Shown here piece after piece: positions 1 through 64,000 of a stretch of 64,000 nucleotides of DNA (position 1 is its first letter; each line of letters begins with the position of its first letter). Position numbers and translations under genes: made by a program. The notes under the pieces were generated by a model. The model was not told the origin of the DNA, made no database searches, and worked only from the letters and a program-made list of their open reading frames with translations. Location of the stretch: contig NZ_AOJG01000012.1 of NCBI RefSeq assembly GCF_000337375.1, positions 98,685 to 162,684 of the forward strand, in the 5' to 3' direction. Origin of the DNA: Halorubrum lipolyticum DSM 21995. Lineage in GTDB: Archaea > Halobacteriota > Halobacteria > Halobacteriales > Haloferacaceae.

Positions 1-155
1 CGGTCGCCCTCCGCGTTGCTCCGGGCGACCGACTCCAGCGAGGGACCGAAGGTCCCTCTGGCAGCCGGCGCGACGCGCCGGCGACCTCGCGCGGCGCTCC
101 TCGCGCCCGATGGGCGCTCGGAGGCGCGCGCCACCGCACTCGTCAGTTATAAGCG
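1..155 (-). repeat. Intergenic hairpin element, copy 1 (cut by window start)
   Basis: Read on the minus strand, this begins with a TATA-like CTTATAACTG (about 155-143), then GCGGTGGCGCGCGCC. A hairpin at 117-103 follows with arms GCGCCC and GGGCGC, then GCGCCGCGCGAGG. Next come two compact hairpins (82-64, arms GCCGGCGC; 58-40, arms GAGGGACC with a GAA-type loop) and a larger hairpin (31-1, arms GGTCGCCC and GGGCGACC). The same order of blocks recurs in the copies near 10.4, 39.4, 61.3 and 63.9 kb, with different stem bases but pairing kept. It lies 96 bp past the stop of the 251-985 gene, on the same strand. No coding capacity is apparent. Function is unknown; a structured RNA or a dispersed non-autonomous repeat are the main options. 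Confidence 0.7.
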
Positions 156-250
156 ATCGTCGCAGTCGCTCATGTCTTTTTAAATACGCTCTTGCCGCCA
201 CCGATCTGCAATACTCACTCCCGCTATCGCCCACAATCGTTTCTCAGCGC

Positions 251-985
251 CTACAGCTCGACCGCCGCGAGGTCGCTCTCCAGCTCCACGACGAACTCGT
301 TGTACGCGTCGACGAACCCGCGGAACGAGTCGACGTACTCGCGCACGTCGGCCGCGGACGGCGCCTCGTACTGCGAGAGGAGGTAGAGCCCGCCCGACCC
401 CCCGACCCGGAGGTACGAGACGGTCCCCTCGTCCCACTTCAGCTCCCAGCGGTCGCCGTCGACGCGGGCGGTGAAGGTGCCGTAGTCGTCGCCCTCGTAC
501 CGATGGATCTCGCCGGCCATGACGGAGCAGGTGTCGCGCACGCGGTCCAGCACGCGGTCGCGCTCGGCCACGACCCCGTCGGTCGACGCGGGGTCGGGAA
601 ATTCGGCGCTCACCCCGTCGAGGACGCCCGAGAGCGAATCTACCCACTCGTTCCACGCCGCGACGAAGTTCGCGTAGTCGCCGAGCGCTGTCGCCAGGTC
701 GGCGGGCTCCGGCGGCTGCTTCGTCGAGATCACGTACACGTCCGAGCCCGACTTCGGCGAGAACAGCAGGAACTCCAGCTCGCCGGCCTCGTGTTTGACG
801 GTCCACGTCCCGCCCGGCGTCGACACCTCCTGTCGGCCGTAGTCGCCGCCCTGCAGCCGGGCGAGCTGGTAGGCGATCGTTCCGGCGTGGTCCCGCACGG
901 CGGCGACGAGCTCGTCGCGCCGGTCGGCGACCGCGTCCGTGTCGCGCACGTCGAGGTCGAACCCGAGGTCGGCGTGGGTGGTCAC
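251..985 (-). CDS. Conserved hypothetical protein with internal duplication
   Basis: Acidic 244-residue protein with no recognised catalytic motif. It consists of two similar halves, about residues 18-122 and 138-238. In each half a helix-like segment (VADRRDELVAAVRD / VAERDRVLDRVRD) is followed by GGDYG or GDDYG, a Trp-containing strand region (WTVKHEAGELEFL / WELKWDEGTVSYL), a Tyr-rich strand, and a closing helix (YANFVAAWNEWVDSL / FRGFVDAYNEFVVEL). This is a clear intragenic duplication. The start is GTG; a GTTAAC TATA-like box about 25 nt upstream fits a leaderless transcript. The tubulin-like gene lies 78 bp upstream on the same strand. I do not know its function; a small ligand-binding or interaction fold present twice is an inference. 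Confidence 0.8.
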   Translation of the reverse strand: MTTHADLGFDLDVRDTDAVADRRDELVAAVRDHAGTIAYQLARLQGGDYGRQEVSTPGGTWTVKHEAGELEFLLFSPKSGSDVYVISTKQPPEPADLATALGDYANFVAAWNEWVDSLSGVLDGVSAEFPDPASTDGVVAERDRVLDRVRDTCSVMAGEIHRYEGDDYGTFTARVDGDRWELKWDEGTVSYLRVGGSGGLYLLSQYEAPSAADVREYVDSFRGFVDAYNEFVVELESDLAAVEL

Positions 986-1063
986 GGGCGTACTGGGCGC
1001 CTCACGGGGTTAACGAGTTCGGGTCGGGAGACGGCGGGGGGAGTCGGCACCGACAGCCGGCGG

Positions 1064-2215
1064 TCACGCGATCGATTCCCGGAGCTCCCGGACTCGAGCC
1101 GGCTCGTCGATCCCCGACCGCACGACCAGCGCGAACACCTCGTCGCCGCGGGGGACCGGGGCGTCGCCACTTAGTATCGCGCCGGAACCGGTCTCGTCGG
1201 TGAGCCACCGCCGCCCGTCCGCGATCGCCTCGCGGTTGAGCCACGCCGGCGGCCCGCCCACCACGAGCAAGGTCCGGTCGGCCCGCCCCGCCGGCACCTC
1301 GACGGTGTTCTTCCCGCGGGCCGCCTTCCGGATCGTCGTCTCGATCGCCGACACCGCGGCGCTCGTGTCGACCTCGGCGGGTTCCGAGGAGCCGAACAGC
1401 CCGAGCCCGAACCGCGACCCCGACTCGGGCGGCTCGACCGCCTGCGTCGCGTGGCCGATGACGGCGATCTCCCCGTCGTCGCCGACCGCTCGGGCCACGT
1501 CGCTCGCGTCGAGGACCTGCTGGGGCGTCGAGTCCGCGTCGTCCGCCTCGCCGGCGCCGAACAGCGCGGCGACCCGGTCGGCGACGACCTCGTTCAGCCG
1601 GTCGCGGGCGTCGGCGATCGTCTCCCCCGGACGGAGCCAGTCGTCGTTGTCGAACGGGAAGACCGCCGCACAGCGATCGGAGAGCGCGTCGAGGGTCCGC
1701 GCGGCGTTCTTCTCCGCGAGGGGCCGGTCCGGGGGGAGGCTCTCGGGGGCGTCCCCCGTCGCGCTCGCGTGGGGCGGGTCGGGCTCGCCGCGCTCGGACT
1801 CCGCGGGCGTCGGGAGCAGCCCGACGGCGTAGACGGGGGCGTCGTAGAGGCGGGTCAGCTCCTCGGCCAGCGCCGGCGCGACGCCCGCGCCAGCGCCGCC
1901 GCCGAGCCCGACGACGAGGACGAACGCCTCCGCGAGCGACGGCTGCTGGTCGTCCATCGCCCGACTCAACTCGCCGGCGTGGGCGTCGCCGAGCCGCCGG
2001 GCCGCGTGGAGGTCGCCGTCGAGCCCGCCCCCGTCGGCCGCGTCGCCGAAGCGGTACCGGCGGGACTCGTCGATCGACCGGAGGGCGTCGAGCGCGGTCG
2101 CGTCGGTGTCGAACGCGTTGACGCCCTGCAGAAACCGGTCACCGTCGCTGTCGGCGGCGAGCCGGCCGGCGATCCGACCGCCGGCACCGCCGAGACCGAT
2201 GACGTGTACTCGCAT
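1064..2215 (-). CDS. Tubulin/FtsZ-superfamily GTPase (CetZ-like)
   Basis: 383-residue protein with the layout of the FtsZ/tubulin family. An N-terminal Rossmann start, MRVHVIGLGGAGGRIAGRL, resembles the nucleotide-binding opening of FtsZ and CetZ. Around residue 100 the tubulin signature loop reads GLGGGAGAG, which contacts the GTP phosphates. A C-terminal domain follows, with strands near IAVIGHA and TLLVVGG. Haloarchaea carry several such paralogues: FtsZ1 and FtsZ2 for division and CetZ proteins for cell shape. This one is divergent and has low-complexity insertions (about residues 155-185), so I assign only the superfamily. It would act as a cytoplasmic, possibly polymerising GTPase. No partner gene lies next to it. 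It is followed 78 bp later by the duplicated-domain gene on the same strand. Confidence 0.8.
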   Translation of the reverse strand: MRVHVIGLGGAGGRIAGRLAADSDGDRFLQGVNAFDTDATALDALRSIDESRRYRFGDAADGGGLDGDLHAARRLGDAHAGELSRAMDDQQPSLAEAFVLVVGLGGGAGAGVAPALAEELTRLYDAPVYAVGLLPTPAESERGEPDPPHASATGDAPESLPPDRPLAEKNAARTLDALSDRCAAVFPFDNDDWLRPGETIADARDRLNEVVADRVAALFGAGEADDADSTPQQVLDASDVARAVGDDGEIAVIGHATQAVEPPESGSRFGLGLFGSSEPAEVDTSAAVSAIETTIRKAARGKNTVEVPAGRADRTLLVVGGPPAWLNREAIADGRRWLTDETGSGAILSGDAPVPRGDEVFALVVRSGIDEPARVRELRESIA

Positions 2216-2274
2216 ACGTCACCCCGGTCGTCGAGCGGGGGCTTATGCCTTCGGCTCGGAGGGAGCCCTCCCGC

Positions 2275-3381
2275 TCAGAACTCGTCGAGCTGACGCTGTC
2301 CCCGCGGGACCTCCGGACCGACCTCCTCGGAGTCCCCGCCGAGGAGGCGTATCAGGGCGGTGTTGGCGAACGTGAGGGCCAACACGAGCACGATCGGCGC
2401 GAGGAACAGCCCGTGGAACCCGAACACGACCGGCCCGAAGATGTACGCGAGCATGAGCAGCCCGACGTGGGTGGTCTTCCCACTGAAGTAGGGCCGGAGA
2501 ACGATGTCGGGGATCGTGTCGACGACGACCGCGGCGACGACGAGGAATCCGGCGACGTACACGAGCGCGGCGATGTCGTCGCCGAGGACCGGCTGAACCG
2601 CGGTCACCGCCGCGAGCGGGAGGTACACGATCTTCATTCCGATCACGGGGATCAGGCTCGCGACGCCCGTGAGCGCGCCGGCGAGGGCCGGATACGGCAC
2701 CTCGACGATCTCGGGCGCGACCACGTTGTAGCCGGTGTAGGTCACGACGGCGATGATCGAGATGGCGATGACGTTGAGGAGGTTCCCGTACAGCACCGCC
2801 TCCAGCTCGGCGTCGGCCTCTTCCAAGTACTCGCGGACGACGGCGTCGTCGTCGAACGAGAGCAGCCACTCGTGGAACTTCGAGCCGTCAAGCAGCAGGT
2901 AGTAGGTGACGACGATCGTGATGAGGAGGTTCAACGCGAGCCCCGAGAGCACGCCCGCCAGCAGCCCCGCCTGCTCGGAGACGAAGTCGATGAGCGGGTC
3001 GAGCTGGCCGGACTGGTACGCCTGCATGACCCCCTCGAACGTCGGGTTCGAGAGCGCGGCGAGGTCGCCGACCCACGAGTTCTCGGCGCCGATCGTCTCG
3101 GCGACCGGGTACTGCTCGATGAACCGGCGCGCCTCGATCAGCAGGAGGAGCACGGTGTAGCTCAAAAGGCCGATGAGCGGGATGCCGATCAGCGACAGCG
3201 AGGCCACCGCCCTGACACGCGCGGGGAGCCGGAAGCGCTCGAGGCGGTGGAAGAGACGACGGGTCGAGTAGTAGAGGAAGACGGCGACCGTGAGCGGGGC
3301 GACGAACCGGTAGGCGATGAATCCGACGAGCACCGCGACGGCGAGACCGAAGAGGGCGATGACGAACCGCTTCTCGTCCAT
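2275..3381 (-). CDS. AI-2E family transporter (UPF0118 membrane protein)
   Basis: 368-residue polytopic membrane protein. About eight hydrophobic segments occur: two at the N terminus (LFGLAVAVLVGFIAYRF, then the VAVFLYY region), one near residue 65, and a C-terminal group with IAISIIAVVTYTGY, a PVIGMKIVYLP-type re-entrant segment and VVFGFHGLFLAPIV. This arrangement and the long central soluble stretch match the AI-2E/YdiK/PerM exporter family. Substrates in archaea are not established; some bacterial members are Na+/H+ antiporters. The start chosen is MDEKRF at 3381, because TTTATG lies about 25 nt before it, as expected for a leaderless mRNA. An in-frame ATG 33 nt further upstream is possible but overlaps that TATA-like box. 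The C terminus is charged and cytoplasmic-looking. Confidence 0.85.
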   Translation of the reverse strand: MDEKRFVIALFGLAVAVLVGFIAYRFVAPLTVAVFLYYSTRRLFHRLERFRLPARVRAVASLSLIGIPLIGLLSYTVLLLLIEARRFIEQYPVAETIGAENSWVGDLAALSNPTFEGVMQAYQSGQLDPLIDFVSEQAGLLAGVLSGLALNLLITIVVTYYLLLDGSKFHEWLLSFDDDAVVREYLEEADAELEAVLYGNLLNVIAISIIAVVTYTGYNVVAPEIVEVPYPALAGALTGVASLIPVIGMKIVYLPLAAVTAVQPVLGDDIAALVYVAGFLVVAAVVVDTIPDIVLRPYFSGKTTHVGLLMLAYIFGPVVFGFHGLFLAPIVLVLALTFANTALIRLLGGDSEEVGPEVPRGQRQLDEF

Positions 3382-3449
3382 GGCCGTTCCTCTCCGCGGT
3401 CGGACATAAACCATGGGGCTCGATCGGTCTGCGGGGGAAGACGCGTCGG

Positions 3450-4382
3450 TTACCGATCCGAGCCGTCCTCGGTCGCGCGCTCGTAGCGCGCCACCTGCTC
3501 GCGGTGGAGCGAGAGGATCATGTCGGCGAGGAACCCGAAGATCAGCAGCTGGATCCCCAAGATCGCGGCCCCGACTGCACCGATCGCGATTATCTCGTGG
3601 GGGATCCCGTTGACGATCCAGTCGTAGAGCACGTACCCGGTCATGAGCGCCCCGGCGCTCGTCGCTATCACGCCGAGGCTGCCGAAGTAGAACAGGGGGT
3701 TGTTCGTCTTCGCCTTCCGGTACAGCTCGAGGAAGATCACGCCGCCGTCGCGGACGGGGTGGAGGTTGGTGGCGGAGCCGCCGGGGCGCTCGCGGTAGGT
3801 GACGGGCACGACCGCGACCGACTGCCGGTTCTTCACGCACTCGACGGCCATCTCGGTCTCGATCCCGAACCCGTCGGCGGTGAGGTGGAGCCTGCGGAAC
3901 GACTCGCGGGTGAAGGCCCGGTAGCCCGAGAGGATGTCCAGGTACTGCTCGCCGTGGATCGCGCGGAACCCGAGGTTGATGATCCGGTTTCCGATCCGGT
4001 TCAGTCGGGTCATCGCGCCCGGGCGCATGTCCGCGAACCGGTTCCCGATCACGTGGTCCGCCTCGCCGGACAGCAGGGGATCGAGCATCGCATCGACGTC
4101 GCTCGCCTCGTACGTCGCGTCCGCGTCGGCCATCACGACGTAGGGGGCGTCGATGTGTTCGCCGACCGCCTCCCTGACGGCCTGCCCCTTCCCGCGTCCG
4201 GACTGCTCGACGACGCGCGCGCCCGCCTCGCTGGCCGCCTCCCGCGTGCCGTCGGTCGAGCCGCCGTCGATCACGAGGACCTCGTCGAGCCCGGCGTCGC
4301 GAAACGCCTCGACGACGCGGGCGACCGTCTCGACCTCGTCCATGGTGGGCAGCAGGACGCAGACGTCGTCGTACTCGCTCAT
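3450..4382 (-). CDS. aglJ: Dolichol-phosphate hexosyltransferase AglJ
   Basis: 310-residue GT2 glycosyltransferase. The N-terminal domain opens DDVCVLLPTMDEVETVARVV, continues with VLVIDGGSTDGT and GKGQAVREA, and has the metal-binding ADADATY motif near residue 90. The acceptor region includes NRFADMRPGAMTRLNRIGN and SGYRAF. Two C-terminal membrane helices follow (about residues 225-290). The pattern agrees closely with what I recall of haloarchaeal AglJ, which adds the first hexose to dolichol phosphate in N-glycosylation of the S-layer glycoprotein. Catalysis is on the cytoplasmic face. In Haloferax, aglJ lies with other agl genes; here no other agl gene is adjacent. The start at MSEYDD is chosen because a GTTTAG TATA-like box lies about 30 nt upstream; longer in-frame extensions would run antisense through the neighbouring gene. 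Confidence 0.88.
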   Translation of the reverse strand: MSEYDDVCVLLPTMDEVETVARVVEAFRDAGLDEVLVIDGGSTDGTREAASEAGARVVEQSGRGKGQAVREAVGEHIDAPYVVMADADATYEASDVDAMLDPLLSGEADHVIGNRFADMRPGAMTRLNRIGNRIINLGFRAIHGEQYLDILSGYRAFTRESFRRLHLTADGFGIETEMAVECVKNRQSVAVVPVTYRERPGGSATNLHPVRDGGVIFLELYRKAKTNNPLFYFGSLGVIATSAGALMTGYVLYDWIVNGIPHEIIAIGAVGAAILGIQLLIFGFLADMILSLHREQVARYERATEDGSDR

Positions 4383-4538
4383 TACGGGGTCGATATCGGG
4401 GGAGTCGCTAAACTCTGTCCTTCCGGGTCCGGGCCGTGCGGACGGGACGCACGCCCCCTCACCGATCGGCTCGTCGGGCGGCTCGTCGGTTCTGCGGGCA
4501 CCCATACGCTCATGTATCAGACGATCGATCGTGGTAGC

Positions 4539-4919
4539 ATGGGACACCCACCGGACGCCAGCGTCGAGGAGCTGCTCAGCGCGGCGCGGACCGCCACCGG
4601 AGACGAGCTGCGGAGCCTCACGTACTTCACCGAGGAGGACGTCGAGCAGCTCTACCTCCGCAGCGACCTGAGCCGGACGGCCGACCTCGTCGGCTTCGCG
4701 GAGAGCGAGCGACACGGGTTCCACGCGCAGTCGCTGTACGCCGACACGCAGCTCGGCGACTACCGGTTCACCGTCCGCGTGTTCGAAAACGGGTACCTCA
4801 CGCGGGTCATCGCCAACGGCCACGGGATCTGGGTCACGACCGACTCGATGGAGATCGACCGCTTCGAGGAGCTCGCGAGCGCGCTCGCGTCCATTCTGCG
4901 ATCGTTCGACCCGGCGTAG
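4539..4919 (+). CDS. Haloarchaeal conserved hypothetical protein
   Basis: 126-residue soluble acidic protein. It begins with a helical segment (SVEELLSAARTATGDELRSL), has YFTEEDVEQLYLRSDL, then strands around YRFTVRVFENGYLTRVI and GIWVTTD, and ends with a helix before the stop. The layout resembles small haloarchaeal families such as DUF7522, but I am not certain of the family. An in-frame ATG at 4512 would add nine residues. The last eight codons and the stop lie inside the first unit of a 25-bp triple tandem repeat, so the C terminus is set by that repeat. It is divergent from aglJ across about 155 bp, which probably carries both promoters. Function unknown. Confidence 0.75.
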   Translation: MGHPPDASVEELLSAARTATGDELRSLTYFTEEDVEQLYLRSDLSRTADLVGFAESERHGFHAQSLYADTQLGDYRFTVRVFENGYLTRVIANGHGIWVTTDSMEIDRFEELASALASILRSFDPA

Positions 4920-4970
4920 GCTGCGATCGTTCGACCCGGCGTAGGCTGCGATCGTTCGACCCGGCGTAGG
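4896..4970. repeat. 25-bp tandem repeat, three perfect copies
   Basis: Three identical, directly adjacent 25-bp units occupy 4896-4920, 4921-4945 and 4946-4970. Each starts CTGCGATCGTTCGACC and ends CGGCGTAGG. The first unit holds the last codons and TAG stop of the upstream gene; the other two are non-coding. Perfect identity suggests recent slippage or duplication. No hairpin or known signal was recognised apart from the CGATCG palindrome in each unit. Confidence 0.95.
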
Positions 4971-5005
4971 GGAGGCGCGGACGCCCCCGCCGCCGACTGC
5001 GACGC

Positions 5006-5365
5006 CTAACCGAGGTGGCTCCGTATTTCCGGGACCAACTCGTCGGCGTCGACCGGCTTCGTCACGTAGCCGTCGGCGCCGGCCTTCACCGCCTCCATCA
5101 TCTTCTCCTGCTGGTCGACGCTCGTGCACATCACGATCACGGCGTCGGGCCAGCGCTCTTTGATCGCGGCGGTCGCCTCGATCCCGGTCATCTCGGGCAT
5201 GACGACGTCCATCGACACCGCGTCCGGTTCGTACGCCTCGAACAGCTCCACCGCCTCCGCACCGTGTTCCGCCTCGCCGACCACCTCGAATGGGCCCTCC
5301 AGCGCGTCCCGGACGACGGTCCGCTGGAACGAGGAGTCGTCGACGACGAGTACCCGCTCAGTCAT
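5006..5365 (-). CDS. CheY-like response regulator (receiver only)
   Basis: 119-residue stand-alone receiver domain with no output domain. The acidic pair D9-D10, the phosphorylatable Asp in SMDVVMPEMTG (D53), the switch residue in VMCTSV (T81) and the conserved Lys in YVTKPVD (K103) are all present, so phosphotransfer should work. In haloarchaea such proteins serve as CheY in taxis or as general phospho-relay receivers. No chemotaxis genes lie nearby, so the pathway is not fixed. The start at MTERVLVVDD is preferred over an in-frame ATG nine codons upstream because it gives the canonical receiver N terminus. It is divergent from the PhoU-type regulator at 5524. Confidence 0.88.
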   Translation of the reverse strand: MTERVLVVDDSSFQRTVVRDALEGPFEVVGEAEHGAEAVELFEAYEPDAVSMDVVMPEMTGIEATAAIKERWPDAVIVMCTSVDQQEKMMEAVKAGADGYVTKPVDADELVPEIRSHLG

Positions 5366-5523
5366 GTCTGCCCGTCGGCGGCTGAGCGTCATAAGCGCGC
5401 GGATCGACTACGTGATCGCGCGCATTCCACCGCCGTCGACTCGCGAGAATCCCTTGTATATCCGGTGAAGCGTATAATGGACATAGGAACAAGGTTAAGG
5501 TGTATCCGGCGGTATCAATCTCC

Positions 5524-6555
5524 ATGGAAACGCGGAAAGTCCAGCGGTTGGGGCCGTCGACGCTGGCGATGACCCTCCCCGCTGAGTGGGCGAAGGAGCA
5601 CGGCGTCAACAAGGGGGACGAGGTGTCGCTGCGGATGGGCGGGAAGGGGACCCTCACGGTCCTGCCGGAGTCGGTGAGCACGGAGGAGTCGGAGGCGGTG
5701 ATAAACGCCGACGGCCTCGACGCGCGCTCGCTCGAGCGCGCCATCGTCGCCCAGTACGTGCTCGGGCGGCGCGTGATCCACGTCCGCAGCGAGGGGACGC
5801 TCGACAGCGAGCACATCAACGCCGTTTATAAAGCCGAGACGCAGCTGATGGGGCTCGGCGTCATCGAGGAGACGCCGGAAGACATCTCGATCCGGTGTTC
5901 CGTCGACCCCGAGGACTTCACCCTCGACAACCTGCTCGAGCGGCTGGAGAACACGGGATCGACGATGCGCGGCGAGGCGGTGAAGGCGCTCGCGCACGGC
6001 AACCCCGACCTAGCCCAGCGCGCGCTCAACCGGGAGCGGCAGGCGAACAAGATATTCGTGCTCCTGCTCCGGCTGATCTTCACGGCGTACCAGAACCCGA
6101 ACCTCGCCCGCGCGGTCGGGTTGGAGGAGGGGTTCCCGCTCATCGGCTACCGGTCAGTCGCGAAGAACCTCGAACTCACCGCCGACAACGCGGAGGACAT
6201 CGCCGACATCGTGATGGAGGCGGAGGGCCACACGCTCGACGTCGACAGCGCGACGATGCGACAGATCCGGGAGTTCACCGACCAGGTGGACGACCTGACC
6301 GCCCTCGCCGTCCGGGCGGTCGTCGAGCGCGACTACGACCTCACGGTCGAGTGCCGCGAGCTCTTCGCCCGGCTCGAGGACCGCGAACAGGAGATCCTCG
6401 GGGAGCTGCCGAGCGACCTCGACAACGACACCCTGCTGATGACCCGCGAAGTGCTCGTCAGCCTCCAGCACACCGCGGAGTACGCGATGCGAAACGCCGA
6501 GATCGCCGCGAACCTCGCGCTCAACGAGGAGTCGGAGCACGTCGAGATCATCTGA
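5524..6555 (+). CDS. PhoU-type phosphate regulator with AbrB domain
   Basis: 343-residue protein. Residues 1-50 form a SpoVT/AbrB-like swapped-hairpin DNA-binding domain (METRKVQRLGPSTLAMTLP, then GVNKGDEV). The rest is helical with two PhoU-like repeats, including FTDQVDDLTALAVRAV and a C-terminal HTAEYAMRNAEIAANLAL. Archaeal AbrB-PhoU fusions are believed to link phosphate status to transcription. Direct control of pst genes is inference, as none lie here. The ATG at 5524 is chosen; an in-frame GTG eight codons upstream lies in the promoter. The intergenic region has AT-rich boxes at 5455-5463 (TGTATATCC), 5471-5480 (CGTATAATGG) and around 5491-5501, the last well placed for a leaderless start. 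Confidence 0.87.
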   Translation: METRKVQRLGPSTLAMTLPAEWAKEHGVNKGDEVSLRMGGKGTLTVLPESVSTEESEAVINADGLDARSLERAIVAQYVLGRRVIHVRSEGTLDSEHINAVYKAETQLMGLGVIEETPEDISIRCSVDPEDFTLDNLLERLENTGSTMRGEAVKALAHGNPDLAQRALNRERQANKIFVLLLRLIFTAYQNPNLARAVGLEEGFPLIGYRSVAKNLELTADNAEDIADIVMEAEGHTLDVDSATMRQIREFTDQVDDLTALAVRAVVERDYDLTVECRELFARLEDREQEILGELPSDLDNDTLLMTREVLVSLQHTAEYAMRNAEIAANLALNEESEHVEII

Positions 6556-6637
6556 TTCGACGCCGAGTCCCCGCTCGCGGCGTGGCTCGCGTCTCCGCGT
6601 TCGCATGAACTAAGTAGCCGCCCGCGAAGCGACGAGT

Positions 6638-6820
6638 ATGAGTGAGGCATCCATCGAGTCCGACAAGGAGATCGGCGTGGCGCTCGCGTTGGGCGCGATC
6701 GCGGTCGTCGGCGCCGTCGTGATGTTCGGCCACCCGTCGCAGCTCGGGAAGGCGTGGGGGTTCGGAGCGGCGTTCGTTTTCGCCCTCTGTTCGGTCGTCG
6801 CCGTCCAGATCTTCGATTGA
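6638..6820 (+). CDS. Small two-helix membrane protein (DUF7525-like)
   Basis: 60-residue protein with a short acidic N terminus (MSEASIESDKEIG) and two hydrophobic helices (ALALGAIAVVGAVVMFG, and a second over the last 22 residues) separated by a HPSQLGKAW loop. It resembles the small haloarchaeal family I know as DUF7525. Function is unknown; it should sit in the cytoplasmic membrane. It lies 82 bp after the PhoU gene in the same direction and could be co-transcribed, although a TAAGTAG box upstream may serve as its own promoter. Confidence 0.75.
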   Translation: MSEASIESDKEIGVALALGAIAVVGAVVMFGHPSQLGKAWGFGAAFVFALCSVVAVQIFD

Positions 6821-6872
6821 GCGCGGTCCGGACGAGAAACCGTTAAGAACGTTTGACGCCTACCTTCGGGAC

Positions 6873-7100
6873 ATGAGCGAGTACACCGAGGAGGAACAGC
6901 GCATCCTCGCGTACCTCACGGACAGCGTCACCCGTGGCGAGCGGTACGTCCGCTCGAAGACGATCGCCGACGCCATCGGTCTCACGGCCAAGCAGGTCGG
7001 CTCGCGCCTCCCCCGACTCGCCGAGAAGTCCGACGACGTCGACATCGAGAAGTGGGGTCGCGCGCGGTCGACGACGTGGCGCGTGACCCCGCAGGGCTAA
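6873..7100 (+). CDS. Small winged-helix protein (DUF7123-like)
   Basis: 75-residue protein: a helix (YTEEEQRILAYLTDSV), a Ser-Lys segment (YVRSKTIADAIGLTAKQVG) that looks like the recognition helix of a winged HTH, then VDIEKWGRARSTTWRVT forming the wing. It matches the haloarchaeal family annotated as DUF7123. It probably binds DNA, but no target is evident. CGTTAAGAACG lies about 30 nt before the start, consistent with a TATA box. It stands between a small membrane protein and the SRPBCC gene. Confidence 0.8.
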   Translation: MSEYTEEEQRILAYLTDSVTRGERYVRSKTIADAIGLTAKQVGSRLPRLAEKSDDVDIEKWGRARSTTWRVTPQG

Positions 7101-7186
7101 TCCCGTCCCGCCTCACTGCCGCCGATTTCGGTCCACGCCCGCCAGACTCGCGTGTTTTTAACCCCCACCGCTCCAAACGGGAGCGT

Positions 7187-7615
7187 ATGACCGTCCGAGT
7201 CTCCCGGACGTTCGAGTTCGACGCCCCCGCCGAGGACGTGTGGGCGTTCATCTCGGACGCCGAGCAGCGCGCAGGAGCGATAAGCGTCGTCGACACCTTC
7301 GAGGTACACGGCGAGGGCCGAGCGACGTGGCACGTCGCGCTCCCGATACCGATGATCCGGTCGACGATCTCCGTCGAGACGGAGGAGGTCGAGCGCGAGC
7401 CGCCGACGCGGGTGAAGTTCGTCGGTAAGTCACGCGCCTTCCGCGTCACCGGCGAGCACACGATCACCGAGACCGACGGCGGCTGCCGGTTGGCCAACGA
7501 GTTCGTGGTCGACGGGCGGCTGCCGGGCGTCGAGTCCTTCTTCGAGCGCAACTTCGACGCGGAGCTGGACAACTTGGAAGACGCCCTACGGGCGTCGCTC
7601 GGACCGACGGCATGA
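7187..7615 (+). CDS. SRPBCC (START-like) family protein
   Basis: 142-residue protein with the polyketide-cyclase/START-like fold pattern. It starts MTVRVSRTFEFDAPAEDVWAF, has a central ATWHVALPIPMI strand, and ends with a long helix (FFERNFDAELDNLEDALRAS). Families of this type include CoxG and ligand-binding proteins; the ligand here is unknown. The start is set by a TTTTTAACC TATA box about 25 nt upstream. The stop overlaps the start of the downstream nitrilase-family gene by four bases (ATGA), so the two genes are translationally coupled. Confidence 0.82.
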   Translation: MTVRVSRTFEFDAPAEDVWAFISDAEQRAGAISVVDTFEVHGEGRATWHVALPIPMIRSTISVETEEVEREPPTRVKFVGKSRAFRVTGEHTITETDGGCRLANEFVVDGRLPGVESFFERNFDAELDNLEDALRASLGPTA

Positions 7616-8418
7616 GGCTCGCGTGCGTCCAGCTCGGCGTCGAGGGCGGCGCCGTCGAGGAGAACGTCGCGGCCGCGGTCGAAGCGGTCCGCGGGGCGGC
7701 GGCCGACGGGGCCGACCTGGTCGTCCTCCCGGAGCTGTTCGACGTCGGGTACTTCGCGTTCGACTCGTACGCCCGCGCGGCCGAGAGCCTCGCCGGCGAC
7801 CGCTTGAGCCGGTTCGCCGCGGTCGCCGCCGAGGAGGGCGTCAACGTGCTGGCGGGGACCGTCGTCGAGGACCTCGCCGCGTCCGCGGCCGACGGGGTCG
7901 ACGTGCCGGCCGACGAGGGGCTCGCGAACACGGCGGCGCTGTTCGACCGTAGCGGCGAGCGGCGGCTCGTCTACCGGAAGCGACACCTCTTCGGCTACGG
8001 CTCCGAGGAGACGGCCCGGATGGTCCCCGGCGAGCGGGAGCCGGTGGCGGAGATCGAGGGCGTCCGCGTCGGCGTGACGACCTGTTACGACCTCCGGTTC
8101 CCGGAGCAGTTCCGGCGGATGGTCGAGGCGGGCGTCGACTGCGTGCTGGTGCCGAGCGCGTGGCCGTACCCGCGCGTGGAGCACTGGCGGACGCTCGGCC
8201 GGGCGCGGGCGATCGAGAACCTGGCGTACGTCGCCGCGGTCAACGGGAGCGGCGCGTTCGACGGCGACGCGCTCTGCGGCCGGACGACCGTCTACGACCC
8301 GTGGGGGACGACGCTGGCGTCGGCGGGCGACGAGCCGACGACCGTGACCGCCGAGGTCGATCCGAGCCGCGTCGCCGCGGTGCGAGAGGAGTTCCCGGCG
8401 CTGCGCGACCGTCGGTAG
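7612..8418 (+). CDS. Nitrilase-superfamily carbon-nitrogen hydrolase
   Basis: 268-residue protein with the complete Glu-Lys-Cys triad: E41 in VVLPELFDVGY, K123 in YRKRHLFGYG, and C158 in TTCYDLRFPEQF. Length and motifs match omega-amidase/Nit2-type enzymes that cleave amides such as deaminated glutamine or N-carbamoyl compounds; the exact substrate cannot be read from the sequence. It is cytoplasmic. It overlaps the SRPBCC gene by four bases and forms a two-gene unit. A 640-bp non-coding stretch follows. Confidence 0.88.
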   Translation: MRLACVQLGVEGGAVEENVAAAVEAVRGAAADGADLVVLPELFDVGYFAFDSYARAAESLAGDRLSRFAAVAAEEGVNVLAGTVVEDLAASAADGVDVPADEGLANTAALFDRSGERRLVYRKRHLFGYGSEETARMVPGEREPVAEIEGVRVGVTTCYDLRFPEQFRRMVEAGVDCVLVPSAWPYPRVEHWRTLGRARAIENLAYVAAVNGSGAFDGDALCGRTTVYDPWGTTLASAGDEPTTVTAEVDPSRVAAVREEFPALRDRR

Positions 8419-9062
8419 TCCCGTCGGTTCGGACCGCCTCATTTATACGGGAGAAGCGATAACGATCCGATGCCGAAGTCCGACGCTTTTCTCGTTGGAG
8501 TTCGGCGACAATCCACGCGCCCGTCCCGACCACTCGGGCGGCGACGCCGGTGACAGCCCGGGGGTCCGCTGTTCGGCCGCCGCCCGCCCGCCTCCCGTCG
8601 TTCATCCGTCTCCTTCGCCTTTCGACGCCTCTCGTCCGCCCGCCTCGCCTTTCGCCACCTCTCGTCCCCCGCACTCGACGCATCGACAGCTCCGTTCGAC
8701 TCCCGTCTGCGTCCTTCGGTTCCCTTCGCCCTCCCTTTCCTGAACGCCGCACAGTCGTGACCTCGCGTGTTTTGACCCGGAGAGTATCATTTCTGAGAAT
8801 TTGGACGGTAGCTACTTACGGCGGTCGGGGCAGCACGTAAACGCCGCGGACGAAACCGACCGGCCCAATCCCGTTTACGGGCGGGCCGGTCGGAGACTCG
8901 CTTCCACCGTCCGTCGTCCGTCGGCTTTCGGGTTCGGGTTCACCCGCTCCCACACCGTACCCGATCCCGTTTCTCGGTACCGCGCTCCCGTCCCGCAGCG
9001 ACCGGAGCGTCCCCGCGGCGAAGCGCAAGGTCGAAACCCCGGGCTCTCGAACCGACGGTCGA
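8419..9062. other. Long non-coding interval with pyrimidine-rich tract
   Basis: No convincing gene in 644 bp. A TATA-like CATTTATACGGG lies at about 8439-8450. A 27-codon open frame from 8470 is possible but unsupported. From about 8570 to 8750 the plus strand is markedly pyrimidine-rich and poor in purines, and contains a 30-bp imperfect tandem duplication at 8615-8674. Around 8870-8900 an inverted repeat occurs, with GACCGGCC and GGGCCGGTC arms about 15 nt apart. The last 150 bp is the upstream region of the presenilin-like protease gene. A non-coding RNA is possible, but I cannot identify one. Confidence 0.6.
8615..8674. repeat. 30-bp imperfect tandem duplication
   Basis: Two adjacent 30-bp units, 8615-8644 and 8645-8674, both begin TCGCCTTTCG and share CCTCTCGTCC at the same offset. 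They differ at a few positions. They lie within the pyrimidine-rich tract of the intergenic region. Confidence 0.8.
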
Positions 9063-10058
9063 ATGTTCCCCCGCGAGTACCGCGGCGTCGCCTTCGTCGT
9101 GGGCCTGTTCCTCGTCGTCCAGCTGGGCGCGCTGGCGCTGGTACCGGAGTTCGTCGAGAGCGGCTACCAGGCGGTCGAGAACCCGGAGAATCCGACGAAC
9201 AGCCTTCTGTACATCGTCGCGATCATCGCCATGACCGGACTGATGCTCGCGGCGTTCCGCTACGACCTCGATCAGGCGATCCGACTGCTGATCGTCGGCG
9301 TCTCGGCGTGGCTCTCGTGGTACGTCTTCTCGGCGCTGGTCTCGCCGCTCGCGGCCGCCGTGCCCGCGGTCGCGGTCGGCGTCGCCCTGCTCGTGTACCC
9401 CGAGTGGTACGTGATCGACACCGCCGGGGTGCTGATGGGCGCGGGCGCGGCGGGGCTGTTCGGCATCTCGTTCGGACTGTTGCCCGCGCTGCTCCTGTTG
9501 GGGTTCCTGGCGGTCTACGACGCGATCTCGGTGTACGGCACCGAGCACATGCTGTCGCTCGCGGAGGGCGTGATGGACCTGAACATCCCCGTGGTGCTCG
9601 TGATCCCGCTGTCGCTGTCGTACTCGCTTCTCGGGGAGGAGGCGGAGCCGGCGGGCGGAGACGACGACGGCGACGACAGCCCCGATAGCGACCTCGACGA
9701 CGACGATTCCGCGGACGCGGCCGCCGACGTCTCGGAGCCGACCGACATCGAGGACCGCGACGCGTTCTTCATCGGGCTCGGCGACGCCGTGATCCCGGCG
9801 GTGCTCGTGGCGAGCGCGGCGACGTTCTCGCCGGCCGCGACTCTCTCCGTGCCGCTGATCGGGATCAACATCCCCGCGCTGCTCGCGATGGTCGGCAGCC
9901 TCGGGGGGCTGCTGGTGCTGATGAGCTGGGTGATCAAGGGCCGGCCCCACGCCGGGCTCCCACTCTTAAATGGCGGCGCGATCGGCGGTTACCTGATCGG
10001 CTCCGTCGTCGCGGGCGTCCCGCTGGTCGAGGCGGTCGGTCTCGGCGGGTTCTTCTGA
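9063..10058 (+). CDS. Presenilin-type intramembrane aspartyl protease (PSH)
   Basis: 331-residue membrane protein with about nine hydrophobic segments. The two catalytic Asp residues lie in the expected contexts: VYDAISVYGTEHM (YD motif) and IGLGDAVIPA (GxGD motif). The third signature is present as GLPLLNGG (PxL-type) near the C terminus. Between the catalytic segments is an acidic cytoplasmic loop rich in Asp (about residues 198-235), usual for haloarchaeal members. It cleaves substrates within the membrane; natural archaeal substrates are largely unknown. It has its own long upstream region and converges on aroA. The interval between the two stops is filled by a hairpin element. Confidence 0.9.
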   Translation: MFPREYRGVAFVVGLFLVVQLGALALVPEFVESGYQAVENPENPTNSLLYIVAIIAMTGLMLAAFRYDLDQAIRLLIVGVSAWLSWYVFSALVSPLAAAVPAVAVGVALLVYPEWYVIDTAGVLMGAGAAGLFGISFGLLPALLLLGFLAVYDAISVYGTEHMLSLAEGVMDLNIPVVLVIPLSLSYSLLGEEAEPAGGDDDGDDSPDSDLDDDDSADAAADVSEPTDIEDRDAFFIGLGDAVIPAVLVASAATFSPAATLSVPLIGINIPALLAMVGSLGGLLVLMSWVIKGRPHAGLPLLNGGAIGGYLIGSVVAGVPLVEAVGLGGFF

Positions 10059-10082
10059 GTCGATGTTAGTGTCGCCGTCGGC

Positions 10083-10444
10083 TGTTTATACGTGATTGGT
10101 AACTGTGGATCGGCGGTGAACGCCTCCAAAGCCCCAGCCGATCACTTATAAATGCTTGTTGGCGGAGCGACGACGAACACCTCCAAAGCCCCAGCCGGCG
10201 ACGACTCGCGCGACTCGCTGCGCTCCTCGCTCAGTCGCTATCGCTCCTTCGCTGCGGTGCTTTCGTCGTCGAGCGTCGTCCTCGCCGGCTGCCCCTTTGA
10301 GTCCCACCCGACCGCACAGCCTCACGCCTCCCCAGCCTCGTCAGTCGCCCTCCACGTTGTTCCGGGCGACTGACTCCCTCGCGCGTGCTCCTCGTGGCCT
10401 ATCGGCCACTCGCAGGCACGCGCCACCGCACCGCATTTATAAAC
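10083..10444 (-). repeat. Intergenic hairpin element, copy 2 (most complete)
   Basis: On the minus strand, in order: TTTATAAATG (10444-10435), GCGGTGGCGCGTGCC, hairpin 1 at 10409-10394 (GTGGCC/GGCCAC), CACGCGCGAGGGA, hairpin 2 at 10374-10340 (11-bp arms GTCAGTCGCCC and GGGCGACTGAC), GAGGCTGGGGAGG, and GTGGGACTCAAAGGGG (from 10307). A long-range stem then pairs GCCGGCGA near 10285 with TCGCCGGC near 10195, and GGGGCTTTGGAGG closes it. Two tail units 57 bp apart follow, each carrying CGGCTGGGGCTTTGGAGG, with ATTTATAAGTGA between them and GTATAAAC at the end. It begins 13 bp after the aroA stop on the same strand. Block order and spacing match the copy at 39.4 kb almost exactly. Unknown function. 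Confidence 0.8.
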
Positions 10445-10456
10445 AACGCTGGCGCG

Positions 10457-11824
10457 CTACTCGCCCGCGCCGTCGCGCTCGACGGCCATCCCGAGGTCGG
10501 CCATCGCGTCGAAGAAGTTCGGGAACGAGACGTCGACGTGCTCGCCGCCGTGGATCGTCGTGGTGCCCTCGGCGACCAAGGCGGCCACCGCGAGCGACAT
10601 CACGATCCGGTGGTCGGCGCGCCCGTCGACGGTCGCTCCGCGGAGGTCGCTCTCGGAGCCGTGGACCGTCAGGGTGTCCGGCTCCTCGGTCGTCTCGGCG
10701 CCCATCTTGGCCAGCTCCTCGGCCATCGCCGAGACCCGGTCGGTCTCCTTGTACCGGACGTGCTCGCAGTTCGTAATCGTGGTGTCGCCGTCGGCGACCG
10801 CGCCGAGCGCGGCGATGGTGGGGAGGAGGTCGGGCGTGTCGCCCACGTCGACCTCGACGCCCGACAGCTCGGAGCGCCGGACGGTGATGACGCCGACCTC
10901 GCGGTCCCACTCGATCTCCGCGCCCATGCGCTCGGCGATCTCGACGATCGCGGAGTCGCCCTGCGCGCTCGGCACGGCGCCCTCGATCCGGACCGGCTCG
11001 CCGGGCTCGGCGGCGACCGCCCCGGCGGCGACCAAATAGGAGATCGAGGAGAAGTCGCCGGGGACGGTGTAGCTCCCGTCCGCGGGCGCGTACGACTGCC
11101 CCCCGTCGACGACGAACCCCGCCGCGCCGGCCGCGCCGTCGAGCGCGTCGCCGCCGTCGTCGACCGGCGTGGCCTCGATCCCGAAGTCGGCGAGCAGTTC
11201 GAGCGTGATGTCGACGTACGGCGCCGATTTGAGCGGCGTCGTCAGGTCGACCTCGACCCCCTCGTCGGTGACCGCGCCGGCCATCAGCAGGGCGGTGACG
11301 TACTGCGAGGAGACGTCGCCGGGGATCGCGACCTCGCCGCCCGCGAGCGGCCCGCTCACGACGAGCGGCGCCTGCCCGTTCCCGCGGGTCGACTCCGCGC
11401 GCACGCCCAGATCGGCGAGCGCCTCGAGGAGCGGCCCCTGCGGGCGCGACCGGAGGGAGCCGTCACCGGTCAGCACGGTGGTCCCGTCCGCGAGCGCGGC
11501 CGCGGCGGTGACGAGCCGCATCGTCGTCCCGGAGTTCGCGCAGTCGATCACGTCGTCGGGGACGGCGGGGCGACCGCCGAAGCCGTCGACGACGAGCGCG
11601 TCGGCGTCGTCGGTGTCGGTCTCGGCTCCGGCCTCCGGTTCGACCGCGCCGCCGAAGGCGGTCACGGCCCGAGCGGTCGCCTTCGTGTCGGCCGAGACGA
11701 GCGGCGAGCGAACGGTCGCGCCGTCGCTGTACCCCGCGGCCAGCAGCGCGCGGTGGGTGTAACTCTTCGAGGGCGGCGCGCGGGTGGTCCCCCGCACCGT
11801 CGAGGTGGTGACGTGAACGTCCAT
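10457..11824 (-). CDS. aroA: 3-phosphoshikimate 1-carboxyvinyltransferase (EPSP synthase)
   Basis: 455-residue enzyme of the shikimate pathway. It transfers enolpyruvyl from PEP to shikimate-3-phosphate. Recognisable motifs: the N-terminal [19 protein letters not shown] with the phosphate-binding Lys, [11 protein letters not shown] near residue 95, [45 protein letters not shown], and C-terminal [22 protein letters not shown] and [13 protein letters not shown]. The start MDVHVTTS is at 11824; longer in-frame starts would run across the divergent MBF1 promoter. No other aromatic biosynthesis genes lie nearby. It converges with the presenilin-like gene, with hairpin element copy 2 between. Confidence 0.95.
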
Positions 11825-11969
11825 ACGTCCCCTGCCGCCCGCGGCGACAAGTGGGTACCGGCCGCGGCACGATTCTGCGGGCGGACCCGCGAGCGCAGTT
11901 CGGCGGGGTGAACCCTCTCCGGAGCCCGCCGGCGTACCCTTTATACCAACAGGAGCGTTACCGTCGCGT

Positions 11970-12500
11970 ATGCCCCAGTGTGAGATGTGTGGCGCCGACC
12001 AGGCCTCGCTGACGACGACGAAGGTCGAAGGCGCCGAGCTGGAGCTGTGTAGCTCGTGTACGGACTTCGGCACGGAGGTCCGCGACGAGTCGACCGGCTC
12101 CGGCGGCAGCAAGTACTCCACGAGTTCGAGCTCCGGGAAGTCGTCGGGCTCCTCCGGCGGCTCGTCCGGTTCGTCCGGCTCCTCGGGCGGGTCGACGCGC
12201 CCGCGAGACATGTTCGACGACATGGACGAGATCGCCACCGACTACGACGACCGGATCCGCAACGCCCGCGAGTCCCGCGGGCTCAGCCAGGAGGAGCTGG
12301 CCGATCAGCTCAACGAGAAGGCGAGCCTCATCCGGAAGCTGGAGCGCGGCGACACGCTCCCCACCGACGACATCCAGCGGAAGCTGGAGGGCGCGCTCGA
12401 CATCACGCTCGTCGAGGGCGAGTCCGTCGACGACGCCGACTGGGACAGCGGCGACGCCGGGACGATGACGCTCGGCGACGTGGTCAAGCGAAAGGATTGA
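11970..12500 (+). CDS. Archaeal multiprotein bridging factor aMBF1
   Basis: 176-residue transcription-associated factor. An N-terminal zinc ribbon has CEMCG and CSSC ligand pairs (residues 4-30). It is followed by a long Ser/Gly-rich linker (about residues 44-74) and a C-terminal HTH-XRE domain ([19 protein letters not shown], then [14 protein letters not shown]). This is the archaeal MBF1 arrangement. aMBF1 associates with the small ribosomal subunit and may also touch transcription; its role in archaea is incompletely settled. A CTTTATACC TATA box lies about 30 nt upstream of the ATG. It is divergent from aroA. Confidence 0.92.
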
Positions 12501-12546
12501 GACGCCGTCTCGGCCTCCGCTCCGACGCTGCCGGTGTATCCCGGCG

Positions 12547-13350
12547 TTAGCGGTTTATTCCGGCGTCGTCCGCGGGCTCGCCTCCCTCTTCGGGCCCGTA
12601 TCGGTCCGTCAGGTAGTCGATGATGTAATCGACCGTCTCGGGGTCGTAGCTCCAGAAGCCGTAGAACTCTCCCGGCGCGCGCTCCTCGGCGAGCAGCGCG
12701 CACTTCGCGTCGTCGTACCCGCCGCCGTCGTACGCGACGAACCACGTCTCCCGGATCTCCGCGGTCTCGCCGACGTGGACGGTGTAGTGTTCCACGTCGG
12801 GGGCGTCGCCCTCGTTCGCGGCGTACGCGTGCACGCTGAGCCGCTCCTTCTCGCCGAGCAGGTCGTAGGTGTCCGCCTCGCCGGTGAGCACGTCGAGCGT
12901 CTGGAATCCGGCGTGGAGCTCGCCGTCGCCGACCCGCCACGCGCGGTCCTCTATCTCGCGGGACGCGGCCACCATGTCCGCGCGCGAGTAGGAGGTGAAC
13001 ATCGTCTCGTCGAGGTGGTCCAACACCGGCTCGCCGACGCGCCGGCCTCGCGACCCCTCGGCTCTCGACTCGCCGCCGTCGCCTCCCGATTCACCGGCTC
13101 CGTTCCCGCCGGCTCCGTTCCCGCCGGGTCGCGGCAACAGCTCGTCGACGGTCACAGCCGTGACGAACTCGCCGTCGCGCGCCAGCACGGCGAACTCCCC
13201 CGGCCCGGAAGCGGTCTGGTCGTCGACGATCCGGACGTTGCGGTCGGCGAAGTACTCCCGGAGTTCGTCCGTGACCGCCGGATCGGCGTTGAACACGGTC
13301 AACGTGGCCTCGTGAGCTTCCACGCCGGCGATGAGCTCGATGAGGGACAT
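12547..13350 (-). CDS. DICT sensory domain protein
   Basis: 267-residue protein. The opening MSLIELIAGVEAHEATLTVFN and the following VTDELREYFADRNVRIVDD match haloarchaeal proteins annotated with the DICT sensory domain, a domain found with diguanylate cyclases and two-component systems elsewhere. A Gly/Ser-rich linker (about residues 75-100) separates it from a second part with LDHLDETMFTSYSRADM, VHAYAANEGDAP and FWSYDPETVDYIIDYL. No output domain is visible, so it would act through partners. The start is supported by a CCTTATACC TATA box about 30 nt upstream. It is divergent from tpiA. Confidence 0.78.
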   Translation of the reverse strand: MSLIELIAGVEAHEATLTVFNADPAVTDELREYFADRNVRIVDDQTASGPGEFAVLARDGEFVTAVTVDELLPRPGGNGAGGNGAGESGGDGGESRAEGSRGRRVGEPVLDHLDETMFTSYSRADMVAASREIEDRAWRVGDGELHAGFQTLDVLTGEADTYDLLGEKERLSVHAYAANEGDAPDVEHYTVHVGETAEIRETWFVAYDGGGYDDAKCALLAEERAPGEFYGFWSYDPETVDYIIDYLTDRYGPEEGGEPADDAGINR

Positions 13351-13500
13351 CCCTTGTCGGACCCACAGTAGCGGGGTATAAGGTCGTTTCTGCTCTCAGA
13401 GCCAGCGAAACGGGTTTCGGTTTCGCGACTCGGGGGGTCGCTCCGGGGGCGACGCCGCCGAAGCATGAAGCTATTTGCGCCGCGACCCCCGAATACGGAT

Positions 13501-14145
13501 ATGTTCATCCTGGTGAACCTGAAGGCGTACCCGTGTGACCCGATCGAAGTCGCGACCGCCGCCCGCGACGTGGCCGAGTCGTCCGGCGCGCGAATCGCCG
13601 TCTCGCCGCAGGCCGCCGACGTCGCCCGCGTCGCCGACACCGGCGTCGAGACGTGGGCCCAGCACGTCTCGCCGAACGCGCACGGCTCCCACACCGGGTC
13701 GACGCTCGCCGAGGCGGTCGCCGACAACGGCGCCGAGGGAACGCTCGTCAACCACTCCGAGAACCGCCTGAAGCTCGCCGACATCGACGGCTCCGTCCGC
13801 GCGGCCGAGCGCGCCGACCTGGAGACGATCGTCTGCGCGAACAACCCCGCGCAGGTCGGCGCCGCCGCCGCGCTCGGGCCGGACGCGGTCGCCGTCGAGC
13901 CGCCGGAGCTCATCGGCGGCGACGTCTCCGTCTCGACGGCCGACCCCGGGATCGTCGAGGACGCGGTCGCGGCCGCGGAGGCCGTCGACCCGGCCGTCGA
14001 CGTGTTCTGCGGCGCCGGCGTCTCGACCGGCGACGACGTGGGCGCCGCCGGCGACCTCGGCGCCGCCGGCGTCCTGCTGGCGTCGGGCGTCGCGAAGGCC
14101 GACGACCCGGAGGCCGTGCTCGAAGACCTCGTCAGCGGGATCTGA
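13501..14145 (+). CDS. tpiA: Triosephosphate isomerase
   Basis: 214-residue archaeal-type TIM, shorter than the roughly 250 residues of bacterial and eukaryotic enzymes. It interconverts dihydroxyacetone phosphate and glyceraldehyde 3-phosphate. The substrate Lys is in LVNLKAYP, the catalytic His in VNHSENRLK, and the catalytic Glu in [10 protein letters not shown]. Phosphate-binding ends include [12 protein letters not shown] and [14 protein letters not shown]. The ATG at 13501 is used because the mature TIM barrel begins with its first strand there; an upstream in-frame ATG overlaps the CTATTTGC promoter box at about 13471-13478. Confidence 0.95.
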
Positions 14146-14218
14146 GTGGCCCGTCGACGGGATCCGACCCGGTCTCGTCAGGGCCAGCGACGGAGGGCGC
14201 GTTGCTGCGCTTGCGGAT

Positions 14219-14323
14219 CGATATAAAAACACCGGTGCGACGCGTTCACACGATCGCGGAAACCGCATGACTGCGACGGGATCGACTGCGCGTTCGAATC
14301 GCGCCGTCTAGTAACCTTTAACC
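14219..14323 (+). promoter_or_regulatory. Two candidate TATA boxes upstream of dnaK
   Basis: The 204 bp before dnaK holds a strong AT run GATATAAAAAC at about 14219-14230 and a second box ACCTTTAACC at about 14313-14322. The second is 28-37 nt before the ATG, right for a leaderless or very short leader. The first would give a leader of about 100 nt. Dual use, for example basal and heat-shock, is inference. Confidence 0.5.
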
Positions 14324-14349
14324 GACACAAGCCGGTACATTTGGCCAAG

Positions 14350-16281
14350 ATGGCGAGCAACAAGATCCTCGGTATCGACCTCGGTACCACCAACTCCGCG
14401 TTCGCGGTGATGGAAGGCGACGAGCCCGAGATCATCGCCAACGCGGAAGGCGACCGGACCACCCCCTCGGTCGTCGCCTTCGCCGACGACGGCGAGCGAC
14501 TCGTCGGCAAGCCGGCGAAGAACCAGGCCGTTCAGAACCCCGACCGCACGATCCAGTCGATCAAGCGCCACATGGGCGACGACGGCTACACCGTCGATAT
14601 CGGCGACGAGGAGTACACGCCGGAGCAGGTCTCGGCGATGATCCTCCAGAAGATCAAGCGCGACGCCGAGGAGTACCTCGGCGACGACGTCGAGAAGGCG
14701 GTCATCACCGTCCCCGCGTACTTCAACGACAAGCAGCGGCAGGCGACCAAGGACGCCGGCGAGATCGCCGGCTTCGAGGTCGAGCGCATCGTCAACGAGC
14801 CGACCGCGGCCTCCATGGCGTACGGCCTCGACGACGAGTCCGACCAGACCGTCCTCGTGTACGACCTCGGGGGCGGGACGTTCGACGTGTCGGTCCTCGA
14901 TCTGGGCGGCGGCGTCTACGAGGTCGTCGCCACGAACGGGGACAACGACCTCGGCGGCGACGACTGGGACGAGGCGCTCATCGACCACCTCGCCGACGAG
15001 TTCCAGAACAACCACGGGATCGACCTCCGCGAGGACCGGCAGGCGCTCCAGCGGCTGAAAGACGCCGCCGAGGAGGCGAAGATCGAGCTGTCGAACAAGA
15101 AGGAGACCACCGTCAACCTCCCCTTCATCACGGCGACCGACAGCGGTCCGGTCCACCTCGAGCAGTCGGTCACCCGCGCGACGTTCGAGAACCTCACCTC
15201 GGACCTCATCGAGCGCACCGTCGAGCCGACCGAGCAGGCGCTCTCCGACGCTGACTACTCGAAGTCGGACATCGACGAGGTCATCCTCGTCGGCGGCTCC
15301 ACCCGGATGCCGCAGGTCCAGGAGAAGGTCGAGGAGCTCGTCGGCCAGGAGCCGAAGAAGAACGTCAACCCGGACGAGGCGGTCGCGCTCGGCGCGGCGG
15401 TCCAAGGCGGCGTTCTCTCCGGCGACGTCGACGACATCGTCCTGCTCGACGTGACTCCGCTCTCGCTCGGGATCGAGGTGAAGGGCGGCCTCTTCGAGCG
15501 GCTCATCGAGAAGAACACCACGATTCCCACCGAGGAGTCGAAGGTGTTCACCACGGCCGCGGACAACCAGACCTCCGTCAACGTCCGCGTCTTCCAGGGC
15601 GAACGCGAGATCGCCGACGAGAACGAGCTGCTCGGCGCGTTCCAGCTCTCGGGCATCCCGCCGGCGCCCGCCGGAACCCCCCAGATCGAGGTCTCCTTTA
15701 ACATCGACGAGAACGGCATCGTCAACGTCGAGGCCGAGGACCAGGGCTCGGGCAACGCCGAGTCGATCACCATCGAGGGCGGCGTCGGCCTCTCCGACGA
15801 GGAGATCGACCAGATGCAGGAGGAAGCCGAGAAACACGCGGAGGAGGACGAGGCCCGCCGCGAGCGGATCGAGGCCCGCAACGAGGCCGAGACGACGATC
15901 CAGCGCGCCGAGACCCTCTTAGAGGAGAACGAGGAGGAGCTCGACGACGACGAGCTCGTCGCCGACATCGAGGCGGCCATCGAAGACGTGGAGGCGGTCC
16001 TCGAGGACGAGGACGCCGACACCGACGAGATCGAGTCCGCGACCGAGGCGCTCACCGAGGAGCTGCAGGAGATCGGCAAGCGGATGTACGAGGGACAGGC
16101 CGCGCAGGCCGGTCCGGGCGGCGCGGGCGGCGCGGCCGGCGCCGGTCCGGGCGGCATGGGCGGCATGGGCGGTCCGGGCGGTGCGGGCCCCGGCGGTGCA
16201 GGCGGTGCGGGGGCCGACGGCGACGACGGGGAGTACGTCGACGCCGACTTCGAGGACGTGGACGAGGACGACGAGGAGTAG
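14350..16281 (+). CDS. dnaK: Chaperone DnaK (Hsp70)
   Basis: 643-residue Hsp70. The nucleotide-binding domain shows phosphate loop 1 ([11 protein letters not shown]), [39 protein letters not shown], and [13 protein letters not shown]. The substrate-binding domain begins about residue 380 ([16 protein letters not shown]). The helical lid is followed by a Gly/Ala/Met-rich tail ending in an acidic [18 protein letters not shown]-driven folding with DnaJ, encoded just downstream. No grpE lies within the preceding 200 bp, where it often sits in haloarchaea; tpiA is there instead. The start MASNK is chosen over a TTG three codons upstream. Confidence 0.97.
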
Positions 16282-16362
16282 TCGCTCGCCCCCCGCCTTC
16301 GGACGCGCCGCGTAACGCGACCCAGACACGAACGACCCAACAACGAACAACGAACGTAACGC

Positions 16363-17526
16363 ATGAGCGAGAACTTCTACGACGTCCTCGGGGTATCGCG
16401 GGACGCCAGCGAGGAAGAGATCAAGAAGGCGTACCGCAAGCAGGCCGCCGAACACCACCCCGACGTCAGCGACGACGACGACGCCGAGGAGCGGTTCAAG
16501 AAGATCCAGAAGGCCAAGGAGGTGCTCACCGACGAGCAGAAGCGCCAGCAGTACGACCAGCTGGGACACGACCGCTTCACCGAGGCCGACAAGCGCGGCG
16601 CGACGGGCGGCGGCGGTCCCGGCGGTGCGGGCGGCCCCTTCGGCGGCGCCGGAGGTGCCGGCGGCGCCGGCGGCTTCGAGGACATCTTCAACCAGTTCTT
16701 CGGCGGCGGTCGCGGCGGTGGTGGCAGTGGCGGCGGCAACCGACCGCGTCAGGGACAGGACCTCCGGACCGGACTCGCGATCGACCTGGAGGAGGCGTTC
16801 GAGGGCGCGACCAAGGAGGTCACGCTCACGCGACCGACGACGTGTGACACCTGCGACGGCGCGGGCCACCCGCCCGACGCCGACGTGGAGACCTGCCCGC
16901 AGTGTAACGGTCGCGGGCAGGTCCAGCAGGTGCAGCAGACGCCTCTCGGTCGGGTTCAGCAGACCTCGACGTGTCCCCGCTGCGAGGGCGAGGGAGAGCT
17001 GTACAGCGAGGACTGCGCCGACTGCGGCGGCGACGGCGTCGTCCGCGAGGAGGCGACGCTCTCGGTCGAGATTCCGGCGGGGATCCGCTCCGGACAGAGC
17101 CTCCGGATGGAGCGCGAGGGCGCGCCCGGCGAGAACGGCGGCCCCAACGGCGACCTGCTGATCGAGGTCGACGTGGAGGTCGGCGACCGGTTCGAGCGCG
17201 ACGGCGACGACCTCCGGGTGAGCGAGGCCGTCTCCTTCCCGCAGGCCGTCTTCGGCGACACCATCGAGGTCGAGACGGTCGACGGCAGCGTCGAGATGGA
17301 CGTGCCCGCCGGCACCCAGAGCGGGGAGACGTTCCGGCTCAAGGGGAAGGGGATGCCCCGTCTCCGTCGGCGCGGGCGCGGCGACCTCTACGTGCAGGTC
17401 GGCGTCGTGATACCCGACTCGCTCAACGAGGAGCAGCGCGAGGCGCTGGAGGCGTTCGCGGAGGCCGGCGGCGAAGACATCGACGTCGGCGGCGGCTTCT
17501 TCGAGAAGCTGAAGAGTTCCTTTTAA
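16363..17526 (+). CDS. dnaJ: Chaperone DnaJ (Hsp40)
   Basis: 387-residue type I Hsp40. The J domain (residues 1-70) carries the HPD motif in [11 protein letters not shown] that stimulates DnaK ATPase. A Gly/Phe-rich region follows (about 75-125). The zinc region has four CxxCxGxG motifs: [24 protein letters not shown] and CADCGGDG. The C-terminal substrate-binding domains end with [13 protein letters not shown]. It follows dnaK by 81 bp in the same direction; the spacer contains short AACGAAC-like repeats. Co-expression with dnaK is expected. Confidence 0.97.
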
Positions 17527-17602
17527 ATCCCTTCGGCGGTCCGTTGCCGACTCGCCTTCGCCGACCCCTACCTTTTCCGCGGTCCGGCCCGTTCCCCCGG
17601 GT

Positions 17603-17923
17603 ATGGGCTACGACGCGACCGCCTACGACGACGTGGAACCGCGCGCCCCCGGCATGTACTTCCTCCGCGACGCGCTCGACTGCGAGGAGCTCGGAGTCAC
17701 GGTCGTCGAGGCCGACGACGGCTGGGAGGGGATGGAACACGACCACGCCGACGCCGATCACGAGGAGGTGTACGTGCTGCTCCACGGCGAGGCGACGCTC
17801 ACCGTCGACGGCGAGCCCGTCGCGCTCGGTCCCGGCGACGCGGTGCGGGTCGACGCCGACTCCACGCGCGACCTGGCCGTTACCGCCGACGGCTCGAAGA
17901 TGGTCATCGCCGGCGCGCCCTGA
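17603..17923 (+). CDS. Small cupin-domain protein
   Basis: 106-residue single-domain cupin. The metal-binding motif 1 appears as HDHADADHEEVYVLLHGE with two His and a Glu. Motif 2 is weaker, around GPGDAVRVDADSTRD, and lacks the usual final His. It may therefore bind metal poorly, or bind a ligand without catalysis. The family is functionally diverse and no specific role can be assigned. It follows dnaJ by about 75 bp, and CTTTTCC lies near the expected TATA position. Confidence 0.82.
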   Translation: MGYDATAYDDVEPRAPGMYFLRDALDCEELGVTVVEADDGWEGMEHDHADADHEEVYVLLHGEATLTVDGEPVALGPGDAVRVDADSTRDLAVTADGSKMVIAGAP

Positions 17924-18025
17924 GCGCTCTCCGGCCGACTCTCCGCGTCCGACTCCCGAGGCCCGGCTCGCGACCCGCGGGAACGCCTCCGCGTTTTTAA
18001 GTCTCGCCCGCCCCGAGCCCCGCGT

Positions 18026-18781
18026 ATGGACGTCGTCGGCGACTTGCTCGCTCGGGACCGGCGGAGCCGCGACACCGCGCTCGTCACGGCCGACGGCCGC
18101 GAGCGCACGTATCGCGACCTGATCACCAACGCGTACAAGGCCGCCAACGTGTTGCGCTACCTCGGCGCGCGCGAGGGGTCGACCGTCGCCGTCGACCCGA
18201 CGCCGGGGTTCCACACGACGCTCGCCTTTTTGGGCGCCGCGGGGCTGGGCGCCCCGGTCCGATTCGATCCGACGGCGGGGATCGAACGCGGCGACCGCGT
18301 GGTCCTCGTCGCCGTCGCGGACGAGCCGGCGACGGAACCGGCGCCCGGCACGAACCTCGCCGCCTTCGGCGGCCCGCCGACCCGCCCGGAGACGACCCAC
18401 TGGGAACAGGAGCTGTGGAGCGAGAACCCGGGGACGCCGCCGAGCGCGGTCGGCCCCGACGACCCGGTCGTCCGCGACGGGGCCGGCGACGGCGAAACCA
18501 CCCACCGAACCCTCCTCGCGGCGGCCGCCGCGACCGTCGAGCGACACGGGATCGACGCCGAGACCCGGGTCGTCCTCCGGAGCGACCTCTCGGACCCGCG
18601 CGCGCTCGCCGCCGGCGTGGTCGCGCCGCTCTCGGTCGGCGGAGCGGTCGTGCTGACCGACGGCGGCTCCGGTCGTGAAAACGGCGAGCCGCGCGGCGAT
18701 CTGGCGGTGGTCGTCGGCGACGCGGAGACCGAACCGCCGGAGCCGGAGCGAGCGACGCTGCCGGCGCTCGGCGGGACGTGA
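18026..18781 (+). CDS. Shortened AMP-binding (acyl-CoA synthetase-like) protein
   Basis: 251-residue protein. The first about 110 residues resemble the N-terminal start of AMP-forming acyl-CoA synthetases (DTALVTADGRERTYRDL, NAYKAANVLRYLGAREGS, VAVDPTPGFHTTLAFLGAAGLGAPV). The remainder lacks the Thr/Ser/Gly-rich adenylate-forming P-loop and the C-terminal domain; full-length enzymes are about 500-650 residues. It is thus unlikely to activate an acid by itself. Haloarchaea seem to carry such short versions, so this may be a conserved pseudoenzyme rather than a broken gene. TTTTTAAGTC about 30 nt before the ATG suggests an active promoter. Confidence 0.7.
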   Translation: MDVVGDLLARDRRSRDTALVTADGRERTYRDLITNAYKAANVLRYLGAREGSTVAVDPTPGFHTTLAFLGAAGLGAPVRFDPTAGIERGDRVVLVAVADEPATEPAPGTNLAAFGGPPTRPETTHWEQELWSENPGTPPSAVGPDDPVVRDGAGDGETTHRTLLAAAAATVERHGIDAETRVVLRSDLSDPRALAAGVVAPLSVGGAVVLTDGGSGRENGEPRGDLAVVVGDAETEPPEPERATLPALGGT

Positions 18782-18793
18782 CCCCCGAGGGCG

Positions 18794-20131
18794 TCAGTCG
18801 TCCGCCGGGTTCGGCGCGGCCGCCTGCTCCCGCTGGTGTCGCAGACACGACGACTCGTGGCCCTCGGAGTGGACGGTCCGCTCCGGGACCGTCTCGGCGC
18901 ACGGCGTCGTGAATCGGTCTGAGAGAAGCTCCGCCGCCTCTTCGTCGTCGCCGGCGAGGAGCCGGTCGATCGCGTCCTGAAGCGTGTCTTCGATCTCGGG
19001 GTCGCCGATCCGCTCGCCGATGTCGAACTCCGTTCGGAGCTGTGCGCCGACCTCGCCGTCGCTCGCCGGTCCGCCGTCGACGGCGACGTTCTCTCGGATG
19101 CTCTCGACGTCGACCCGGCCGGCGGCGACGCGGTCGCGGAAGTTCAGTATCCCGCGCCAGTCGGACTGGTCGACGTCGATCCCGTCCGGCTGGATGACGC
19201 GGTGACACCGCGTGTGGAACCGGCACCCGCTCGGCGGATTCGTCGGGCTCGGCACCGTCCCGGCGAGCTCGATCCCGCCGACCGTCGACCGCGGGTCCGG
19301 CGTCGGGATCGACGACAGCAGCGCCTCGGTGTAGGGGTGTTGCGGGTCGGCGAACACCTCGTCGGTCGGTCCGACCTCGACGATCTCGCCGAGGTACATC
19401 ACCGCGACGCGGTCGCAGATCCGACGGATCACCGACATGTCGTGGCTGATGAACAGCAGCGAGAGGTCGAACTCCGTCTGGAGGTCGTCGATGAGCGAGA
19501 GGATCTCCGCCTGGATCGACACGTCGAGCGCCGAGACGGGCTCGTCCGCGATGATCAGGTCCGGGTTCAACACGAGCGCCCGGGCCAGCGCGATCCGCTG
19601 TTTCTGACCGCCGGAGAACTCGTGGGGGTATCGGTCGTAATCCGTCGCCGAGAGCCCGACGCGTTCGAGCAGATCCTCGACGATCGCGCGCCGCCGGTGG
19701 CGGTCCGACATCCCGTGGACCTCCAGCATCTCCGCGACCGCGCCGCCGACGGTCATCCGCGGGTCGAAGCTCGACGCCGGGTCCTGGAAGATCATCTGGG
19801 CCCCGCGCCGGAAGCGCTTGAGCTCCGCGTCGGAGAACCGGGTCACGTCGTTCGGGTGCGTGCCGTCCGGGTTGCGGGTCGCGCCGCCCCGGCCGTTCCC
19901 GTTGAACACGACCTCGCCGGCGGTCGGCTCCTCCAGGCGGATGACCGAGCTCGCGGCCGTCGACTTCCCGCAGCCGGACTCGCCGACCAGCCCCAGCGTC
20001 TCACCGGGCGCGATGTCGAAGCCGATCCCGTCGACCGCCTTCGCGGCGCCGACCTGTCGATTGAAGATCCCCTTCCGGATCGGGTAGTGCTTCTTCAGGT
20101 CCCGCACCGAGAGGATCGGCTCGTCAGTCAT
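18794..20131 (-). CDS. Oligopeptide ABC transporter ATP-binding protein (OppF/DppF type)
   Basis: 445-residue ATPase. Walker A GESGCGKST, the Q-loop region in QMIFQDPASSFDPRM, signature FSGGQKQR, and Walker B LIIADEPVSALD are complete. The oligopeptide-family C-terminal cysteine region starts as GCRFHTRCHRV but is split: about 85 acidic residues are inserted before the final Cys pair (TTPCAETVP and SSCLRHQ). This makes it about 100 residues longer than the family norm. It energises import by the permeases encoded upstream. It overlaps the preceding ATPase gene by eight bases and is the last gene of the operon. Confidence 0.92.
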   Translation of the reverse strand: MTDEPILSVRDLKKHYPIRKGIFNRQVGAAKAVDGIGFDIAPGETLGLVGESGCGKSTAASSVIRLEEPTAGEVVFNGNGRGGATRNPDGTHPNDVTRFSDAELKRFRRGAQMIFQDPASSFDPRMTVGGAVAEMLEVHGMSDRHRRRAIVEDLLERVGLSATDYDRYPHEFSGGQKQRIALARALVLNPDLIIADEPVSALDVSIQAEILSLIDDLQTEFDLSLLFISHDMSVIRRICDRVAVMYLGEIVEVGPTDEVFADPQHPYTEALLSSIPTPDPRSTVGGIELAGTVPSPTNPPSGCRFHTRCHRVIQPDGIDVDQSDWRGILNFRDRVAAGRVDVESIRENVAVDGGPASDGEVGAQLRTEFDIGERIGDPEIEDTLQDAIDRLLAGDDEEAAELLSDRFTTPCAETVPERTVHSEGHESSCLRHQREQAAAPNPADD

Positions 20132-21164
20132 CCGCCGAACTCACCTCGTTCGAGCCCGACTCGACGCCGGGGGCGTTCTCGCGGAGCAGGGACGGGTCGC
20201 GGCCGTCCCGGTAGTGGATACAGGAGACCCGCTGCCCGGGGCTCACTTCCAGCTCCTCGGGCTGTTCGCCGGTCCGGCACGCCTGCTCCGCGTACGAGCA
20301 GCGCGGCGCGAACCGACAGCCGTCCGGCGGGTCGCGCGGGTTCGGCAGCGTGCCGGGAATCCCGCCCTCGTTCCCGCCGATCTCCGGGACGCAATTCAGC
20401 AGCTGCTGGGTGTACGGGTGCGCCGGATGCTCGAAGATGTCGAGCACGCCGCCGCGCTCCATCACCTTCCCGGCGTACATCACCACGATCCGGTCGGCGA
20501 TCTGCGCGACCACCCCGAGGTCGTGGGTCACGAAGAGGACCCCCATGTCGAACTCGTCTTGGAGCTCGTCGAGCAGCTTCAGGATCTGCGCCTGCACCGT
20601 CACGTCGAGCGCGGTCGTCGGCTCGTCGGCGATCAGCAGGTCGGGGTCGCCCACGAGCGCCATCGCGATCATCACGCGCTGTTTCTGGCCGCCGGAGAAC
20701 TCGTGGGGGTAGTCGTCGAAGCGCGCGCTCGCGTTGGCGATGCCGACCCGGTCGAGCAGGTCGACGGCCCGCGCCCGCGCCTCCTCGTCCGGAACGTCCT
20801 CGTGGATCTGGAGCGCCTCGGCGATCTGCCACCCCACGGTGTAACAGTGGTTCATCGCCTCCTGCGGGTTCTGGAAGATGTGCGCGATCCCGTTTCCGCG
20901 GATCCGCCGGAGCTCCTCGTCGGACATCGACATCAGGTCGCTGCCCTTGAACCGGACCGTCCCCTCGACGCGGCCAGGCGGCTCCTTGACGATCCGCGTG
21001 ATCGACTCGGTCGCGACCGTCTTTCCGGAGCCAGACTCGCCGACGATACACACCGTCTCGCCCTCGTCGACGGTGAAGCCGACGCCGTCGACGGCGGTGA
21101 GGTCTCCGTTGTCGGTGCTGAACGTCGTCGTGAGGTCTTCGACCTCGAGCAGTGGAGTGGACAT
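20124..21164 (-). CDS. Oligopeptide ABC transporter ATP-binding protein (OppD/DppD type)
   Basis: 346-residue ATPase with Walker [11 protein letters not shown]-loop region [13 protein letters not shown], signature [15 protein letters not shown] and Walker [13 protein letters not shown]. The C-terminal oligopeptide-family region is of normal size, with Cys residues in [15 protein letters not shown] and VSCIHY. Together with the OppF-like partner it forms the heterodimeric motor of a peptide or solute importer. Its start overlaps the stop of the upstream permease gene by one base. Confidence 0.93.
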
Positions 21165-22348
21165 TATGCGTTCTCCGCCTCCGCTTCGGGGTTCAAGGCG
21201 TCCAGCAGCGCGTCACCGAGGAAGTTGAACGCCAAGATGGTCAAGAACAGCACCATACCGGGCGCCAGAACGATCCACGGCGCGAACGAGAGGTCGCTCC
21301 GACCGGCCGAGATGAGCTGTCCCCACGAGGGGATCGTGGAGTCGCCGAGCCCGAGGAACGCGAGCTGCGCCTCGGCGAGCAGGAACCCCGGAATGAGCAG
21401 CGTGAGCTGCGTGATGATGCTGCTGGCCGCGTTCGGCACGACGTGGCGCCGCACGACGCGGTAGGTGCTGGCGCCGCTGATCCGGTTCGCCTTGATGAAC
21501 TCCTCTTCGGAGATCGACAGCGACTTGCTGCGGACGTACCGGGCGGTGCCGCCCCACGCGAACGCCGCGAAGACGAGGATGAACATCCCGAGCCCGGCAC
21601 CGTATATATAGAGGATGAGCAGGAACATCAGCAGCGTCGGGAACGAGAGCACGATGTCGACGAACCGCATCATCAGCTCGTCGACCCAGCCGCCGGCGTA
21701 CGCGCTGACCGTTCCGAAGGTGATGCCGACCGTCGCCACGATGGTCGTCGTGATGAAGCCGATCTGCATGCTGATCGTCATCCCGTGAACGATCCCCGCG
21801 AACACGTCTTTCCCGCCGGCCGTCGTGCCGAGGGGGTGTTGCCACGTCCCCTGACACTGGCCGCCGACGATGTCGCCGACGCACGTCGAGACGTACGACT
21901 GCTCGACCGAGAGGAAGACGGGCGGCTGGTAGCCGGTGAGGATGCTCTGTTCGGGCGCGCTGATGAAGAACGGGCCGAATATCCCGCCGACGAACACGAC
22001 CGCGAGCCAGCCGAGGCTCACGACCGCCGGCCGGTTGCGTTTGAACTCCCGCCAGTAGTACTTCGTCCGCCGCGGGTTCTGGAACAGCGGGAGGACGATG
22101 TAGAACGCGAACAGCAGCAGGGTGAAAATGAACAGGTAATCGACGGTCCCCACGTCCCACGCCGGACCGACGGGTTCGAGGGTCGGCGTCCGCTCGTCGA
22201 GGATCTGCCAGTCGTACAGCGCGACTATCAGGAGCGGGAGCGCGGTGGCGAGCATGCCGATGCTGTTGATCGACAGGTCGAACCACCGCGACCGCGATAT
22301 CTCCGCCCAGTCGACCTGGTCGAATCGTTCCGGTTTCTGTGTTGCCAT
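21164..22348 (-). CDS. ABC transporter permease (OppC/DppC type)
   Basis: 394-residue permease. After a charged N terminus and an early membrane segment (about residues 30-50), the binding-protein-dependent inner-membrane domain spans roughly residues 185-385. The EAA-loop-like segment includes AANRISGASTYRVVRRHVVPN-type residues near 300. The N-terminal third is longer than in bacterial OppC and has an additional hydrophobic pair (about 85-115), common in haloarchaeal homologues. It pairs with the OppB-like permease. It follows that gene by 15 bp and leads into the ATPases. Confidence 0.9.
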   Translation of the reverse strand: MATQKPERFDQVDWAEISRSRWFDLSINSIGMLATALPLLIVALYDWQILDERTPTLEPVGPAWDVGTVDYLFIFTLLLFAFYIVLPLFQNPRRTKYYWREFKRNRPAVVSLGWLAVVFVGGIFGPFFISAPEQSILTGYQPPVFLSVEQSYVSTCVGDIVGGQCQGTWQHPLGTTAGGKDVFAGIVHGMTISMQIGFITTTIVATVGITFGTVSAYAGGWVDELMMRFVDIVLSFPTLLMFLLILYIYGAGLGMFILVFAAFAWGGTARYVRSKSLSISEEEFIKANRISGASTYRVVRRHVVPNAASSIITQLTLLIPGFLLAEAQLAFLGLGDSTIPSWGQLISAGRSDLSFAPWIVLAPGMVLFLTILAFNFLGDALLDALNPEAEAENA

Positions 22349-22363
22349 GTCTGTGTCCTCGAG

Positions 22364-23338
22364 TTATCTGTCGTCGTAGCTGATCCGCGGATCGAGCACC
22401 GTGAACACGAGGTCCTCCAGGAGGTTCCCGATGACGGCGATGAACGTGAACGCCAGCGTCGAGCCCAACAGGAGGTTCGTGTCCTGTGCGATCAGCGCGT
22501 TGTACGTCACCCGGCCGATCCCGGGGATGCCGAACACGACCTCCACGAGCAGCGACGACCCGAGGAACAGCGCCAGCAGCTGTCCGACGAGGGTCGTCGA
22601 CAGCGGGACGAGCGTCGGCCGCATCACGTGGTACGCGTACGCGCGGATCGGCGAGACCCCCTTGGCCTTCGCCGTCTTCATGAACTCGGCGTTCTGGAAC
22701 TCCGCCGATTCGTTGCGCGACACGCGCATGATCCCGCCGATCGATCCGGTGACCAAGACGAACACCGGAATCGACAGCTGCACGGCGTTCTGTGCGCTGA
22801 ACACCGCCACGTCGGTGTTGTACACGACCGGAATGACCTCCAGCCAGACGCCGAAGATCAGGAGCAGGATGATCCCGAAGAAGAAGTTCGGGATGGCGTA
22901 TCCGAAGAACGCGAACCCGGTCGCGGCGTGGTCCTTCCAAGAGTACATGTTCGCCGCGGAGTAGACGCCGACCAGGGGGCCGATCAGGACCGTCAGGACC
23001 GTCCACGGCACGGAGTACTGCGCGGTGTAGTAGAGTCCCTGTCCGAGCGCTTCCGTCACCGGCTGGCTCCGGCTCCGGGACCAGCCCCAGTCGAACGTGT
23101 AGACGCTCTCGATGAAGTCCATGTACCGGACGTACAGCGGTTGATCGAGCCCGCGAAGCTCGCGCGCGCGTTCCGCGGCCTCGGCGGGGTCACCCCCCTG
23201 TAGCGCGGCCTGCGTCGCCGCCTCTTGGACCGACGGGTTGGGCGCGGCGGAGACGAGCAGGAACGTGATCGTCGTGATGATGAGCGATACCACTCCGGCC
23301 CAGAGGACGCGAGCGGTAACGTATCTTCCAAATCCCAT
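22364..23338 (-). CDS. ABC transporter permease (OppB/DppB type)
   Basis: 324-residue permease. The start MGFGRYVTARVLWAG, followed by a hydrophobic helix, is typical of OppB proteins. Further membrane segments lie around LYYTAQYSVPWTVLTVL, IPNFFFGIILLLIFG and VPLSTTLVGQLLALFLG, with an EAA-like loop near VMRPTLVPLS. It forms the translocation channel with the OppC-like subunit. The substrate-binding gene is 38 bp upstream in the same direction. The ATG at 23338 is chosen; upstream in-frame codons lie in the intergenic gap and the neighbouring gene. Confidence 0.9.
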   Translation of the reverse strand: MGFGRYVTARVLWAGVVSLIITTITFLLVSAAPNPSVQEAATQAALQGGDPAEAAERARELRGLDQPLYVRYMDFIESVYTFDWGWSRSRSQPVTEALGQGLYYTAQYSVPWTVLTVLIGPLVGVYSAANMYSWKDHAATGFAFFGYAIPNFFFGIILLLIFGVWLEVIPVVYNTDVAVFSAQNAVQLSIPVFVLVTGSIGGIMRVSRNESAEFQNAEFMKTAKAKGVSPIRAYAYHVMRPTLVPLSTTLVGQLLALFLGSSLLVEVVFGIPGIGRVTYNALIAQDTNLLLGSTLAFTFIAVIGNLLEDLVFTVLDPRISYDDR

Positions 23339-23376
23339 GTGGTGTGTGTGATAATGTGAACGCGGCGACGAGAGCG

Positions 23377-25317
23377 CTACTCGTCGCCCGGGTAGAACTC
23401 GGACCAGCGGGGCTGCCAGGTGAAGTGCGGCTCCGCGAGCCCGCGGTAGACGCCCTCGATGAGCTGGTCTTTGCTGATCGCCGACGCCAGCGCCTGCCGG
23501 AACGGGACGTGCTGGAACAGGTTCCCCGGACCGGCGTTCCACCCGTTTTCGCGCTGGTTCACGGAGATGATCGTGTTGTAGGGGGTGGGCACCTGCCGCA
23601 CCGTCACGTTCTCGTCCTCGTCGTACGACTCGTACTGCTCCGGCGGGATCGCCGCGGAGTCGGCCTCTCCCGTCTCCAAGGCGCCGAGCCGAGACGCCTG
23701 CTCCTCGACGACGCTAATCGAGGCCTCCTCGAACAGCGGCCCCTCGGAGAACAGGTCCGGCCCCTCGTCGATGTCGCGGAGGTAGTACTCGTCGTTACGG
23801 GTGTACTCCGTCCCGGAGCCGCGGTTCCACTCGTCGAGGGTGAAGGCACCGAGGTTGCCGGTGAACTGGAGCTCCAGCAGCTCCTCGTCCTGTTCGAGCC
23901 CGTCGACGTCCTCCTCCTCGACGTAGGGCTCGACCAGGTCGCGCGGGATCGGGTACAGGAGCGGGTCGTACGTCTGGGGCCACAGCAGGTTCGGCGTCTC
24001 CAGCGTGGCCTCGAACTCGAACTCGCCGGTCTGTTCGACCTCGACGCCGTCCCAGCTGCTGGACGCCGCCGTGTTCGCCCAGTCGCTCTGGTGGAGCTCC
24101 TGAATCAGGTAGACGAAGTCCTCCGCCGTGACCTGCCCGTACGGCTCGCTGAACTGGAGGTTCTCGCGGACCTCGAAGGTCCACACCTCGCCGTCCTCGG
24201 TGGACATGTCGTACAACAGCGGGAAGTACTCCTGGTTCTCGTCGAACGTGTACCCCTGGTCGAGCGCGCGAGCGATCGCGTCCCCGGCGCCGTTTTCGGT
24301 GTTGTACAGCGGGTTCAGCGTCGTGAACCCGGCCGAGGTGACGGTGTCGTACGAGCCTGAGACGGAGGGGTCCTCGAAGTGCCACGCCGGCAGGTCCCAG
24401 CCGTTCGAGAAGTTCTCGATCGGCCCGTTCAGGTCGGGGTTGTAGCCGACCAGATCGTCGCTGAACAGCAGCGTGATGTACGGCTGCTCGCGGGCGAGGT
24501 TCTCGAAGATCTCCACGAACGCCTGCTGGAGCTCCTCTCGGGTCGTCGCCTCCCGGGCGTCTTCGAACAACGCCTGCACGTCGAACTGCGGGTAGTAGCC
24601 GACCGGGTTGTAGAAGGTGTTCGCGCCGTCGAAGAACACCTCGTTCGTGAGCGGGTTGAGCGGGTAGGTGTTCAGCCCGAACACGATCGACATGTCCCAC
24701 GGCTCGTTGCTGGTGACGGAACGCGGACCGGGGTTCTGCGGCGTCGGGCTCGCCCACTCGAGCTCCTCGCCGTTGACGGTGTCGGTGCCGCCCTGCGCCT
24801 CGGCGGTCCAGTACTCGTTGTTGAACCGGGTGCCGTCGATCGCCTCGACGACGACGTTGATGCCGAGGTTCTGGCCGAGCTCCTGTGCGATGAACTCCGC
24901 GGTGAGCTGTGAGGTCTCCTGTCCGGCGCTGTGGTAGATGTTGATCTCCACCTGGTCGCCGTCCGGGTTCACCATGGTGTCGCCGTCGAAGCCGTACTCG
25001 TACTCCGACTGCTCGAACGCGTCGCGAGCGAGGGTTCGGGCGACCTCCTGACCGTAGAGGTCGCCGACGCCGAACTGCGGGAAGTCGCCGACGTCCACGG
25101 CGTTCCCGCCGTCACTCCCGTCCTCGCCGTCGCCGTCGTCCGTTCCGTTCCCGCCGTCGCTCCCGTCCTCGCCGTCGCTCCCGTCCCCGCCGTCGCCGCC
25201 CTGCTCGGAACAGCCGGCGAGTGTCGCGACGCCGGCGATACCGAGCGCGGAGAGCCATTGCCGCCGACCGATGTGGCGGCTGTCGTCGTCGGTTCTGTCT
25301 GTGTGTCGCCGTGACAT
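23377..25317 (-). CDS. Oligopeptide-type solute-binding lipoprotein, apparently circularly permuted
   Basis: 646-residue extracellular binding protein. The N terminus has a Tat signal (GRRQWLSALG) and a lipobox (LAGC, Cys 36), then a Gly/Asp/Ser-rich linker to about residue 73. Residues about 81-310 look like the C-terminal half of family-5 binding proteins: a strand QVEINIYHSAG, a helix with IAQELGQNLGINVVVEAI, WDMSIVFG, then a helix before REQPYITLLFSDDLVGYNP. Residues about 322-646 look like the N-terminal half: FTTLNPLYNTENG, EVWTFEVRENLQFS, VTAEDFVYLIQEL, and PFRQALASAISKDQLIEGVY. The halves are thus in reversed order relative to OppA/DppA. First gene of the importer operon; TTTTTTGTATG lies about 30-40 nt upstream. 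Confidence 0.87.
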   Translation of the reverse strand: MSRRHTDRTDDDSRHIGRRQWLSALGIAGVATLAGCSEQGGDGGDGSDGEDGSDGGNGTDDGDGEDGSDGGNAVDVGDFPQFGVGDLYGQEVARTLARDAFEQSEYEYGFDGDTMVNPDGDQVEINIYHSAGQETSQLTAEFIAQELGQNLGINVVVEAIDGTRFNNEYWTAEAQGGTDTVNGEELEWASPTPQNPGPRSVTSNEPWDMSIVFGLNTYPLNPLTNEVFFDGANTFYNPVGYYPQFDVQALFEDAREATTREELQQAFVEIFENLAREQPYITLLFSDDLVGYNPDLNGPIENFSNGWDLPAWHFEDPSVSGSYDTVTSAGFTTLNPLYNTENGAGDAIARALDQGYTFDENQEYFPLLYDMSTEDGEVWTFEVRENLQFSEPYGQVTAEDFVYLIQELHQSDWANTAASSSWDGVEVEQTGEFEFEATLETPNLLWPQTYDPLLYPIPRDLVEPYVEEEDVDGLEQDEELLELQFTGNLGAFTLDEWNRGSGTEYTRNDEYYLRDIDEGPDLFSEGPLFEEASISVVEEQASRLGALETGEADSAAIPPEQYESYDEDENVTVRQVPTPYNTIISVNQRENGWNAGPGNLFQHVPFRQALASAISKDQLIEGVYRGLAEPHFTWQPRWSEFYPGDE

Positions 25318-25430
25318 ACTACCACGAAACAAGTGGACATACAAAAAACTTCAGATAGTCGAACATACGTGGCGACATGAGCGATGGACGGATCCAAAAA
25401 CCCCTAACCCGCCGGGGCGAACGAGGGCAT

Positions 25431-25928
25431 ATGACCGAAATCCACCCCGATCAGCGCGTCGCGGTGCTCGCCGACTCCCAGAACCTGTACCACTCCGCAC
25501 AGAGCGTGTACTCTCGGAACATCGACTATTCGGGACTGCTAGAGGCCGCGGTCAACGACCGTGCGCTCGTCCGGGCCATCGCGTACGTGATCCGAGCGGA
25601 CTCCCCCGAAGAAGAGAGCTTCTTCGAGGCGTTACGCGACATCGGCTTCGAGACGAAGATCAAGGACATCAAGACGTTCGCGGACGGCTCGAAGAAGGCC
25701 GACTGGGACCTCGGGATGAGCCTCGACGCCGTCTCGCTCGCGAGCCACGTCGACACCGTCGTGCTCTGTACCGGCGACGGCGACTTCGCTCGGCTCTGCT
25801 CGCACCTCCGTCACGAGGGCGTCCGCGTCGAGGCCATGGGGTTCGGGAACTCCGCCGCCGACGAGCTGATCGAGGCCGCCGACGAGTTCGTGGACCTCGC
25901 CGAGGAGGAAGAGACGTTCCTGCTCTAG
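25431..25928 (+). CDS. NYN domain (LabA-like PIN-type nuclease) protein
   Basis: 165-residue protein with the NYN/LabA signature. The opening Asp is in VAVLADSQNLYHSA; further acidic residues occur in KKADWDLGMSLDAVSLA and VVLCTGDGDFARLC, with a conserved C-terminal GFGNSAADELIEAAD. NYN domains are related to PIN and FLAP nucleases and usually process RNA, though archaeal targets are unknown. The start chosen is MTEIHPDQRVAVLAD, with CCCCTAACCC about 25-30 nt before it; an in-frame ATG 18 codons earlier would extend into the intergenic region. It is divergent from the ABC importer operon, and its stop overlaps the dapE stop by four bases (convergent). Confidence 0.88.
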   Translation: MTEIHPDQRVAVLADSQNLYHSAQSVYSRNIDYSGLLEAAVNDRALVRAIAYVIRADSPEEESFFEALRDIGFETKIKDIKTFADGSKKADWDLGMSLDAVSLASHVDTVVLCTGDGDFARLCSHLRHEGVRVEAMGFGNSAADELIEAADEFVDLAEEEETFLL

Positions 25929-27145
25929 ACGCCGTCGTCGGTCCCCGTCGAACCCGCGTCGCCGAGGAGCGCCGACACCGCCCGCGAGACCGCCTCCGCG
26001 GCCGCTTCCACTTCCCGCACGCGGACGTACTCGCGGTCGGCGTGCGCGACCGCCCCGGCGTCGTCCGCGAGGTCTCCGGGGCCGAACACAACCGTCGGCG
26101 CCGGCGCGAAGTAGGATGCCTCCGTCGCCGCGCCGAAGGGGCGGACCGCGCCGCCGCGGTCCGCCGGGAGTCCGACCGACCCGGCCGCGGTCCGGGCCGC
26201 GCTCGCGACCGCCCCCACCAGTTCGTGGTCCGGGTCCGTCGAGAACGCCTCGAAGAACGGCGACTCGCGGTCCGTCAGCGCGACCGCGACGCCGACGTCG
26301 TCGGGCGTCGACGCCCGGACCGCGTCCGCGAGCGACGACCGGAACCCCTCGGCCGTCTCCGGCGGGACGCTCCGCCGGTCGACGGTGATCGCGCAGTCCG
26401 CGGGCACCTGGTTCGTCGCGCCGCCGCCCTCGATAACGGTCGGCGTGAGCTTCGGCGGGCCGAGCTGCGGGTGTTCGTCGGCGCCGTCGTCGAAGGTCCG
26501 GACCCCCGAGAGCGCGCCCTCGGCGGCCGCGACTGCGTTCGCTCCCGCGAACTCGGCGGCGTGCGCCGCGGTTCCCGACAGCTCGACGGTCCCCTGAAAC
26601 CGCCCCTTCGCGGCGGTGCAGGCGTCGAGGCCGGTCGGCTCGCCGACCAAGTACAGGTCGCCGCCGAGCCGGTCTTCGGTCCCGGGCGACCGTCCGGTCA
26701 GCGCCGCCGCGCCGAGGGACAGCGACTCCTCGTCCGGCGTGAGCGCCAGCGTGAGCCGGCCGCGCTCCGGTTCGGCGGCGAGGAATCCGGAAAGCAGCGC
26801 GGCGAGCGGTCCCTTCGCGTCGCAGGCGCCGCGGCCGCGGATCACGGCTTCGTCGGCGTCCCCCTCACCCCCGCTCCGCTCGCCCTCGCGCGCCTCGCCC
26901 CGCTCGAACGGGACGTGTGGCGTCACCGTGTCGAGGTGGGTGTTCAACACGAGATGCGGCCCGTCGGCGGGCGCGTCCGAGCGCTTCTCCGCGAGCACGC
27001 AGCCGCCGGCGACGACCTCGCTTTCGACCCCGAACCGGTCGAGCGTCTCGACGACGAGCTCGCGCATCTCGTCGATCGACTCGTGAGAGGGAGTCCGAAC
27101 CGCCCGCTCCAGAAAGGTGACCGGGTCGAACGCCGCCTCGCTCAT
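25925..27145 (-). CDS. dapE: M20-family desuccinylase (DapE)
   Basis: 406-residue M20 metallopeptidase-family protein. The first metal ligand is in LVLNTHLDTVTPH, the shared Asp in GRGACDAKGPLAALLSGF, and the general-base region in LALTPDEESLSLGA. The dimerisation domain lies around residues 200-310. Position as the last gene of a diaminopimelate/lysine operon points to succinyl-diaminopimelate desuccinylase, giving LL-diaminopimelate. The M20 family is broad, so specificity rests partly on context. Its start overlaps the dapF stop by four bases (ATGA-type). Confidence 0.88.
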   Translation of the reverse strand: MSEAAFDPVTFLERAVRTPSHESIDEMRELVVETLDRFGVESEVVAGGCVLAEKRSDAPADGPHLVLNTHLDTVTPHVPFERGEAREGERSGGEGDADEAVIRGRGACDAKGPLAALLSGFLAAEPERGRLTLALTPDEESLSLGAAALTGRSPGTEDRLGGDLYLVGEPTGLDACTAAKGRFQGTVELSGTAAHAAEFAGANAVAAAEGALSGVRTFDDGADEHPQLGPPKLTPTVIEGGGATNQVPADCAITVDRRSVPPETAEGFRSSLADAVRASTPDDVGVAVALTDRESPFFEAFSTDPDHELVGAVASAARTAAGSVGLPADRGGAVRPFGAATEASYFAPAPTVVFGPGDLADDAGAVAHADREYVRVREVEAAAEAVSRAVSALLGDAGSTGTDDGV

Positions 27146-28092
27146 CGCGGGTCGGTCGGGAGCGTCCCCTCGTACTCGCGGGCGACGGGACCGGTCAGGG
27201 TCGCGTGGCCGCGGTCCGGCACCGAGATCTCCAGTTCGCCACCGGGGGGACGGCTGACCGCCGACCCGCCGTCGATCAGGCCGAGCCGGCGGGCGGCCGC
27301 GACGACCGCGACCGCGCCGGTGCCACAGGAGCGGGTCTCGCCCTCGACCCCGCGCTCGAAGGTGCGCTGGTCGATGACGGCCGGGCCGTCGCCGGACCCG
27401 TCGTCGACCACCGCGGCGAGGTTCACGTTCGCGCCCTGCGGGAAGACGTCAGCGTGACGGACCGGCGGCGCGACCGCGTCGAGGTCGACCGCGTCGATCC
27501 CGTCGGGGTCGTCGCGGCCGCCGTCGACGAACGCGACCGCGTGCGGGACCCCGGTGTTGACGGCGGTGACGGTCAGCCCCGCGACCGACTCGTCGACCAG
27601 CGGCTCGTCGCGGGCGACCGGGACCCGCGCGGGATCGAACGTCGGCTCGCCCATCTCGATGGTGGCCGCGGTCGCGTCCGCGTTCACGGACGCGTGACGG
27701 GTCCCGGCCTGCGTGTCGATCATGAACTCGCGGTCGCCGGTCCGGTCGTGAGCCCACCGGGCGACGACGCGGGCGCCGTTGCCGCACATCGTCGCGGTGG
27801 AGCCGTCCGGCTGGACCAGCGTCATCACGACGCGGGTCGGGTCGAAGCGCTCCTCGACGCTTAAAAAGAGGACGCCGTCGGCGCCGCGTCGGCCGGCGTT
27901 CCGGTCGCCGTCAGCGACGCCGTCGCTCTCGGGGCCGGCGCCGAACGCCGCCCCGTCGACGCCCGTCTCGCGGTCGCAGTGGGCGCGCGCGAACGCCGCG
28001 CGGTCGCCGACCGCCTCGGCGTCGGCGTCGACGACGAGGAAGTCGTTGCCCGTCCCGTGGTACTTCTCGAACGGGACGGCATGGGCGCTCAT
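27142..28092 (-). CDS. dapF: Diaminopimelate epimerase
   Basis: 316-residue epimerase converting LL- to meso-diaminopimelate. The two catalytic Cys residues are in MCGNGARVVARWAHD and SCGTGAVAVVAAARRLG. N-terminal FEKYHGTGNDFLVVD is the family opening. It is slightly longer than the usual 270-280 residues because of an Asp/Gly-rich insertion near residues 45-75 (GPESDGVADGDRNAGRRG). It overlaps lysA upstream and dapE downstream by four bases on each side, consistent with coupled translation. Confidence 0.95.
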   Translation of the reverse strand: MSAHAVPFEKYHGTGNDFLVVDADAEAVGDRAAFARAHCDRETGVDGAAFGAGPESDGVADGDRNAGRRGADGVLFLSVEERFDPTRVVMTLVQPDGSTATMCGNGARVVARWAHDRTGDREFMIDTQAGTRHASVNADATAATIEMGEPTFDPARVPVARDEPLVDESVAGLTVTAVNTGVPHAVAFVDGGRDDPDGIDAVDLDAVAPPVRHADVFPQGANVNLAAVVDDGSGDGPAVIDQRTFERGVEGETRSCGTGAVAVVAAARRLGLIDGGSAVSRPPGGELEISVPDRGHATLTGPVAREYEGTLPTDPR

Positions 28093-29480
28093 CGGCCCGC
28101 CCCCGTTCGGTCGGTTCGATCGGTTCGATCGGCTCGGTTCCGGGTCGCTCCGCGCTCGACCGCCGTCAGGTCGGCCAGGCTCTCTCGGCGGCGGGCGACC
28201 GTCGCGGTTCCGTCGTCGAGCGCGACCTCCGCCGGTCGCGGTCGTGAGTTGTATTGGTTCGCCATCTCGTATCCGTACGCGCCCGCGATCCCGACCGCGA
28301 GGAGGTCTCCCCGTGTCGGGTCGGCGAGCGCTCGGTTCCTACAGAGCGTATCGCCGGTCTCACAGATAGGTCCGGCGACCGTGACAGGGGTTGCCGACCG
28401 GGCGTCGGGGGCGGGGGCGTCGCTCCCGTCTTCCGCTCGCCCGCCCCCGAGGTTCCGGATCGGGTGGTAGGCGTCGTACATCGCCGGGCGCAGCAGGTCC
28501 GTCATCCCGGCGTCGACGCCGACGACGCGCTCGTCCGGCGTCGGCTTCACCGTGTTCACGCGCGTCAGGAGGACGCCCGCGTCGGCGACGACGTACCGCC
28601 CGGGCTCGATCGCGAGGTCGACGCCCGCGGGGAGCGGCGCGACCGCCTCCCGCGTCGCGTCGGCGACCGCCGGGAGGTCGAGCGCCGGCGCGTCTTCTTT
28701 ATAAGGGACGCCGAAGCCGCCGCCGACGTCGACGGACTCGATGTCGACGGGGGCCTCGTCGTCACTCGGATCGGCCAGCTCCCGCGCCAGCTCGCCCATC
28801 CGCGCCACCAGCTCGCGGTGGCTATCGAGCTGGTCCGAGTCGATGCCGGAGCCGGCGTGCGCGTGGACCCCGACCACGTCGAAGCGCTCGGCGGCCTCGC
28901 GGGCCGCCGCCGCGGCGCGGTCGTACGGGATCCCGAACTTCGCCGCGCCGCCGGTCCGGACCTTCTCGTGGTGGCCCGCGCCGACGCCGGGGTTCACCCG
29001 GACGCAGACCCGGCCGTCGTAGCCGCGTTCGGCCAGCCGGTCGAGGGTGTCGACGGCGCCGACGGTGATCGTGAGGTCCGGCTCCGCCTCGGCGACGCCG
29101 GCGACGTAGTCGAGGTCGCGGGCGGGCGGGTTGACCGCGGTGTAGTGGAGCCGATCGCCGCCGAAGCCGGCCGCGAGCGCGCGGTCGACCTCCCCGGCCG
29201 ACGCGCACTCGGCGTCGAGACCGGACTCGCGGACCGCTTCGAGGACGCGTCGCCCGGTGTGGGCCTTGACGGCGTACCGCACGTCGGCGTCCGGGAAGGC
29301 GCCGCGCAGGCGCTCGCAGTTCTCGCGGACGCGGTCGAGGTCCTGCACGTAGAGCGGGGTCCCGTGCTCGGCCGCGAGCTCGGCGAGCCGGTCGGCGTCC
29401 CAGTCGCTCACGCGCCGAATCGAGGAGTTACCGTCGACGGTGTCGGCGGTCGGGTCCGCGCCCGCCTCGGAGTCGCTCAT
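28089..29480 (-). CDS. lysA: Diaminopimelate decarboxylase
   Basis: 463-residue PLP enzyme that decarboxylates meso-diaminopimelate to L-lysine. The PLP Lys is in YAVKAHTGRRVLEAV; the phosphate-binding Gly-rich segment is VGGGFGVPY; IEPGRYVV precedes the second domain; the catalytic Cys is in GPICETGDTLCRNR; and the Tyr near AGAYGYEMANQYNSRPRP closes the active site. It overlaps dapD and dapF by four bases each. The last about 15 residues are a run of Arg, Asp and Thr of low complexity. Confidence 0.96.
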   Translation of the reverse strand: MSDSEAGADPTADTVDGNSSIRRVSDWDADRLAELAAEHGTPLYVQDLDRVRENCERLRGAFPDADVRYAVKAHTGRRVLEAVRESGLDAECASAGEVDRALAAGFGGDRLHYTAVNPPARDLDYVAGVAEAEPDLTITVGAVDTLDRLAERGYDGRVCVRVNPGVGAGHHEKVRTGGAAKFGIPYDRAAAAAREAAERFDVVGVHAHAGSGIDSDQLDSHRELVARMGELARELADPSDDEAPVDIESVDVGGGFGVPYKEDAPALDLPAVADATREAVAPLPAGVDLAIEPGRYVVADAGVLLTRVNTVKPTPDERVVGVDAGMTDLLRPAMYDAYHPIRNLGGGRAEDGSDAPAPDARSATPVTVAGPICETGDTLCRNRALADPTRGDLLAVGIAGAYGYEMANQYNSRPRPAEVALDDGTATVARRRESLADLTAVERGATRNRADRTDRTDRTGAGR

Positions 29481-30316
29481 TCGCGGAGCGCGTCCTCCCG
29501 CCGCGTCGCTTCGAGGGTGTCCTCCTCGACGTGGGTGGCGACGACCGCGGGCTTGTACGCGCCGCCCTGGAAGAGGTCGTGGTCGCCGACCGACGACTCG
29601 ACCATCCGGGTGAACGCCCGGCGCTCGGCCGGGAGGTGACCGTAGATGACCTCCTCCTCGACGAGGTCGTAGACGGGAATGCGGGGGGTGAGCAGGGTGT
29701 TCTCGCCGACGATCGAGTTCTCGCCGACGCGGAAGCCCGAGGTGACTCGGCAGCCCGCACCGAGCGAGACGCCGTCCTCGACGATCACCGGCGCGTCTTC
29801 GACGGGTTCGAGGACGCCGCCGATCAGCGTGTTGGCGCCGAGCTTGACGTTCTCGCCGAGCTGGGCGCAGGAGCCGACCGTGTCACAGGAGTCGACGAGG
29901 GTGCCGTCGCCGACGTACGCGCCCATGTTGACGAACGAGGGGCTCATCATGATGCAGTCGCTTCCGAGGTACGCGCCGCGGCGGATCGCGGTGCCGTCGG
30001 GGGTGTTTCGGGTCCCCCGCTCGCCGAGGTCGTCGGTGTCGCGCAGCGGGAGCACGTCGTGGTAGGTCACGCCGCCGTACTCGCGCGCCTCGGTCTCGCG
30101 CAGGCCGAAGTTCAGCAGGATGCCCCGCTTGACCCACTCGTTGGCCTCCCACGAGGTCACGTCGTCGCCGGTCTTCTCGGCGGCGCGGACCTCGCCGGCC
30201 TCCAGCGCGGCGAGGAACTCGTCGATCACGGCGGCGTCCTCGTCGGTCGCGTCGGCCGCGGTCAGGCCGTCCTGATAGCGGTCCCACAGATCGGATACGT
30301 CGGCTTCGAGCGTCAT
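29477..30316 (-). CDS. dapD: Tetrahydrodipicolinate N-succinyltransferase
   Basis: 279-residue acyltransferase with the left-handed parallel beta-helix of hexapeptide repeats (about residues 105-220), visible as repeated VGDGTLVDSCDTVG, LGENVKLGANT and VGENSIVGENTLL segments. N-terminal helices and MSPSFVNMGAYVG match DapD. It succinylates tetrahydrodipicolinate in the succinylase branch of the lysine pathway. The start MTLEADVSDLWDRY at 30316 is chosen because the longer in-frame version runs through a TATA-like box (AATAAATA at about 30340-30347). dapB lies 57 bp upstream, the only real gap inside the operon. Confidence 0.93.
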   Translation of the reverse strand: MTLEADVSDLWDRYQDGLTAADATDEDAAVIDEFLAALEAGEVRAAEKTGDDVTSWEANEWVKRGILLNFGLRETEAREYGGVTYHDVLPLRDTDDLGERGTRNTPDGTAIRRGAYLGSDCIMMSPSFVNMGAYVGDGTLVDSCDTVGSCAQLGENVKLGANTLIGGVLEPVEDAPVIVEDGVSLGAGCRVTSGFRVGENSIVGENTLLTPRIPVYDLVEEEVIYGHLPAERRAFTRMVESSVGDHDLFQGGAYKPAVVATHVEEDTLEATRREDALRE

Positions 30317-30339
30317 TGAATGGTGTATAGATGAGTGTC

Positions 30340-30347
30340 GGTATTTA
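30340..30347 (-). promoter_or_regulatory. Internal TATA-like box before dapD
   Basis: On the minus strand AATAAATA lies 24-31 nt upstream of the dapD ATG, in the only gap of the operon. It could give a second transcript covering dapD-lysA-dapF-dapE. This is inferred from position and composition only. Confidence 0.45.
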
Positions 30348-30373
30348 TTCGTCGATGTGTGTATGCCCGTCAA

Positions 30374-31186
30374 TTATTCGCCGGTGGCTCCGGCGCTACC
30401 GGCGTCCAACACGTCGCCGAACCCGTACCAGCCGGGCGCACGGGCGGCGAGCCAGTCTGCGGCGTCGAGCGCGCCCTCGGCGAACACGCCGCGGTCGCCG
30501 GCGCGGTGCGTGAGTTCGAGCGTCTCCCGGTTCCCCGCCAAGAGCACCTCGTGCTCGCCGGTGACATCGCCCGCGCGCCGCGCGTGGACGCCGATCTCGT
30601 CCGACTCGCGCGGGGCCTCGCCCTCGCGGCCGTGGACGCGCCGGTCGAGGTCGTCCCGAACCGACTCCACGTCGTCGAGGAGCGACTTCGCGGTCCCGGA
30701 GGGGGCGTCCCGCTTGGCGTTGTGGTGCGTCTCCGTCAGCTCCACGTCGTAGCCGGGGAGCGCGGCGGCGGCCTCGCGGACCGCGCGCCGGAGTGCGGCG
30801 ACGCCGCGGGCGAAGTTCGACGCCTTGAGAACCGGGACAGACTCGCTCGCGGCCCGGAGGCCGTCGAGCTGCGCGTCCGCGAACCCGGTCGTTCCCGTGA
30901 CCATCGGCACGCCGGCGTCGGCGCAGGCCTCGGCATACGCGACCGCCGAGGCGGGGCCGGTGAAGTCGACCAGCGCGTCCGGCTCCGCGGCCCCGAGCAG
31001 CTCGTCGATCCGGTCGGCGTCCTCGACCGCGACGCCCGCCACCGGGTCGGTCGGCGTGCGGTTGACCGCGACCGCGACGGCGACGCCCTCGCGGTCGGCG
31101 GCGGCCTCGATCACCTCGCGGCCCATCCGGCCGCCGGCGCCGGTGACGGCGAGCCGGAGGTCCGCGTCGGCGCCGTCGCCGCTCAT
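30374..31186 (-). CDS. dapB: 4-hydroxy-tetrahydrodipicolinate reductase
   Basis: 270-residue NAD(P)H-dependent reductase. The dinucleotide-binding start LAVTGAGGRMGREVIEAA, the DFTGPASAVAYAEAC segment, VTGTTGF, and the catalytic ETHHNAKRDAPSGTA motif are all present. It reduces the DapA product. It overlaps dapA by four bases upstream. It is separated from dapD by 57 bp containing a likely internal promoter. Confidence 0.96.
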   Translation of the reverse strand: MSGDGADADLRLAVTGAGGRMGREVIEAAADREGVAVAVAVNRTPTDPVAGVAVEDADRIDELLGAAEPDALVDFTGPASAVAYAEACADAGVPMVTGTTGFADAQLDGLRAASESVPVLKASNFARGVAALRRAVREAAAALPGYDVELTETHHNAKRDAPSGTAKSLLDDVESVRDDLDRRVHGREGEAPRESDEIGVHARRAGDVTGEHEVLLAGNRETLELTHRAGDRGVFAEGALDAADWLAARAPGWYGFGDVLDAGSAGATGE

Positions 31187-32181
31187 TCCGCGTCCCCCGT
31201 CGCGGGCTCGACGGCCGCCGGGTCGACGGTGCCGGGCGCGCCGTCGTCGTACTCGGCCAGCAGCTCGCGCAGGACCTCCCGGCGCTCCGCGGAGAGCCGC
31301 GAGAGCGGCGAGCGGACCAGCGGGCCGCCCCGGCCGCGGACGTGCATCGCCTCCTTCACCGGGATCGGGTTCGTCTCGGCGAACAGCTCGCGCACGAGCG
31401 GCGAGAGCTCGTGGTGGAGCGCGCGGGCGCGGTCGTAATCGCCCGAGAGCGCGGCCCCGACCATCGCGCAGGAGCGCTCCGGCTCGACGTTGGCGACCAC
31501 GCTGATGGTGCCGGTGCCGCCGATCGAGAGCACGGGGAGCGTGAGCCCGTCGTCGCCGGAGAGCACGGAGAACGCCTCGTCGCGGGTGCGCTCGATCACC
31601 TCGCTGATGAGGTTCAGGTCGCCGGAGGCGGCCTTATACCCCCGGATGTTCGGGTGTTCGGCGAGCTCGACGCTCACGTCGACGGGGATCGACTGGCCGG
31701 TCCGGCTGGGGACGTTGTAGACGATCTGCGGGAGGTCGACCTCGTCGGCGATCGTCCGGTAGTGCTCGAGGAAGCCGGCGGGCTCCGGCTTGTTGTAGTA
31801 CGGGGAGATGAGGAGGAGGCCGTCGGCGCCCGCGTCGGCGGCCCGCCGGGACAGCGAGAGCGCCTCGGCGGTGTTGTTCGAGCCGGTGCCGGCGATGACC
31901 GGCACGTCCTCGACGGCGTCGCGGACCGTCTCGATCACGTCGACGTGCTCGTCGTGAGTCATCGTCGCCGACTCGCCGGTGGAGCCGACGGGGACGACCC
32001 CGTCGACGCCGGCCCGTTCGAGGTAGCGGGCGTTGGCGGCGAGCTGCTCGTGGTCGACCTCGTTGTCGTCGGTGAACGGGGTCGTCATCGCCGGATAGAC
32101 GCCCTCGAAGGGCTCGTCGGTCGTCTCTCGGTCCGTCTCGTCCTGCGTCGCGTAGGGTGTCGTGGTCGTGGTGTCCGTCAT
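31183..32181 (-). CDS. dapA: 4-hydroxy-tetrahydrodipicolinate synthase
   Basis: 332-residue TIM-barrel aldolase condensing pyruvate with aspartate semialdehyde. Motifs: GVVPVGSTGESATMTHDEH, VIAGTGSNNTAEALSLSRRA, the catalytic Tyr in YNVPSRTGQSIP, and the Schiff-base Lys in GYKAASGDLNLI. The N terminus is extended by about 30 residues, Thr-rich and acidic, before the canonical GVYPAMTTPF. First gene of the operon dapA-dapB-dapD-lysA-dapF-dapE. No good TATA box lies within 40 nt of the ATG; an A/T-run near 32285-32295 suggests a leader of roughly 80-100 nt. An alternative start inside the Thr-rich segment is possible. Confidence 0.95.
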   Translation of the reverse strand: MTDTTTTTPYATQDETDRETTDEPFEGVYPAMTTPFTDDNEVDHEQLAANARYLERAGVDGVVPVGSTGESATMTHDEHVDVIETVRDAVEDVPVIAGTGSNNTAEALSLSRRAADAGADGLLLISPYYNKPEPAGFLEHYRTIADEVDLPQIVYNVPSRTGQSIPVDVSVELAEHPNIRGYKAASGDLNLISEVIERTRDEAFSVLSGDDGLTLPVLSIGGTGTISVVANVEPERSCAMVGAALSGDYDRARALHHELSPLVRELFAETNPIPVKEAMHVRGRGGPLVRSPLSRLSAERREVLRELLAEYDDGAPGTVDPAAVEPATGDAE

Positions 32182-32468
32182 GGGTCGGGTCGTGTCGGTG
32201 TCGGCGGTCGGTCGGAGAACGGTGCGCGCGGGTCGGGGGTCGTCCGAGACGGGGTCGCCACTCCCGCCGGTGGACGGTTCACGCGCGTTTTTTCGAGAAG
32301 AGCCGCGTCGCTGTCGGCGTCGGCGAGCCGCGTCCGGACGCGGGTCGGGTCACACCACCGTATGCGCTTTTGGTTCGCTTATAGGTTGTGCCTCGGGTCG
32401 AAACTGCCGGTCCGACCGGTCGGGTCACGAACATCCTTTTACCCATTCGTCGCGTTCTCATCGATCTC

Positions 32469-33392
32469 ATGACTGACTCTTCCGATACTGAGGGCGATCC
32501 CGGCGGATCCGATCCCGCCGACGCCGAATCCGATCCCGTCGACGCCGTCGACGGCTCCAACATCGATATCGACGCCGACGCCGATCGCGACGCCGACCGC
32601 CACGAGTACCACCCCGACCAAGAGCACGCCTTCCCCGACGACCGGCTCAACGAGATGCTCGATCGGATCGATTCGGACCCGGAGATCGCGGCGTACCTGG
32701 AGGCGCAGAACGTCAACCCGGTCGACCGGAAGGGCTACAACGACCACGGCGCGAAACACGTCGAGATCGTCCGGGACCGCGCGCTCCGGCTGTACGACCT
32801 GCTGAAGGACGGCGGCGTCGAGTTCAACGGCGCCCGCCAGCAGGGGCTCGACGAGGCCGACGAGTCGGTGATCATCGCGCTGGCGGCCACGCTCCACGAC
32901 ATCGGGCACGTCGTCCACCGCCACGACCACCCGTACTACTCGATCCCGCTCGCGGCCGACTTCCTCGACGACTTCCTCCCCTCCTTCTACGGGGTCCCGG
33001 AGCGGGTTCGGATCAAGGCCGAAGTGCTCCACGCCATCCTCTGTCACCACACCGAGGAGCAGCCGCTGACCCGCGAGGCCGGCGTCGTCCGGATCGCCGA
33101 CGGCCTCGACATGGAGCGCGGGCGCTCGCGGGTCCCCTACGAGGAGGGCGGCCGCGGCATCAACACCGTCTCCTCGCAGGCGATCGAGCGCGTCTCCCTG
33201 CGCGAGGGCGACGAGACTCCGGCGCAGGTCGTGATTCGGATGAACAACGCGGCAGGCGTGTACCAGGTCGACTCGCTGCTCAAAGCGAAGATCGACGGGT
33301 CGCTGCTGGAAGACCAGATCCGGACGGTCGCGATCAACACCCACCGCGACGGCGACGGCAACGGCCCGATCGTCGACCGGATCGAGCTGTGA
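32469..33392 (+). CDS. HD-domain metal-dependent phosphohydrolase
   Basis: 307-residue protein. The first about 45 residues are a disordered acidic Asp-rich tail. The HD domain follows with metal ligands in DHGAKHVEIVRDRA, ATLHDIGHVVHRHDHPYYS, and ILCHHTEEQPLT. A distal VVRIADGLDMERGRSRVPY is conserved in archaeal HD hydrolases. HD enzymes act on nucleotides, cyclic nucleotides or other phosphoesters; the substrate here is not evident. The ATG at 32469 has CCTTTTACCC about 30 nt upstream. It is divergent from dapA over 287 bp that must hold both promoters; a further GCTTATAGG box lies about 90 nt before the ATG. Confidence 0.85.
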   Translation: MTDSSDTEGDPGGSDPADAESDPVDAVDGSNIDIDADADRDADRHEYHPDQEHAFPDDRLNEMLDRIDSDPEIAAYLEAQNVNPVDRKGYNDHGAKHVEIVRDRALRLYDLLKDGGVEFNGARQQGLDEADESVIIALAATLHDIGHVVHRHDHPYYSIPLAADFLDDFLPSFYGVPERVRIKAEVLHAILCHHTEEQPLTREAGVVRIADGLDMERGRSRVPYEEGGRGINTVSSQAIERVSLREGDETPAQVVIRMNNAAGVYQVDSLLKAKIDGSLLEDQIRTVAINTHRDGDGNGPIVDRIEL

Positions 33393-33440
33393 GGCGATCC
33401 TCCGAGAGTTGCTCGCCGGTCCGTCGAGACGGCCCCTGAA

Positions 33441-33500
33441 CGTCGCTACGGCCCCCGAATCGTCGCTACGGCCCCCGAATCGTCGCTACGGCCCTCGAAG
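33441..33500. repeat. 20-bp tandem repeat at a gene end
   Basis: Three adjacent 20-bp units at 33441-33460, 33461-33480 and 33481-33500. The first two are identical (CGTCGCTACGGCCCCCGAAT); the third differs at three positions or fewer. A degraded fourth copy begins at 33501. The TAG stop of the minus-strand dehydrogenase-like gene lies in the third unit, so the array spans its 3' end, as the 25-bp array does at 4.9 kb. Confidence 0.9.
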
Positions 33501-34985
33501 CGTCTCTCCGGCCCCGCTCCGGTGCGGGGCGCGGTCGGCGACCGTCGTCACCGAGACGGTCGTCGTCTCGATCAGGTCCGTCGCGGTCAGCCCGCCGTCG
33601 AGCTGACTCCCCTCGCGGCTTCCGCCCCCGAGGAGCGGCGCGAGCGGGAACCCGTTCCGCGTCGACCCCACCGCCGCGGTCCCCGGCTGGTTGACGGCGA
33701 GCCGTCCGGGGGCGAGCCGCTCCGCCGCCCGGCTGACCCGCCCCTGCCGCGTCGTGTGGACCGCGGCGGCGTGCGCCCCTCCGAGGTCTGCGGCCAGTCG
33801 CAGCGCGGCGCCGAACCCGTCGCGGGCGTGCACCGTGACCGCCGGGATTCCCGGGAGCGTCGCGAGCGGGTCGTCTCGGGCGCCCGCGCCGTCGCCCGAT
33901 TCCTCGTTCTCGATCAGGTCCTCGCTCTGATCCCCGCTCAGATCCCCGCCGTCGACGATCAGAAACGCCGCCGCGTCCGCCGCCGGGGGCAGGTCGAGCA
34001 CCGACGCGAACCACCGCGGCGAGTTGCCGATCGGAGACGACCCCGCACCGCGCTCCGCGTCGCGGTCCGCGTCAGTCGGTCGCGCGGTCTCCGCACCGCC
34101 GACGGTCAGCAGGTCGCGGAGCCGGTCGCACTCGTCCGCGCCGAGGACGTACCCTCCCTCGTCCTCGAGCGCCGCGATCAGCGGCGCTCCCGTTCCCTCC
34201 GCGGTCACCGCGGCCGCGTCGGCGGCGGGGTGGGCGCCGAAGTCGTACGTCGCGCCGACCGCCACGCGGGTCGCCACCGCCGAGGTCGACGCCGACCCGT
34301 CGGAGACGGCGACGAGCCCGTCGGCGCCGGCGCACGCGTTGGGCGTCCCGCAGCGCTGGCCGGCCGCGACGGTCGCCGCCGAGCCGGACGCGACGACGAA
34401 GTCGGCGCGCTCGAACAGCGAGTCGGTCCCGGGCTTCGACGGCGGCGCCGGGACCATCGAGACGGCGCCCGCGGGCGCGCCCGCCGCCGAGAGCGCTCGC
34501 CGGAGCTCCTCGACGACCATGTCGCAGGTCTCGACCGCCGACGGCGACGGGGCGAGGACGACGGCGTTCCGGCCGGCCAGCGCGTACAGCGAGACGACCG
34601 CGGGGACGACCACCGGGTGCGTCGCCGGGACCGCGACGCCGACGACGCCGACCGGTCGGGCGACGGTGAGCCCACCCCGCGGCCCGTCCCGGTCGATCAC
34701 GCCGGCGGTCGGCGTCTCGCGGAGGTGCGCCCGTGCCCCCTCGACCGCCGTCGCGATCTTCTCCGTCTTCGTCCCCGGATGGCCCCGTCCCGTCTCGTTC
34801 GCGGCCGCCAGCGCCAGCCGGCTGATCGTCTCCGGGTCGCTCAGGCGCTCGCCGACCGCTTCGGCGATCCGACCCGTCGCCGCGGCGTCGCGCTCCGCGA
34901 GCCGCGCCCCCGCGGACCGGGCGTCCGCGACCGTCGCTTCCACTCGGTCTCCGCCCGCTTCGTCCGCGATCGCTCCGCCGTTCAT
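33486..34985 (-). CDS. Aldehyde dehydrogenase-superfamily protein lacking the catalytic Cys
   Basis: 499-residue protein resembling CoA-acylating aldehyde dehydrogenases. The NAD-binding half has RPVGVVGVAVPATHPVVVP, LAGRNAVVLAPSPSAV and DFVVASGSAATV. Where acylating enzymes have FDNGxxCxSEQ, this protein reads YDFGAHPAADAAAV, so the catalytic Cys appears absent. The C-terminal NQPGTAAVGSTRNGF and the Gly-rich LGGGSREGSQ match the family's end. Acidic insertions occur near residues 310-375. It is probably not a normal dehydrogenase; a binding or structural role is inference. The start MNGGAIADEAGG has GAATATG about 30 nt upstream. It is divergent from the large regulator at 35103. Confidence 0.75.
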   Translation of the reverse strand: MNGGAIADEAGGDRVEATVADARSAGARLAERDAAATGRIAEAVGERLSDPETISRLALAAANETGRGHPGTKTEKIATAVEGARAHLRETPTAGVIDRDGPRGGLTVARPVGVVGVAVPATHPVVVPAVVSLYALAGRNAVVLAPSPSAVETCDMVVEELRRALSAAGAPAGAVSMVPAPPSKPGTDSLFERADFVVASGSAATVAAGQRCGTPNACAGADGLVAVSDGSASTSAVATRVAVGATYDFGAHPAADAAAVTAEGTGAPLIAALEDEGGYVLGADECDRLRDLLTVGGAETARPTDADRDAERGAGSSPIGNSPRWFASVLDLPPAADAAAFLIVDGGDLSGDQSEDLIENEESGDGAGARDDPLATLPGIPAVTVHARDGFGAALRLAADLGGAHAAAVHTTRQGRVSRAAERLAPGRLAVNQPGTAAVGSTRNGFPLAPLLGGGSREGSQLDGGLTATDLIETTTVSVTTVADRAPHRSGAGETLRGP

Positions 34986-35102
34986 ACGCGGATCCCCTCG
35001 GTCCAGCCCCATATTCTCATCCGGTGACCCACTGTGTCACCCCGCGGCGGAACCTGTGATCGAGGAAACAGTTATTCGAGTGGACCGAGTCGTGGGTGAC
35101 GA

Positions 35103-38100
35103 ATGGAGGCGCCGTCAGGACTCGTCGAGGTGGCCGAGCGCCGGCTCGACTTCCTCGAGCGGCTCGTCGATGGGGCGCTCCGGAAACACGAGCTGGTCGA
35201 CGAACTGGGCCACTCGCGCTCGACGGTCAACCGCGCGATCGACGAGCTGGAGGCCGCCGGACTCGTCGCCGGCGAGACCGACGGGTACCGGACGACGCTG
35301 ACCGGTCGCCTGCTCGCGCGGAGCTACCGGCGGTTCCTGACGGTCGCCGCCGACGTCGACGCCGCGACCGAGACGCTCGCCCCGCTCGGTCCCGGCGTCG
35401 AGATTTCTCCGGCCGCGCTGCGAGACGCCGACACCTACCGGGCGGCGGCGCCCGACCCGTACCGGCCCTTGGAACGGATCGACGGGGTGCTCGCGGAGGC
35501 CGACGGCGTCGCCGCCGCGCTTCCGGCGCTGCCGTACCCTCGCCTGCTCGACCGGCTCCGACGCGTCGCCGACGCCGGCGAGCCCGTCGACCTCGCGCTG
35601 ACCGACCGAACGTACCGGCACGCCCGCGAGCGCTACGCCGACACGCTGGGCGAGCTGTCGGCCGGTGACCGCGCCGCGGTGTCGGTCGCCGACGGGATCG
35701 ACGTGGGGTGTCTGGTCGCCGACGAGACCGCGATCCTCGTCGTGTTCGACGCCGACGGCGGCGTTCACGGCGTGGCCGAATCTGCCGATCCCGAGGCGGT
35801 GGCGTGGGCCCGCGACCGCGTTCGCTCCCTCGGTGAAGCGGGCCGCGACGTGACCGAGGAGCTCGCGGCGATCCGCGAGGCGCGAGCCGCGCGCGACGGG
35901 GACACCGGGACCGGCGGAACCGGCAGAGGCGCGGGATCCGCCGGCGGCTCCGGCGAACGCAGCGACAACGACGCCCGCCGCGGGGGGATCGGCGACGCCG
36001 ACGTAAGCGGGTTCGACGCCTTCGGCGCACCGCCGGCGCGTGGCGGAGGCGGCCCGGACCCGCTCTCCGCGCAGGGGTTCGTCGCGCTCGACGACGGACT
36101 GCTCGGCGGCGACGCCGACCCGACGGGACCGCTCCACGCGACGCCCTCGTTCGCGGAGGTCGACGCCGGCTACGTCCTCGACCGGACCGCGCTCCGAGAC
36201 GGCTCGCGGCGGTCGATCGCCGACCGGCTGATCGAGGGGCTCGCCGCGGGCGACGACCACGCGCTGGTCGGCCCGGCGGGAAGCGGGAAGAGCACCGTCT
36301 GCCGGCTCGCAGCCGTGCGGTGGCACCGGTCGGGTCGCGGGCCGGTGCTGTACCGCCCCGGCGACGAGGGAGAGCCGTTCTCGGCGACCGACCGGCTCCG
36401 CGAGCGCGCGGTCGCCGCCGAGGGGCACGCGCTCGTCGTCGTCGAGGACGTCGTCGACGCCGACGCGGCCGACGCGGTCGGCGTCGCGCGCGGGCTCGCC
36501 GACCGGGACGACGTGTCGTTCCTGTTCGACGCGCGCGAGGAGCGGTACGACGACCCCGACTCGCTCCCCCTGAACCCGAGCGACCTCGAGTACCGGCGGC
36601 GGATCGAGAGCCGGCGGATGCCGCGGCTCGACGAGCGCGAGACCGAGCGGCTCGCGGCCCACGTCGCGGAGCTCACCGGCACCGAGGCAGTCGCCGACCC
36701 GGGCGCACTCCTCGACGCGGTGCGCCGGCCGGAGGGCGACCGGCCCGGGGAGCTGCTGTGTCTCGTCCATCACCTCGTGCGGACGGGCGACCTCCTCGAC
36801 GACGCTCCCTCGACCGCCGGAGGACGGGACGGAAACTCGGGTGAGACAGACGAAACGGGGCTGGAGGCGTCCGTCTCGCGGGCGGTCCGCGACCTGACCG
36901 AGCGGCCGCCGCCGACCGCGGGCGTCGCGGTGCTCGCGAACCTGCTCAACGTGGCCGGCGTCAGCGACGTTCGGGAGTTCGCGTACGCGCTCGCCGACGA
37001 CGAGACGGCACCGGAGGCGGTGCAGCGGGCCCTCGACCGCCTGTCGGGCACCGTGCTCGTCCCGACGCCGACCGATCCGGACCGCGCGGTCCACCAGGAG
37101 TGGTCGGTGCTGTTCCTGGAGCGCCTCCTCGAGCGGGAGCCGGAGCCGGTCGTCGCCAGACGGGTGGGGCGGGCGGCGACGCGGGTGCTCGAGCTGGCCG
37201 ACGACCCCGCCCGGCGGTCGCGGATCCGGCGCGCGGTCGGCGGCGACGCGCCGGCGATGGACCGGATCGAGCGCGACCCCGAGGCGTGGGCGGCCGACGC
37301 CGTGCGGGCCGTCTACGGCGTCGGCCGACGCTACCCGCGGCTCGCGGGGCTGTACGGCCGGGTCCGCTACTCGTGGATCGACCTCCCGGACGCCTGCCCG
37401 GCCGACCTCCGAGATCGAGCGCCCGAGTGGGTGGTCCGCATGTACGTCGACGCCGGCGACCTCGACGGGGCGACCGACGCGCTCGACGCGTGGCGGCCCG
37501 CGAACGAGGCCGGCGAGGCCGAGCGCCAACGCGGGTACGGCGACGTGGCCCGTCGCCGGGGGGAGTACGACGCGGCACGCGAGCGCTTCGACCGCGCCGC
37601 CGCGCTGTTCTCGGCGGCCGACGACCGGCGGGGACTCGCCGCCGCGGTCCGGGGACGGGCGCAGGCCGCCCACTTCGCGGGCGACTACGAGGCCGCCTAC
37701 GAGGCCGCCTCGCGGGCGCACGCGATCGGCGCGGCCGTCGACGACCCGATCGCGATCGCGAAGAGCCTCATGGACATCGGGAACGCGCTCGACGCGCTCG
37801 ACGGCACCGACGCGGTCATCGACCACTACCGGGTCGCTCGCGGGCTGTTCGAGACGTACGACGACACCCACGGCGAGGCGAACGTCAGGACCAACCTCGC
37901 GGTCGCCCGGCGCCGGCGCGGCGAGCTGGCGGCCGCGAAGCGCGAGGCGCAGCGCGCGCTCGACGGCTACCGGACCGTCGGCGACGAGCACCGCGAGGCG
38001 GTCGTCCTGTTGAACCTCGGCGCGATCGCCGAGCAGCGCGGCGAGGTCGGGGAGGCGGCCGCCCACGCGCGGGAGGCGCGGGCCATCGCGGACCGGGTCG

Positions 38101-38795
38101 GCTCCGACCTGTACCGTGCGTTCGCGGTGAGCCACCTCGGGTCGGCGGCGCAGCTCGCCGGCGACCTCGACCGCGCGGAGCGGTATCTCCGCGACGCGCT
38201 GGCGGCGTTCGAGGACCTCGACGCCGACTCCAGACGGGCGATGGTCGCCGTGACCCTCGCCGAGGTCGAACTCCGACGGGGCGACCTCGACGCCGCCGAG
38301 CGGTGGCTCGACCGGACCGAGTCGCTGCTCGACGAGCACGCGGGGCGGCGTCGGTTGGCGATGGTGAACCGGAACCGCGGCGTGGTCGCGCTCGAGCGGG
38401 GTGACCTCGACCGCGCCGCGGCCGCGCTCGAGTCCGGGCTGGAGCAAGCGCGGGCGGGCGGATTCACCGCCGTCGAGGCGCGAGCGCTCGCCGACCGCGG
38501 GCGTGTCGCGGCCGAGAGGGAAAACACGGAGACGGCGCTCGACCGGCTGACCGCCGCGCTCGATCTCGGCCGTCGGATCGAGTGCGTGCGCGCGATCGTC
38601 CCCGCGGCCGAGGCGCTGGCGGCGCTGCTCGCGTCTCACCCGGACCCCGACGGGCTCGGCGTGGACGCTCCCGGACCGATCGGCGAGGGCTCGGCGACCG
38701 ACCCGGCGGCGTACCGCGACCTCGCCGACCGGTGGCGCGCCGACGCGGACGGGGTCGCCGCCGACTTCACGGCGAGCGGGAGCGAGGCGGGCTGA
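35103..38795 (+). CDS. HTH/FilR1-like + P-loop NTPase + TPR regulatory protein
   Basis: 1230-residue multidomain protein. Residues about 1-85 form a winged HTH (LVDELGHSRSTVNRAIDEL). Residues about 105-265 match the FilR1/HVO_A0114 middle domain of haloarchaeal regulators (PYRPLERIDGVLAEAD, YPRLLDRLR, VGCLVADETAILVVFD, PEAVAWARDRV). A Gly/Asp-rich linker follows. A P-loop NTPase starts near 360, with Walker A GPAGSGKST at 390-398 and Walker B LVVVEDVVDAD at about 442. From about 780 to 1180 are TPR-like repeats of 36-40 residues (GDYEAAYEAASRAHAIG, RGDLDAAERWLDRTESLL). This is a STAND-like architecture in which the NTPase could switch DNA binding; the signal is unknown. TTATTCG about 35 nt upstream is a weak TATA candidate. 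Confidence 0.85.
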   Translation: MEAPSGLVEVAERRLDFLERLVDGALRKHELVDELGHSRSTVNRAIDELEAAGLVAGETDGYRTTLTGRLLARSYRRFLTVAADVDAATETLAPLGPGVEISPAALRDADTYRAAAPDPYRPLERIDGVLAEADGVAAALPALPYPRLLDRLRRVADAGEPVDLALTDRTYRHARERYADTLGELSAGDRAAVSVADGIDVGCLVADETAILVVFDADGGVHGVAESADPEAVAWARDRVRSLGEAGRDVTEELAAIREARAARDGDTGTGGTGRGAGSAGGSGERSDNDARRGGIGDADVSGFDAFGAPPARGGGGPDPLSAQGFVALDDGLLGGDADPTGPLHATPSFAEVDAGYVLDRTALRDGSRRSIADRLIEGLAAGDDHALVGPAGSGKSTVCRLAAVRWHRSGRGPVLYRPGDEGEPFSATDRLRERAVAAEGHALVVVEDVVDADAADAVGVARGLADRDDVSFLFDAREERYDDPDSLPLNPSDLEYRRRIESRRMPRLDERETERLAAHVAELTGTEAVADPGALLDAVRRPEGDRPGELLCLVHHLVRTGDLLDDAPSTAGGRDGNSGETDETGLEASVSRAVRDLTERPPPTAGVAVLANLLNVAGVSDVREFAYALADDETAPEAVQRALDRLSGTVLVPTPTDPDRAVHQEWSVLFLERLLEREPEPVVARRVGRAATRVLELADDPARRSRIRRAVGGDAPAMDRIERDPEAWAADAVRAVYGVGRRYPRLAGLYGRVRYSWIDLPDACPADLRDRAPEWVVRMYVDAGDLDGATDALDAWRPANEAGEAERQRGYGDVARRRGEYDAARERFDRAAALFSAADDRRGLAAAVRGRAQAAHFAGDYEAAYEAASRAHAIGAAVDDPIAIAKSLMDIGNALDALDGTDAVIDHYRVARGLFETYDDTHGEANVRTNLAVARRRRGELAAAKREAQRALDGYRTVGDEHREAVVLLNLGAIAEQRGEVGEAAAHAREARAIADRVGSDLYRAFAVSHLGSAAQLAGDLDRAERYLRDALAAFEDLDADSRRAMVAVTLAEVELRRGDLDAAERWLDRTESLLDEHAGRRRLAMVNRNRGVVALERGDLDRAAAALESGLEQARAGGFTAVEARALADRGRVAAERENTETALDRLTAALDLGRRIECVRAIVPAAEALAALLASHPDPDGLGVDAPGPIGEGSATDPAAYRDLADRWRADADGVAADFTASGSEAG

Positions 38796-38865
38796 GCCGG
38801 CCCCGGTCCGCGTCGTCGGCGTCGCGTGTCGCAACCGCTTTGCGGGTGGCCGGGATACCCGACGT

Positions 38866-39399
38866 ATGAGCGACGCAGCGGCCCTCGCGGACCTGCGGAC
38901 CGGCGCCGACTACCAGTTCGGTGCGGGCGCGGGCGACGCGCTGTTCCCCCCGGACGAGACGCTGACTCTCCGGCGGTCGAGCGGCGGCCGCCCCCGACAG
39001 GTGATCGTCGGCGACGTGGACGACGACCCCGGCAGCCCGGAGGGCGACCGGCTCGTCTCGTACGGCACGGACGGACGGTTCACCCTCGGGATCGCCGGCG
39101 GGACCCGGATCCGCGAGGCGTTCGCGGCCCCGCGTCACCGGATGGTCGTCGGGGAGGAGAGCGAGCCGTTCGTCCGCGAGGGGCGCAACGCGTTCGCGAA
39201 GTTCGTGACCGCGGCCGACGACGGGATCCGCCCCGGCGACGAGGTGCTCGTCGTCGACGAGGACGACGCGCTGTTCGCGGTCGGGCGGGCCGAGCTCTCC
39301 GGCGCCGAGGCCGAGCACTTCGCGAGCGGGGTCGCCGTGAAGGTGCGGAACGGCGCGGGAAGCGACGGGAGCGAGAACGCGGACGGAGCCGGCGAGTAG
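38866..39399 (+). CDS. PUA domain protein
   Basis: 177-residue protein. The N-terminal about 75 residues are a small alpha/beta part (LADLRTGADYQFGAGAGDALF, PRQVIVGDVDDD). A C-terminal PUA domain is visible as RHRMVVGEESEPFVREGRNAFAKFV-type residues, GDEVLVVDEDDALFAVGRAEL, and a last strand near GVAVKVR. The arrangement resembles proteins related to archaeal tRNA-guanine transglycosylase, so RNA binding is likely. A separate function has not been assigned to my knowledge. The acidic tail is low complexity. It follows the large regulator by 70 bp; hairpin element copy 3 starts 12 bp after its stop, and a T-run at 39424-39430 may act as a terminator. Confidence 0.82.
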   Translation: MSDAAALADLRTGADYQFGAGAGDALFPPDETLTLRRSSGGRPRQVIVGDVDDDPGSPEGDRLVSYGTDGRFTLGIAGGTRIREAFAAPRHRMVVGEESEPFVREGRNAFAKFVTAADDGIRPGDEVLVVDEDDALFAVGRAELSGAEAEHFASGVAVKVRNGAGSDGSENADGAGE

Positions 39400-39410
39400 C
39401 GCGCACTCTC

Positions 39411-39783
39411 TATTTTAAGACGGTTTTTTAGGACTCGTGTGCGGTGGCGCGCGCCTGTGAGCGGCCGTTAGGCCGCGAACAGCACCGCGCGAGGGACGCG
39501 GTGAGCGCTCGAAGAGCGCGAACCGCGAGGCTGGGGAGGCGTGAGGCTGCGGTTGCTGTGCGGGGTGGGACTCAAAGGGGCAGCCGGCGAGGCGGGCACA
39601 GGCGACGCAAGCACCGCAGCAAAGGAGCAGTAGCGACTGAGCGAGGAGCGCAGCGAGAGTGCGCCCGCCTCGCCGGCTGGGGCTTTGGAGGTCTTCACCG
39701 CAGAGTTACTGGCAATCATTTATAAGTGAGCGGCTGGGCCTTTGGAGGCGCTCTCCCCGATCTACGATCGGCTATTTATAAGC
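39411..39783 (+). repeat. Intergenic hairpin element, copy 3
   Basis: Starts with AT boxes (TATTTTAAGA at 39411-39420, GGTTTTTTAGG at 39422-39432), then GCGGTGGCGCGCGCC. Hairpin 1 (39461-39476, GCGGCC/GGCCGC) and GCACCGCGCGAGGGA follow. Hairpin 2 (39497-39527) has CGCGGT and GCGCTC stems around a GAA loop. Next come GAGGCTGGGGAGGCGTGAGG and ACTCAAAGGGG. A long-range stem pairs GCCGGCGAGG at 39583-39592 with CCTCGCCGGC at 39668-39677, and GGGGCTTTGGAGG closes it. Two tail units 57 bp apart are separated by ATTTATAAGTGAG and followed by CTATTTATAAGCG. Between the long-range arms, GAGCGAGGAGCGCAGCGAG is shared with copy 2. No open frame of interest. Confidence 0.8.
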
Positions 39784-39899
39784 GATCCACGGTAGCCACG
39801 ACCTCCACTCACGCTCTCGATATCGGACTGCCGAATTCCTCGTCCAACACCCACGTCGGGACCGACGGGTACACAAGCGGCCCGCGCCCACGACCCGGT

Positions 39900-41060
39900 A
39901 TGGACGATATCGACGTCGAGCCGGTGGATCGCGTCGAGGAGTCGGAGAACGACGAGGTCAGCGACCCCGACCTCCCGACCGAAACGGACGCCGCCACGGC
40001 CCTCCCGGTCGGCGTCGACGCCCCGGACTACGTCCTCTACGGCGGGAAGGGCGGGGTCGGGAAGACGACGATGGCGGCCGCGACCGGGCTCGCCTCGGCC
40101 GCGGGCGGCGTGAACACCCTCGTCGTCTCCACCGACCCGGCCCACTCGCTGTCCGACACCTACGAGACGGAGATCCCGGCGCAGCCCTCGCGCATCCGCG
40201 AGGAGATTCCCCTGTACGCCGCCGAGATCGACCCCGACGACGCGATGGAGGAGGGGATGTTCGGCGCCGACGGCGACCCACTCGGCGGGATGGGCGAGAT
40301 GGGGGACGCGATGGGCGGGATGATGGGCGGTGCGGACGGCCCCGCCGGCGACGCGGACGACGGGGAAGACGCCGGCCTCGGCTCCCTCCTCGGCGGCACG
40401 ATGCCCGGCGCCGACGAGGCGGCCGCGATGCGCCAGCTGCTCGAGTACCTCGACGACCCGCGGTTCGACCGGGTCGTCGTCGACACCGCGCCGACGGGCC
40501 ACACCCTCCGGCTCCTCCAGCTGCCCGAGATCATGGACTCGATGATCGGCCGAGTGATGAAGCTCCGGCAGCGCTTCTCGGGGATGATGGACGGCATCAA
40601 GGGGATGTTCGGCGGCGGGGACGACGACGCCGACCCCTCCGCTGACCTCGACGAGCTCCGCGAGCGGATCGAGCGCCTCCGGAGCGTGCTGCGCGACCCC
40701 GAGAAGACCGACTTCCGCGTGGTGACGGTCCCCGAGGAGATGAGCGTCGCCGAGTCCGAGCGGCTCGTCGCCCGGCTGGACGAGTTCGGAATTCCGGTGA
40801 ACACGCTCGTGGTCAACCGGGTGATGGAGGGCGTCGGCGACGTGACCGAGGCGAGCGGGACCGCGATCGACCCCGAGTGGATCGTGGAGCCGAACCCGGA
40901 CACCTGCGAGTTCTGCGCGCGCCGCTGGGAGGTCCAGCAGGCGGCGCTGCGCCGGGCGACGGACCTGTTCCGCGGGCGCGACGTGAAGCGCGTCCCCCTG
41001 CTCGCGAAGGAGGTACGCGGGGAGGCCGCGCTGCGGGTCGTGGCCGCGTGCCTGCGCTAG
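39900..41060 (+). CDS. ArsA/Get3-family ATPase
   Basis: 386-residue P-loop ATPase. The deviant Walker A is YGGKGGVGKTTMAAATG (about residues 48-63), and VVVDTAPTGHTLRLLQLPE is the switch/Walker B region characteristic of ArsA and TRC40/Get3. A C-terminal CEFCARR Cys pair could coordinate zinc, as in Get3 dimers. A Gly/Met-rich acidic insertion lies at about residues 115-150 (GGMGEMGDAMGGMMGG). Archaeal members are proposed to target tail-anchored membrane proteins; no arsenic genes lie nearby. The first 40 residues are an acidic tail. The ATG at 39900 is 117 bp after hairpin element copy 3. Its stop overlaps the stop of the minus-strand membrane gene by four bases. Confidence 0.9.
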   Translation: MDDIDVEPVDRVEESENDEVSDPDLPTETDAATALPVGVDAPDYVLYGGKGGVGKTTMAAATGLASAAGGVNTLVVSTDPAHSLSDTYETEIPAQPSRIREEIPLYAAEIDPDDAMEEGMFGADGDPLGGMGEMGDAMGGMMGGADGPAGDADDGEDAGLGSLLGGTMPGADEAAAMRQLLEYLDDPRFDRVVVDTAPTGHTLRLLQLPEIMDSMIGRVMKLRQRFSGMMDGIKGMFGGGDDDADPSADLDELRERIERLRSVLRDPEKTDFRVVTVPEEMSVAESERLVARLDEFGIPVNTLVVNRVMEGVGDVTEASGTAIDPEWIVEPNPDTCEFCARRWEVQQAALRRATDLFRGRDVKRVPLLAKEVRGEAALRVVAACLR

Positions 41061-41710
41061 GGCCGCTCGTCCAACGCGCCGTACAGTCCCTCCCGGACCC
41101 GCTCCGCGACCCCCGTGAGGTGCGCCTGGCCGAAGAGCGCCACGATCAGCGCGCCCACGGAGTTGTACGTCAGGTCGGCCACGGTGTCGTCGAGCCCGAA
41201 CTGGGCGAGCGGCATCTCGATGCCCGTCTCGTCGGCGACGATGTCGAGCCCGAACTCGAACAGCTCCCAGACGACGCCGAACGCGAGCACCACCACGAGG
41301 ATGAAGACGAACGCGAACCGCGACGGGATGTAGATCTCGTCGCTGTGGAGGTCCACCGCGCGGAGCGTCGTGTATCCCGCGCCGGCGACCAGCGACGCCG
41401 ACAGCGCGTGCGTGAGGTGGTCCCACCACGGGATCTGCGCGTAGAACCCCGCCGACCCCAACGTGTGTAGGAACACCGCCGTCGTGATCCACACGCCGAG
41501 CCACGGGTCGAGCGGGATGTCGTAGTTGCGCTCGAGCAGCGCCGGCACGAACGTGACGAACAGGCCGAGCCCGCCGTTGGTGATCGCCTTCGGCTGACCG
41601 AAGGCCACGCCGTAGACGACGATGCCGGCGAGCAGGACCTGCATCGCCCTGGTGAGCCGGCGCTGGGTCCGCAGCGACGGGCGAGCGCGGAGGATCCCGC
41701 GGACGTTCAT
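41057..41710 (-). CDS. Multi-spanning membrane protein (YjdF/DUF2238-like)
   Basis: 217-residue membrane protein with five or six hydrophobic segments (VLLAGIVVYGVAF, LGLFVTFVPALL, VWITTAVFLHTLG, FAFVFILVVVLAFGVVW, VGALIVALFG). Conserved-looking polar motifs are WWDHLTHALSAS and VWELFEFGLD, reminiscent of the YjdF/DUF2238 family. Function unknown. Its start overlaps the stop of the upstream membrane gene by four bases, so the two are a coupled pair. It converges with the ArsA-like gene. Confidence 0.78.
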   Translation of the reverse strand: MNVRGILRARPSLRTQRRLTRAMQVLLAGIVVYGVAFGQPKAITNGGLGLFVTFVPALLERNYDIPLDPWLGVWITTAVFLHTLGSAGFYAQIPWWDHLTHALSASLVAGAGYTTLRAVDLHSDEIYIPSRFAFVFILVVVLAFGVVWELFEFGLDIVADETGIEMPLAQFGLDDTVADLTYNSVGALIVALFGQAHLTGVAERVREGLYGALDERP

Positions 41711-42438
41711 CGGCGCACCACCCGCCCTATCGCGCGGCGGAGACGCGCCCCGCGCCGCCGGAAGTACGCGTCGAAGAGGACGCCGGCGGCGAGCCCGGCC
41801 AGCGTCACGTAGATCCACTCGATCATCAGCGCGTCGTTCGTCGTCAGGAAGGCGGTGTCGAGCAGCCGGTCGGCGTTCCACCGGAGCACCGTCCACGCGG
41901 CCGCCGTCGCCATCGTGGCCATCACGACGAAGAGCACCGCGAACCAGTGGGTGACCCGAAGCGTGGTGAACATCTGCAGCTCGACGGTAACGATCAGCGC
42001 GAACGCGGCGATCGCGAGGTACGTCGCGAACGTCCCGAGTTCGCCCCCGAACAGCACGCGCACCAGCACCGGCAACAGCGCGAGGCCGAGCACCTCCCAC
42101 GGGGGCATCACCCGCGGATTCCGCGCCGCGACCGCCGGCGCGACCACGACGGCCGTGATCGCGGCGACGAGGACCATCGGGAGGAGGTCGAGGCCGAGCA
42201 GGCTCTCGACGAAGGCGCCGACGAGCACCGCCACCATCGCCCACGCGATCACCGCGTTCGTCCGCCCGCTGCGGAACAGCCGCGCCAGCCGGTCCTCGAT
42301 GGCGTCGCCGTCCGGGATCTCCGGTTCGGGCTCGCCCGGACCGGCGTCAGCGGGACCGGGAGCGACCGAATCGCCCCCGTCGACCTCGGTCTCCGAACCC
42401 CCGTCCGAGGCGTCCGCCGCGGATCGGTCGGTGTTCAT
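41707..42438 (-). CDS. Membrane protein of unknown function
   Basis: 243-residue protein. About 50 acidic, Pro/Gly-rich N-terminal residues precede six hydrophobic helices (VIAWAMVAVLVGAFV, LPMVLVAAITAVVVAP, LGLALLPVLVRVLF, FATYLAIAAFALIVTV, FAVLFVVMATMATAAA, and a last one near IYVTLAGLAAGVLF). It ends in a basic RRRGARLRRAIGRVVRR tail. The start is fixed by CCCATATAG about 25 nt upstream. Cotranscribed with the downstream membrane gene. I do not recognise the family; the pair may form one complex (inference). Confidence 0.72.
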   Translation of the reverse strand: MNTDRSAADASDGGSETEVDGGDSVAPGPADAGPGEPEPEIPDGDAIEDRLARLFRSGRTNAVIAWAMVAVLVGAFVESLLGLDLLPMVLVAAITAVVVAPAVAARNPRVMPPWEVLGLALLPVLVRVLFGGELGTFATYLAIAAFALIVTVELQMFTTLRVTHWFAVLFVVMATMATAAAWTVLRWNADRLLDTAFLTTNDALMIEWIYVTLAGLAAGVLFDAYFRRRGARLRRAIGRVVRR

Positions 42439-42528
42439 ACTCTTCTTCAGGCCCGCCCCCACTATATGGGTTGCCTCCGCGACACGGCGAACGGACGCGC
42501 TTTTACCCGTCACGTCCCTCCGTTCGCT

Positions 42529-43311
42529 ATGAACTGTCGGCGGTGTGGAACCCCGCTTCGCAAGCCCGGGGACTACTGTCTCACCTGCAACACCGCCAAC
42601 GCCGACGCCGTCGTCGTCGAGTTCTCGGCGGACCGCGCGCGCCTGACGATGCTCGACGAGGACGAGGTCGTCGGCGAGACGACCGTGACCACCCGCCCCG
42701 AGAGCGACGAGCAGCTGACCGAGATCCAGCTCCGCAACTTCGCCGGGCGCGTCGCCGACGAGATCCGCCGGAAGCGACCCGACACCGTCTACGCCGCCGG
42801 CGCCCGAGAGCCGCTCCGTGAGACGCGCGCGCAGGTCCACCACGAGTTCTATCGGGTCCCCGACGCGGAGGCGGGAGCGGGCGAGGGAGGGAGCGGGGAG
42901 TCCACCGCCGGCGACGACGCGAGCCCCGTCGTCTCGTGGGTGCTCGACCGGCGGGGCGACCGAGCCTTACAGGTCGTCGAGACGCCGCCCCGCGAGAAGA
43001 TCGGCGGGTCGCACTCGACGCTCATCGGCGACCGCAAGGGGCGGAAGGCGGTGGGGACGGTCGCGCAACACCCGCACGTCAAGAAGATCGTCCCCGGCCC
43101 GATCGACGCCGGCGGGACCGGCTCCCGGACGGGCCTGCGCGCGAAGGCGACCCGCGCGGGGACCAACGGGAACGTCCGGCTCCTCCTGCGGGACGGCTCC
43201 AGCGTGCAGGAGAACCGGATCGTCACCACCGCGATGGACCGCGAGACCGGCGAGCGCGTCCGCGAGGACCTCAACGAGGCGCTGCGGGACGCGGAGCTGC
43301 AGGACGAGTGA
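42529..43311 (+). CDS. Zinc-ribbon protein (DUF2103-like)
   Basis: 260-residue protein. An N-terminal zinc ribbon has MNCRRCGTPLRKPG and YCLTCNT Cys pairs. The C-terminal part (about residues 150-260) has KIGGSHSTLIGDRKGRKAV, HPHVKKIVPGPI and an Arg-rich RVREDL region, resembling the archaeal predicted metal-binding family DUF2103. Nucleic-acid binding is plausible but inferred. A variable Gly/Glu-rich segment (about 115-135) separates the two parts. TTTTACCC about 30 nt before the ATG is the likely TATA box. It is divergent from the membrane gene pair. Confidence 0.75.
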   Translation: MNCRRCGTPLRKPGDYCLTCNTANADAVVVEFSADRARLTMLDEDEVVGETTVTTRPESDEQLTEIQLRNFAGRVADEIRRKRPDTVYAAGAREPLRETRAQVHHEFYRVPDAEAGAGEGGSGESTAGDDASPVVSWVLDRRGDRALQVVETPPREKIGGSHSTLIGDRKGRKAVGTVAQHPHVKKIVPGPIDAGGTGSRTGLRAKATRAGTNGNVRLLLRDGSSVQENRIVTTAMDRETGERVREDLNEALRDAELQDE

Positions 43312-43374
43312 GTTCGTGGTGGGTCGCCGTCCGGACCGCCTCCCGGTAGGTATTTCCGCCGGCGGCCGCGATCG

Positions 43375-43383
43375 CTTATAAAT
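43375..43383 (+). promoter_or_regulatory. TATA-like box abutting the annotated start of the DtxR-like gene
   Basis: CTTATAAAT overlaps the first annotated ATG (43382). Archaeal transcription starts about 22-27 nt downstream of the box, near 43400, so the in-frame ATG at 43397 (MEDYLKAIY) may be the true leaderless start. Alternatively this is not the promoter used. Confidence 0.45.
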
Positions 43384-44041
43384 GCTGAGCGACGTGATGG
43401 AGGACTACCTGAAGGCGATCTACGTCCTCCAGTCCGAGCAGGGCCCGCCCGTCTCGACGTCGGCGATCGCGGAGTACCTCGACAAGACCTCCCCGTCGGT
43501 CACCGACATGCTGGGCAAGCTGGAGGAGCGCGGGCTCGTCGAGCGCGAGCCGTATCGCGGCGCGGAGCTGACGGCGGAGGGCGAGGCGGTCGCGCTAGAG
43601 ATCGTCCGCCACCACCGGCTGCTGGAGGCGTTCCTCGCCGAGCGGCTCGACTACGACTGGACCGAGGTCCACGAGGAGGCCGACGCCCTGGAACACCACA
43701 TCTCCGAGGCGTTCGAGCGGCGCGTGGCCGAGGCGCTCGGTGACCCCGCCGTCGACCCCCACGGCGACCCGATCCCCGGCGCGGACCTCGAACCCGTCGA
43801 CGAGGGGAGCGGCGCGCGGCTCGCGGACCGCGAGGAGGGCGACCGCGTGGTCGTCGCCCGCGTCTCCGACCGCGACGAGGAGGAGCTGGAGTACCTCGCC
43901 GACGCCGGGATCACGCCCGGTACCGAGATCAAGGTCGTCGACGTCGCCCCGTTCGGGATGGTGACCGTGGCGACGCCGACCGGCGAGCAGAGCCTCCCGG
44001 CCGAGGTCGCCCGCGCGATCCGGGTCGAGGACGCGGGGTGA
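43382..44041 (+). CDS. DtxR/MntR-family metal-dependent regulator
   Basis: 219-residue metalloregulator. The winged HTH is at residues 5-65 (YLKAIYVLQSEQGPPVSTS, AIAEYLDKTSPSVTDML). The metal-binding and dimerisation domain has HHRLLEAFLAERLDYDW, HEEADALEHHISEAFERRV and further His/Glu residues. A C-terminal FeoA/SH3-like domain starts near 145 (EGDRVVVARVSDRD, GITPGTEIKVVDVAPFGMVTV). It would repress metal uptake genes with Mn or Fe; none are next to it. The second in-frame Met (MEDYLK) is a serious alternative start because the TATA box abuts the first ATG. Confidence 0.9.
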   Translation: MLSDVMEDYLKAIYVLQSEQGPPVSTSAIAEYLDKTSPSVTDMLGKLEERGLVEREPYRGAELTAEGEAVALEIVRHHRLLEAFLAERLDYDWTEVHEEADALEHHISEAFERRVAEALGDPAVDPHGDPIPGADLEPVDEGSGARLADREEGDRVVVARVSDRDEEELEYLADAGITPGTEIKVVDVAPFGMVTVATPTGEQSLPAEVARAIRVEDAG

Positions 44042-44153
44042 TCTCGATCCGCGGACGCTACCGCCCACACTCGTCCATCGATGCGGGTTCCTCGCCCCTG
44101 ACGACCGGCTTTCGTTCGCGAGGCTTTTCACGAAAACGACCCTCTCGAACGGT

Positions 44154-44852
44154 GTGAGTCTCCTCGTAACGCTCGGCGCCGGCGTCGTCTTCGGGCTGGC
44201 GCTCGCGGCCCCGCCCGGACCGATGAACGCCGTGATCGCCGAGGAGTCGGTGCTGCGCGGTCGCCTCGCCGGCTTCCGGGCCGGCCTCGGCGCCGCGACC
44301 GCCGACGCGATCTTCTTCGTGCTCGCGTACGTCGGCGTCGTCGCGGTCGTGGAGTCGTTCCCGCTGTTGCAGGGCGCCATGGTCGCGGTCGGCGGCGTCC
44401 TGATGTTGTACTTCGCCGTCGGCGCGGCCCGCGGCGCGCGGGCGTCGTTCCGGCCGACCTCCGGCGACGATCCCGTCGTCGAGGACGGGAAGGGGTTCCG
44501 CAAGGCGCTGGTGCTCGCCCTGACGAACCCGTACCAGGTGCTGTTCTGGCTGACGATCGGCGTCGGGCTCCTCCGCCCCGGCGAGCTCGACGTGCTCGCC
44601 CGGCTCCCGGTCGTCGGCCAGGACCTCGCCGGGACGCTCGTGGTCGCCACCGGCTCCCCGGCGCTCATCGGCGGGTTCTTCCTCGGCGTGCTGACGTGGA
44701 TCGCGGGGTTCCCGACCGGCCTCGTCGCGGCCGAGCGCCGGATCGAGACGTTCGCGCCGCTCGTCGCGGTCGGCTCCGCGGTCGTGCTCGCCGGGTTCGG
44801 CGTCTATTTCCTCTACGACGCGGCGACGACGCTGGCGGCGCTCGGAGCCTAA
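44154..44852 (+). CDS. LysE-family transporter
   Basis: 232-residue membrane protein with about six helices. The N-terminal LGAGVVFGLALAAPPGPMNAVIAEESVLRG carries the PGP motif typical of LysE/RhtB exporters, and a second half has KALVLALTNPYQVLFWLTIG, matching the family's NPK/NPxxxLFW segment. Likely an amino-acid or small-solute exporter; substrate unknown. The start codon is GTG. It is followed 81 bp later by egsA in the same direction. Confidence 0.85.
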   Translation: MSLLVTLGAGVVFGLALAAPPGPMNAVIAEESVLRGRLAGFRAGLGAATADAIFFVLAYVGVVAVVESFPLLQGAMVAVGGVLMLYFAVGAARGARASFRPTSGDDPVVEDGKGFRKALVLALTNPYQVLFWLTIGVGLLRPGELDVLARLPVVGQDLAGTLVVATGSPALIGGFFLGVLTWIAGFPTGLVAAERRIETFAPLVAVGSAVVLAGFGVYFLYDAATTLAALGA

Positions 44853-44933
44853 GAGCGGCGACCGAGACCGACCGAACCCCGTCGCGCGACCGACATGGAC
44901 AACGGCTTTCACCCGCGAGCGCGACGCCTCGGT

Positions 44934-45986
44934 ATGTTCGAGAAGACCACGTGGATCAAGCTCCCCCGGAACGTGCTCGTGGGGCACGGCGTCCTCGACG
45001 ACCTCGGGGAGGCGGTCGGCGAGCTGTACCTCACGGGACGGCCGCTGATCGTGACGAGCCCGACGCCCAACGAGATCGCCGGCGACCGGGTGCGCGCGCA
45101 GTTCGACGACCCCGCGACCGCCGTCGTCGAGGAGGCCTCCTTCGAAGCCGTGGAGGAGCTCACCGAGACCGCGGAGGCGGTCGACCCCGGCTACCTGATC
45201 GCCCTCGGCGGCGGGAAGCCGATCGACATCGCGAAGATGGCCGCCGACCACCTCGGCGTCGGCTTCGTCTCCGTCCCCACGGTCGCCTCACACGACGGGA
45301 TCGTCTCGGGGCGCTCCTCGATCCCCGAGGGCGACACGCGCCACTCGGTCGCCGCCGACCCGCCGCTGGCGGTCGTCGCGGACACGACGCTGATCGCGGA
45401 GGCGCCGTGGCGGCTCACCACCGCGGGGTGTGCGGACATCATCTCGAACTACACCGCGGTGAAGGACTGGCGGCTCGCCCGTCGGCTGCGTAACGTCGAG
45501 TACAGCGAGTACGCGGGCGCGCTCTCGGAGATGACCGCGGAGCTGCTCGTCGAGAACGCCGACATGATCCGGCCCGGCTTAGAGGAGTCGGCGTGGGTCG
45601 TCGTGAAGGCGCTCGTCTCCTCCGGCGTCGCGATGTCGATCGCGGGCTCCTCGCGGCCCGCCTCCGGCGCGGAACACCTCATCTCCCACCAGCTCGACCG
45701 GACCGCGCCGGGGCGGGCGCTCCACGGCCATCAGGTCGGCGTCGCCTCGATCATGACGGAGTACCTCCACAGCGGCGAGAACGGCGAGTGGACCGCGATC
45801 CGCGACGCGCTCGCCGAGCTGGACGCCCCGACGACCGCCGCCGAGCTCGGGCTCGACGACGCGGAGCTGATCGCCGCGCTCACGAGCGCCCACGAGATCC
45901 GCGACCGGTACACGATCCTGCAGGGCGGGATCAACGAGGCGGCCGCGATCGAGGTCGCGACCGCGACGGGCGTCATCGATCGGTAG
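44934..45986 (+). CDS. egsA: sn-glycerol-1-phosphate dehydrogenase
   Basis: 350-residue NAD(P)-dependent enzyme that makes the archaeal glycerol-1-phosphate backbone of membrane lipids from dihydroxyacetone phosphate. N-terminal WIKLPRNVLVGHGVLDDLG is the archaeal family opening; ALGGGKPIDIAKMAA binds nucleotide; FVSVPTVASHDGIVSG, SGAEHLISHQLD and LHGHQVGVASI carry the metal-binding Asp and His residues. The start MFEKTTW is at 44934; an ATG 13 codons earlier is possible. It stands alone, apart from other lipid genes. Confidence 0.96.
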   Translation: MFEKTTWIKLPRNVLVGHGVLDDLGEAVGELYLTGRPLIVTSPTPNEIAGDRVRAQFDDPATAVVEEASFEAVEELTETAEAVDPGYLIALGGGKPIDIAKMAADHLGVGFVSVPTVASHDGIVSGRSSIPEGDTRHSVAADPPLAVVADTTLIAEAPWRLTTAGCADIISNYTAVKDWRLARRLRNVEYSEYAGALSEMTAELLVENADMIRPGLEESAWVVVKALVSSGVAMSIAGSSRPASGAEHLISHQLDRTAPGRALHGHQVGVASIMTEYLHSGENGEWTAIRDALAELDAPTTAAELGLDDAELIAALTSAHEIRDRYTILQGGINEAAAIEVATATGVIDR

Positions 45987-46052
45987 ACGGGAAGCGTCCC
46001 GACCCTCGGGAGTACCCGAAGCCGACTTATCGCTCCGTTCCCTCCTACCGAT

Positions 46053-46715
46053 ATGTCCACCGCTAGCGTTCGCGACCGGGTCAAAGGGCGGGCCGGCGCT
46101 GTCACCGCGCTCCTCACCGTCGTCGGCTACGGCGCGGTCGGCGGCGTGTTCCTCGTCCCGCAGTTTCAGGCGCTGTTCCCCGAACTGACGCGGAGCACCG
46201 TCGACCTGCTCGCGCACGCCATCGCCGCCGTCAACACCGTCACGATCGTCACGCTCTCGCTCGGGTGGTACTGGATCCGCAACGGCGAGGTGAAGAAGCA
46301 CGCGGCGGCGATGACGACCTCGTTCGCCCTCATCCTCGTGTTCCTCGGACTGTACCTGCCGAAGGTCGCCGGCGGCGGAACGCGGGAGTTCGTCCTGGAG
46401 TCGGCGTACGCGTGGGTCCCGCTGTGGGACTGGATCTACCCGGCGTACCTCATCATGCTCGCGATCCACATCGTCCTCTCCGTCGTCGCCGTGCCCGTCG
46501 TCCTCTACGCCATCATTCTCGGGCTCACCCACTCGGAGTCGGAGCTCCGGAACGAGACCCCGCACCGCCGGGTGGGTCGGATCGCCGCGAGCGCGTGGCT
46601 GCTCTCGCTCGTGCTCGGCGTCGTCACCTACCTCATGTTGAACCACGCGTACGGCTCGACGTTCGCGGCCGCCGAGGCCGCGGCGGCGCTCGTCCCGGTG
46701 AGTCCCGCGCCGTAG
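46053..46715 (+). CDS. DUF420 family membrane protein
   Basis: 220-residue membrane protein with about five or six helices (AVTALLTVVGYGAVGGVF, LAHAIAAVNTVTIVTLSLGWYW, HAAAMTTSFALILVFLGLYL, AYLIMLAIHIVLSVVAVPVVLYAIILG, and a last one before a short tail). Conserved polar residues occur in RNGEVKKHAAAM and NETPHRRVGR. This is the DUF420 pattern, often associated with terminal oxidase assembly; no oxidase genes lie here. TTATCGC before the ATG may be the promoter box. Confidence 0.86.
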   Translation: MSTASVRDRVKGRAGAVTALLTVVGYGAVGGVFLVPQFQALFPELTRSTVDLLAHAIAAVNTVTIVTLSLGWYWIRNGEVKKHAAAMTTSFALILVFLGLYLPKVAGGGTREFVLESAYAWVPLWDWIYPAYLIMLAIHIVLSVVAVPVVLYAIILGLTHSESELRNETPHRRVGRIAASAWLLSLVLGVVTYLMLNHAYGSTFAAAEAAAALVPVSPAP

Positions 46716-46803
46716 CGACCCGAGCCAACGACGCGTTACGCTCGAATCCAGCCCCGTCCGCCGCCACCGAAACGCTTGACCCGCGCCCCGGCCACCCACA
46801 GGC

Positions 46804-48120
46804 ATGACCGACTGGATCGGCGACACCTTCACGAGCGACGCCGGGTGGGACCACCTCGAATCACTCGTCGACGTCGACGACCGCATGGCCGGATCTGACG
46901 GCGAGCGCGCCGGACTCGAGCTGACCCGCGACGCGCTGGTCGACGCCGGCGCGCGCGACCCTCGGATCGAGGAGTTCGACATCCAGGGCTGGGCGCGCGG
47001 CGACAGCGAGATCCGACGCGGCGACGAGGCCGTCGCGAGCGGGCGAAACGCCTGCATCGCGCTCCCGCGGAGCCCGAGCGGCGAGGCGACGGGCGAGTTC
47101 GTCGATTTGGGATACGGCGTCCCCGGGGACTTCGACGGGGACCTGTCCGGGACGGTCGTGATGGTCTCGTCGGACACCCCCGACTCGGTCGACCGGTTCG
47201 TCCACCGCCGCGAGAAGTACTACCACGCGGTCGAGGCGGGGGCCGCCGCCTTCGTCTTCGCGAACCACGTCGAGGGGACGCTCCCCCCGACCGGCAGCGT
47301 CGGCACCGCTGACGCGCCGATCGGCGAGATCCCGGCCGTCGGCGTCTCGAAGGAAACCGGCGCGCGCCTCGCGCGCCGACGCGAGGGCGAGTCCCTCACC
47401 GTCGCCGTCGACTGCGAGACCCCCGACGCGACGAGCGGGAACGCGATCGCCGAGATCGGTCCCGACACCGACGACTCCCTCGTCGTCTCCTGTCACGTCG
47501 ACGCCCACGATCTGGCGGAGGGCGCGATGGACAACGGCGCCGGCACCGCGACGCTCGTCGAGGTCGCCAACGCCCTCGCGGCCCGGGAAGACGAGCTCGA
47601 CACGAGGGTGCGGTTCGTCGGCTTCGGCGCCGAAGAGGTGGGGTTGGTCGGTTCCAGCCGGTTCGCCGAAGGAGTCGATCCCGGCCGCGTGAAGGCCGTC
47701 GTCAACGTCGACAGCAACGTGTTCGGGCGCACCCTGCGGCTCGACCACCACGGCTTCGACGACCTGGAGGCGGCCGGCGAGCGCGTGAGCGACCGGTTCG
47801 ACCACCCGATCGCGCTCGGCGGGGAGTTAGTCCCCCACAGCGACCACTGGCCGTTCGTCGAGCGCGGGATCCCCGGCTACATGGTCTCCGGCGAGACGGA
47901 CGGGCGCGGCCGCGGCTGGGGCCACACCGGCGCGGACACGCTCGACAAGCTGGAGTCGCGGAACCTCCGCGAGCAGGCGATCCTCCTGACGGCGCTCGTC
48001 GTCGACCTCGCCGGCGACGACGTGTCGACCGCGCGGAAGCCGACCGACGAGATCGCGGCCGCGCTCGAGCGGGAGGGGAAGGCGACGGGGATGAAGATCA
48101 CCGGCGACTGGCCGTTTTAG
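46804..48120 (+). CDS. M28-family metallopeptidase
   Basis: 438-residue protein. A PA-like inserted region (about residues 90-190, including AGAAAFVFANHVEG) lies within the M28 scaffold. The zinc ligands are visible as SCHVDAHD, GAMDNGAGTATL, GFGAEEVGLVGS, VNVDSN and HSDHWPF. No signal peptide is visible, so it is probably cytoplasmic. Members are aminopeptidases or carboxypeptidases; specificity cannot be inferred. CGGCCACCC upstream shows no obvious TATA box. Confidence 0.88.
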   Translation: MTDWIGDTFTSDAGWDHLESLVDVDDRMAGSDGERAGLELTRDALVDAGARDPRIEEFDIQGWARGDSEIRRGDEAVASGRNACIALPRSPSGEATGEFVDLGYGVPGDFDGDLSGTVVMVSSDTPDSVDRFVHRREKYYHAVEAGAAAFVFANHVEGTLPPTGSVGTADAPIGEIPAVGVSKETGARLARRREGESLTVAVDCETPDATSGNAIAEIGPDTDDSLVVSCHVDAHDLAEGAMDNGAGTATLVEVANALAAREDELDTRVRFVGFGAEEVGLVGSSRFAEGVDPGRVKAVVNVDSNVFGRTLRLDHHGFDDLEAAGERVSDRFDHPIALGGELVPHSDHWPFVERGIPGYMVSGETDGRGRGWGHTGADTLDKLESRNLREQAILLTALVVDLAGDDVSTARKPTDEIAAALEREGKATGMKITGDWPF

Positions 48121-48178
48121 CGACACTCCCCCGGCGCGAACCGGGAGGTTTTCACACGCGCCGGCCGGACCCCCGGAC

Positions 48179-48967
48179 ATGGAAGCGTCGGAACGCCGCA
48201 TCGCCGTCACCGGCGACGAGGAGCGAGCGTCGGAACTCCGTGACGCGGTCCGAGACGCCGGCGGGCGCCTCGCGACCCAGGCGGACGCGAACGCCGACGC
48301 GGAGGCGATCGGTGCCGGCGACGCGGCCCTCATCGTGGCCGTCGGCGACGAGGCCGTCCGCGACGCCGTCGCGGCGGCGCCGAACTGCACGGTGTTCCCC
48401 GTCGCCGAGCGCCGGTTCGCGTTCGATCGCGACGGCGCCGTCGACGCGCTCCGGCGGCTGCTCGACGAGTGGGCGGGCGGCGACTCCGTCACGCGCGTCG
48501 CGCACCCGGTCCTCGCGGTGGACGGCGGGACGGGCGCCCCCGCGCGGGCCGCGTTCGACGTCACCTTGATCACCGACGAGCCGGCGCGGATCTCGGAGTT
48601 CGGGGTCGGGTTCTCCCGCGATCGGACCGAGTCGGTCCGCGCCGATGGCGTCGTCGTCGCGACGCCGCTGGGGAGCGACGGGTACGCGAACGCCGCCGGC
48701 GGCCCCCTCGTCGAGCCCGGGGGCGGGCTCTCGGTCACGCCGATCGCCCCGTTCAGCGTCCGGACCGGCGCGTGGGTCGCGGCGGATCGAGTCCGGCTCA
48801 CCGTCGAACGGGAGTCGGAGCCGATCGCGCTCGTGGTCGACGGGAAGCGACGGGGAACCGTCGAGCCGCACCGACCGATCGAGATCGAGACGGTCGGTCG
48901 GGTCGCGTTCGCGGCGCCGAGTGGGCCTCACGAGCGCGCCGATCGGAAACACTCTAATAACTCGTGA
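48179..48967 (+). CDS. NAD kinase-like protein (divergent)
   Basis: 262-residue protein of the ATP-NAD kinase family. The second half has the conserved GVVVATPLGSDGYANAAGGPLVEP (equivalent to the TPTGSTAYSLSAGGP motif) followed by VTPIAPFSVRTG and a C-terminal strand set. The usual GGDGT motif near the first third is replaced by AVGDEAVRD, retaining only the central Gly-Asp. The N-terminal Rossmann part is short and acidic. It may be a kinase with altered activity or a regulatory paralogue; haloarchaea often encode two members. It follows the peptidase by 58 bp. Confidence 0.75.
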   Translation: MEASERRIAVTGDEERASELRDAVRDAGGRLATQADANADAEAIGAGDAALIVAVGDEAVRDAVAAAPNCTVFPVAERRFAFDRDGAVDALRRLLDEWAGGDSVTRVAHPVLAVDGGTGAPARAAFDVTLITDEPARISEFGVGFSRDRTESVRADGVVVATPLGSDGYANAAGGPLVEPGGGLSVTPIAPFSVRTGAWVAADRVRLTVERESEPIALVVDGKRRGTVEPHRPIEIETVGRVAFAAPSGPHERADRKHSNNS

Positions 48968-48981
48968 CCGGATGTGTCGGT

Positions 48982-49425
48982 ATGGACCCACTGCAGTTCC
49001 TCGTTCCGCTCGGCTGGCTGTCCGAAGTCGGACCGATGCTGCCGTACGCGATACTCGTGATGGCGGTCGCGAACCTCGCGACCCGACACATCGCGCACCG
49101 GCACCACGTCGAACAGGGGAGCGACGACGACAGCGTCGAGCCGTACACGCCGCACGCGTTCACAAACATCGGACTGATGCTTCTGACGTTCCTGTTCATG
49201 CTCGACGCGCCCGTCAGCGGCACGATCCTCGCGGTGATCGTGGTCACGATGCTGATCGCCGACCTGTTCGAGCTCGAGGCGCGCAACGTCGAGGCGCGTA
49301 ACGACATGCCGATCGAGGCCCCGAAGAGCTCGATCGCCGCCTCGGTCGTCCTGATGGTGTTCGTCGCCTACTACTCGCTGTTCTTCCTCGTCTCGGGGAT
49401 CTGGAACCAGTTCGTCGTCGCGTAA
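48982..49425 (+). CDS. Membrane protein (DUF7313-like)
   Basis: 147-residue protein with four hydrophobic segments (MLPYAILVMAVANLATR, ALMLL-type helix near 65, ILAVIVVTMLIADLFELEA, and VLMVFVAYYSLFFLVSG). Motifs such as RHIAHRHHVEQG and EARNVEARND match a haloarchaeal family I know as DUF7313, often encoded near the cytochrome bc cluster, as here. Function unknown; association with that complex is inferred. The start MDPLQF is chosen over a GTG six codons upstream because ACTCTAATAAC lies at the TATA position. Confidence 0.72.
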   Translation: MDPLQFLVPLGWLSEVGPMLPYAILVMAVANLATRHIAHRHHVEQGSDDDSVEPYTPHAFTNIGLMLLTFLFMLDAPVSGTILAVIVVTMLIADLFELEARNVEARNDMPIEAPKSSIAASVVLMVFVAYYSLFFLVSGIWNQFVVA

Positions 49426-49593
49426 GACGAGCGCGGCCCTCAGCCGGACTCCTCCGCCGGATCGGCGTCGTTCGAGAACGCGGGAGCGCCGTCGAGGTCC
49501 GCGGTAACGACCGCGTTCCGACGTGCTGCGGTCAGTGTCGGAGCAACGGCGATCGATTGCGAGAGTGTGTGTCGCGGTTTCTCGGCGGCGACT

Positions 49594-49806
49594 CGTATTT
49601 AAATAGCCGTGAGCGATAGCGACGCTGCTTATAAATAGCAACGCGGCGGCGTCGCCGCCGTCAAAGCGAGCGCCAGGGCGGGGGCGAAGCTCTCGCTCGC
49701 AACCGGCGCGACACGCCGGTGACAGCGAGGCGCGAAGCGCCTCTGACAGCCGGACGTAGGCCGGCGACGAGGCCGGTCCGTTGGAGGCGTTCGCCGTCGA
49801 TCCGTC
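49594..49806 (+). repeat. Intergenic hairpin element, copy 4 (divergent)
   Basis: Upstream GTATTTAAAT (about 49595-49604) and CTTATAAATAG (49628-49638) are followed by a run of compact hairpins: CGGCGGCG/CGCCGCCG at 49644-49660, ACCGGCG/CGCCGGT at 49702-49720, GAGGCGC/GCGCCTC around GAA at 49727-49743, and GCCGG/CCGGC at 49749-49764. TGACAGC spacers separate several of them. The end, GTCCGTTGGAGGCGTTCGCCGTCGATCC-like, recalls the tail GGCTTTGGAGGCGTTCACCGCCGATCC-like of copy 2. The GCGGTGG core and hairpins 1 and 2 are not recognisable, so membership is weaker. The 168 bp before it (49426-49593) hold no gene I can see; it precedes the 3' end of the bc gene cluster. Confidence 0.55.
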
Positions 49807-49918
49807 GTCGACCGTTCATGGCTGAGGCAGACGGATCGAAGCGCGGAGCCGACACTCCGACAGAAAAGGGGGCAGAGGGTGAACGATCGAAACCGGAGCG
49901 GTCGCGGTCAGTTCGCAG

Positions 49919-50197
49919 TCAGTTCGCGGTCTCCGCGTCCTCGTCGAGCATGTCCCGGAGCTGGCGGCTCAGCGGAATGAACACCCAGAACGTGAGCGCG
50001 CCGAGGATCATCAGCCAGAACGACGCGTCGCCGGCGATCAGTCCGATCTCGCCGTAGGCCGTGTTGACTCCCTCGGCGGGATTGACGAGCTGGACGATGT
50101 CGTAGTACGAGGGCGTCCGGTACCAACCGCCGAAGGTGAGCCATCCGAGACCGCCGAGCGTGAAGAGGGTGAACCCCTTGATGAACTCGTCTGCCAT
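49919..50197 (-). CDS. Small membrane protein of the bc cluster (DUF7314-like)
   Basis: 92-residue protein with two membrane helices (FTLFTLGGLGWLTFGGW and FWLMILGALTFWVFIPL) and an acidic tail. It resembles the haloarchaeal family DUF7314 that accompanies split cytochrome b genes. It is the last gene of the cluster; its ATG lies four bases after the preceding stop. Probably an accessory subunit of the respiratory complex (inferred from position). Confidence 0.72.
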   Translation of the reverse strand: MADEFIKGFTLFTLGGLGWLTFGGWYRTPSYYDIVQLVNPAEGVNTAYGEIGLIAGDASFWLMILGALTFWVFIPLSRQLRDMLDEDAETAN

Positions 50198-50201
50198 TAT
50201 C

Positions 50202-50642
50202 TCAGGTTTCGCTGGAATCGCCTTGAGGCTTTCCCATCCCTTGCCCGCGGAACCGCGTACCGAGAACGTACACCGCCGTTCCGGCGACGAGGAACCCGAT
50301 TCCGGTGATCGCGAGGACCGCGACCAGCAGGTCGTCGGACGGGTAGAGGCCGGCGCTGTTGAGCAGGTAGACGATCGTCGTCCGGACGAAGCTGATCTGC
50401 AGCGTCGCCGCGTCGATCAGCGTGAAGCCGATCAGGTACGCGACCACGGCGGCGAGCGTGGAGAAGACGGTGACTGCCTTGTACAGCCGAAACGGGACGA
50501 CGATCTCCCGACCGTCCGGACCGACGCGCGGCCCGGTCGGCTCGTCTCGTGGGTCCTTTCCGGCGTCCTCGGCGTCCTTCGCGACGGGATCTCCCGTCTC
50601 GTCGAACGCCTGCGTGTCGTCGGTCTCTGAAGGTGGTGACAT
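50202..50642 (-). CDS. Membrane protein of the bc cluster (DUF7315-like)
   Basis: 146-residue protein. The first about 50 residues are acidic and probably disordered. Then come IVVPFRLYKAVTVFSTLAA and two membrane helices (TLAAVVAYLIGFTLIDAATL and VLAITGIGFLVAGTAVYVLG). It matches the haloarchaeal DUF7315 pattern. Located between the cytochrome b C-terminal gene and DUF7314, it is presumably an accessory membrane subunit. MSPPSETDD is taken as the start; a GTG six codons earlier is possible. Confidence 0.72.
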   Translation of the reverse strand: MSPPSETDDTQAFDETGDPVAKDAEDAGKDPRDEPTGPRVGPDGREIVVPFRLYKAVTVFSTLAAVVAYLIGFTLIDAATLQISFVRTTIVYLLNSAGLYPSDDLLVAVLAITGIGFLVAGTAVYVLGTRFRGQGMGKPQGDSSET

Positions 50643-50680
50643 CGGTGACGGTGACCGCAAAATCGGGTTGGTTCGAGGCG

Positions 50681-51469
50681 TTACTTCGGGGGCCGCAGCA
50701 TGTAGTACCGCCGGTTCAGGTCGTACATGTACCCTTCACGCATCGTCTTCAACACCGCGTAGGTGAGGATGCCGCCGAGCACGGGCAGCATGAACGTGAG
50801 CGTGAGGAGCAGGTCGAGCGAGATCGGGAAGAAGTTCTGGATCGCGAGCGCCGCGAGAGTGAACGCCAGGATGACGCCCGTCACGCCGACGGCGGCCCAG
50901 AACGGCTGCTCGACGGGGCGACGCGCGCTCCCCTTGTTGAGGAACGGCACGAGCCCGATGACGCCGAAGATGATCCCGTGGGCGACGATCCCGAGCAGCT
51001 CGTTCGACATCACGATGTTGCCGCCGAGCACGGCCAGCTCGGGGTTGAGCGGGTTGAGCTTCAGCAGGCCGAACGACCAGTAGAGGTACCAGTCGGGGAG
51101 GATGATCGCCGGCGTTGAACCCGGGTTGGCGGGCTCGCCGAAGTGGGCTGGCATGAGCGCCGCGACGAGGATCATGATCCCGACGAAGAAGCTCGTGATC
51201 GCGAGGTTCCGGAGCGTCTCGTGGGGCCACGTCGGGAAGCCGAGCACGTCGCGCTCGACGTACGTCGACTCCGCGCGGAGGTCCTCGTCCTCGCGGCGAG
51301 AGCGCTCGAAGTACTGGTAGGTGAGCTGCGCGAGCCCGCTCGAGTGTTCCTTCCGCTCGGACCAGGTCGGCGTCTCGTCGTCCGGCGGCACGGTCGCCGG
51401 CGGACCGCCGTCCGTGCGCGCTTCCGCGTCGGTACCTCCGTCCGTCATGGGTGTGTCGTCGTCGGTCAT
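50681..51469 (-). CDS. Cytochrome b C-terminal subunit (subunit IV/PetD type)
   Basis: 262-residue protein. About 80 hydrophilic residues precede three or four membrane helices. The quinol-site motif PDWYLYWSFGLLK (the PEWY equivalent) is at about residue 140. Helices follow at LLGIVAHGIIFGVIGLVPF, FWAAVGVTGVILAFTLAAL and LLTLTFMLPVLGGILTY. It forms the second half of the split cytochrome b of a bc-type quinol oxidoreductase. Its gene starts four bases after the N-terminal half, so the halves are coupled. Confidence 0.9.
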   Translation of the reverse strand: MTDDDTPMTDGGTDAEARTDGGPPATVPPDDETPTWSERKEHSSGLAQLTYQYFERSRREDEDLRAESTYVERDVLGFPTWPHETLRNLAITSFFVGIMILVAALMPAHFGEPANPGSTPAIILPDWYLYWSFGLLKLNPLNPELAVLGGNIVMSNELLGIVAHGIIFGVIGLVPFLNKGSARRPVEQPFWAAVGVTGVILAFTLAALAIQNFFPISLDLLLTLTFMLPVLGGILTYAVLKTMREGYMYDLNRRYYMLRPPK

Positions 51470-51473
51470 TGGA

Positions 51474-52283
51474 TTAGTGCGGCTCCGCGATGCCCTGCAC
51501 CCAAACGATGCCGACGTGGAGGGCGATGAGCCCCGTCACCACGAACGGCAGCACGAACACGTGCAGGATGTACATTCTCACGAGCGTCGCCTGTCCCAGC
51601 GTGAAGCCGCCGAACAGGAGCTGTGCCGCCCACTCGCCCACGAGAGGCGTCGCGAGCGCCATCTCGACGCCGATCTGTGCGGCCCAGAAGGACAGCTGCT
51701 TCCACGGGAGCACGTACCCGGAGAATCCGAACAGCAGCGTCAGGCCGATGAGGACGATCCCGAGGATCCAGTTGACCTCGCGGGGCTCCTTGTAGGAGCC
51801 GGTGAAGTACACGCGAAGCATGTGGAGGAACACCGCCGCCACCATGAACTGGGCGGCCCAGCGGTGGATAGAGCGGAGCATGTATCCGAACTGGACGTCC
51901 TTCATGATCATCACGAGCGAGTCGTACGCGGCCGTCGGATCGCCCTGCGCGGCGGCGCCGGCGGTCGAGGGAGCGTAGTAGAACCCCAGCAATGCGCCGG
52001 TGACCGCGGCGACGAGGTACGCGACGATCGACAGCGACCCGAGCGAGTACAGGGGGTACCAGTACCAGAACTTGTTGTCGAGGTCGTACTGTTCGGTGTG
52101 GCTCTTCGGCATCTGGAGGTTGGCGCGGTAATACATCGTCTCCAGCAGCTCGAGGTAATCGACGATGCGGAGCCGCTTGTCGAGCCAGATGAGCGTGGTG
52201 AGGAACGCGGTCTCGATGACCGTCAGGTCCTGGTTTTTGAGCCACGCGTTGTGGTCCATCTCGTCTTGTTTTTTGAGGCTCAT
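51474..52283 (-). CDS. Cytochrome b N-terminal subunit (heme-binding, PetB type)
   Basis: 269-residue protein with four core membrane helices. The heme-ligating His pairs are visible as SIHRWAAQFMVAAVFLHMLR and ILHVFVLPFVVTGLIALH. GYVLPWKQLSFW is the conserved loop between helices C and D. An N-terminal about 75-residue extension with an amphipathic segment precedes the first helix. It oxidises quinol in the membrane and passes electrons to the high-potential partner; here the encoded partner is a halocyanin. It follows the small membrane gene by seven bases. Confidence 0.92.
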   Translation of the reverse strand: MSLKKQDEMDHNAWLKNQDLTVIETAFLTTLIWLDKRLRIVDYLELLETMYYRANLQMPKSHTEQYDLDNKFWYWYPLYSLGSLSIVAYLVAAVTGALLGFYYAPSTAGAAAQGDPTAAYDSLVMIMKDVQFGYMLRSIHRWAAQFMVAAVFLHMLRVYFTGSYKEPREVNWILGIVLIGLTLLFGFSGYVLPWKQLSFWAAQIGVEMALATPLVGEWAAQLLFGGFTLGQATLVRMYILHVFVLPFVVTGLIALHVGIVWVQGIAEPH

Positions 52284-52290
52284 TGTCAGG

Positions 52291-52680
52291 TTACTTCTTG
52301 TAGTACGGGTAGACGGCCTTCTTGAGCGTCTCGGTCAGGTTCCCGGTGTCGACCCCGACGCCGTCTTTGTCCTCCTCGCGGACGTAGAGGTCCTCCCACT
52401 TGCGGCGGCGCTTCTTTACTATCATCACGTCGGGCAGGAACTCCTTGCGGTACAGGAGGAGGATGAACGCGAGGTCGATGAAGATCATCGCCAGCAACGC
52501 GCCGGCGAACATGTTCCCGAACTCGGTCGAGGCCCAGGCGGACATGAGCCCGTACACGAACAGGGAGACGAAGACGACCTCGATGACCGTGAGGAGCACG
52601 ATCGCGATCGCGGCGGCGGTGCTCTCTCTCGCGGGCTCGTACCGATGGATGTCACCGTACGAGGAGCCGCCGGAGCTCAT
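52291..52680 (-). CDS. Two-helix membrane protein of the bc cluster (DUF7318-like)
   Basis: 129-residue protein with two membrane helices (AAIAIVLLTVIEVVFVSLFVYGL and MFAGALLAMIFIDLAFILLLY) and a basic KKRRRKWEDLYV cytoplasmic stretch. It contains no Cys-His motif, so it is not a Rieske protein. The layout fits the haloarchaeal DUF7318 family. Its start overlaps the halocyanin stop by four bases. Probably a structural or anchoring subunit. Confidence 0.75.
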   Translation of the reverse strand: MSSGGSSYGDIHRYEPARESTAAAIAIVLLTVIEVVFVSLFVYGLMSAWASTEFGNMFAGALLAMIFIDLAFILLLYRKEFLPDVMIVKKRRRKWEDLYVREEDKDGVGVDTGNLTETLKKAVYPYYKK

Positions 52681-53315
52681 TGGGTACCTCCGTGACCGGT
52701 GTGAGCCGACTCGCCGTACTTCAGCAGGTAGAAGGTGAACACGAAGGTCAGCGCGATGCCGAGTATCGCCGCGATGCCGACCCAGTGGGCGTGCAGCGGG
52801 ACGCCGACCTTCGCGATGTTCTCCGGCCACCCGGTGTTCCCGCCGGTTTCGACGGTGGGAACGTCCTCACCGACGGCGATTCCGGCGTGCATCCCGACGG
52901 CGTCGTGGGGCACACAGTGGTAGTGGGTGATGCCGGCGTCCTCTTCGGTCACCTCGTACTCGTAGGTGTATCCCTCCTCGCCGACCGGGTCGCCGCTGTC
53001 GAGGGACGCCTCGCCCTCGACCGTGACGACGTTGTGGTCGCCCCCGCTTCCGGTCCACTCGAACGTGATCGTCGTCCCGGTGTCGACCCACAGCTGAGTC
53101 GGGGCGAACGCGAGCCCGTCGCTCCCCGCGCCGACCTCGACGGTGACCTCGCTCTCGCCGCGGGCGTCCATGTACTCCCCGAGGTTTCCGCCGGTGACGC
53201 CGCTCGGCCAGTCCGGTTCCGCCTCCTGTGCGGCGGCCGTTCCGGTCGCCCCGGCCGAGGCCGCGACCGCGGCGCTGGCGCCGCCGGCCGTCCGCACAAA
53301 TTCCCGCCTTTTCAT
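52677..53315 (-). CDS. Membrane-anchored halocyanin (blue copper protein)
   Basis: 212-residue protein. A Tat signal is present (MKRREFVRTAGGASAAVAAS). The plastocyanin-like domain (about residues 60-150) has the copper ligands His in GGDHNVV, Cys and His in HYHCVPHDAVGM, and the following Met. A C-terminal helix (WVGIAAILGIALTFVFTFYLL) anchors it, with the copper domain outside. It likely carries electrons from the cytochrome b subunits, replacing or joining a Rieske/cytochrome c role. Its own promoter is suggested by GGTTTAAGC 24-33 nt upstream. It overlaps the DUF7318 start by four bases. Confidence 0.92.
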   Translation of the reverse strand: MKRREFVRTAGGASAAVAASAGATGTAAAQEAEPDWPSGVTGGNLGEYMDARGESEVTVEVGAGSDGLAFAPTQLWVDTGTTITFEWTGSGGDHNVVTVEGEASLDSGDPVGEEGYTYEYEVTEEDAGITHYHCVPHDAVGMHAGIAVGEDVPTVETGGNTGWPENIAKVGVPLHAHWVGIAAILGIALTFVFTFYLLKYGESAHTGHGGTQ

Positions 53316-53339
53316 ACAGGTTCACTCGGGACGGGGTGC

Positions 53340-53348
53340 GCTTAAACC
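53340..53348 (-). promoter_or_regulatory. TATA box before the halocyanin gene
   Basis: On the minus strand GGTTTAAGC lies 25-33 nt before the halocyanin ATG, typical for a short-leader haloarchaeal promoter. It would drive the halocyanin-cytochrome b transcript separately from the upstream DUF7319-like gene. Confidence 0.55.
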
Positions 53349-53410
53349 CACCGACTGAACCCGTCGACTCGGAGGGGTTTACAAGGCCTCTGTCGCGTGA
53401 TATCGGCGGT

Positions 53411-54295
53411 TCACTCGTCTCGGTCGTCGTCGGTTACGACCCCGCCTTCGACCGGGACGAAGTCGGGCCGTTCCTTGGCCTGTCGGAGGGCCCGCAGCCG
53501 CTCGCGGTACTCCTCCGAACGGAACCGATCGGAGAGGCGCGCGTTCGCGACCATGACGAAGAGCAGCAGACCGATGAGCAGGAACACGATCCCCATCGCC
53601 GGCGCGACGATCGTGTTCAGGTCGGCGACGAACGAGGCGACGAGCAGCGCGACCCCGGCGAGCACCTGCACGACCGCGATCACCTGGACCATCAGGTTCC
53701 CGAACTCGCCCGATCCCTCGGGAACCGTGTCGGGGTGGGGAAGCGACCAGTCCTCCGGGGGTTCGGGCACGTCGTGCGACTCCATCGCCGCCAGCGCGAC
53801 GACCGGCTCGATGTCGCGGAGCACGGTCCCCTGTCCGGTCACCTCCCCCGTCGGCCGGACGATCGCGTACCCCTCGTCCGAGTAGACGAGGAGCCGGTCT
53901 TCGCCGTCCTCGCGGACGCGTTCCAACACGCCGAACACGTCCCGGCGCGCGATCCGGGACTTCAGCTCCGCCTCGGCGCGGGCGAGCAGCCGGTCACCGG
54001 TGATCCACGAGTCCGGGTCGAACGCGGCGTCCCACTCCTCCGCGCTCATCCGGGCCATGTCCGAGGGCCCGAAGTCGTCGAAGTCGTACTCCTCGTCGAC
54101 CCGCTCGCGGAGTTCGTCGAGGTCGTCGGGCGCGTCGTCGGCCGGGCCGCCGGGCGCGTCGGCGGGAGCGTCGCCGCCCCCGTGAGACGCGTCGGATCGG
54201 GGCGACGCGCGGTTCCGGGAAGACGCGCCGTCGGGCTCGTCCGACGACCGGTCCGGCCGCCGCTCCGGATCCGGTTCCGTCGAGGTGTCCTCCAT
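53411..54295 (-). CDS. bc-cluster membrane protein (DUF7319-like)
   Basis: 294-residue protein. A long acidic, Asp/Pro-rich N terminus (about 1-65) is followed by a soluble domain (RIARRDVFGVLERVREDG, LLVYSDEGYAIVRPTG) and two membrane helices (LMVQVIAVVQVLAGVALLVASFV and IVAPAMGIVFLLIGLLLFVM). The C terminus is charged. The layout agrees with the haloarchaeal DUF7319 family. It is the first gene of the minus-strand respiratory cluster, 95 bp before halocyanin, and divergent from the 54411 gene. Role probably accessory. Confidence 0.75.
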   Translation of the reverse strand: MEDTSTEPDPERRPDRSSDEPDGASSRNRASPRSDASHGGGDAPADAPGGPADDAPDDLDELRERVDEEYDFDDFGPSDMARMSAEEWDAAFDPDSWITGDRLLARAEAELKSRIARRDVFGVLERVREDGEDRLLVYSDEGYAIVRPTGEVTGQGTVLRDIEPVVALAAMESHDVPEPPEDWSLPHPDTVPEGSGEFGNLMVQVIAVVQVLAGVALLVASFVADLNTIVAPAMGIVFLLIGLLLFVMVANARLSDRFRSEEYRERLRALRQAKERPDFVPVEGGVVTDDDRDE

Positions 54296-54410
54296 GGCTC
54301 GGAGATACGTGCTCCGGACGCTAACTGTTTTCGTCTGCGGTCGGCGCGATCCGCGGCTCCCGCGGCCGCGGATCGCGGGGCTTTACGCGCCGGAGACCCA
54401 ACCGCGAGTA

Positions 54411-54893
54411 ATGGTCGACGAGTCGGTTATCGCGGCGGCGGCCGGGCTGTCGGTGACGGCGAGCCTCCCGTTCCTGCTGTACGGGGCGTGGATCATGATC
54501 GACACCGAGACCGTGACGTGGACCGTCCTCATGCGCCACCTGCGGTACATCGGCGTCGGACTGGTGCTCACGACCGTCCCGATCGTCGGGTGGATGATCC
54601 CGCGACTGTTCGTGAACCTGTCCGGAATCGCCGTGATCCACGCGTTTCTCGGAGTGCAGGCGTACGCGCTGCTGGCGTTCGCGCTCACCGGGATCGTCCG
54701 GATCCTGCAGGCGAAGCGCAACGCCGACGCCTACGAGGACCCCGACGTCGACATCGACGAGATCCATGAGGACATGGGCCACTGGCGCGCGCGGCTCCGG
54801 GCCGGCGTGGCGGGGTTCATGATCCTCTGGCTCTGTGCGTGGGTGACCGGTCTCTACCGGCTCTACACGCTCCACGTCGCGGCGATGTTGTGA
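54411..54893 (+). CDS. Four-helix membrane protein (DUF7321-like)
   Basis: 160-residue protein with about four membrane helices (AAAAGLSVTASLPFLLYGAWI, GVGLVLTTVPIVGWMIPRL, AFLGVQAYALLAFALTGIV and MILWLCAWVTGLYRLYTL). Internal His residues (RHLRY, VIHAF, GHW, LHV) could hold heme, but this is only suggestive. It resembles the haloarchaeal DUF7321 family, which neighbours the bc cluster. CTTTACGCGC about 30 nt before the ATG is the likely promoter box. It is divergent from the DUF7319-like gene. Confidence 0.7.
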   Translation: MVDESVIAAAAGLSVTASLPFLLYGAWIMIDTETVTWTVLMRHLRYIGVGLVLTTVPIVGWMIPRLFVNLSGIAVIHAFLGVQAYALLAFALTGIVRILQAKRNADAYEDPDVDIDEIHEDMGHWRARLRAGVAGFMILWLCAWVTGLYRLYTLHVAAML

Positions 54894-54998
54894 CGAGCGC
54901 GTCGCGGTCGGCACCCGGGCGTCCGGTCGACCCCGGAACCCGGCATCGGCCGCGCCGACCGACAGGTTCAATCCCGTTTTGACCGTACCTCCCGTATC

Positions 54999-55619
54999 GT
55001 GGCAGTCACTTTCGACCTGTTCGGGACCCTCGTCGACGTCGAGTACCCGTCCGACCCCGCGGAGATCGTCGCGCGCGAGCTGGAGTCGCGCGGCGTCGAG
55101 GTACCGGACGACTGGCACGTCGCGTACGGCGAGCGACACGTTGACGCCCCCGCGGGCGCGGAGGTCCCCCTCCCCGCTCACGTGGCGCACGCGCTCGACT
55201 CGCGCGGCGTCGAGGCCGCCGATAACGTCGTCCGGCACGCCGTCGTCGCGGCGTTCGACCCGGACGTGACGCGACGCGACGGCGCGAGAGCCGCCGTGCG
55301 AGACGTGAGCGAGCGCGGGCCGGTCGGCCTCCTCTCGAACTGCGCGGTGCCCGAACTGGTCCCCAAGACCCTGATCCGCGCCGGGCTCCGCGGCGAGTTC
55401 GACGCGGTCACGACGAGCATCGGCTGCGGCTGGCGGAAACCACACCCGAAGGCGTTCGAGACCGCCGCTGACGCGCTCGGCGTCCCGCCCGCGTCGCTGG
55501 TCCACGTCGGCGACGACCCGGCGGCCGACGGCGGCGTCGAGGACGTGGGGGGCCGGTTCGTCGACGTGACGGAGACGCCGCTCGACGGGCTGGCGGCCCA
55601 TCTCGAGGCCGAGCTCTAA
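54999..55619 (+). CDS. HAD-family hydrolase
   Basis: 206-residue phosphatase-like protein. Motif I is VTFDLFGTLVDVEYP (nucleophile Asp at residue 5, acid/base Thr-for-Asp at the second position, as in haloacid dehalogenase-type members). Motif II is LLSNCA, motif III the Lys in GWRKPHPKAFE, and motif IV VHVGDDPAAD. The cap is helical and inserted after motif I. Substrate unknown. The start codon is GTG. CGTTTTGACC lies at the TATA position. Confidence 0.85.
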   Translation: MAVTFDLFGTLVDVEYPSDPAEIVARELESRGVEVPDDWHVAYGERHVDAPAGAEVPLPAHVAHALDSRGVEAADNVVRHAVVAAFDPDVTRRDGARAAVRDVSERGPVGLLSNCAVPELVPKTLIRAGLRGEFDAVTTSIGCGWRKPHPKAFETAADALGVPPASLVHVGDDPAADGGVEDVGGRFVDVTETPLDGLAAHLEAEL

Positions 55620-55621
55620 AA

Positions 55622-55815
55622 ACGTACTCGAACCGGCCGCCGACGAGCGCGTACCCGCCCCCGAGCGTGATCTCCCAGAGCCCGTGCGCGAGCAGGCCGA
55701 TCGCCGGGAGGTTCGGGAGCGTCGCCGGTGTCCCGACGGCCCGGAGCCAGAGCGGCATGAGCACCCCCGCGGCGACGAGCCAGAGGACTCCGACGGACGA
55801 TCGTGCCGCGTCAGC
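55622..55815 (-). pseudogene. Possible remnant of a small membrane protein
   Basis: Between the HAD stop and the MBL stop the minus strand encodes hydrophobic, gene-like sequence: VGVLWLVAAGVLMPLWLRAVG, then LPAIGLLAHGLWEITLGGGYALVGG. The frame has no ATG start of its own (GTG at 55764 is possible). At its other end it runs on without a stop into sequence antisense to the HAD gene. This suggests a membrane protein gene that has lost its end, or a small gene I cannot delimit. Low certainty. Confidence 0.35.
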
Positions 55816-56659
55816 CTCGGATCCGACCCGCCCACTCCCCGTCCAGCCGCCCCTCCGCGAGGATCTTCTCGAGGTGCGCGACGACCGTCGCCCGCGCGAG
55901 GTCGGCGACGCCGGTCAGGTCCTTCTCGTAGGCGGCGTCGACGACCGCGCCAACGTCGCTCGCGCCGCCCTCGACCGCCGCGAGGACCGCCCGCTCGCGG
56001 TCCAGCCGGTGGTCGATCAGCCGGTCGCAGGTCGCTCTCGGGTCGTCGATCACGGGGCCGTGGCCCGGATAAAGCCGGTCGTAGCCGGCGTCGCGGACGC
56101 GTTCGAGGCTGTCGAGGTACTCCCGGAGGTCGCCCTCGGGAGCGCCCACGACGACGCTCCCCTCGGCGACGGCGAGGTCGCCACAGAGGAGCGCGCCGGC
56201 GGTGCTCTCGCCTCCTCGCCCCTCCGTCACCGTGAACGCGACGTGGTCCGGCGCGTGACCGGGCGTCTCGACCGCGCGGACCTCGGTGTCGCCCACGGTC
56301 TCCCCGTCCTCGAACGTGTCGTCGGGCGCCACGCCGGCCGCCGCCGCGAACCGGTCGACGTGGTCGGCGTGCGCGAAGGCGGGCGCGCCGGTCAGGTCGG
56401 CGTACTCGGCGACCGCGCCGACGTGGTCCGGATGCGCGTGGGTGACCGCGATCGCCTCGACCACGGGACTCGCCCCGCCCTCGGACGGCTCCGCGTCGGC
56501 GACGCCAGCCGCGGCGTCGAGCGCGTCGGTGCGGGCCGCGGGGTCGACGAGGAGCCCCCCGGCGACGTGGGCGTTCGTCGTCCCGCCGGGCGCGCGGGTG
56601 TCGACCGGGACCGGGACGCGGGCGACCGACGAGTGCGGGTCCGATCCCGGTCCCGTCAT
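55811..56659 (-). CDS. MBL-fold metallohydrolase (LACTB2-like)
   Basis: 282-residue protein. The metal-binding motif is THAHPDHVG (about residue 74), with further ligands in ETPGHAPDHV, LLCGDLAV and LYPGHGPVI. The C-terminal helical winged region (residues about 215-280) resembles LACTB2/beta-CASP-lacking thioesterase or ribonuclease members. Substrate unknown: endoribonuclease, glyoxalase-like or thioesterase roles are all possible. Four bases separate it from the upstream radical SAM gene, so they are likely co-transcribed. Confidence 0.86.
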   Translation of the reverse strand: MTGPGSDPHSSVARVPVPVDTRAPGGTTNAHVAGGLLVDPAARTDALDAAAGVADAEPSEGGASPVVEAIAVTHAHPDHVGAVAEYADLTGAPAFAHADHVDRFAAAAGVAPDDTFEDGETVGDTEVRAVETPGHAPDHVAFTVTEGRGGESTAGALLCGDLAVAEGSVVVGAPEGDLREYLDSLERVRDAGYDRLYPGHGPVIDDPRATCDRLIDHRLDRERAVLAAVEGGASDVGAVVDAAYEKDLTGVADLARATVVAHLEKILAEGRLDGEWAGRIRG

Positions 56660-56663
56660 CGGC

Positions 56664-58541
56664 TCAGTCCCCGCGTCCGACGGAGGAGCCGTCGCGTCGG
56701 TCGAGCAGGGAGCGGGCTGCGGGCCCGGGACCCGACCCGGCGCGCTCGCGGCCGGGGATCGGCACGTCGACGTCGTCGGCGACGGCGAACCGCGAGAGGT
56801 CGGCGACGCCCGAATCGACTTCCGCCACCGAGCCGTACGGGCGTCCGACGACGATGTCTCCCGCCTTGCTCCGGTTGATCCCCGGGATCGCCGTCAGCTC
56901 GTCCATCGACGCCGCGTTGACGTCGAGGGGGTAGGGGACGCCCGTCACCGAGCGGTAGCCGTGGTCCGTGATCGCCACGTCGATGGCGGTGCCGAGCTCG
57001 CGCTCGCCGGGGACGGCGACGAGAAGGGCGTACGTGCCGAGCTGGCGGCCGAACGTCTTCCCGTCCTGGTGGTACTCCAGGTGCACGTCGGGGAGGACCG
57101 TCCCCGGCGGGACCACCCGGTCGAGCATCGGGTTGTCGACGGTCTCGCGCACCTCCTTCTTGTACGCTTGGAACTGGTCTTTGTGCTCCTGGGCGATGTC
57201 GGCGCCCGTCTCGGCCATCTCCGTGCCGGCGAACGCCATCACCTGCCGGATGTTGATCCGGCGGAGCATGAGCCCCTCGTCGTAGACGGTCTGGAGGAAC
57301 CGCTTGTTGTGCTCGTACGTCTCGGGGCGCTCGCCCGCGAGCCCGTGGACGAGGTTGATCCCGGGGAGGAGCTTCGGGAGCCGCGGCGAGGCGTCCGGCC
57401 CGGTCGAGGGGCCGGTCACCCGGTCGTCGGGACCGGGCGTCGTCTCCGGACCGTCGCCCGGGCGCCACCCGCCCTCCTCGTTGACGGCGCGGACGGCCTC
57501 CAGACACTCCTCGGCGGTGACGAGCAGGTTGTTCTGCTCTTGGACCACGGGGTCGGCAGACTCCAGCCCGAACGCGGCGGTGTCGCCCGGCGTGTTGTGC
57601 GCGGCGATCACCCGGATCGCCTCGCGGGAGGCCTCGGGGTAGTCGGTGATCGTCACCGGGTTCATGTTGTCGAGGTGGAGCGTCCGCAGGTCGGGCGCGA
57701 CCTCGCGGATCCCGCCGTACAGCTCCCGGAGCGCGTCGGGGTTCGGCGCCTCGCCGTCGCCGCCGAACGCGAGGATGTCGGCCTGCCGGCCGAGCCGGAA
57801 GTGCCTGACCCCCCGGTCGGAGAGCGCGTCGACCTCGTCGACCACGGAGCGTGCCTCCCGGAACGCCGGGCTCCCGTACAGCGGCTCGGTACAGAACGAA
57901 CAGCGGTAGGCGCACCCGCGCGAGGTCTCCATCTCGCAGATGAGGTAGTCGGGGTGGTTCGGGTGCTGCTCGACGACGAACGCGCCCTTCTCGGCCCACC
58001 GGTCGATCTCAGCGTTGTCGCGCATCCGGTTGCCGAACCCCTCTAACCCCTCGCGGACGAGGTCGTAGGCGGCCGCCTCCACGTCGCCCATGGCGACGAA
58101 GTCGTAGTCGAGGTCGTCGCGCTCGGTCTCCTGCGCGCCCGCGTTCTCCTCGCCGACGCCGAACCGCACGGGGCCGCCGAGCAGGGTGACCCCGTCCGCG
58201 GTCCACCCCAGCTCCCGGACCTCGTCCGGCTCGGCCGGGGTCCCGCCCACGTACTTCCCGGGAACCGTCATCCCGCCGACGTACACCATGAGGTCCGCGT
58301 TCGCGACGTCGGCGCGCTTCGAGCGGTCGTCGCGCAGTTCGTCGATGGTGTGGTAGGTGATCCGCGACTCGGGGACGCCCGCGTCGACGAGCGCGCCGGC
58401 CGTGTACCGCGGGTACGTCGAGATGTACGGCGGCACGCCGAAGTGCGCCGGCTCGTCGACGTAGCCGTCGACGATCGTGACGGAGAGGTCGTTCGGGTCG
58501 GACGGGAGCGAGCCCCGGCCCGACGCGGGCGAATCGGTCAT
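56664..58541 (-). CDS. Radical SAM protein with C-terminal HhH domain
   Basis: 625-residue enzyme. The N-terminal part (about 20-190) resembles a B12-binding-like or UPF0313-type region (SVTIVDGYVDEPAHFGVPPY). The 4Fe-4S cluster motif is CAYRCSFC (about residue 212). An AdoMet barrel follows, with HFRLGRQADILAF, LHLDNMNPVTI and GLESADPVVQEQNN. The C terminus holds a helix-hairpin-helix stretch (LDVNAASMDELTAIPGINRSKAGDIV) that could bind nucleic acid. A low-complexity loop lies near residues 360-385. Product unknown; archaeal members of this type are uncharacterised to my knowledge. Confidence 0.87.
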   Translation of the reverse strand: MTDSPASGRGSLPSDPNDLSVTIVDGYVDEPAHFGVPPYISTYPRYTAGALVDAGVPESRITYHTIDELRDDRSKRADVANADLMVYVGGMTVPGKYVGGTPAEPDEVRELGWTADGVTLLGGPVRFGVGEENAGAQETERDDLDYDFVAMGDVEAAAYDLVREGLEGFGNRMRDNAEIDRWAEKGAFVVEQHPNHPDYLICEMETSRGCAYRCSFCTEPLYGSPAFREARSVVDEVDALSDRGVRHFRLGRQADILAFGGDGEAPNPDALRELYGGIREVAPDLRTLHLDNMNPVTITDYPEASREAIRVIAAHNTPGDTAAFGLESADPVVQEQNNLLVTAEECLEAVRAVNEEGGWRPGDGPETTPGPDDRVTGPSTGPDASPRLPKLLPGINLVHGLAGERPETYEHNKRFLQTVYDEGLMLRRINIRQVMAFAGTEMAETGADIAQEHKDQFQAYKKEVRETVDNPMLDRVVPPGTVLPDVHLEYHQDGKTFGRQLGTYALLVAVPGERELGTAIDVAITDHGYRSVTGVPYPLDVNAASMDELTAIPGINRSKAGDIVVGRPYGSVAEVDSGVADLSRFAVADDVDVPIPGRERAGSGPGPAARSLLDRRDGSSVGRGD

Positions 58542-58657
58542 GTTACCCCACCGTAGTCGGCCGAGACGGGAAAAGCGTGCGGAACGAACGGTGCGGGACG
58601 CGCAGGGCGGAACGCGGCGGGGAATCGCTTATATCGGACCGCTCGGGATCGAGAGCC

Positions 58658-59053
58658 ATGCCCTCCGAGACGGTTTCGGCCCGACTGCGCGTCGTGCGGT
58701 ACGTCGTGCTCGCCGGCGTCTGCCTCTTCGCCGCGGGACAGTTCTACGCCGCCGAGCCGCGCCCGTGGGGCGTCGCGGTCGCGTGGGCGGCCGGGACCGC
58801 CCTCGTCTTCGGACCGGTCGCGTGGCTGGCGCGGGACCGAGTCACGGAGGACCTCCGCGAGACGCTGACGTACGTCGCCGCAGGTGCGGGAATCCTCCTC
58901 GCGTCGGTCTGGCTCGGCGTCTCGCTCGCGTTCGCCCCGGCGCTGTTCCCGTACGGGCCCGGAGTCTGGGCGGGGTTCGCGCTCGGGATCCTCGTCGCGT
59001 TGCTCGCGGAGCGAACGGTCGTTCCGGAGCGACTGCGCGGCGCGGGGATCTGA
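58658..59053 (+). CDS. Four-helix membrane protein
   Basis: 131-residue protein with four hydrophobic segments (RYVVLAGVCLFAAGQFY, AVAWAAGTALVFGPVAWLA, YVAAGAGILLASVWLGVSLAFA and WAGFALGILVALLAE). No conserved polar motif. The ATG at 58658 is chosen because CGCTTATATCG lies about 21-32 nt upstream; an in-frame start 27 codons earlier would precede that box. Divergent from the radical SAM gene. Function unknown. Confidence 0.72.
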   Translation: MPSETVSARLRVVRYVVLAGVCLFAAGQFYAAEPRPWGVAVAWAAGTALVFGPVAWLARDRVTEDLRETLTYVAAGAGILLASVWLGVSLAFAPALFPYGPGVWAGFALGILVALLAERTVVPERLRGAGI

Positions 59054-59159
59054 CCGCCGCGGCGGCAGCGCTAACCGCGCTGCCGCGCCCGAACGCTCCG
59101 CGCGCCTCGACCGCCGCCGCCACGCCGTTTAAGCCCTCGCCGACCCAACGGCTCCGTAT

Positions 59160-59315
59160 ATGCCATCGACGATGGAGGTCAAGTGCGAGAGCGACGACTG
59201 CGAGCTCGACATGTTCGAGAACCACTACACCTACGACGTGCCCGACGACCACGCGGTCGAGGACCTGTCGTGCCCGTACTGCGGCGGGAGCGACCTCGCC
59301 GAGATCGAGGTGTAG
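59160..59315 (+). CDS. 51-residue zinc-finger protein (DUF7559-like)
   Basis: Small acidic protein with Cys pairs in VKCESDDCELDMFE and LSCPYCGGSDL, spaced for one zinc ion, and a central NHYTYDVPDD. It matches small haloarchaeal proteins I know as DUF7559. The ATG at 59160 has CCGTTTAAGCC about 30 nt upstream. An in-frame Met four codons later is also possible. The stop is three bases before the GTG of the Hsp20 gene, so both are probably on one transcript. Confidence 0.78.
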   Translation: MPSTMEVKCESDDCELDMFENHYTYDVPDDHAVEDLSCPYCGGSDLAEIEV

Positions 59316-59318
59316 CCC

Positions 59319-59777
59319 GTGAGCGGACTCGTGGAGACGGGTCGGTCGGTGGTCCGTCGGGCCCTCGAACGCCTCGGCCGCGGGTGGAGCAAGATGCAGG
59401 AGCGGCGGCCGCTCTCGTACGACCTCCTCGAGAGCGACGACGCCTACCTGGTCGTCTTCGACGCCCCCGGCGTCCGCGGCGAGGACCTGAACGTGACGTT
59501 CCTCGATCACACCGTCGAGGTCGAGCTCGACCGGTTCCGCGACTTCTACGACGGGTACGAGATGCTGTTCCCCGGCCGCGGCGTCTCGCTCTCCGGGAGC
59601 GCCGACCTCCCGCGCGACGCGAACGTGACGCCGCAGGGCGCGAACGCGACGCTCACGCGGAACGGGACCCTCCAGGTCGAGATCCCGAAGAAGGACGACG
59701 GCCGCGACGTGGCCGTGGTCGAGGAGGAGGCCGCCGAAGACGGAACCGAAGCTGACCGCGACGCGGACGGCGCCTGA
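59319..59777 (+). CDS. Hsp20/alpha-crystallin family protein
   Basis: 152-residue protein with a small heat-shock core. The start region (about 1-30) is helical and basic. The alpha-crystallin domain (about 35-125) contains YLVVFDAPGVRGEDLNVTF and a C-terminal strand ATLTRNGTLQVEIPKK with the family's NGxLxVxIPK signature. The acidic tail follows. It lacks a clear IXI motif at the end. ATP-independent holdase is the expected role. GTG start, directly after the zinc protein gene. Confidence 0.86.
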   Translation: MSGLVETGRSVVRRALERLGRGWSKMQERRPLSYDLLESDDAYLVVFDAPGVRGEDLNVTFLDHTVEVELDRFRDFYDGYEMLFPGRGVSLSGSADLPRDANVTPQGANATLTRNGTLQVEIPKKDDGRDVAVVEEEAAEDGTEADRDADGA

Positions 59778-59790
59778 CTCCGCGTCCCGC

Positions 59791-61089
59791 TCACTCCCCG
59801 GACCGGCGCTCCACGGACATTCCCTCCGCGATTTCGAACTCCTCGCTCCCGTCGAAGCGGTCGGGAGCGAACGCGTCGATCCACGGCGACGCCGACTCCT
59901 CCGAATCTCCCGCCTCGATCCCGTCGAGCGACGCCGACACCCCATCGGCGACGAGCTCGCCGATCGCCGGCGCGCGCATGAACCCGTGGCCCTGCCAGCC
60001 GGCGGCGACGAACACGCGGTCGGCGGGATCGCCGACCGGCCCGACGAGGGGGTCGCCGTCGGGCGTGGCCGTGCAGAGACCCGCCCACGCGCGCTCCACC
60101 TCCGGGCCGTCCGAGCCGACCGCGTCGAGTCGCTCGCGGAGCGTCGCCGAGACCGACTCCACGAACCAGTCGTCGCCCGTCGGGTCGTAGTCGTCCGGGT
60201 CGGCCGGGACCGGTTCCGTGCCGTCCCCGGCGAGCAGGCCGGTCGGGTGCGGCCGGACGTACGCGCCCGCCGTCGCGTCGTACACCATCGGGCCGTCGTA
60301 GCTCGCCGAGTCGCTACGGTCGCCGCGGGCGTCGCGGTCGCCGCGGTCGCCCCGCGCCATCAGCGCCTGTACCCGGTAGGGAACCACGGGGACCTCGACC
60401 CCCGCGTCGCCGAGGAAGCCGGCGGTGTGCGCGCCGACGGCGACGACGACGGCGTCGAACTCGCGGGCGCCCTCGCGTCGGGTCGCCCCGCCGACCCACA
60501 GTTCGGGACCGCCACCCGCGAGCGAGACCGGAGTGTCGGTCTCGACGGCGACTCCCTCGCGACGCGCGCGTTCACCCGCCGCGGCGACGTAGCTCGCGGG
60601 GTCACACCACCCCGCGTTCTCGGCCACTGCGGCGACGGCGAGGTCGTCGGTGGCGATGGGGAACCGGTCGCCGAGCGCTTCGGGGTCGACGACCGCCACG
60701 TCCCGACCGTGCGCGCGCATCCGGTCGACCATCGCCGGCACGGCCTCGGCGTCCGGGTCGCCCTCGCGGACGGCGATGACGTAGGGACACGGCGCGAACG
60801 AGAACCCGGGGAGCGAGCGATCGAACGCCCGGAACCGCTCCATCGCGCGGGCGGCCAGCGCGGCGTCGACGTCCTCGGCGTACGCGTCGTACAGCACGCC
60901 CGCCGCGCGCCCGGAGCTCCCGGCGCCGAGGTCGCCGCGGTCGTACAGCGTCACGTCGGCGCCGCGGGCCGCGAGGTCGGCCGCGGCGGTGACGCCGACG
61001 GCGCCGCCGCCGACGACCGCGACTTCGGGGGGTGAGGAGTCTCGGTCCGCCGGAGCGCCTCGCTCCGTCGACGCGTCTGATCGGCTCAT
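59791..61089 (-). CDS. FAD-dependent oxidoreductase (DAO family)
   Basis: 432-residue flavoprotein. The FAD-binding VAVVGGGAVGVTAAADLAARG dinucleotide motif is near residue 25. GAGSSGRAAGVLYDAY, AVVVAVGAHTAGFLGD, and a C-terminal FVAAGWQGHGFMRAPAIGELVADG match D-amino-acid oxidase/sarcosine oxidase-type enzymes. It would oxidise an amine or secondary amino acid; the substrate is not evident. The start MSRSDAS at 61089 has GTTTTTAAGACG about 25-35 nt upstream; five codons further upstream a second ATG exists. Confidence 0.86.
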   Translation of the reverse strand: MSRSDASTERGAPADRDSSPPEVAVVGGGAVGVTAAADLAARGADVTLYDRGDLGAGSSGRAAGVLYDAYAEDVDAALAARAMERFRAFDRSLPGFSFAPCPYVIAVREGDPDAEAVPAMVDRMRAHGRDVAVVDPEALGDRFPIATDDLAVAAVAENAGWCDPASYVAAAGERARREGVAVETDTPVSLAGGGPELWVGGATRREGAREFDAVVVAVGAHTAGFLGDAGVEVPVVPYRVQALMARGDRGDRDARGDRSDSASYDGPMVYDATAGAYVRPHPTGLLAGDGTEPVPADPDDYDPTGDDWFVESVSATLRERLDAVGSDGPEVERAWAGLCTATPDGDPLVGPVGDPADRVFVAAGWQGHGFMRAPAIGELVADGVSASLDGIEAGDSEESASPWIDAFAPDRFDGSEEFEIAEGMSVERRSGE

Positions 61090-61260
61090 GCGCTCGCCTG
61101 TCACCGATACGTCTTAAAAACGACGGGGCGGGCGTCTCCGGGGACCGAAGATACTGTTGAAACGCTTTGTAGTGGACACATCTGGTCTGGCCGCGGTCAG
61201 TACGGATACAGCGACGGGAGAGTACGGGAGTGACTGTCGCAGTTCGATGGCGGTGATTCG

Positions 61261-61680
61261 GTATTTAACTGAATTCGAGTGAAGACGACGATCCCTTATA
61301 AATGACGAGTGCGATGGCGCGCGCCCGTGAGCGGCCTTCAGGCCGCGAACGGCGCCGCGCGAGGGAGTCGGCCACTCGGAGCGAAGCGGAGAGTGGCCGA
61401 CGAGGCTGGGGAGGTGCGAGGTGCGGGGCGGGGCGGTGCGGTCCCGCGAACGGAATGAGCGGGAGCACGGAAGTCGCAGCCCGCGCAGCGAACGAAGTGA
61501 GCGAGCAGGACCAGGGCGAGATCGAAGGTCTCGCTTGCTCACGCGGTGACACCGCGTGACCGTCTTCCGGTGGTCGGGTGGGACTCAAAGGGGCTGGGGC
61601 TTTGGAGGTGTTCACCGCAGCGGCGTCGATCACGGATACACAGCCGCCAGCAATATCACTCGATCGCTTATAAATAACCG
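61261..61680 (+). repeat. Intergenic hairpin element, copy 5 (with inserted hairpin array)
   Basis: GTATTTAACTG (61261) and CCTTATAAATG (61294-61304) are followed by GCGATGGCGCGCGCC. Hairpin 1 is at 61331-61346 (GCGGCC/GGCCGC, loop TTCA) and hairpin 2 at 61367-61401 (GTCGGCCACTC/GAGTGGCCGAC). GAGGCTGGGGAGG comes next, then an insertion with extra hairpins, including GCGAGA/TCTCGC-type at 61516-61534 and CACGCGGT/ACCGCGTG at 61540-61558. The tail is GTGGGACTCAAAGGGGCTGG, then GGGCTTTGGAGG and TTCACCGC; here the long-range arm is missing and the two conserved blocks are joined directly. A further CGCTTATAAATAACC lies at 61665-61679. The other bases from 61090 to 61764 show no gene. Confidence 0.78.
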
Positions 61681-61764
61681 TTTCACCAATCCGCTATACC
61701 CACCCCCGCTATCGATCAAAAAGCGCTCATCAGCGAACGGCTGTCTCACGCCGTATGTGCCCGA

Positions 61765-62562
61765 CTACGACAGGAACTCGTCGATCCCGCGTGCCGGGTA
61801 GCCGACGACGTGGTCGACGCCGACCTCGCGGAGGTCGGCGACGCGATCGCGGACGGTCTCGGGCGACCCGACGAGCGCGAAGTCCCGCGCGGCCGCCGAG
61901 AGCACCTCGCGGGCGCGGCCGGTCGCTTCCGAATCGGTCGGTTGCGCGTCGTCGGAGTCCCCGTCCGGCAGCGCGCGGGCCACCGGCCGGCGGCGGGCGA
62001 CGTACGCGCCCACGGCGTCGAGGACGGCGTCCTCGTCGTCGGTCAGGACGGTCGGCGCGTAGACGGCGACCTCGCCGTCGAACCCGGCGGCGCGGAGGGC
62101 GCGCACGTCGCGGTCGGTCGACCGGGAGAGCAGTTCGAACTGGGTCCCGCCCGCCGCCAGCGCGACGCGCTCGACGCCCTCCGTGCCGACCCACGCGTCG
62201 GGGGCGGCGCGCCGCGCGGCCCCGAGCCGGGGGGCGACCGCGCGCGACGACTCCTCGTCCGTGAGGTAGGCGCCGTGGCCCGCGACGAGCACCCGGCGGG
62301 CCGCGTCCGGGACCCGGGCCACCAGCGAGTCGTCCCCGAGCGGGTCGAACCCGTCCGCTCGCACCGGCGTGGTGACGTACAGCTCCGTTTCCGCGGCCAC
62401 CCGGTCGAGCGTCGCCGCGTCCGGGAGGTGGTCGCGCCCCTCGTAATCGATCGTCACCCGATCGAGCGGGAGCTCGACGGCCCGCGACACGTCGCACTCG
62501 GCGGGTTTCAGCGCCACGGCGTCGATTCCGGTCCGGGCGACCGCCTCGCGACCGGTCAGCAT
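61765..62562 (-). CDS. Haloarchaeal DUF7388-like protein (luciferase-like fold)
   Basis: 265-residue protein. The opening GIDAVALKPAECDVSRAVELP, TPVRADGFDPLGDD, RRVLVAGHGAYLTDEE and DAWVGTEGVERVALA are conserved in a haloarchaeal family I know as DUF7388. The C-terminal FALVGSPETVRDRVADLREVGVDHVVGYPA resembles the end of luciferase-like F420 enzymes, where an oxidoreductase-like barrel is expected. An F420 or flavin role is possible but not shown. The 290 bp upstream hold no clear TATA box close to the start. Confidence 0.75.
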   Translation of the reverse strand: MLTGREAVARTGIDAVALKPAECDVSRAVELPLDRVTIDYEGRDHLPDAATLDRVAAETELYVTTPVRADGFDPLGDDSLVARVPDAARRVLVAGHGAYLTDEESSRAVAPRLGAARRAAPDAWVGTEGVERVALAAGGTQFELLSRSTDRDVRALRAAGFDGEVAVYAPTVLTDDEDAVLDAVGAYVARRRPVARALPDGDSDDAQPTDSEATGRAREVLSAAARDFALVGSPETVRDRVADLREVGVDHVVGYPARGIDEFLS

Positions 62563-62853
62563 CGGGCGGTCACCCCGATCGGCGGCGCGGCCGCTCTCGG
62601 GTACGGCGCGTCTGTTCGCCGCGCGGTGTCGATGCTCACGGAGAAGACCTCATCACGATCGCGGAACCCGATCCATCGCCTGTGCGGCCATGACTGGAAG
62701 CCGGTAGTCGCGTGCGCCGCATAAACCCGTCGCGACGCGGCAATATTGCCGACGCGGCCGTCGCCGTCCGCGCCCGTGAGTCCGTGAGGAGACGGAACCC
62801 GGTGACGCGCGCGTCCCCGGCCACGTTATGGGCCTCGCGCCCGTGTGATCGGT

Positions 62854-63885
62854 ATGAACCAACTCGTGGACGGCGAGTGGCGGACGGACGCGTACGAGGC
62901 GACGGGCGAGGACGGCTCGTTCCAGCGCGGCGAGACGACGTTCCGGAACTGGATCGCCGGCAGCGACGTACCCGACCACGTCGACGCCGAGCCCGACGAC
63001 CGGTTCCAGCCCGAGGCGGGCCGGTACCACCTGTACGTCTCCTACGCCTGTCCGTGGGCGCATCGAACCCTGCTCGCGCGGTCGCTGCTCGGCCTGGAGG
63101 ACGCCATCGGCGTCTCGGTCGTGGACCCGTACCGCGCCGAGGACGGCTGGCAGTTCACCCCCGAGAAGGAGGGGTGTACGCCCGACCGCCTCCACGGCAG
63201 CGACTCCCTCCGCGAGCTGTACGTCGCGGCCGACCCCGACGCCACCTGTCGCGTGACCGTCCCCGTGCTGTGGGACACCCAAGAGGAGACGATCGTCAAC
63301 AACGAGTCCCGCGAGGTCCTGCGGATGCTCTCGACCGCGTTCGACGACCTCGGCAACGACGTGTCGCTGCTGCCGGGCGACGGCGACGAGGCGACCGTCG
63401 CGGCGGTCGACCAGGTGATCACCGACATCTACGAGCCCGTCAACAACGGCGTCTACCGCGCCGGCTTCGCGAAGTCTCAAGGGGCCTACGACGAGGCGAT
63501 CGACGAGCTGTTCGGCGCGCTCGACGGCTGGGACGAGCGCCTCGCCGATCGGCGCTACCTCGTCGGCGACTCGCTCACCGAGGCCGACATCTGCATGTTC
63601 ACCACGCTGGTCCGGTTCGACCAAGTTTATCACACCCACTTCATGTGTAACAAGCAGTTCGTCCACCAGTACGAGCACCTCTGGCCGTACCTCCGCGACC
63701 TCTACCAGACCGCGGGCGTCGCCGAGACGGTGAACATGAGCCACATCAAGGAGCACTACTACACGACGCACCCGGACGTGACGCCCTCCGGGATCATCGC
63801 GCGCGGCCCGGACCTCGACTTCGAGGCGGCCCACGACCGCGACCGGCTCGGCGGCGAGGCGCCGACGCCAGACGTGGCGGACTGA
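62854..63885 (+). CDS. Glutathionyl-hydroquinone reductase-like GST (Xi class)
   Basis: 343-residue protein of the YqjG/ECM4 type. The catalytic Cys is in YVSYACPWAHRTLLARSLL, and the thioredoxin-like part has VTVPVLWDTQEETIVNNES. The helical domain shows YEPVNNGVYRAGFAKSQ, DRRYLVGDSLTEADICMFTTLVRFD and VYHTHFMCNK. Haloarchaea make gamma-glutamylcysteine rather than glutathione, so the thiol partner may differ (inference). The ATG at 62854 is preferred over one three codons earlier. Hairpin element copy 6 begins about 25 bp after its stop. Confidence 0.9.
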   Translation: MNQLVDGEWRTDAYEATGEDGSFQRGETTFRNWIAGSDVPDHVDAEPDDRFQPEAGRYHLYVSYACPWAHRTLLARSLLGLEDAIGVSVVDPYRAEDGWQFTPEKEGCTPDRLHGSDSLRELYVAADPDATCRVTVPVLWDTQEETIVNNESREVLRMLSTAFDDLGNDVSLLPGDGDEATVAAVDQVITDIYEPVNNGVYRAGFAKSQGAYDEAIDELFGALDGWDERLADRRYLVGDSLTEADICMFTTLVRFDQVYHTHFMCNKQFVHQYEHLWPYLRDLYQTAGVAETVNMSHIKEHYYTTHPDVTPSGIIARGPDLDFEAAHDRDRLGGEAPTPDVAD

Positions 63886-63908
63886 AGGGCTGACGCGGGT
63901 GACGGAGC

Positions 63909-64000
63909 GGTTTATAAATCGACTTTTGAATCCGGAGATGTGCGGTGGCGCGTGCCGACGGGCAGCCGTCAGGCTGCGAGTCGCGCGCGAGGCTGGGGCT
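63909..64000 (+). repeat. Intergenic hairpin element, copy 6 (cut by window end)
   Basis: GGTTTATAAATCG (63909-63921) is followed by a 22-bp spacer and GCGGTGGCGCGTGCC. Hairpin 1 is at 63962-63977 with arms GCAGCC and GGCTGC around GTCA. GCGCGCGAGGCTGGGG then follows directly, so hairpin 2 is missing in this copy. The element continues past the window end. It sits 25 bp after the hydroquinone-reductase-like gene, on the same strand. Confidence 0.72.

Follow-up and report, generated by a model that had tools for sequence, protein, structure and literature searches.

The window analysed here, a stretch of 64,000 nucleotides of contig NZ_AOJG01000012.1 of Halorubrum lipolyticum DSM 21995, contains five copies of a multi-copy element, and the two hairpins described in an earlier note on this DNA form the 5' domain of that element. 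A model of hairpin 1 (R1) matches exactly five sites in the window with E-values from 9e-12 to 3e-9, the next best match having an E-value of 0.016. The copies and their parts are given below; R2 is the model of the 3' domain, and features without a score or pattern match were read from the sequence.

1-233, minus strand: copy A.
1-31, minus strand: hairpin 2 of copy A, cut by the window edge.
40-82, no strand assigned: GC-rich double hairpin inserted in copy A.
85-137, minus strand: 5' domain of copy A, P1 with hairpin 1 (103-117, arms GCGCCC/GGGCGC); R1 68.9 bits.
208-233, minus strand: left terminal inverted repeat of copy A (pattern match, one mismatch; copy absent from the relative G030).
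About 10070-10430, minus strand: copy B.
10184-10308, minus strand: 3' domain of copy B with G tracts, CAAAG/CTTTG clamp and the long hairpin P3; R2 117.7 bits, E 3.8e-23; supported by covariation.
10327-10339, minus strand: motif GAGGCTGGGGAGG of copy B, a 13-mer that 52 of 59 own copies carry without change.
10340-10374, minus strand: hairpin 2 (P2) of copy B, conserved in position and replaced in sequence between copies and species.
10377-10429, minus strand: 5' domain of copy B, P1 with hairpin 1 (10394-10409, arms GTGGCC/GGCCAC) and a tandem GA/GA internal loop; R1 72.5 bits, E 6.5e-11; supported by covariation.
About 39430-39760, plus strand: copy C.
39441-39494, plus strand: 5' domain of copy C, P1 with hairpin 1 (39461-39476, arms GCGGCC/GGCCGC); R1 77.2 bits, E 9.4e-12.
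39498-39526, plus strand: hairpin 2 of copy C, of the GA/GA type; partial R1 match at 39499-39526.
39527-39539, plus strand: motif GAGGCTGGGGAGG of copy C.
39564-39687, plus strand: 3' domain of copy C with P3; R2 108.1 bits, E 4.2e-21.
39675-39760, plus strand: tail unit of copy C, TGGGGCTTTGGAGG..TTTATAA, in tandem.
About 61300-61720, plus strand: copy D.
61311-61364, plus strand: 5' domain of copy D, P1 with hairpin 1 (61331-61346, arms GCGGCC/GGCCGC); R1 71.3 bits.
61367-61401, plus strand: hairpin 2 of copy D.
61576-61599, plus strand: core of copy D without P3, GGGTGGGACTCAAAGGGGCTGGGG, a canonical quadruplex motif; R2 30.4 bits at 61577-61604.
61693-61718, minus strand: right terminal inverted repeat of copy D (pattern match, one mismatch; copy absent from G030).
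63942-64000, plus strand: copy E.
63942-63992, plus strand: 5' domain of copy E with hairpin 1 (63962-63977, arms GCAGCC/GGCTGC), shared with G030, with P2, the motif following P2 and P3 lost; R1 63.3 bits.

All of these hairpin 1 arms had been reported before and were found again on reading the sequence, as were the hairpin 2 arms of copies A, B and D. The different stem at about 39498-39526 in copy C, previously called unrelated, in fact follows the plan of hairpin 1 (GCGGT-GA-GCGCTC-GAA-GAGCGC-GA-ACCGC) and partially matches its model. Throughout the H. lipolyticum genome (3.43 Mb, 41 contigs) the element is dispersed about 60 times. The 5' motif has 64 genomic matches compared with three for a reversed control pattern, which together with the R1 E-values in the window rules out chance, and a DNA search with copy C as the query gave 59 matches; the own copies were gathered by search, and the set may be incomplete.

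On the G-rich strand, the order from 5' to 3' is a TATA-like box, GCGGTGGC, P1, P2, GAGGCTGGGGAGG, GGG-Y-GGG-ACTCAAA-GGGG, P3, GGGG-CTTTGGAGG and a tail unit. P1 consists of hairpin 1 and carries a tandem GA/GA loop that is invariant, being kept in nearly all copies and in one orientation. Hairpin 2 exists as a few recurring types that replace one another as a whole, both between copies and between species, and includes GCGAAGC loops, which are known as very stable DNA mini-hairpins. The consensus of the 3' core is GGG-Y-GGG-ACTSRAA-GGGG-(P3 hairpin)-GGGG-CTTTS, in which AAAG and CTTT pair as a clamp. Of 66 copies, 50 carry the TATA-like box, in most cases at a distance of 14-16 nt upstream of GCGG; the background is 0.6% of random 40-bp windows, and the orthologous copies of some species are without the box. 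The tail unit of about 57-66 bp carries GGGGCTTTGGAGG and a TATA-like box and is tandem in some copies (L007 and window 39675-39760). In most copies (e.g. 10184-10308) the tip of P3 is a ladder of 2-bp steps, variable in number, with symmetric GA/GA mismatches between them. Rarely, the inner part of a hairpin runs opposite to the usual orientation; L044 shows this in hairpin 2 and L073 at the tip of P3. GC-rich double hairpins (e.g. GAGGGACC..GGTCCCTC followed by CCGGCG..CGCCGG) are inserted at several sites within the element, in the window at 40-82, about 49660-49775 and about 61440-61570 and elsewhere in L018, L022, L081, L088, L233, L306 and L308, in Halorubrum as well as in other families. 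In appearance they are close to the double-hairpin elements of mitochondria, and they may represent a second mobile family. Across the window as a whole, three adjacent pairs were counted against 0-1 in shuffles, too few for a claim of enrichment. At about 49600-49830 lies a degenerate remnant of the element, in which two double hairpins remain together with a TATA-like box and a worn tail (GTTGGAGGCGTTCGCCGTCGATCC).

The earlier note had proposed that both hairpins carry compensatory base changes between copies. This holds for hairpin 1, where covariation is strong; in hairpin 2, the whole stem rather than single bases is often replaced. Among 57 own copies, 98.0% of the P1 pairs are standard, compared with 81.5 +/- 0.8% after shuffling, and the covariation score is 0.458 compared with 0.163 +/- 0.011 (none of 500 shuffles was as high), falling to 0.04-0.08 when one arm is slid by 1-3 columns. 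Both-sided changes occur at nine of the 15 pairs, with several pair types per position and G-U intermediates. Similarly, P1 in 47 distinct copies from other Halorubrum genomes, in an alignment fitted to the model, pairs at 99.3% with a score of 0.466. At one orthologous site, which follows the gene with its end at 39399 and was traced through 18 species, pairing reaches 98.5% compared with 81.6% in shuffled alignments, and none of 500 shuffles attains the observed score; here the arms occur as TGT/ACA, GGT/ACC, TCC/GGA, GAC/GTC and TGC/GCA, and the upper stem exists in six versions. P3 behaves likewise across families (96.7% paired compared with 76.1%; score 0.509 compared with 0.165), its pairs covarying despite intervening mismatches, and the clamp changes from CAAAG/CTTTG to GAAAG/CTTTC and GGAAG/CTTCC. 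Arm changes are thus strongly correlated in samples of more than 30 copies, as established by shuffling and by sliding one arm, which took the place of R-scape. Copy-specific inversions do not account for this pattern: flipped tips are rare, and inversion cannot preserve the non-palindromic GA/GA between two changing helices.

Pairing is thus kept while the stem letters change, which bears out the suggestion that secondary structure, of RNA or DNA, is under selection. Several features indicate that selection acts on the fold of one particular strand. In the two MAFFT alignments, G-U cells outnumber A-C cells by 44:4 in A1 (hairpin 1, about 11:1) and 39:10 in A2, a significance that is overstated since the copies are related and structure prediction favours G-U. 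The picture by position is less clear in A4 (G-U at nine pairs, A-C at 11), which like A3 and A5 was fitted to the model. Throughout, the relatedness of the sequences makes the cell counts interdependent, and C-to-T mutation biased by strand may be an alternative source of the excess. G-U far above A-C is what RNA or single-stranded DNA would show and a duplex cruciform would not, and the GA/GA loop of P1 and the GA ladder of P3, neither of which is expected of such a cruciform, point in the same direction. Moreover, copying into a perfect palindrome would erase the GA/GA mismatch, yet the mismatch is kept, as would be the case if a one-strand fold is selected. Both strands fold well (z-scores of -4.6 to -5.8), the element strand being 19-28 kcal/mol lower; folding energy is therefore weak evidence on the strand, and a choice based on it alone was dropped. 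Taken together, we regard it as virtually certain that a conserved one-strand structure is under selection. The selected molecule is probably RNA rather than single-stranded DNA.

Another conserved feature is a set of G tracts. All four GGG tracts are intact in 55 of 60 own copies, 125 of 130 copies from other Halorubrum genomes and 68 of 80 from other genera. The base directly upstream of the scanned motif is G in 59 of 60, 129 of 130 and 75 of 80 of these copies, respectively, and the next base varies. In copies of two lineages that are devoid of P3, copy D and L396 of another family, the four tracts are kept as the canonical quadruplex motifs GGGTGGGACTCAAAGGGGCTGGGG and GGGTGGGACTGAAAGGGGCCGGGGG. 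In Haloferax volcanii the K+ level is about 2.5 M, a range in which the G4 oligonucleotides that were examined proved very stable (PMC12678505). The leading structural idea, which we hold with about even confidence, is that the four tracts form a quadruplex; alternatively, they might be bound by a protein.

All 35 other Halorubrum genomes of a first sample match the element. Among the matches listed from named genomes, the exact core motif occurs only in Halorubrum records, and at strong scores the 5' domain is essentially specific to this genus. The 3' domain (R2) was identified in 95 of 116 genomes of the class Halobacteria, representing 37 of 45 genera, at one to at least 30 copies per genome. 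In a phylum-wide sample all 24 positives belong to the same order, and all genomes of other classes among those listed were negative. In L238, L302 and L318, from other haloarchaeal families, the 3' domain forms head-to-head pairs without the 5' domain. The idea of one RNA gene that occupies the same locus in the low-copy genomes was considered and rejected, as no neighbour recurs apart from one same-genus pair and one possible shared neighbour. A viral or plasmid origin was likewise rejected: phage sequences did not match the element, viral contigs did not match its 18-base pattern, and four plasmid records match.

Some copies have moved. Terminal inverted repeats (TGAKCGATAGCGGGAGT...) have 45 ends in the genome and none in the control, and every inspected pair (304-550 bp) encloses the core at near-constant spacing; in their flanks, inspected for target-site duplications, similarity runs past the 26-bp ends and blurs the exact boundaries. 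Thirteen own copies could be mapped by both flanks in G030. Nine, including B, C and E, are present at the orthologous site, one is ambiguous, and three (A, D and L016; loci L016, L042 and L052) are absent, the interval measuring 51-72 bp compared with 592-686 bp in H. lipolyticum. As all three absent copies carry terminal repeat ends, these data together indicate that the core travels in a non-autonomous element. About one third of the own copies reside in such elements, and most copies are without terminal repeats. Thus, two kinds of copy can be distinguished, young ones in terminal-repeat elements of roughly 0.3-0.55 kb and older ones at the same gene ends in many species, and we infer that the latter persisted after their terminal repeats had decayed.

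The position relative to genes, determined with a home-made gene caller, is biased: 88 of 121 neighbouring-gene flanks face the 3' end of the gene (p 6e-7), with 30 convergent and four divergent placements, as would suit a role at 3' ends. Copies lie sense to the upstream gene in 40 of 62 cases (p 0.03), which is no clear preference, and so the 3'-end bias may merely reflect tolerance of insertions away from promoters. Transcription from a promoter of its own was considered in view of the enriched TATA-like box and not adopted, as the usual archaeal spacing would place the start inside P1.

Based on these patterns, the explanation that we favour as a whole, if by a modest degree, is a structured RNA element of haloarchaea, located at the 3' ends of genes and built on a quadruplex core. 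In this view the dispersed, strand-specific structured element acts most likely as RNA, and the selected molecule would be a transcript of the G-rich strand that either reads through from the gene next to it or starts from a nearby TATA-like box. In the molar potassium inside haloarchaeal cells, which would favour such a structure, the four G tracts would fold into a quadruplex that has P3 as its duplex loop and the clamp beneath. At the 3' ends of mostly convergent genes, this knot might stop or insulate transcription or shield the RNA 3' end from exonucleases; this 3'-end role is a tentative proposal. Still more speculative is the wider notion of a class-wide mobile RNA 3'-end module with a quadruplex-duplex core in molar potassium, present in tens of copies per Halorubrum genome and carried as cargo by inverted-repeat elements.

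The strongest competitor, although improbable, is a selfish, MITE-like non-autonomous transposon whose folded strand serves only to let the element transpose or replicate as single-stranded DNA, its persistence at orthologous sites reflecting slow decay. The 45 terminal repeat ends with the core at near-constant spacing, the three insertions absent from G030 and the GCGAAGC loops in hairpin 2 are in accordance with it. However, the terminal inverted repeats suggest a DDE-type transposase, which requires no folded interior. In addition, the Y1 (IS200/IS605-like, REP-type) transposase PF01797 has no match in the own genome (the control search was positive in Haloferax volcanii and others), the phage, viral-contig and plasmid searches gave only the four plasmid records, and pairing at one orthologous site has been kept through 18 species. 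REPs are abundant and extragenic, with proposed roles in chromosome organisation and transcription termination (PMC2817692). By analogy, the GC-rich hairpin copies, which lie outside genes in their dozens and often between convergent ones, could be duplex sites read by a nucleoid or topology protein, the palindromes being cruciforms or protein sites. This we consider quite unlikely, as a cruciform explains neither the preference for G-U over A-C nor a GA/GA kept in one orientation, the complete change of stem letters leaves no duplex sequence to be recognised there, and the own genome encodes no RAYT-type transposase. That pairing arises by DNA-level homogenisation (gene conversion between copies or template switching between arms) and not from selection on the fold would agree with the wholesale swaps of hairpin 2 and the inverted tips in L044 and L073, but is very improbable and largely refuted by the GA/GA mismatch in nearly all copies, which arm-to-arm copying would make a perfect palindrome, by several pair types per position with G-U intermediates and by the covariation of mismatch-separated P3 pairs across families.

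The structured element favoured here resembles several known systems in part. REP/BIME sequences with their RAYTs also comprise dozens of mostly intergenic hairpin copies, some of which move (PMC2817692), whereas the element is 250-600 bp long, has two domains, long-range structure, strand specificity and conserved G tracts, and resides in a genome without a Y1 transposase. As in MITEs, about a third of the own copies have terminal inverted repeats, enclose no gene and are present or absent between species. In contrast to MITEs, the interior is a covarying structure and the 3' half is class-wide; terminal repeats around a short non-coding body, with presence and absence, characterise only a subset of copies. 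An autonomous partner of the inverted-repeat element was not seen in the own genome. Fungal mitochondrial GC clusters and double-hairpin elements, whose GC-rich hairpins spread, merge and shuffle, resemble the double hairpins inserted here, but they are mitochondrial and short, with 42 and 86 nt in the examples cited (PMC4478555). With large structured non-coding RNAs in Rfam the element shares covarying helices, invariant unpaired motifs and strand specificity, but it occurs in dozens of dispersed copies and not as one gene. Rfam 15 gave no match in the element at E up to 1, the single sub-threshold match in the window lying outside it. A tRNA-derived repeat was rejected since ARAGORN found no tRNA, and a C/D or H/ACA guide RNA (kink-turn) since the GA/GA loop of P1 is symmetric, without the required three-base bulge. 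In the open-access literature we found no earlier description; the element thus appears, provisionally, to be previously undescribed.

To our knowledge, haloarchaea have few known structured RNA elements apart from those that are universal. The element described here occurs in about four fifths of the sampled genomes of the class, in up to dozens of copies and with covariation visible by eye. It is a case of structured repeats spreading in a genome that lacks the Y1 transposase to be expected with REPs, and its natural variants lend themselves to tests of RNA structure, of quadruplexes at a molar K+ that is physiological, and of archaeal 3'-end formation.
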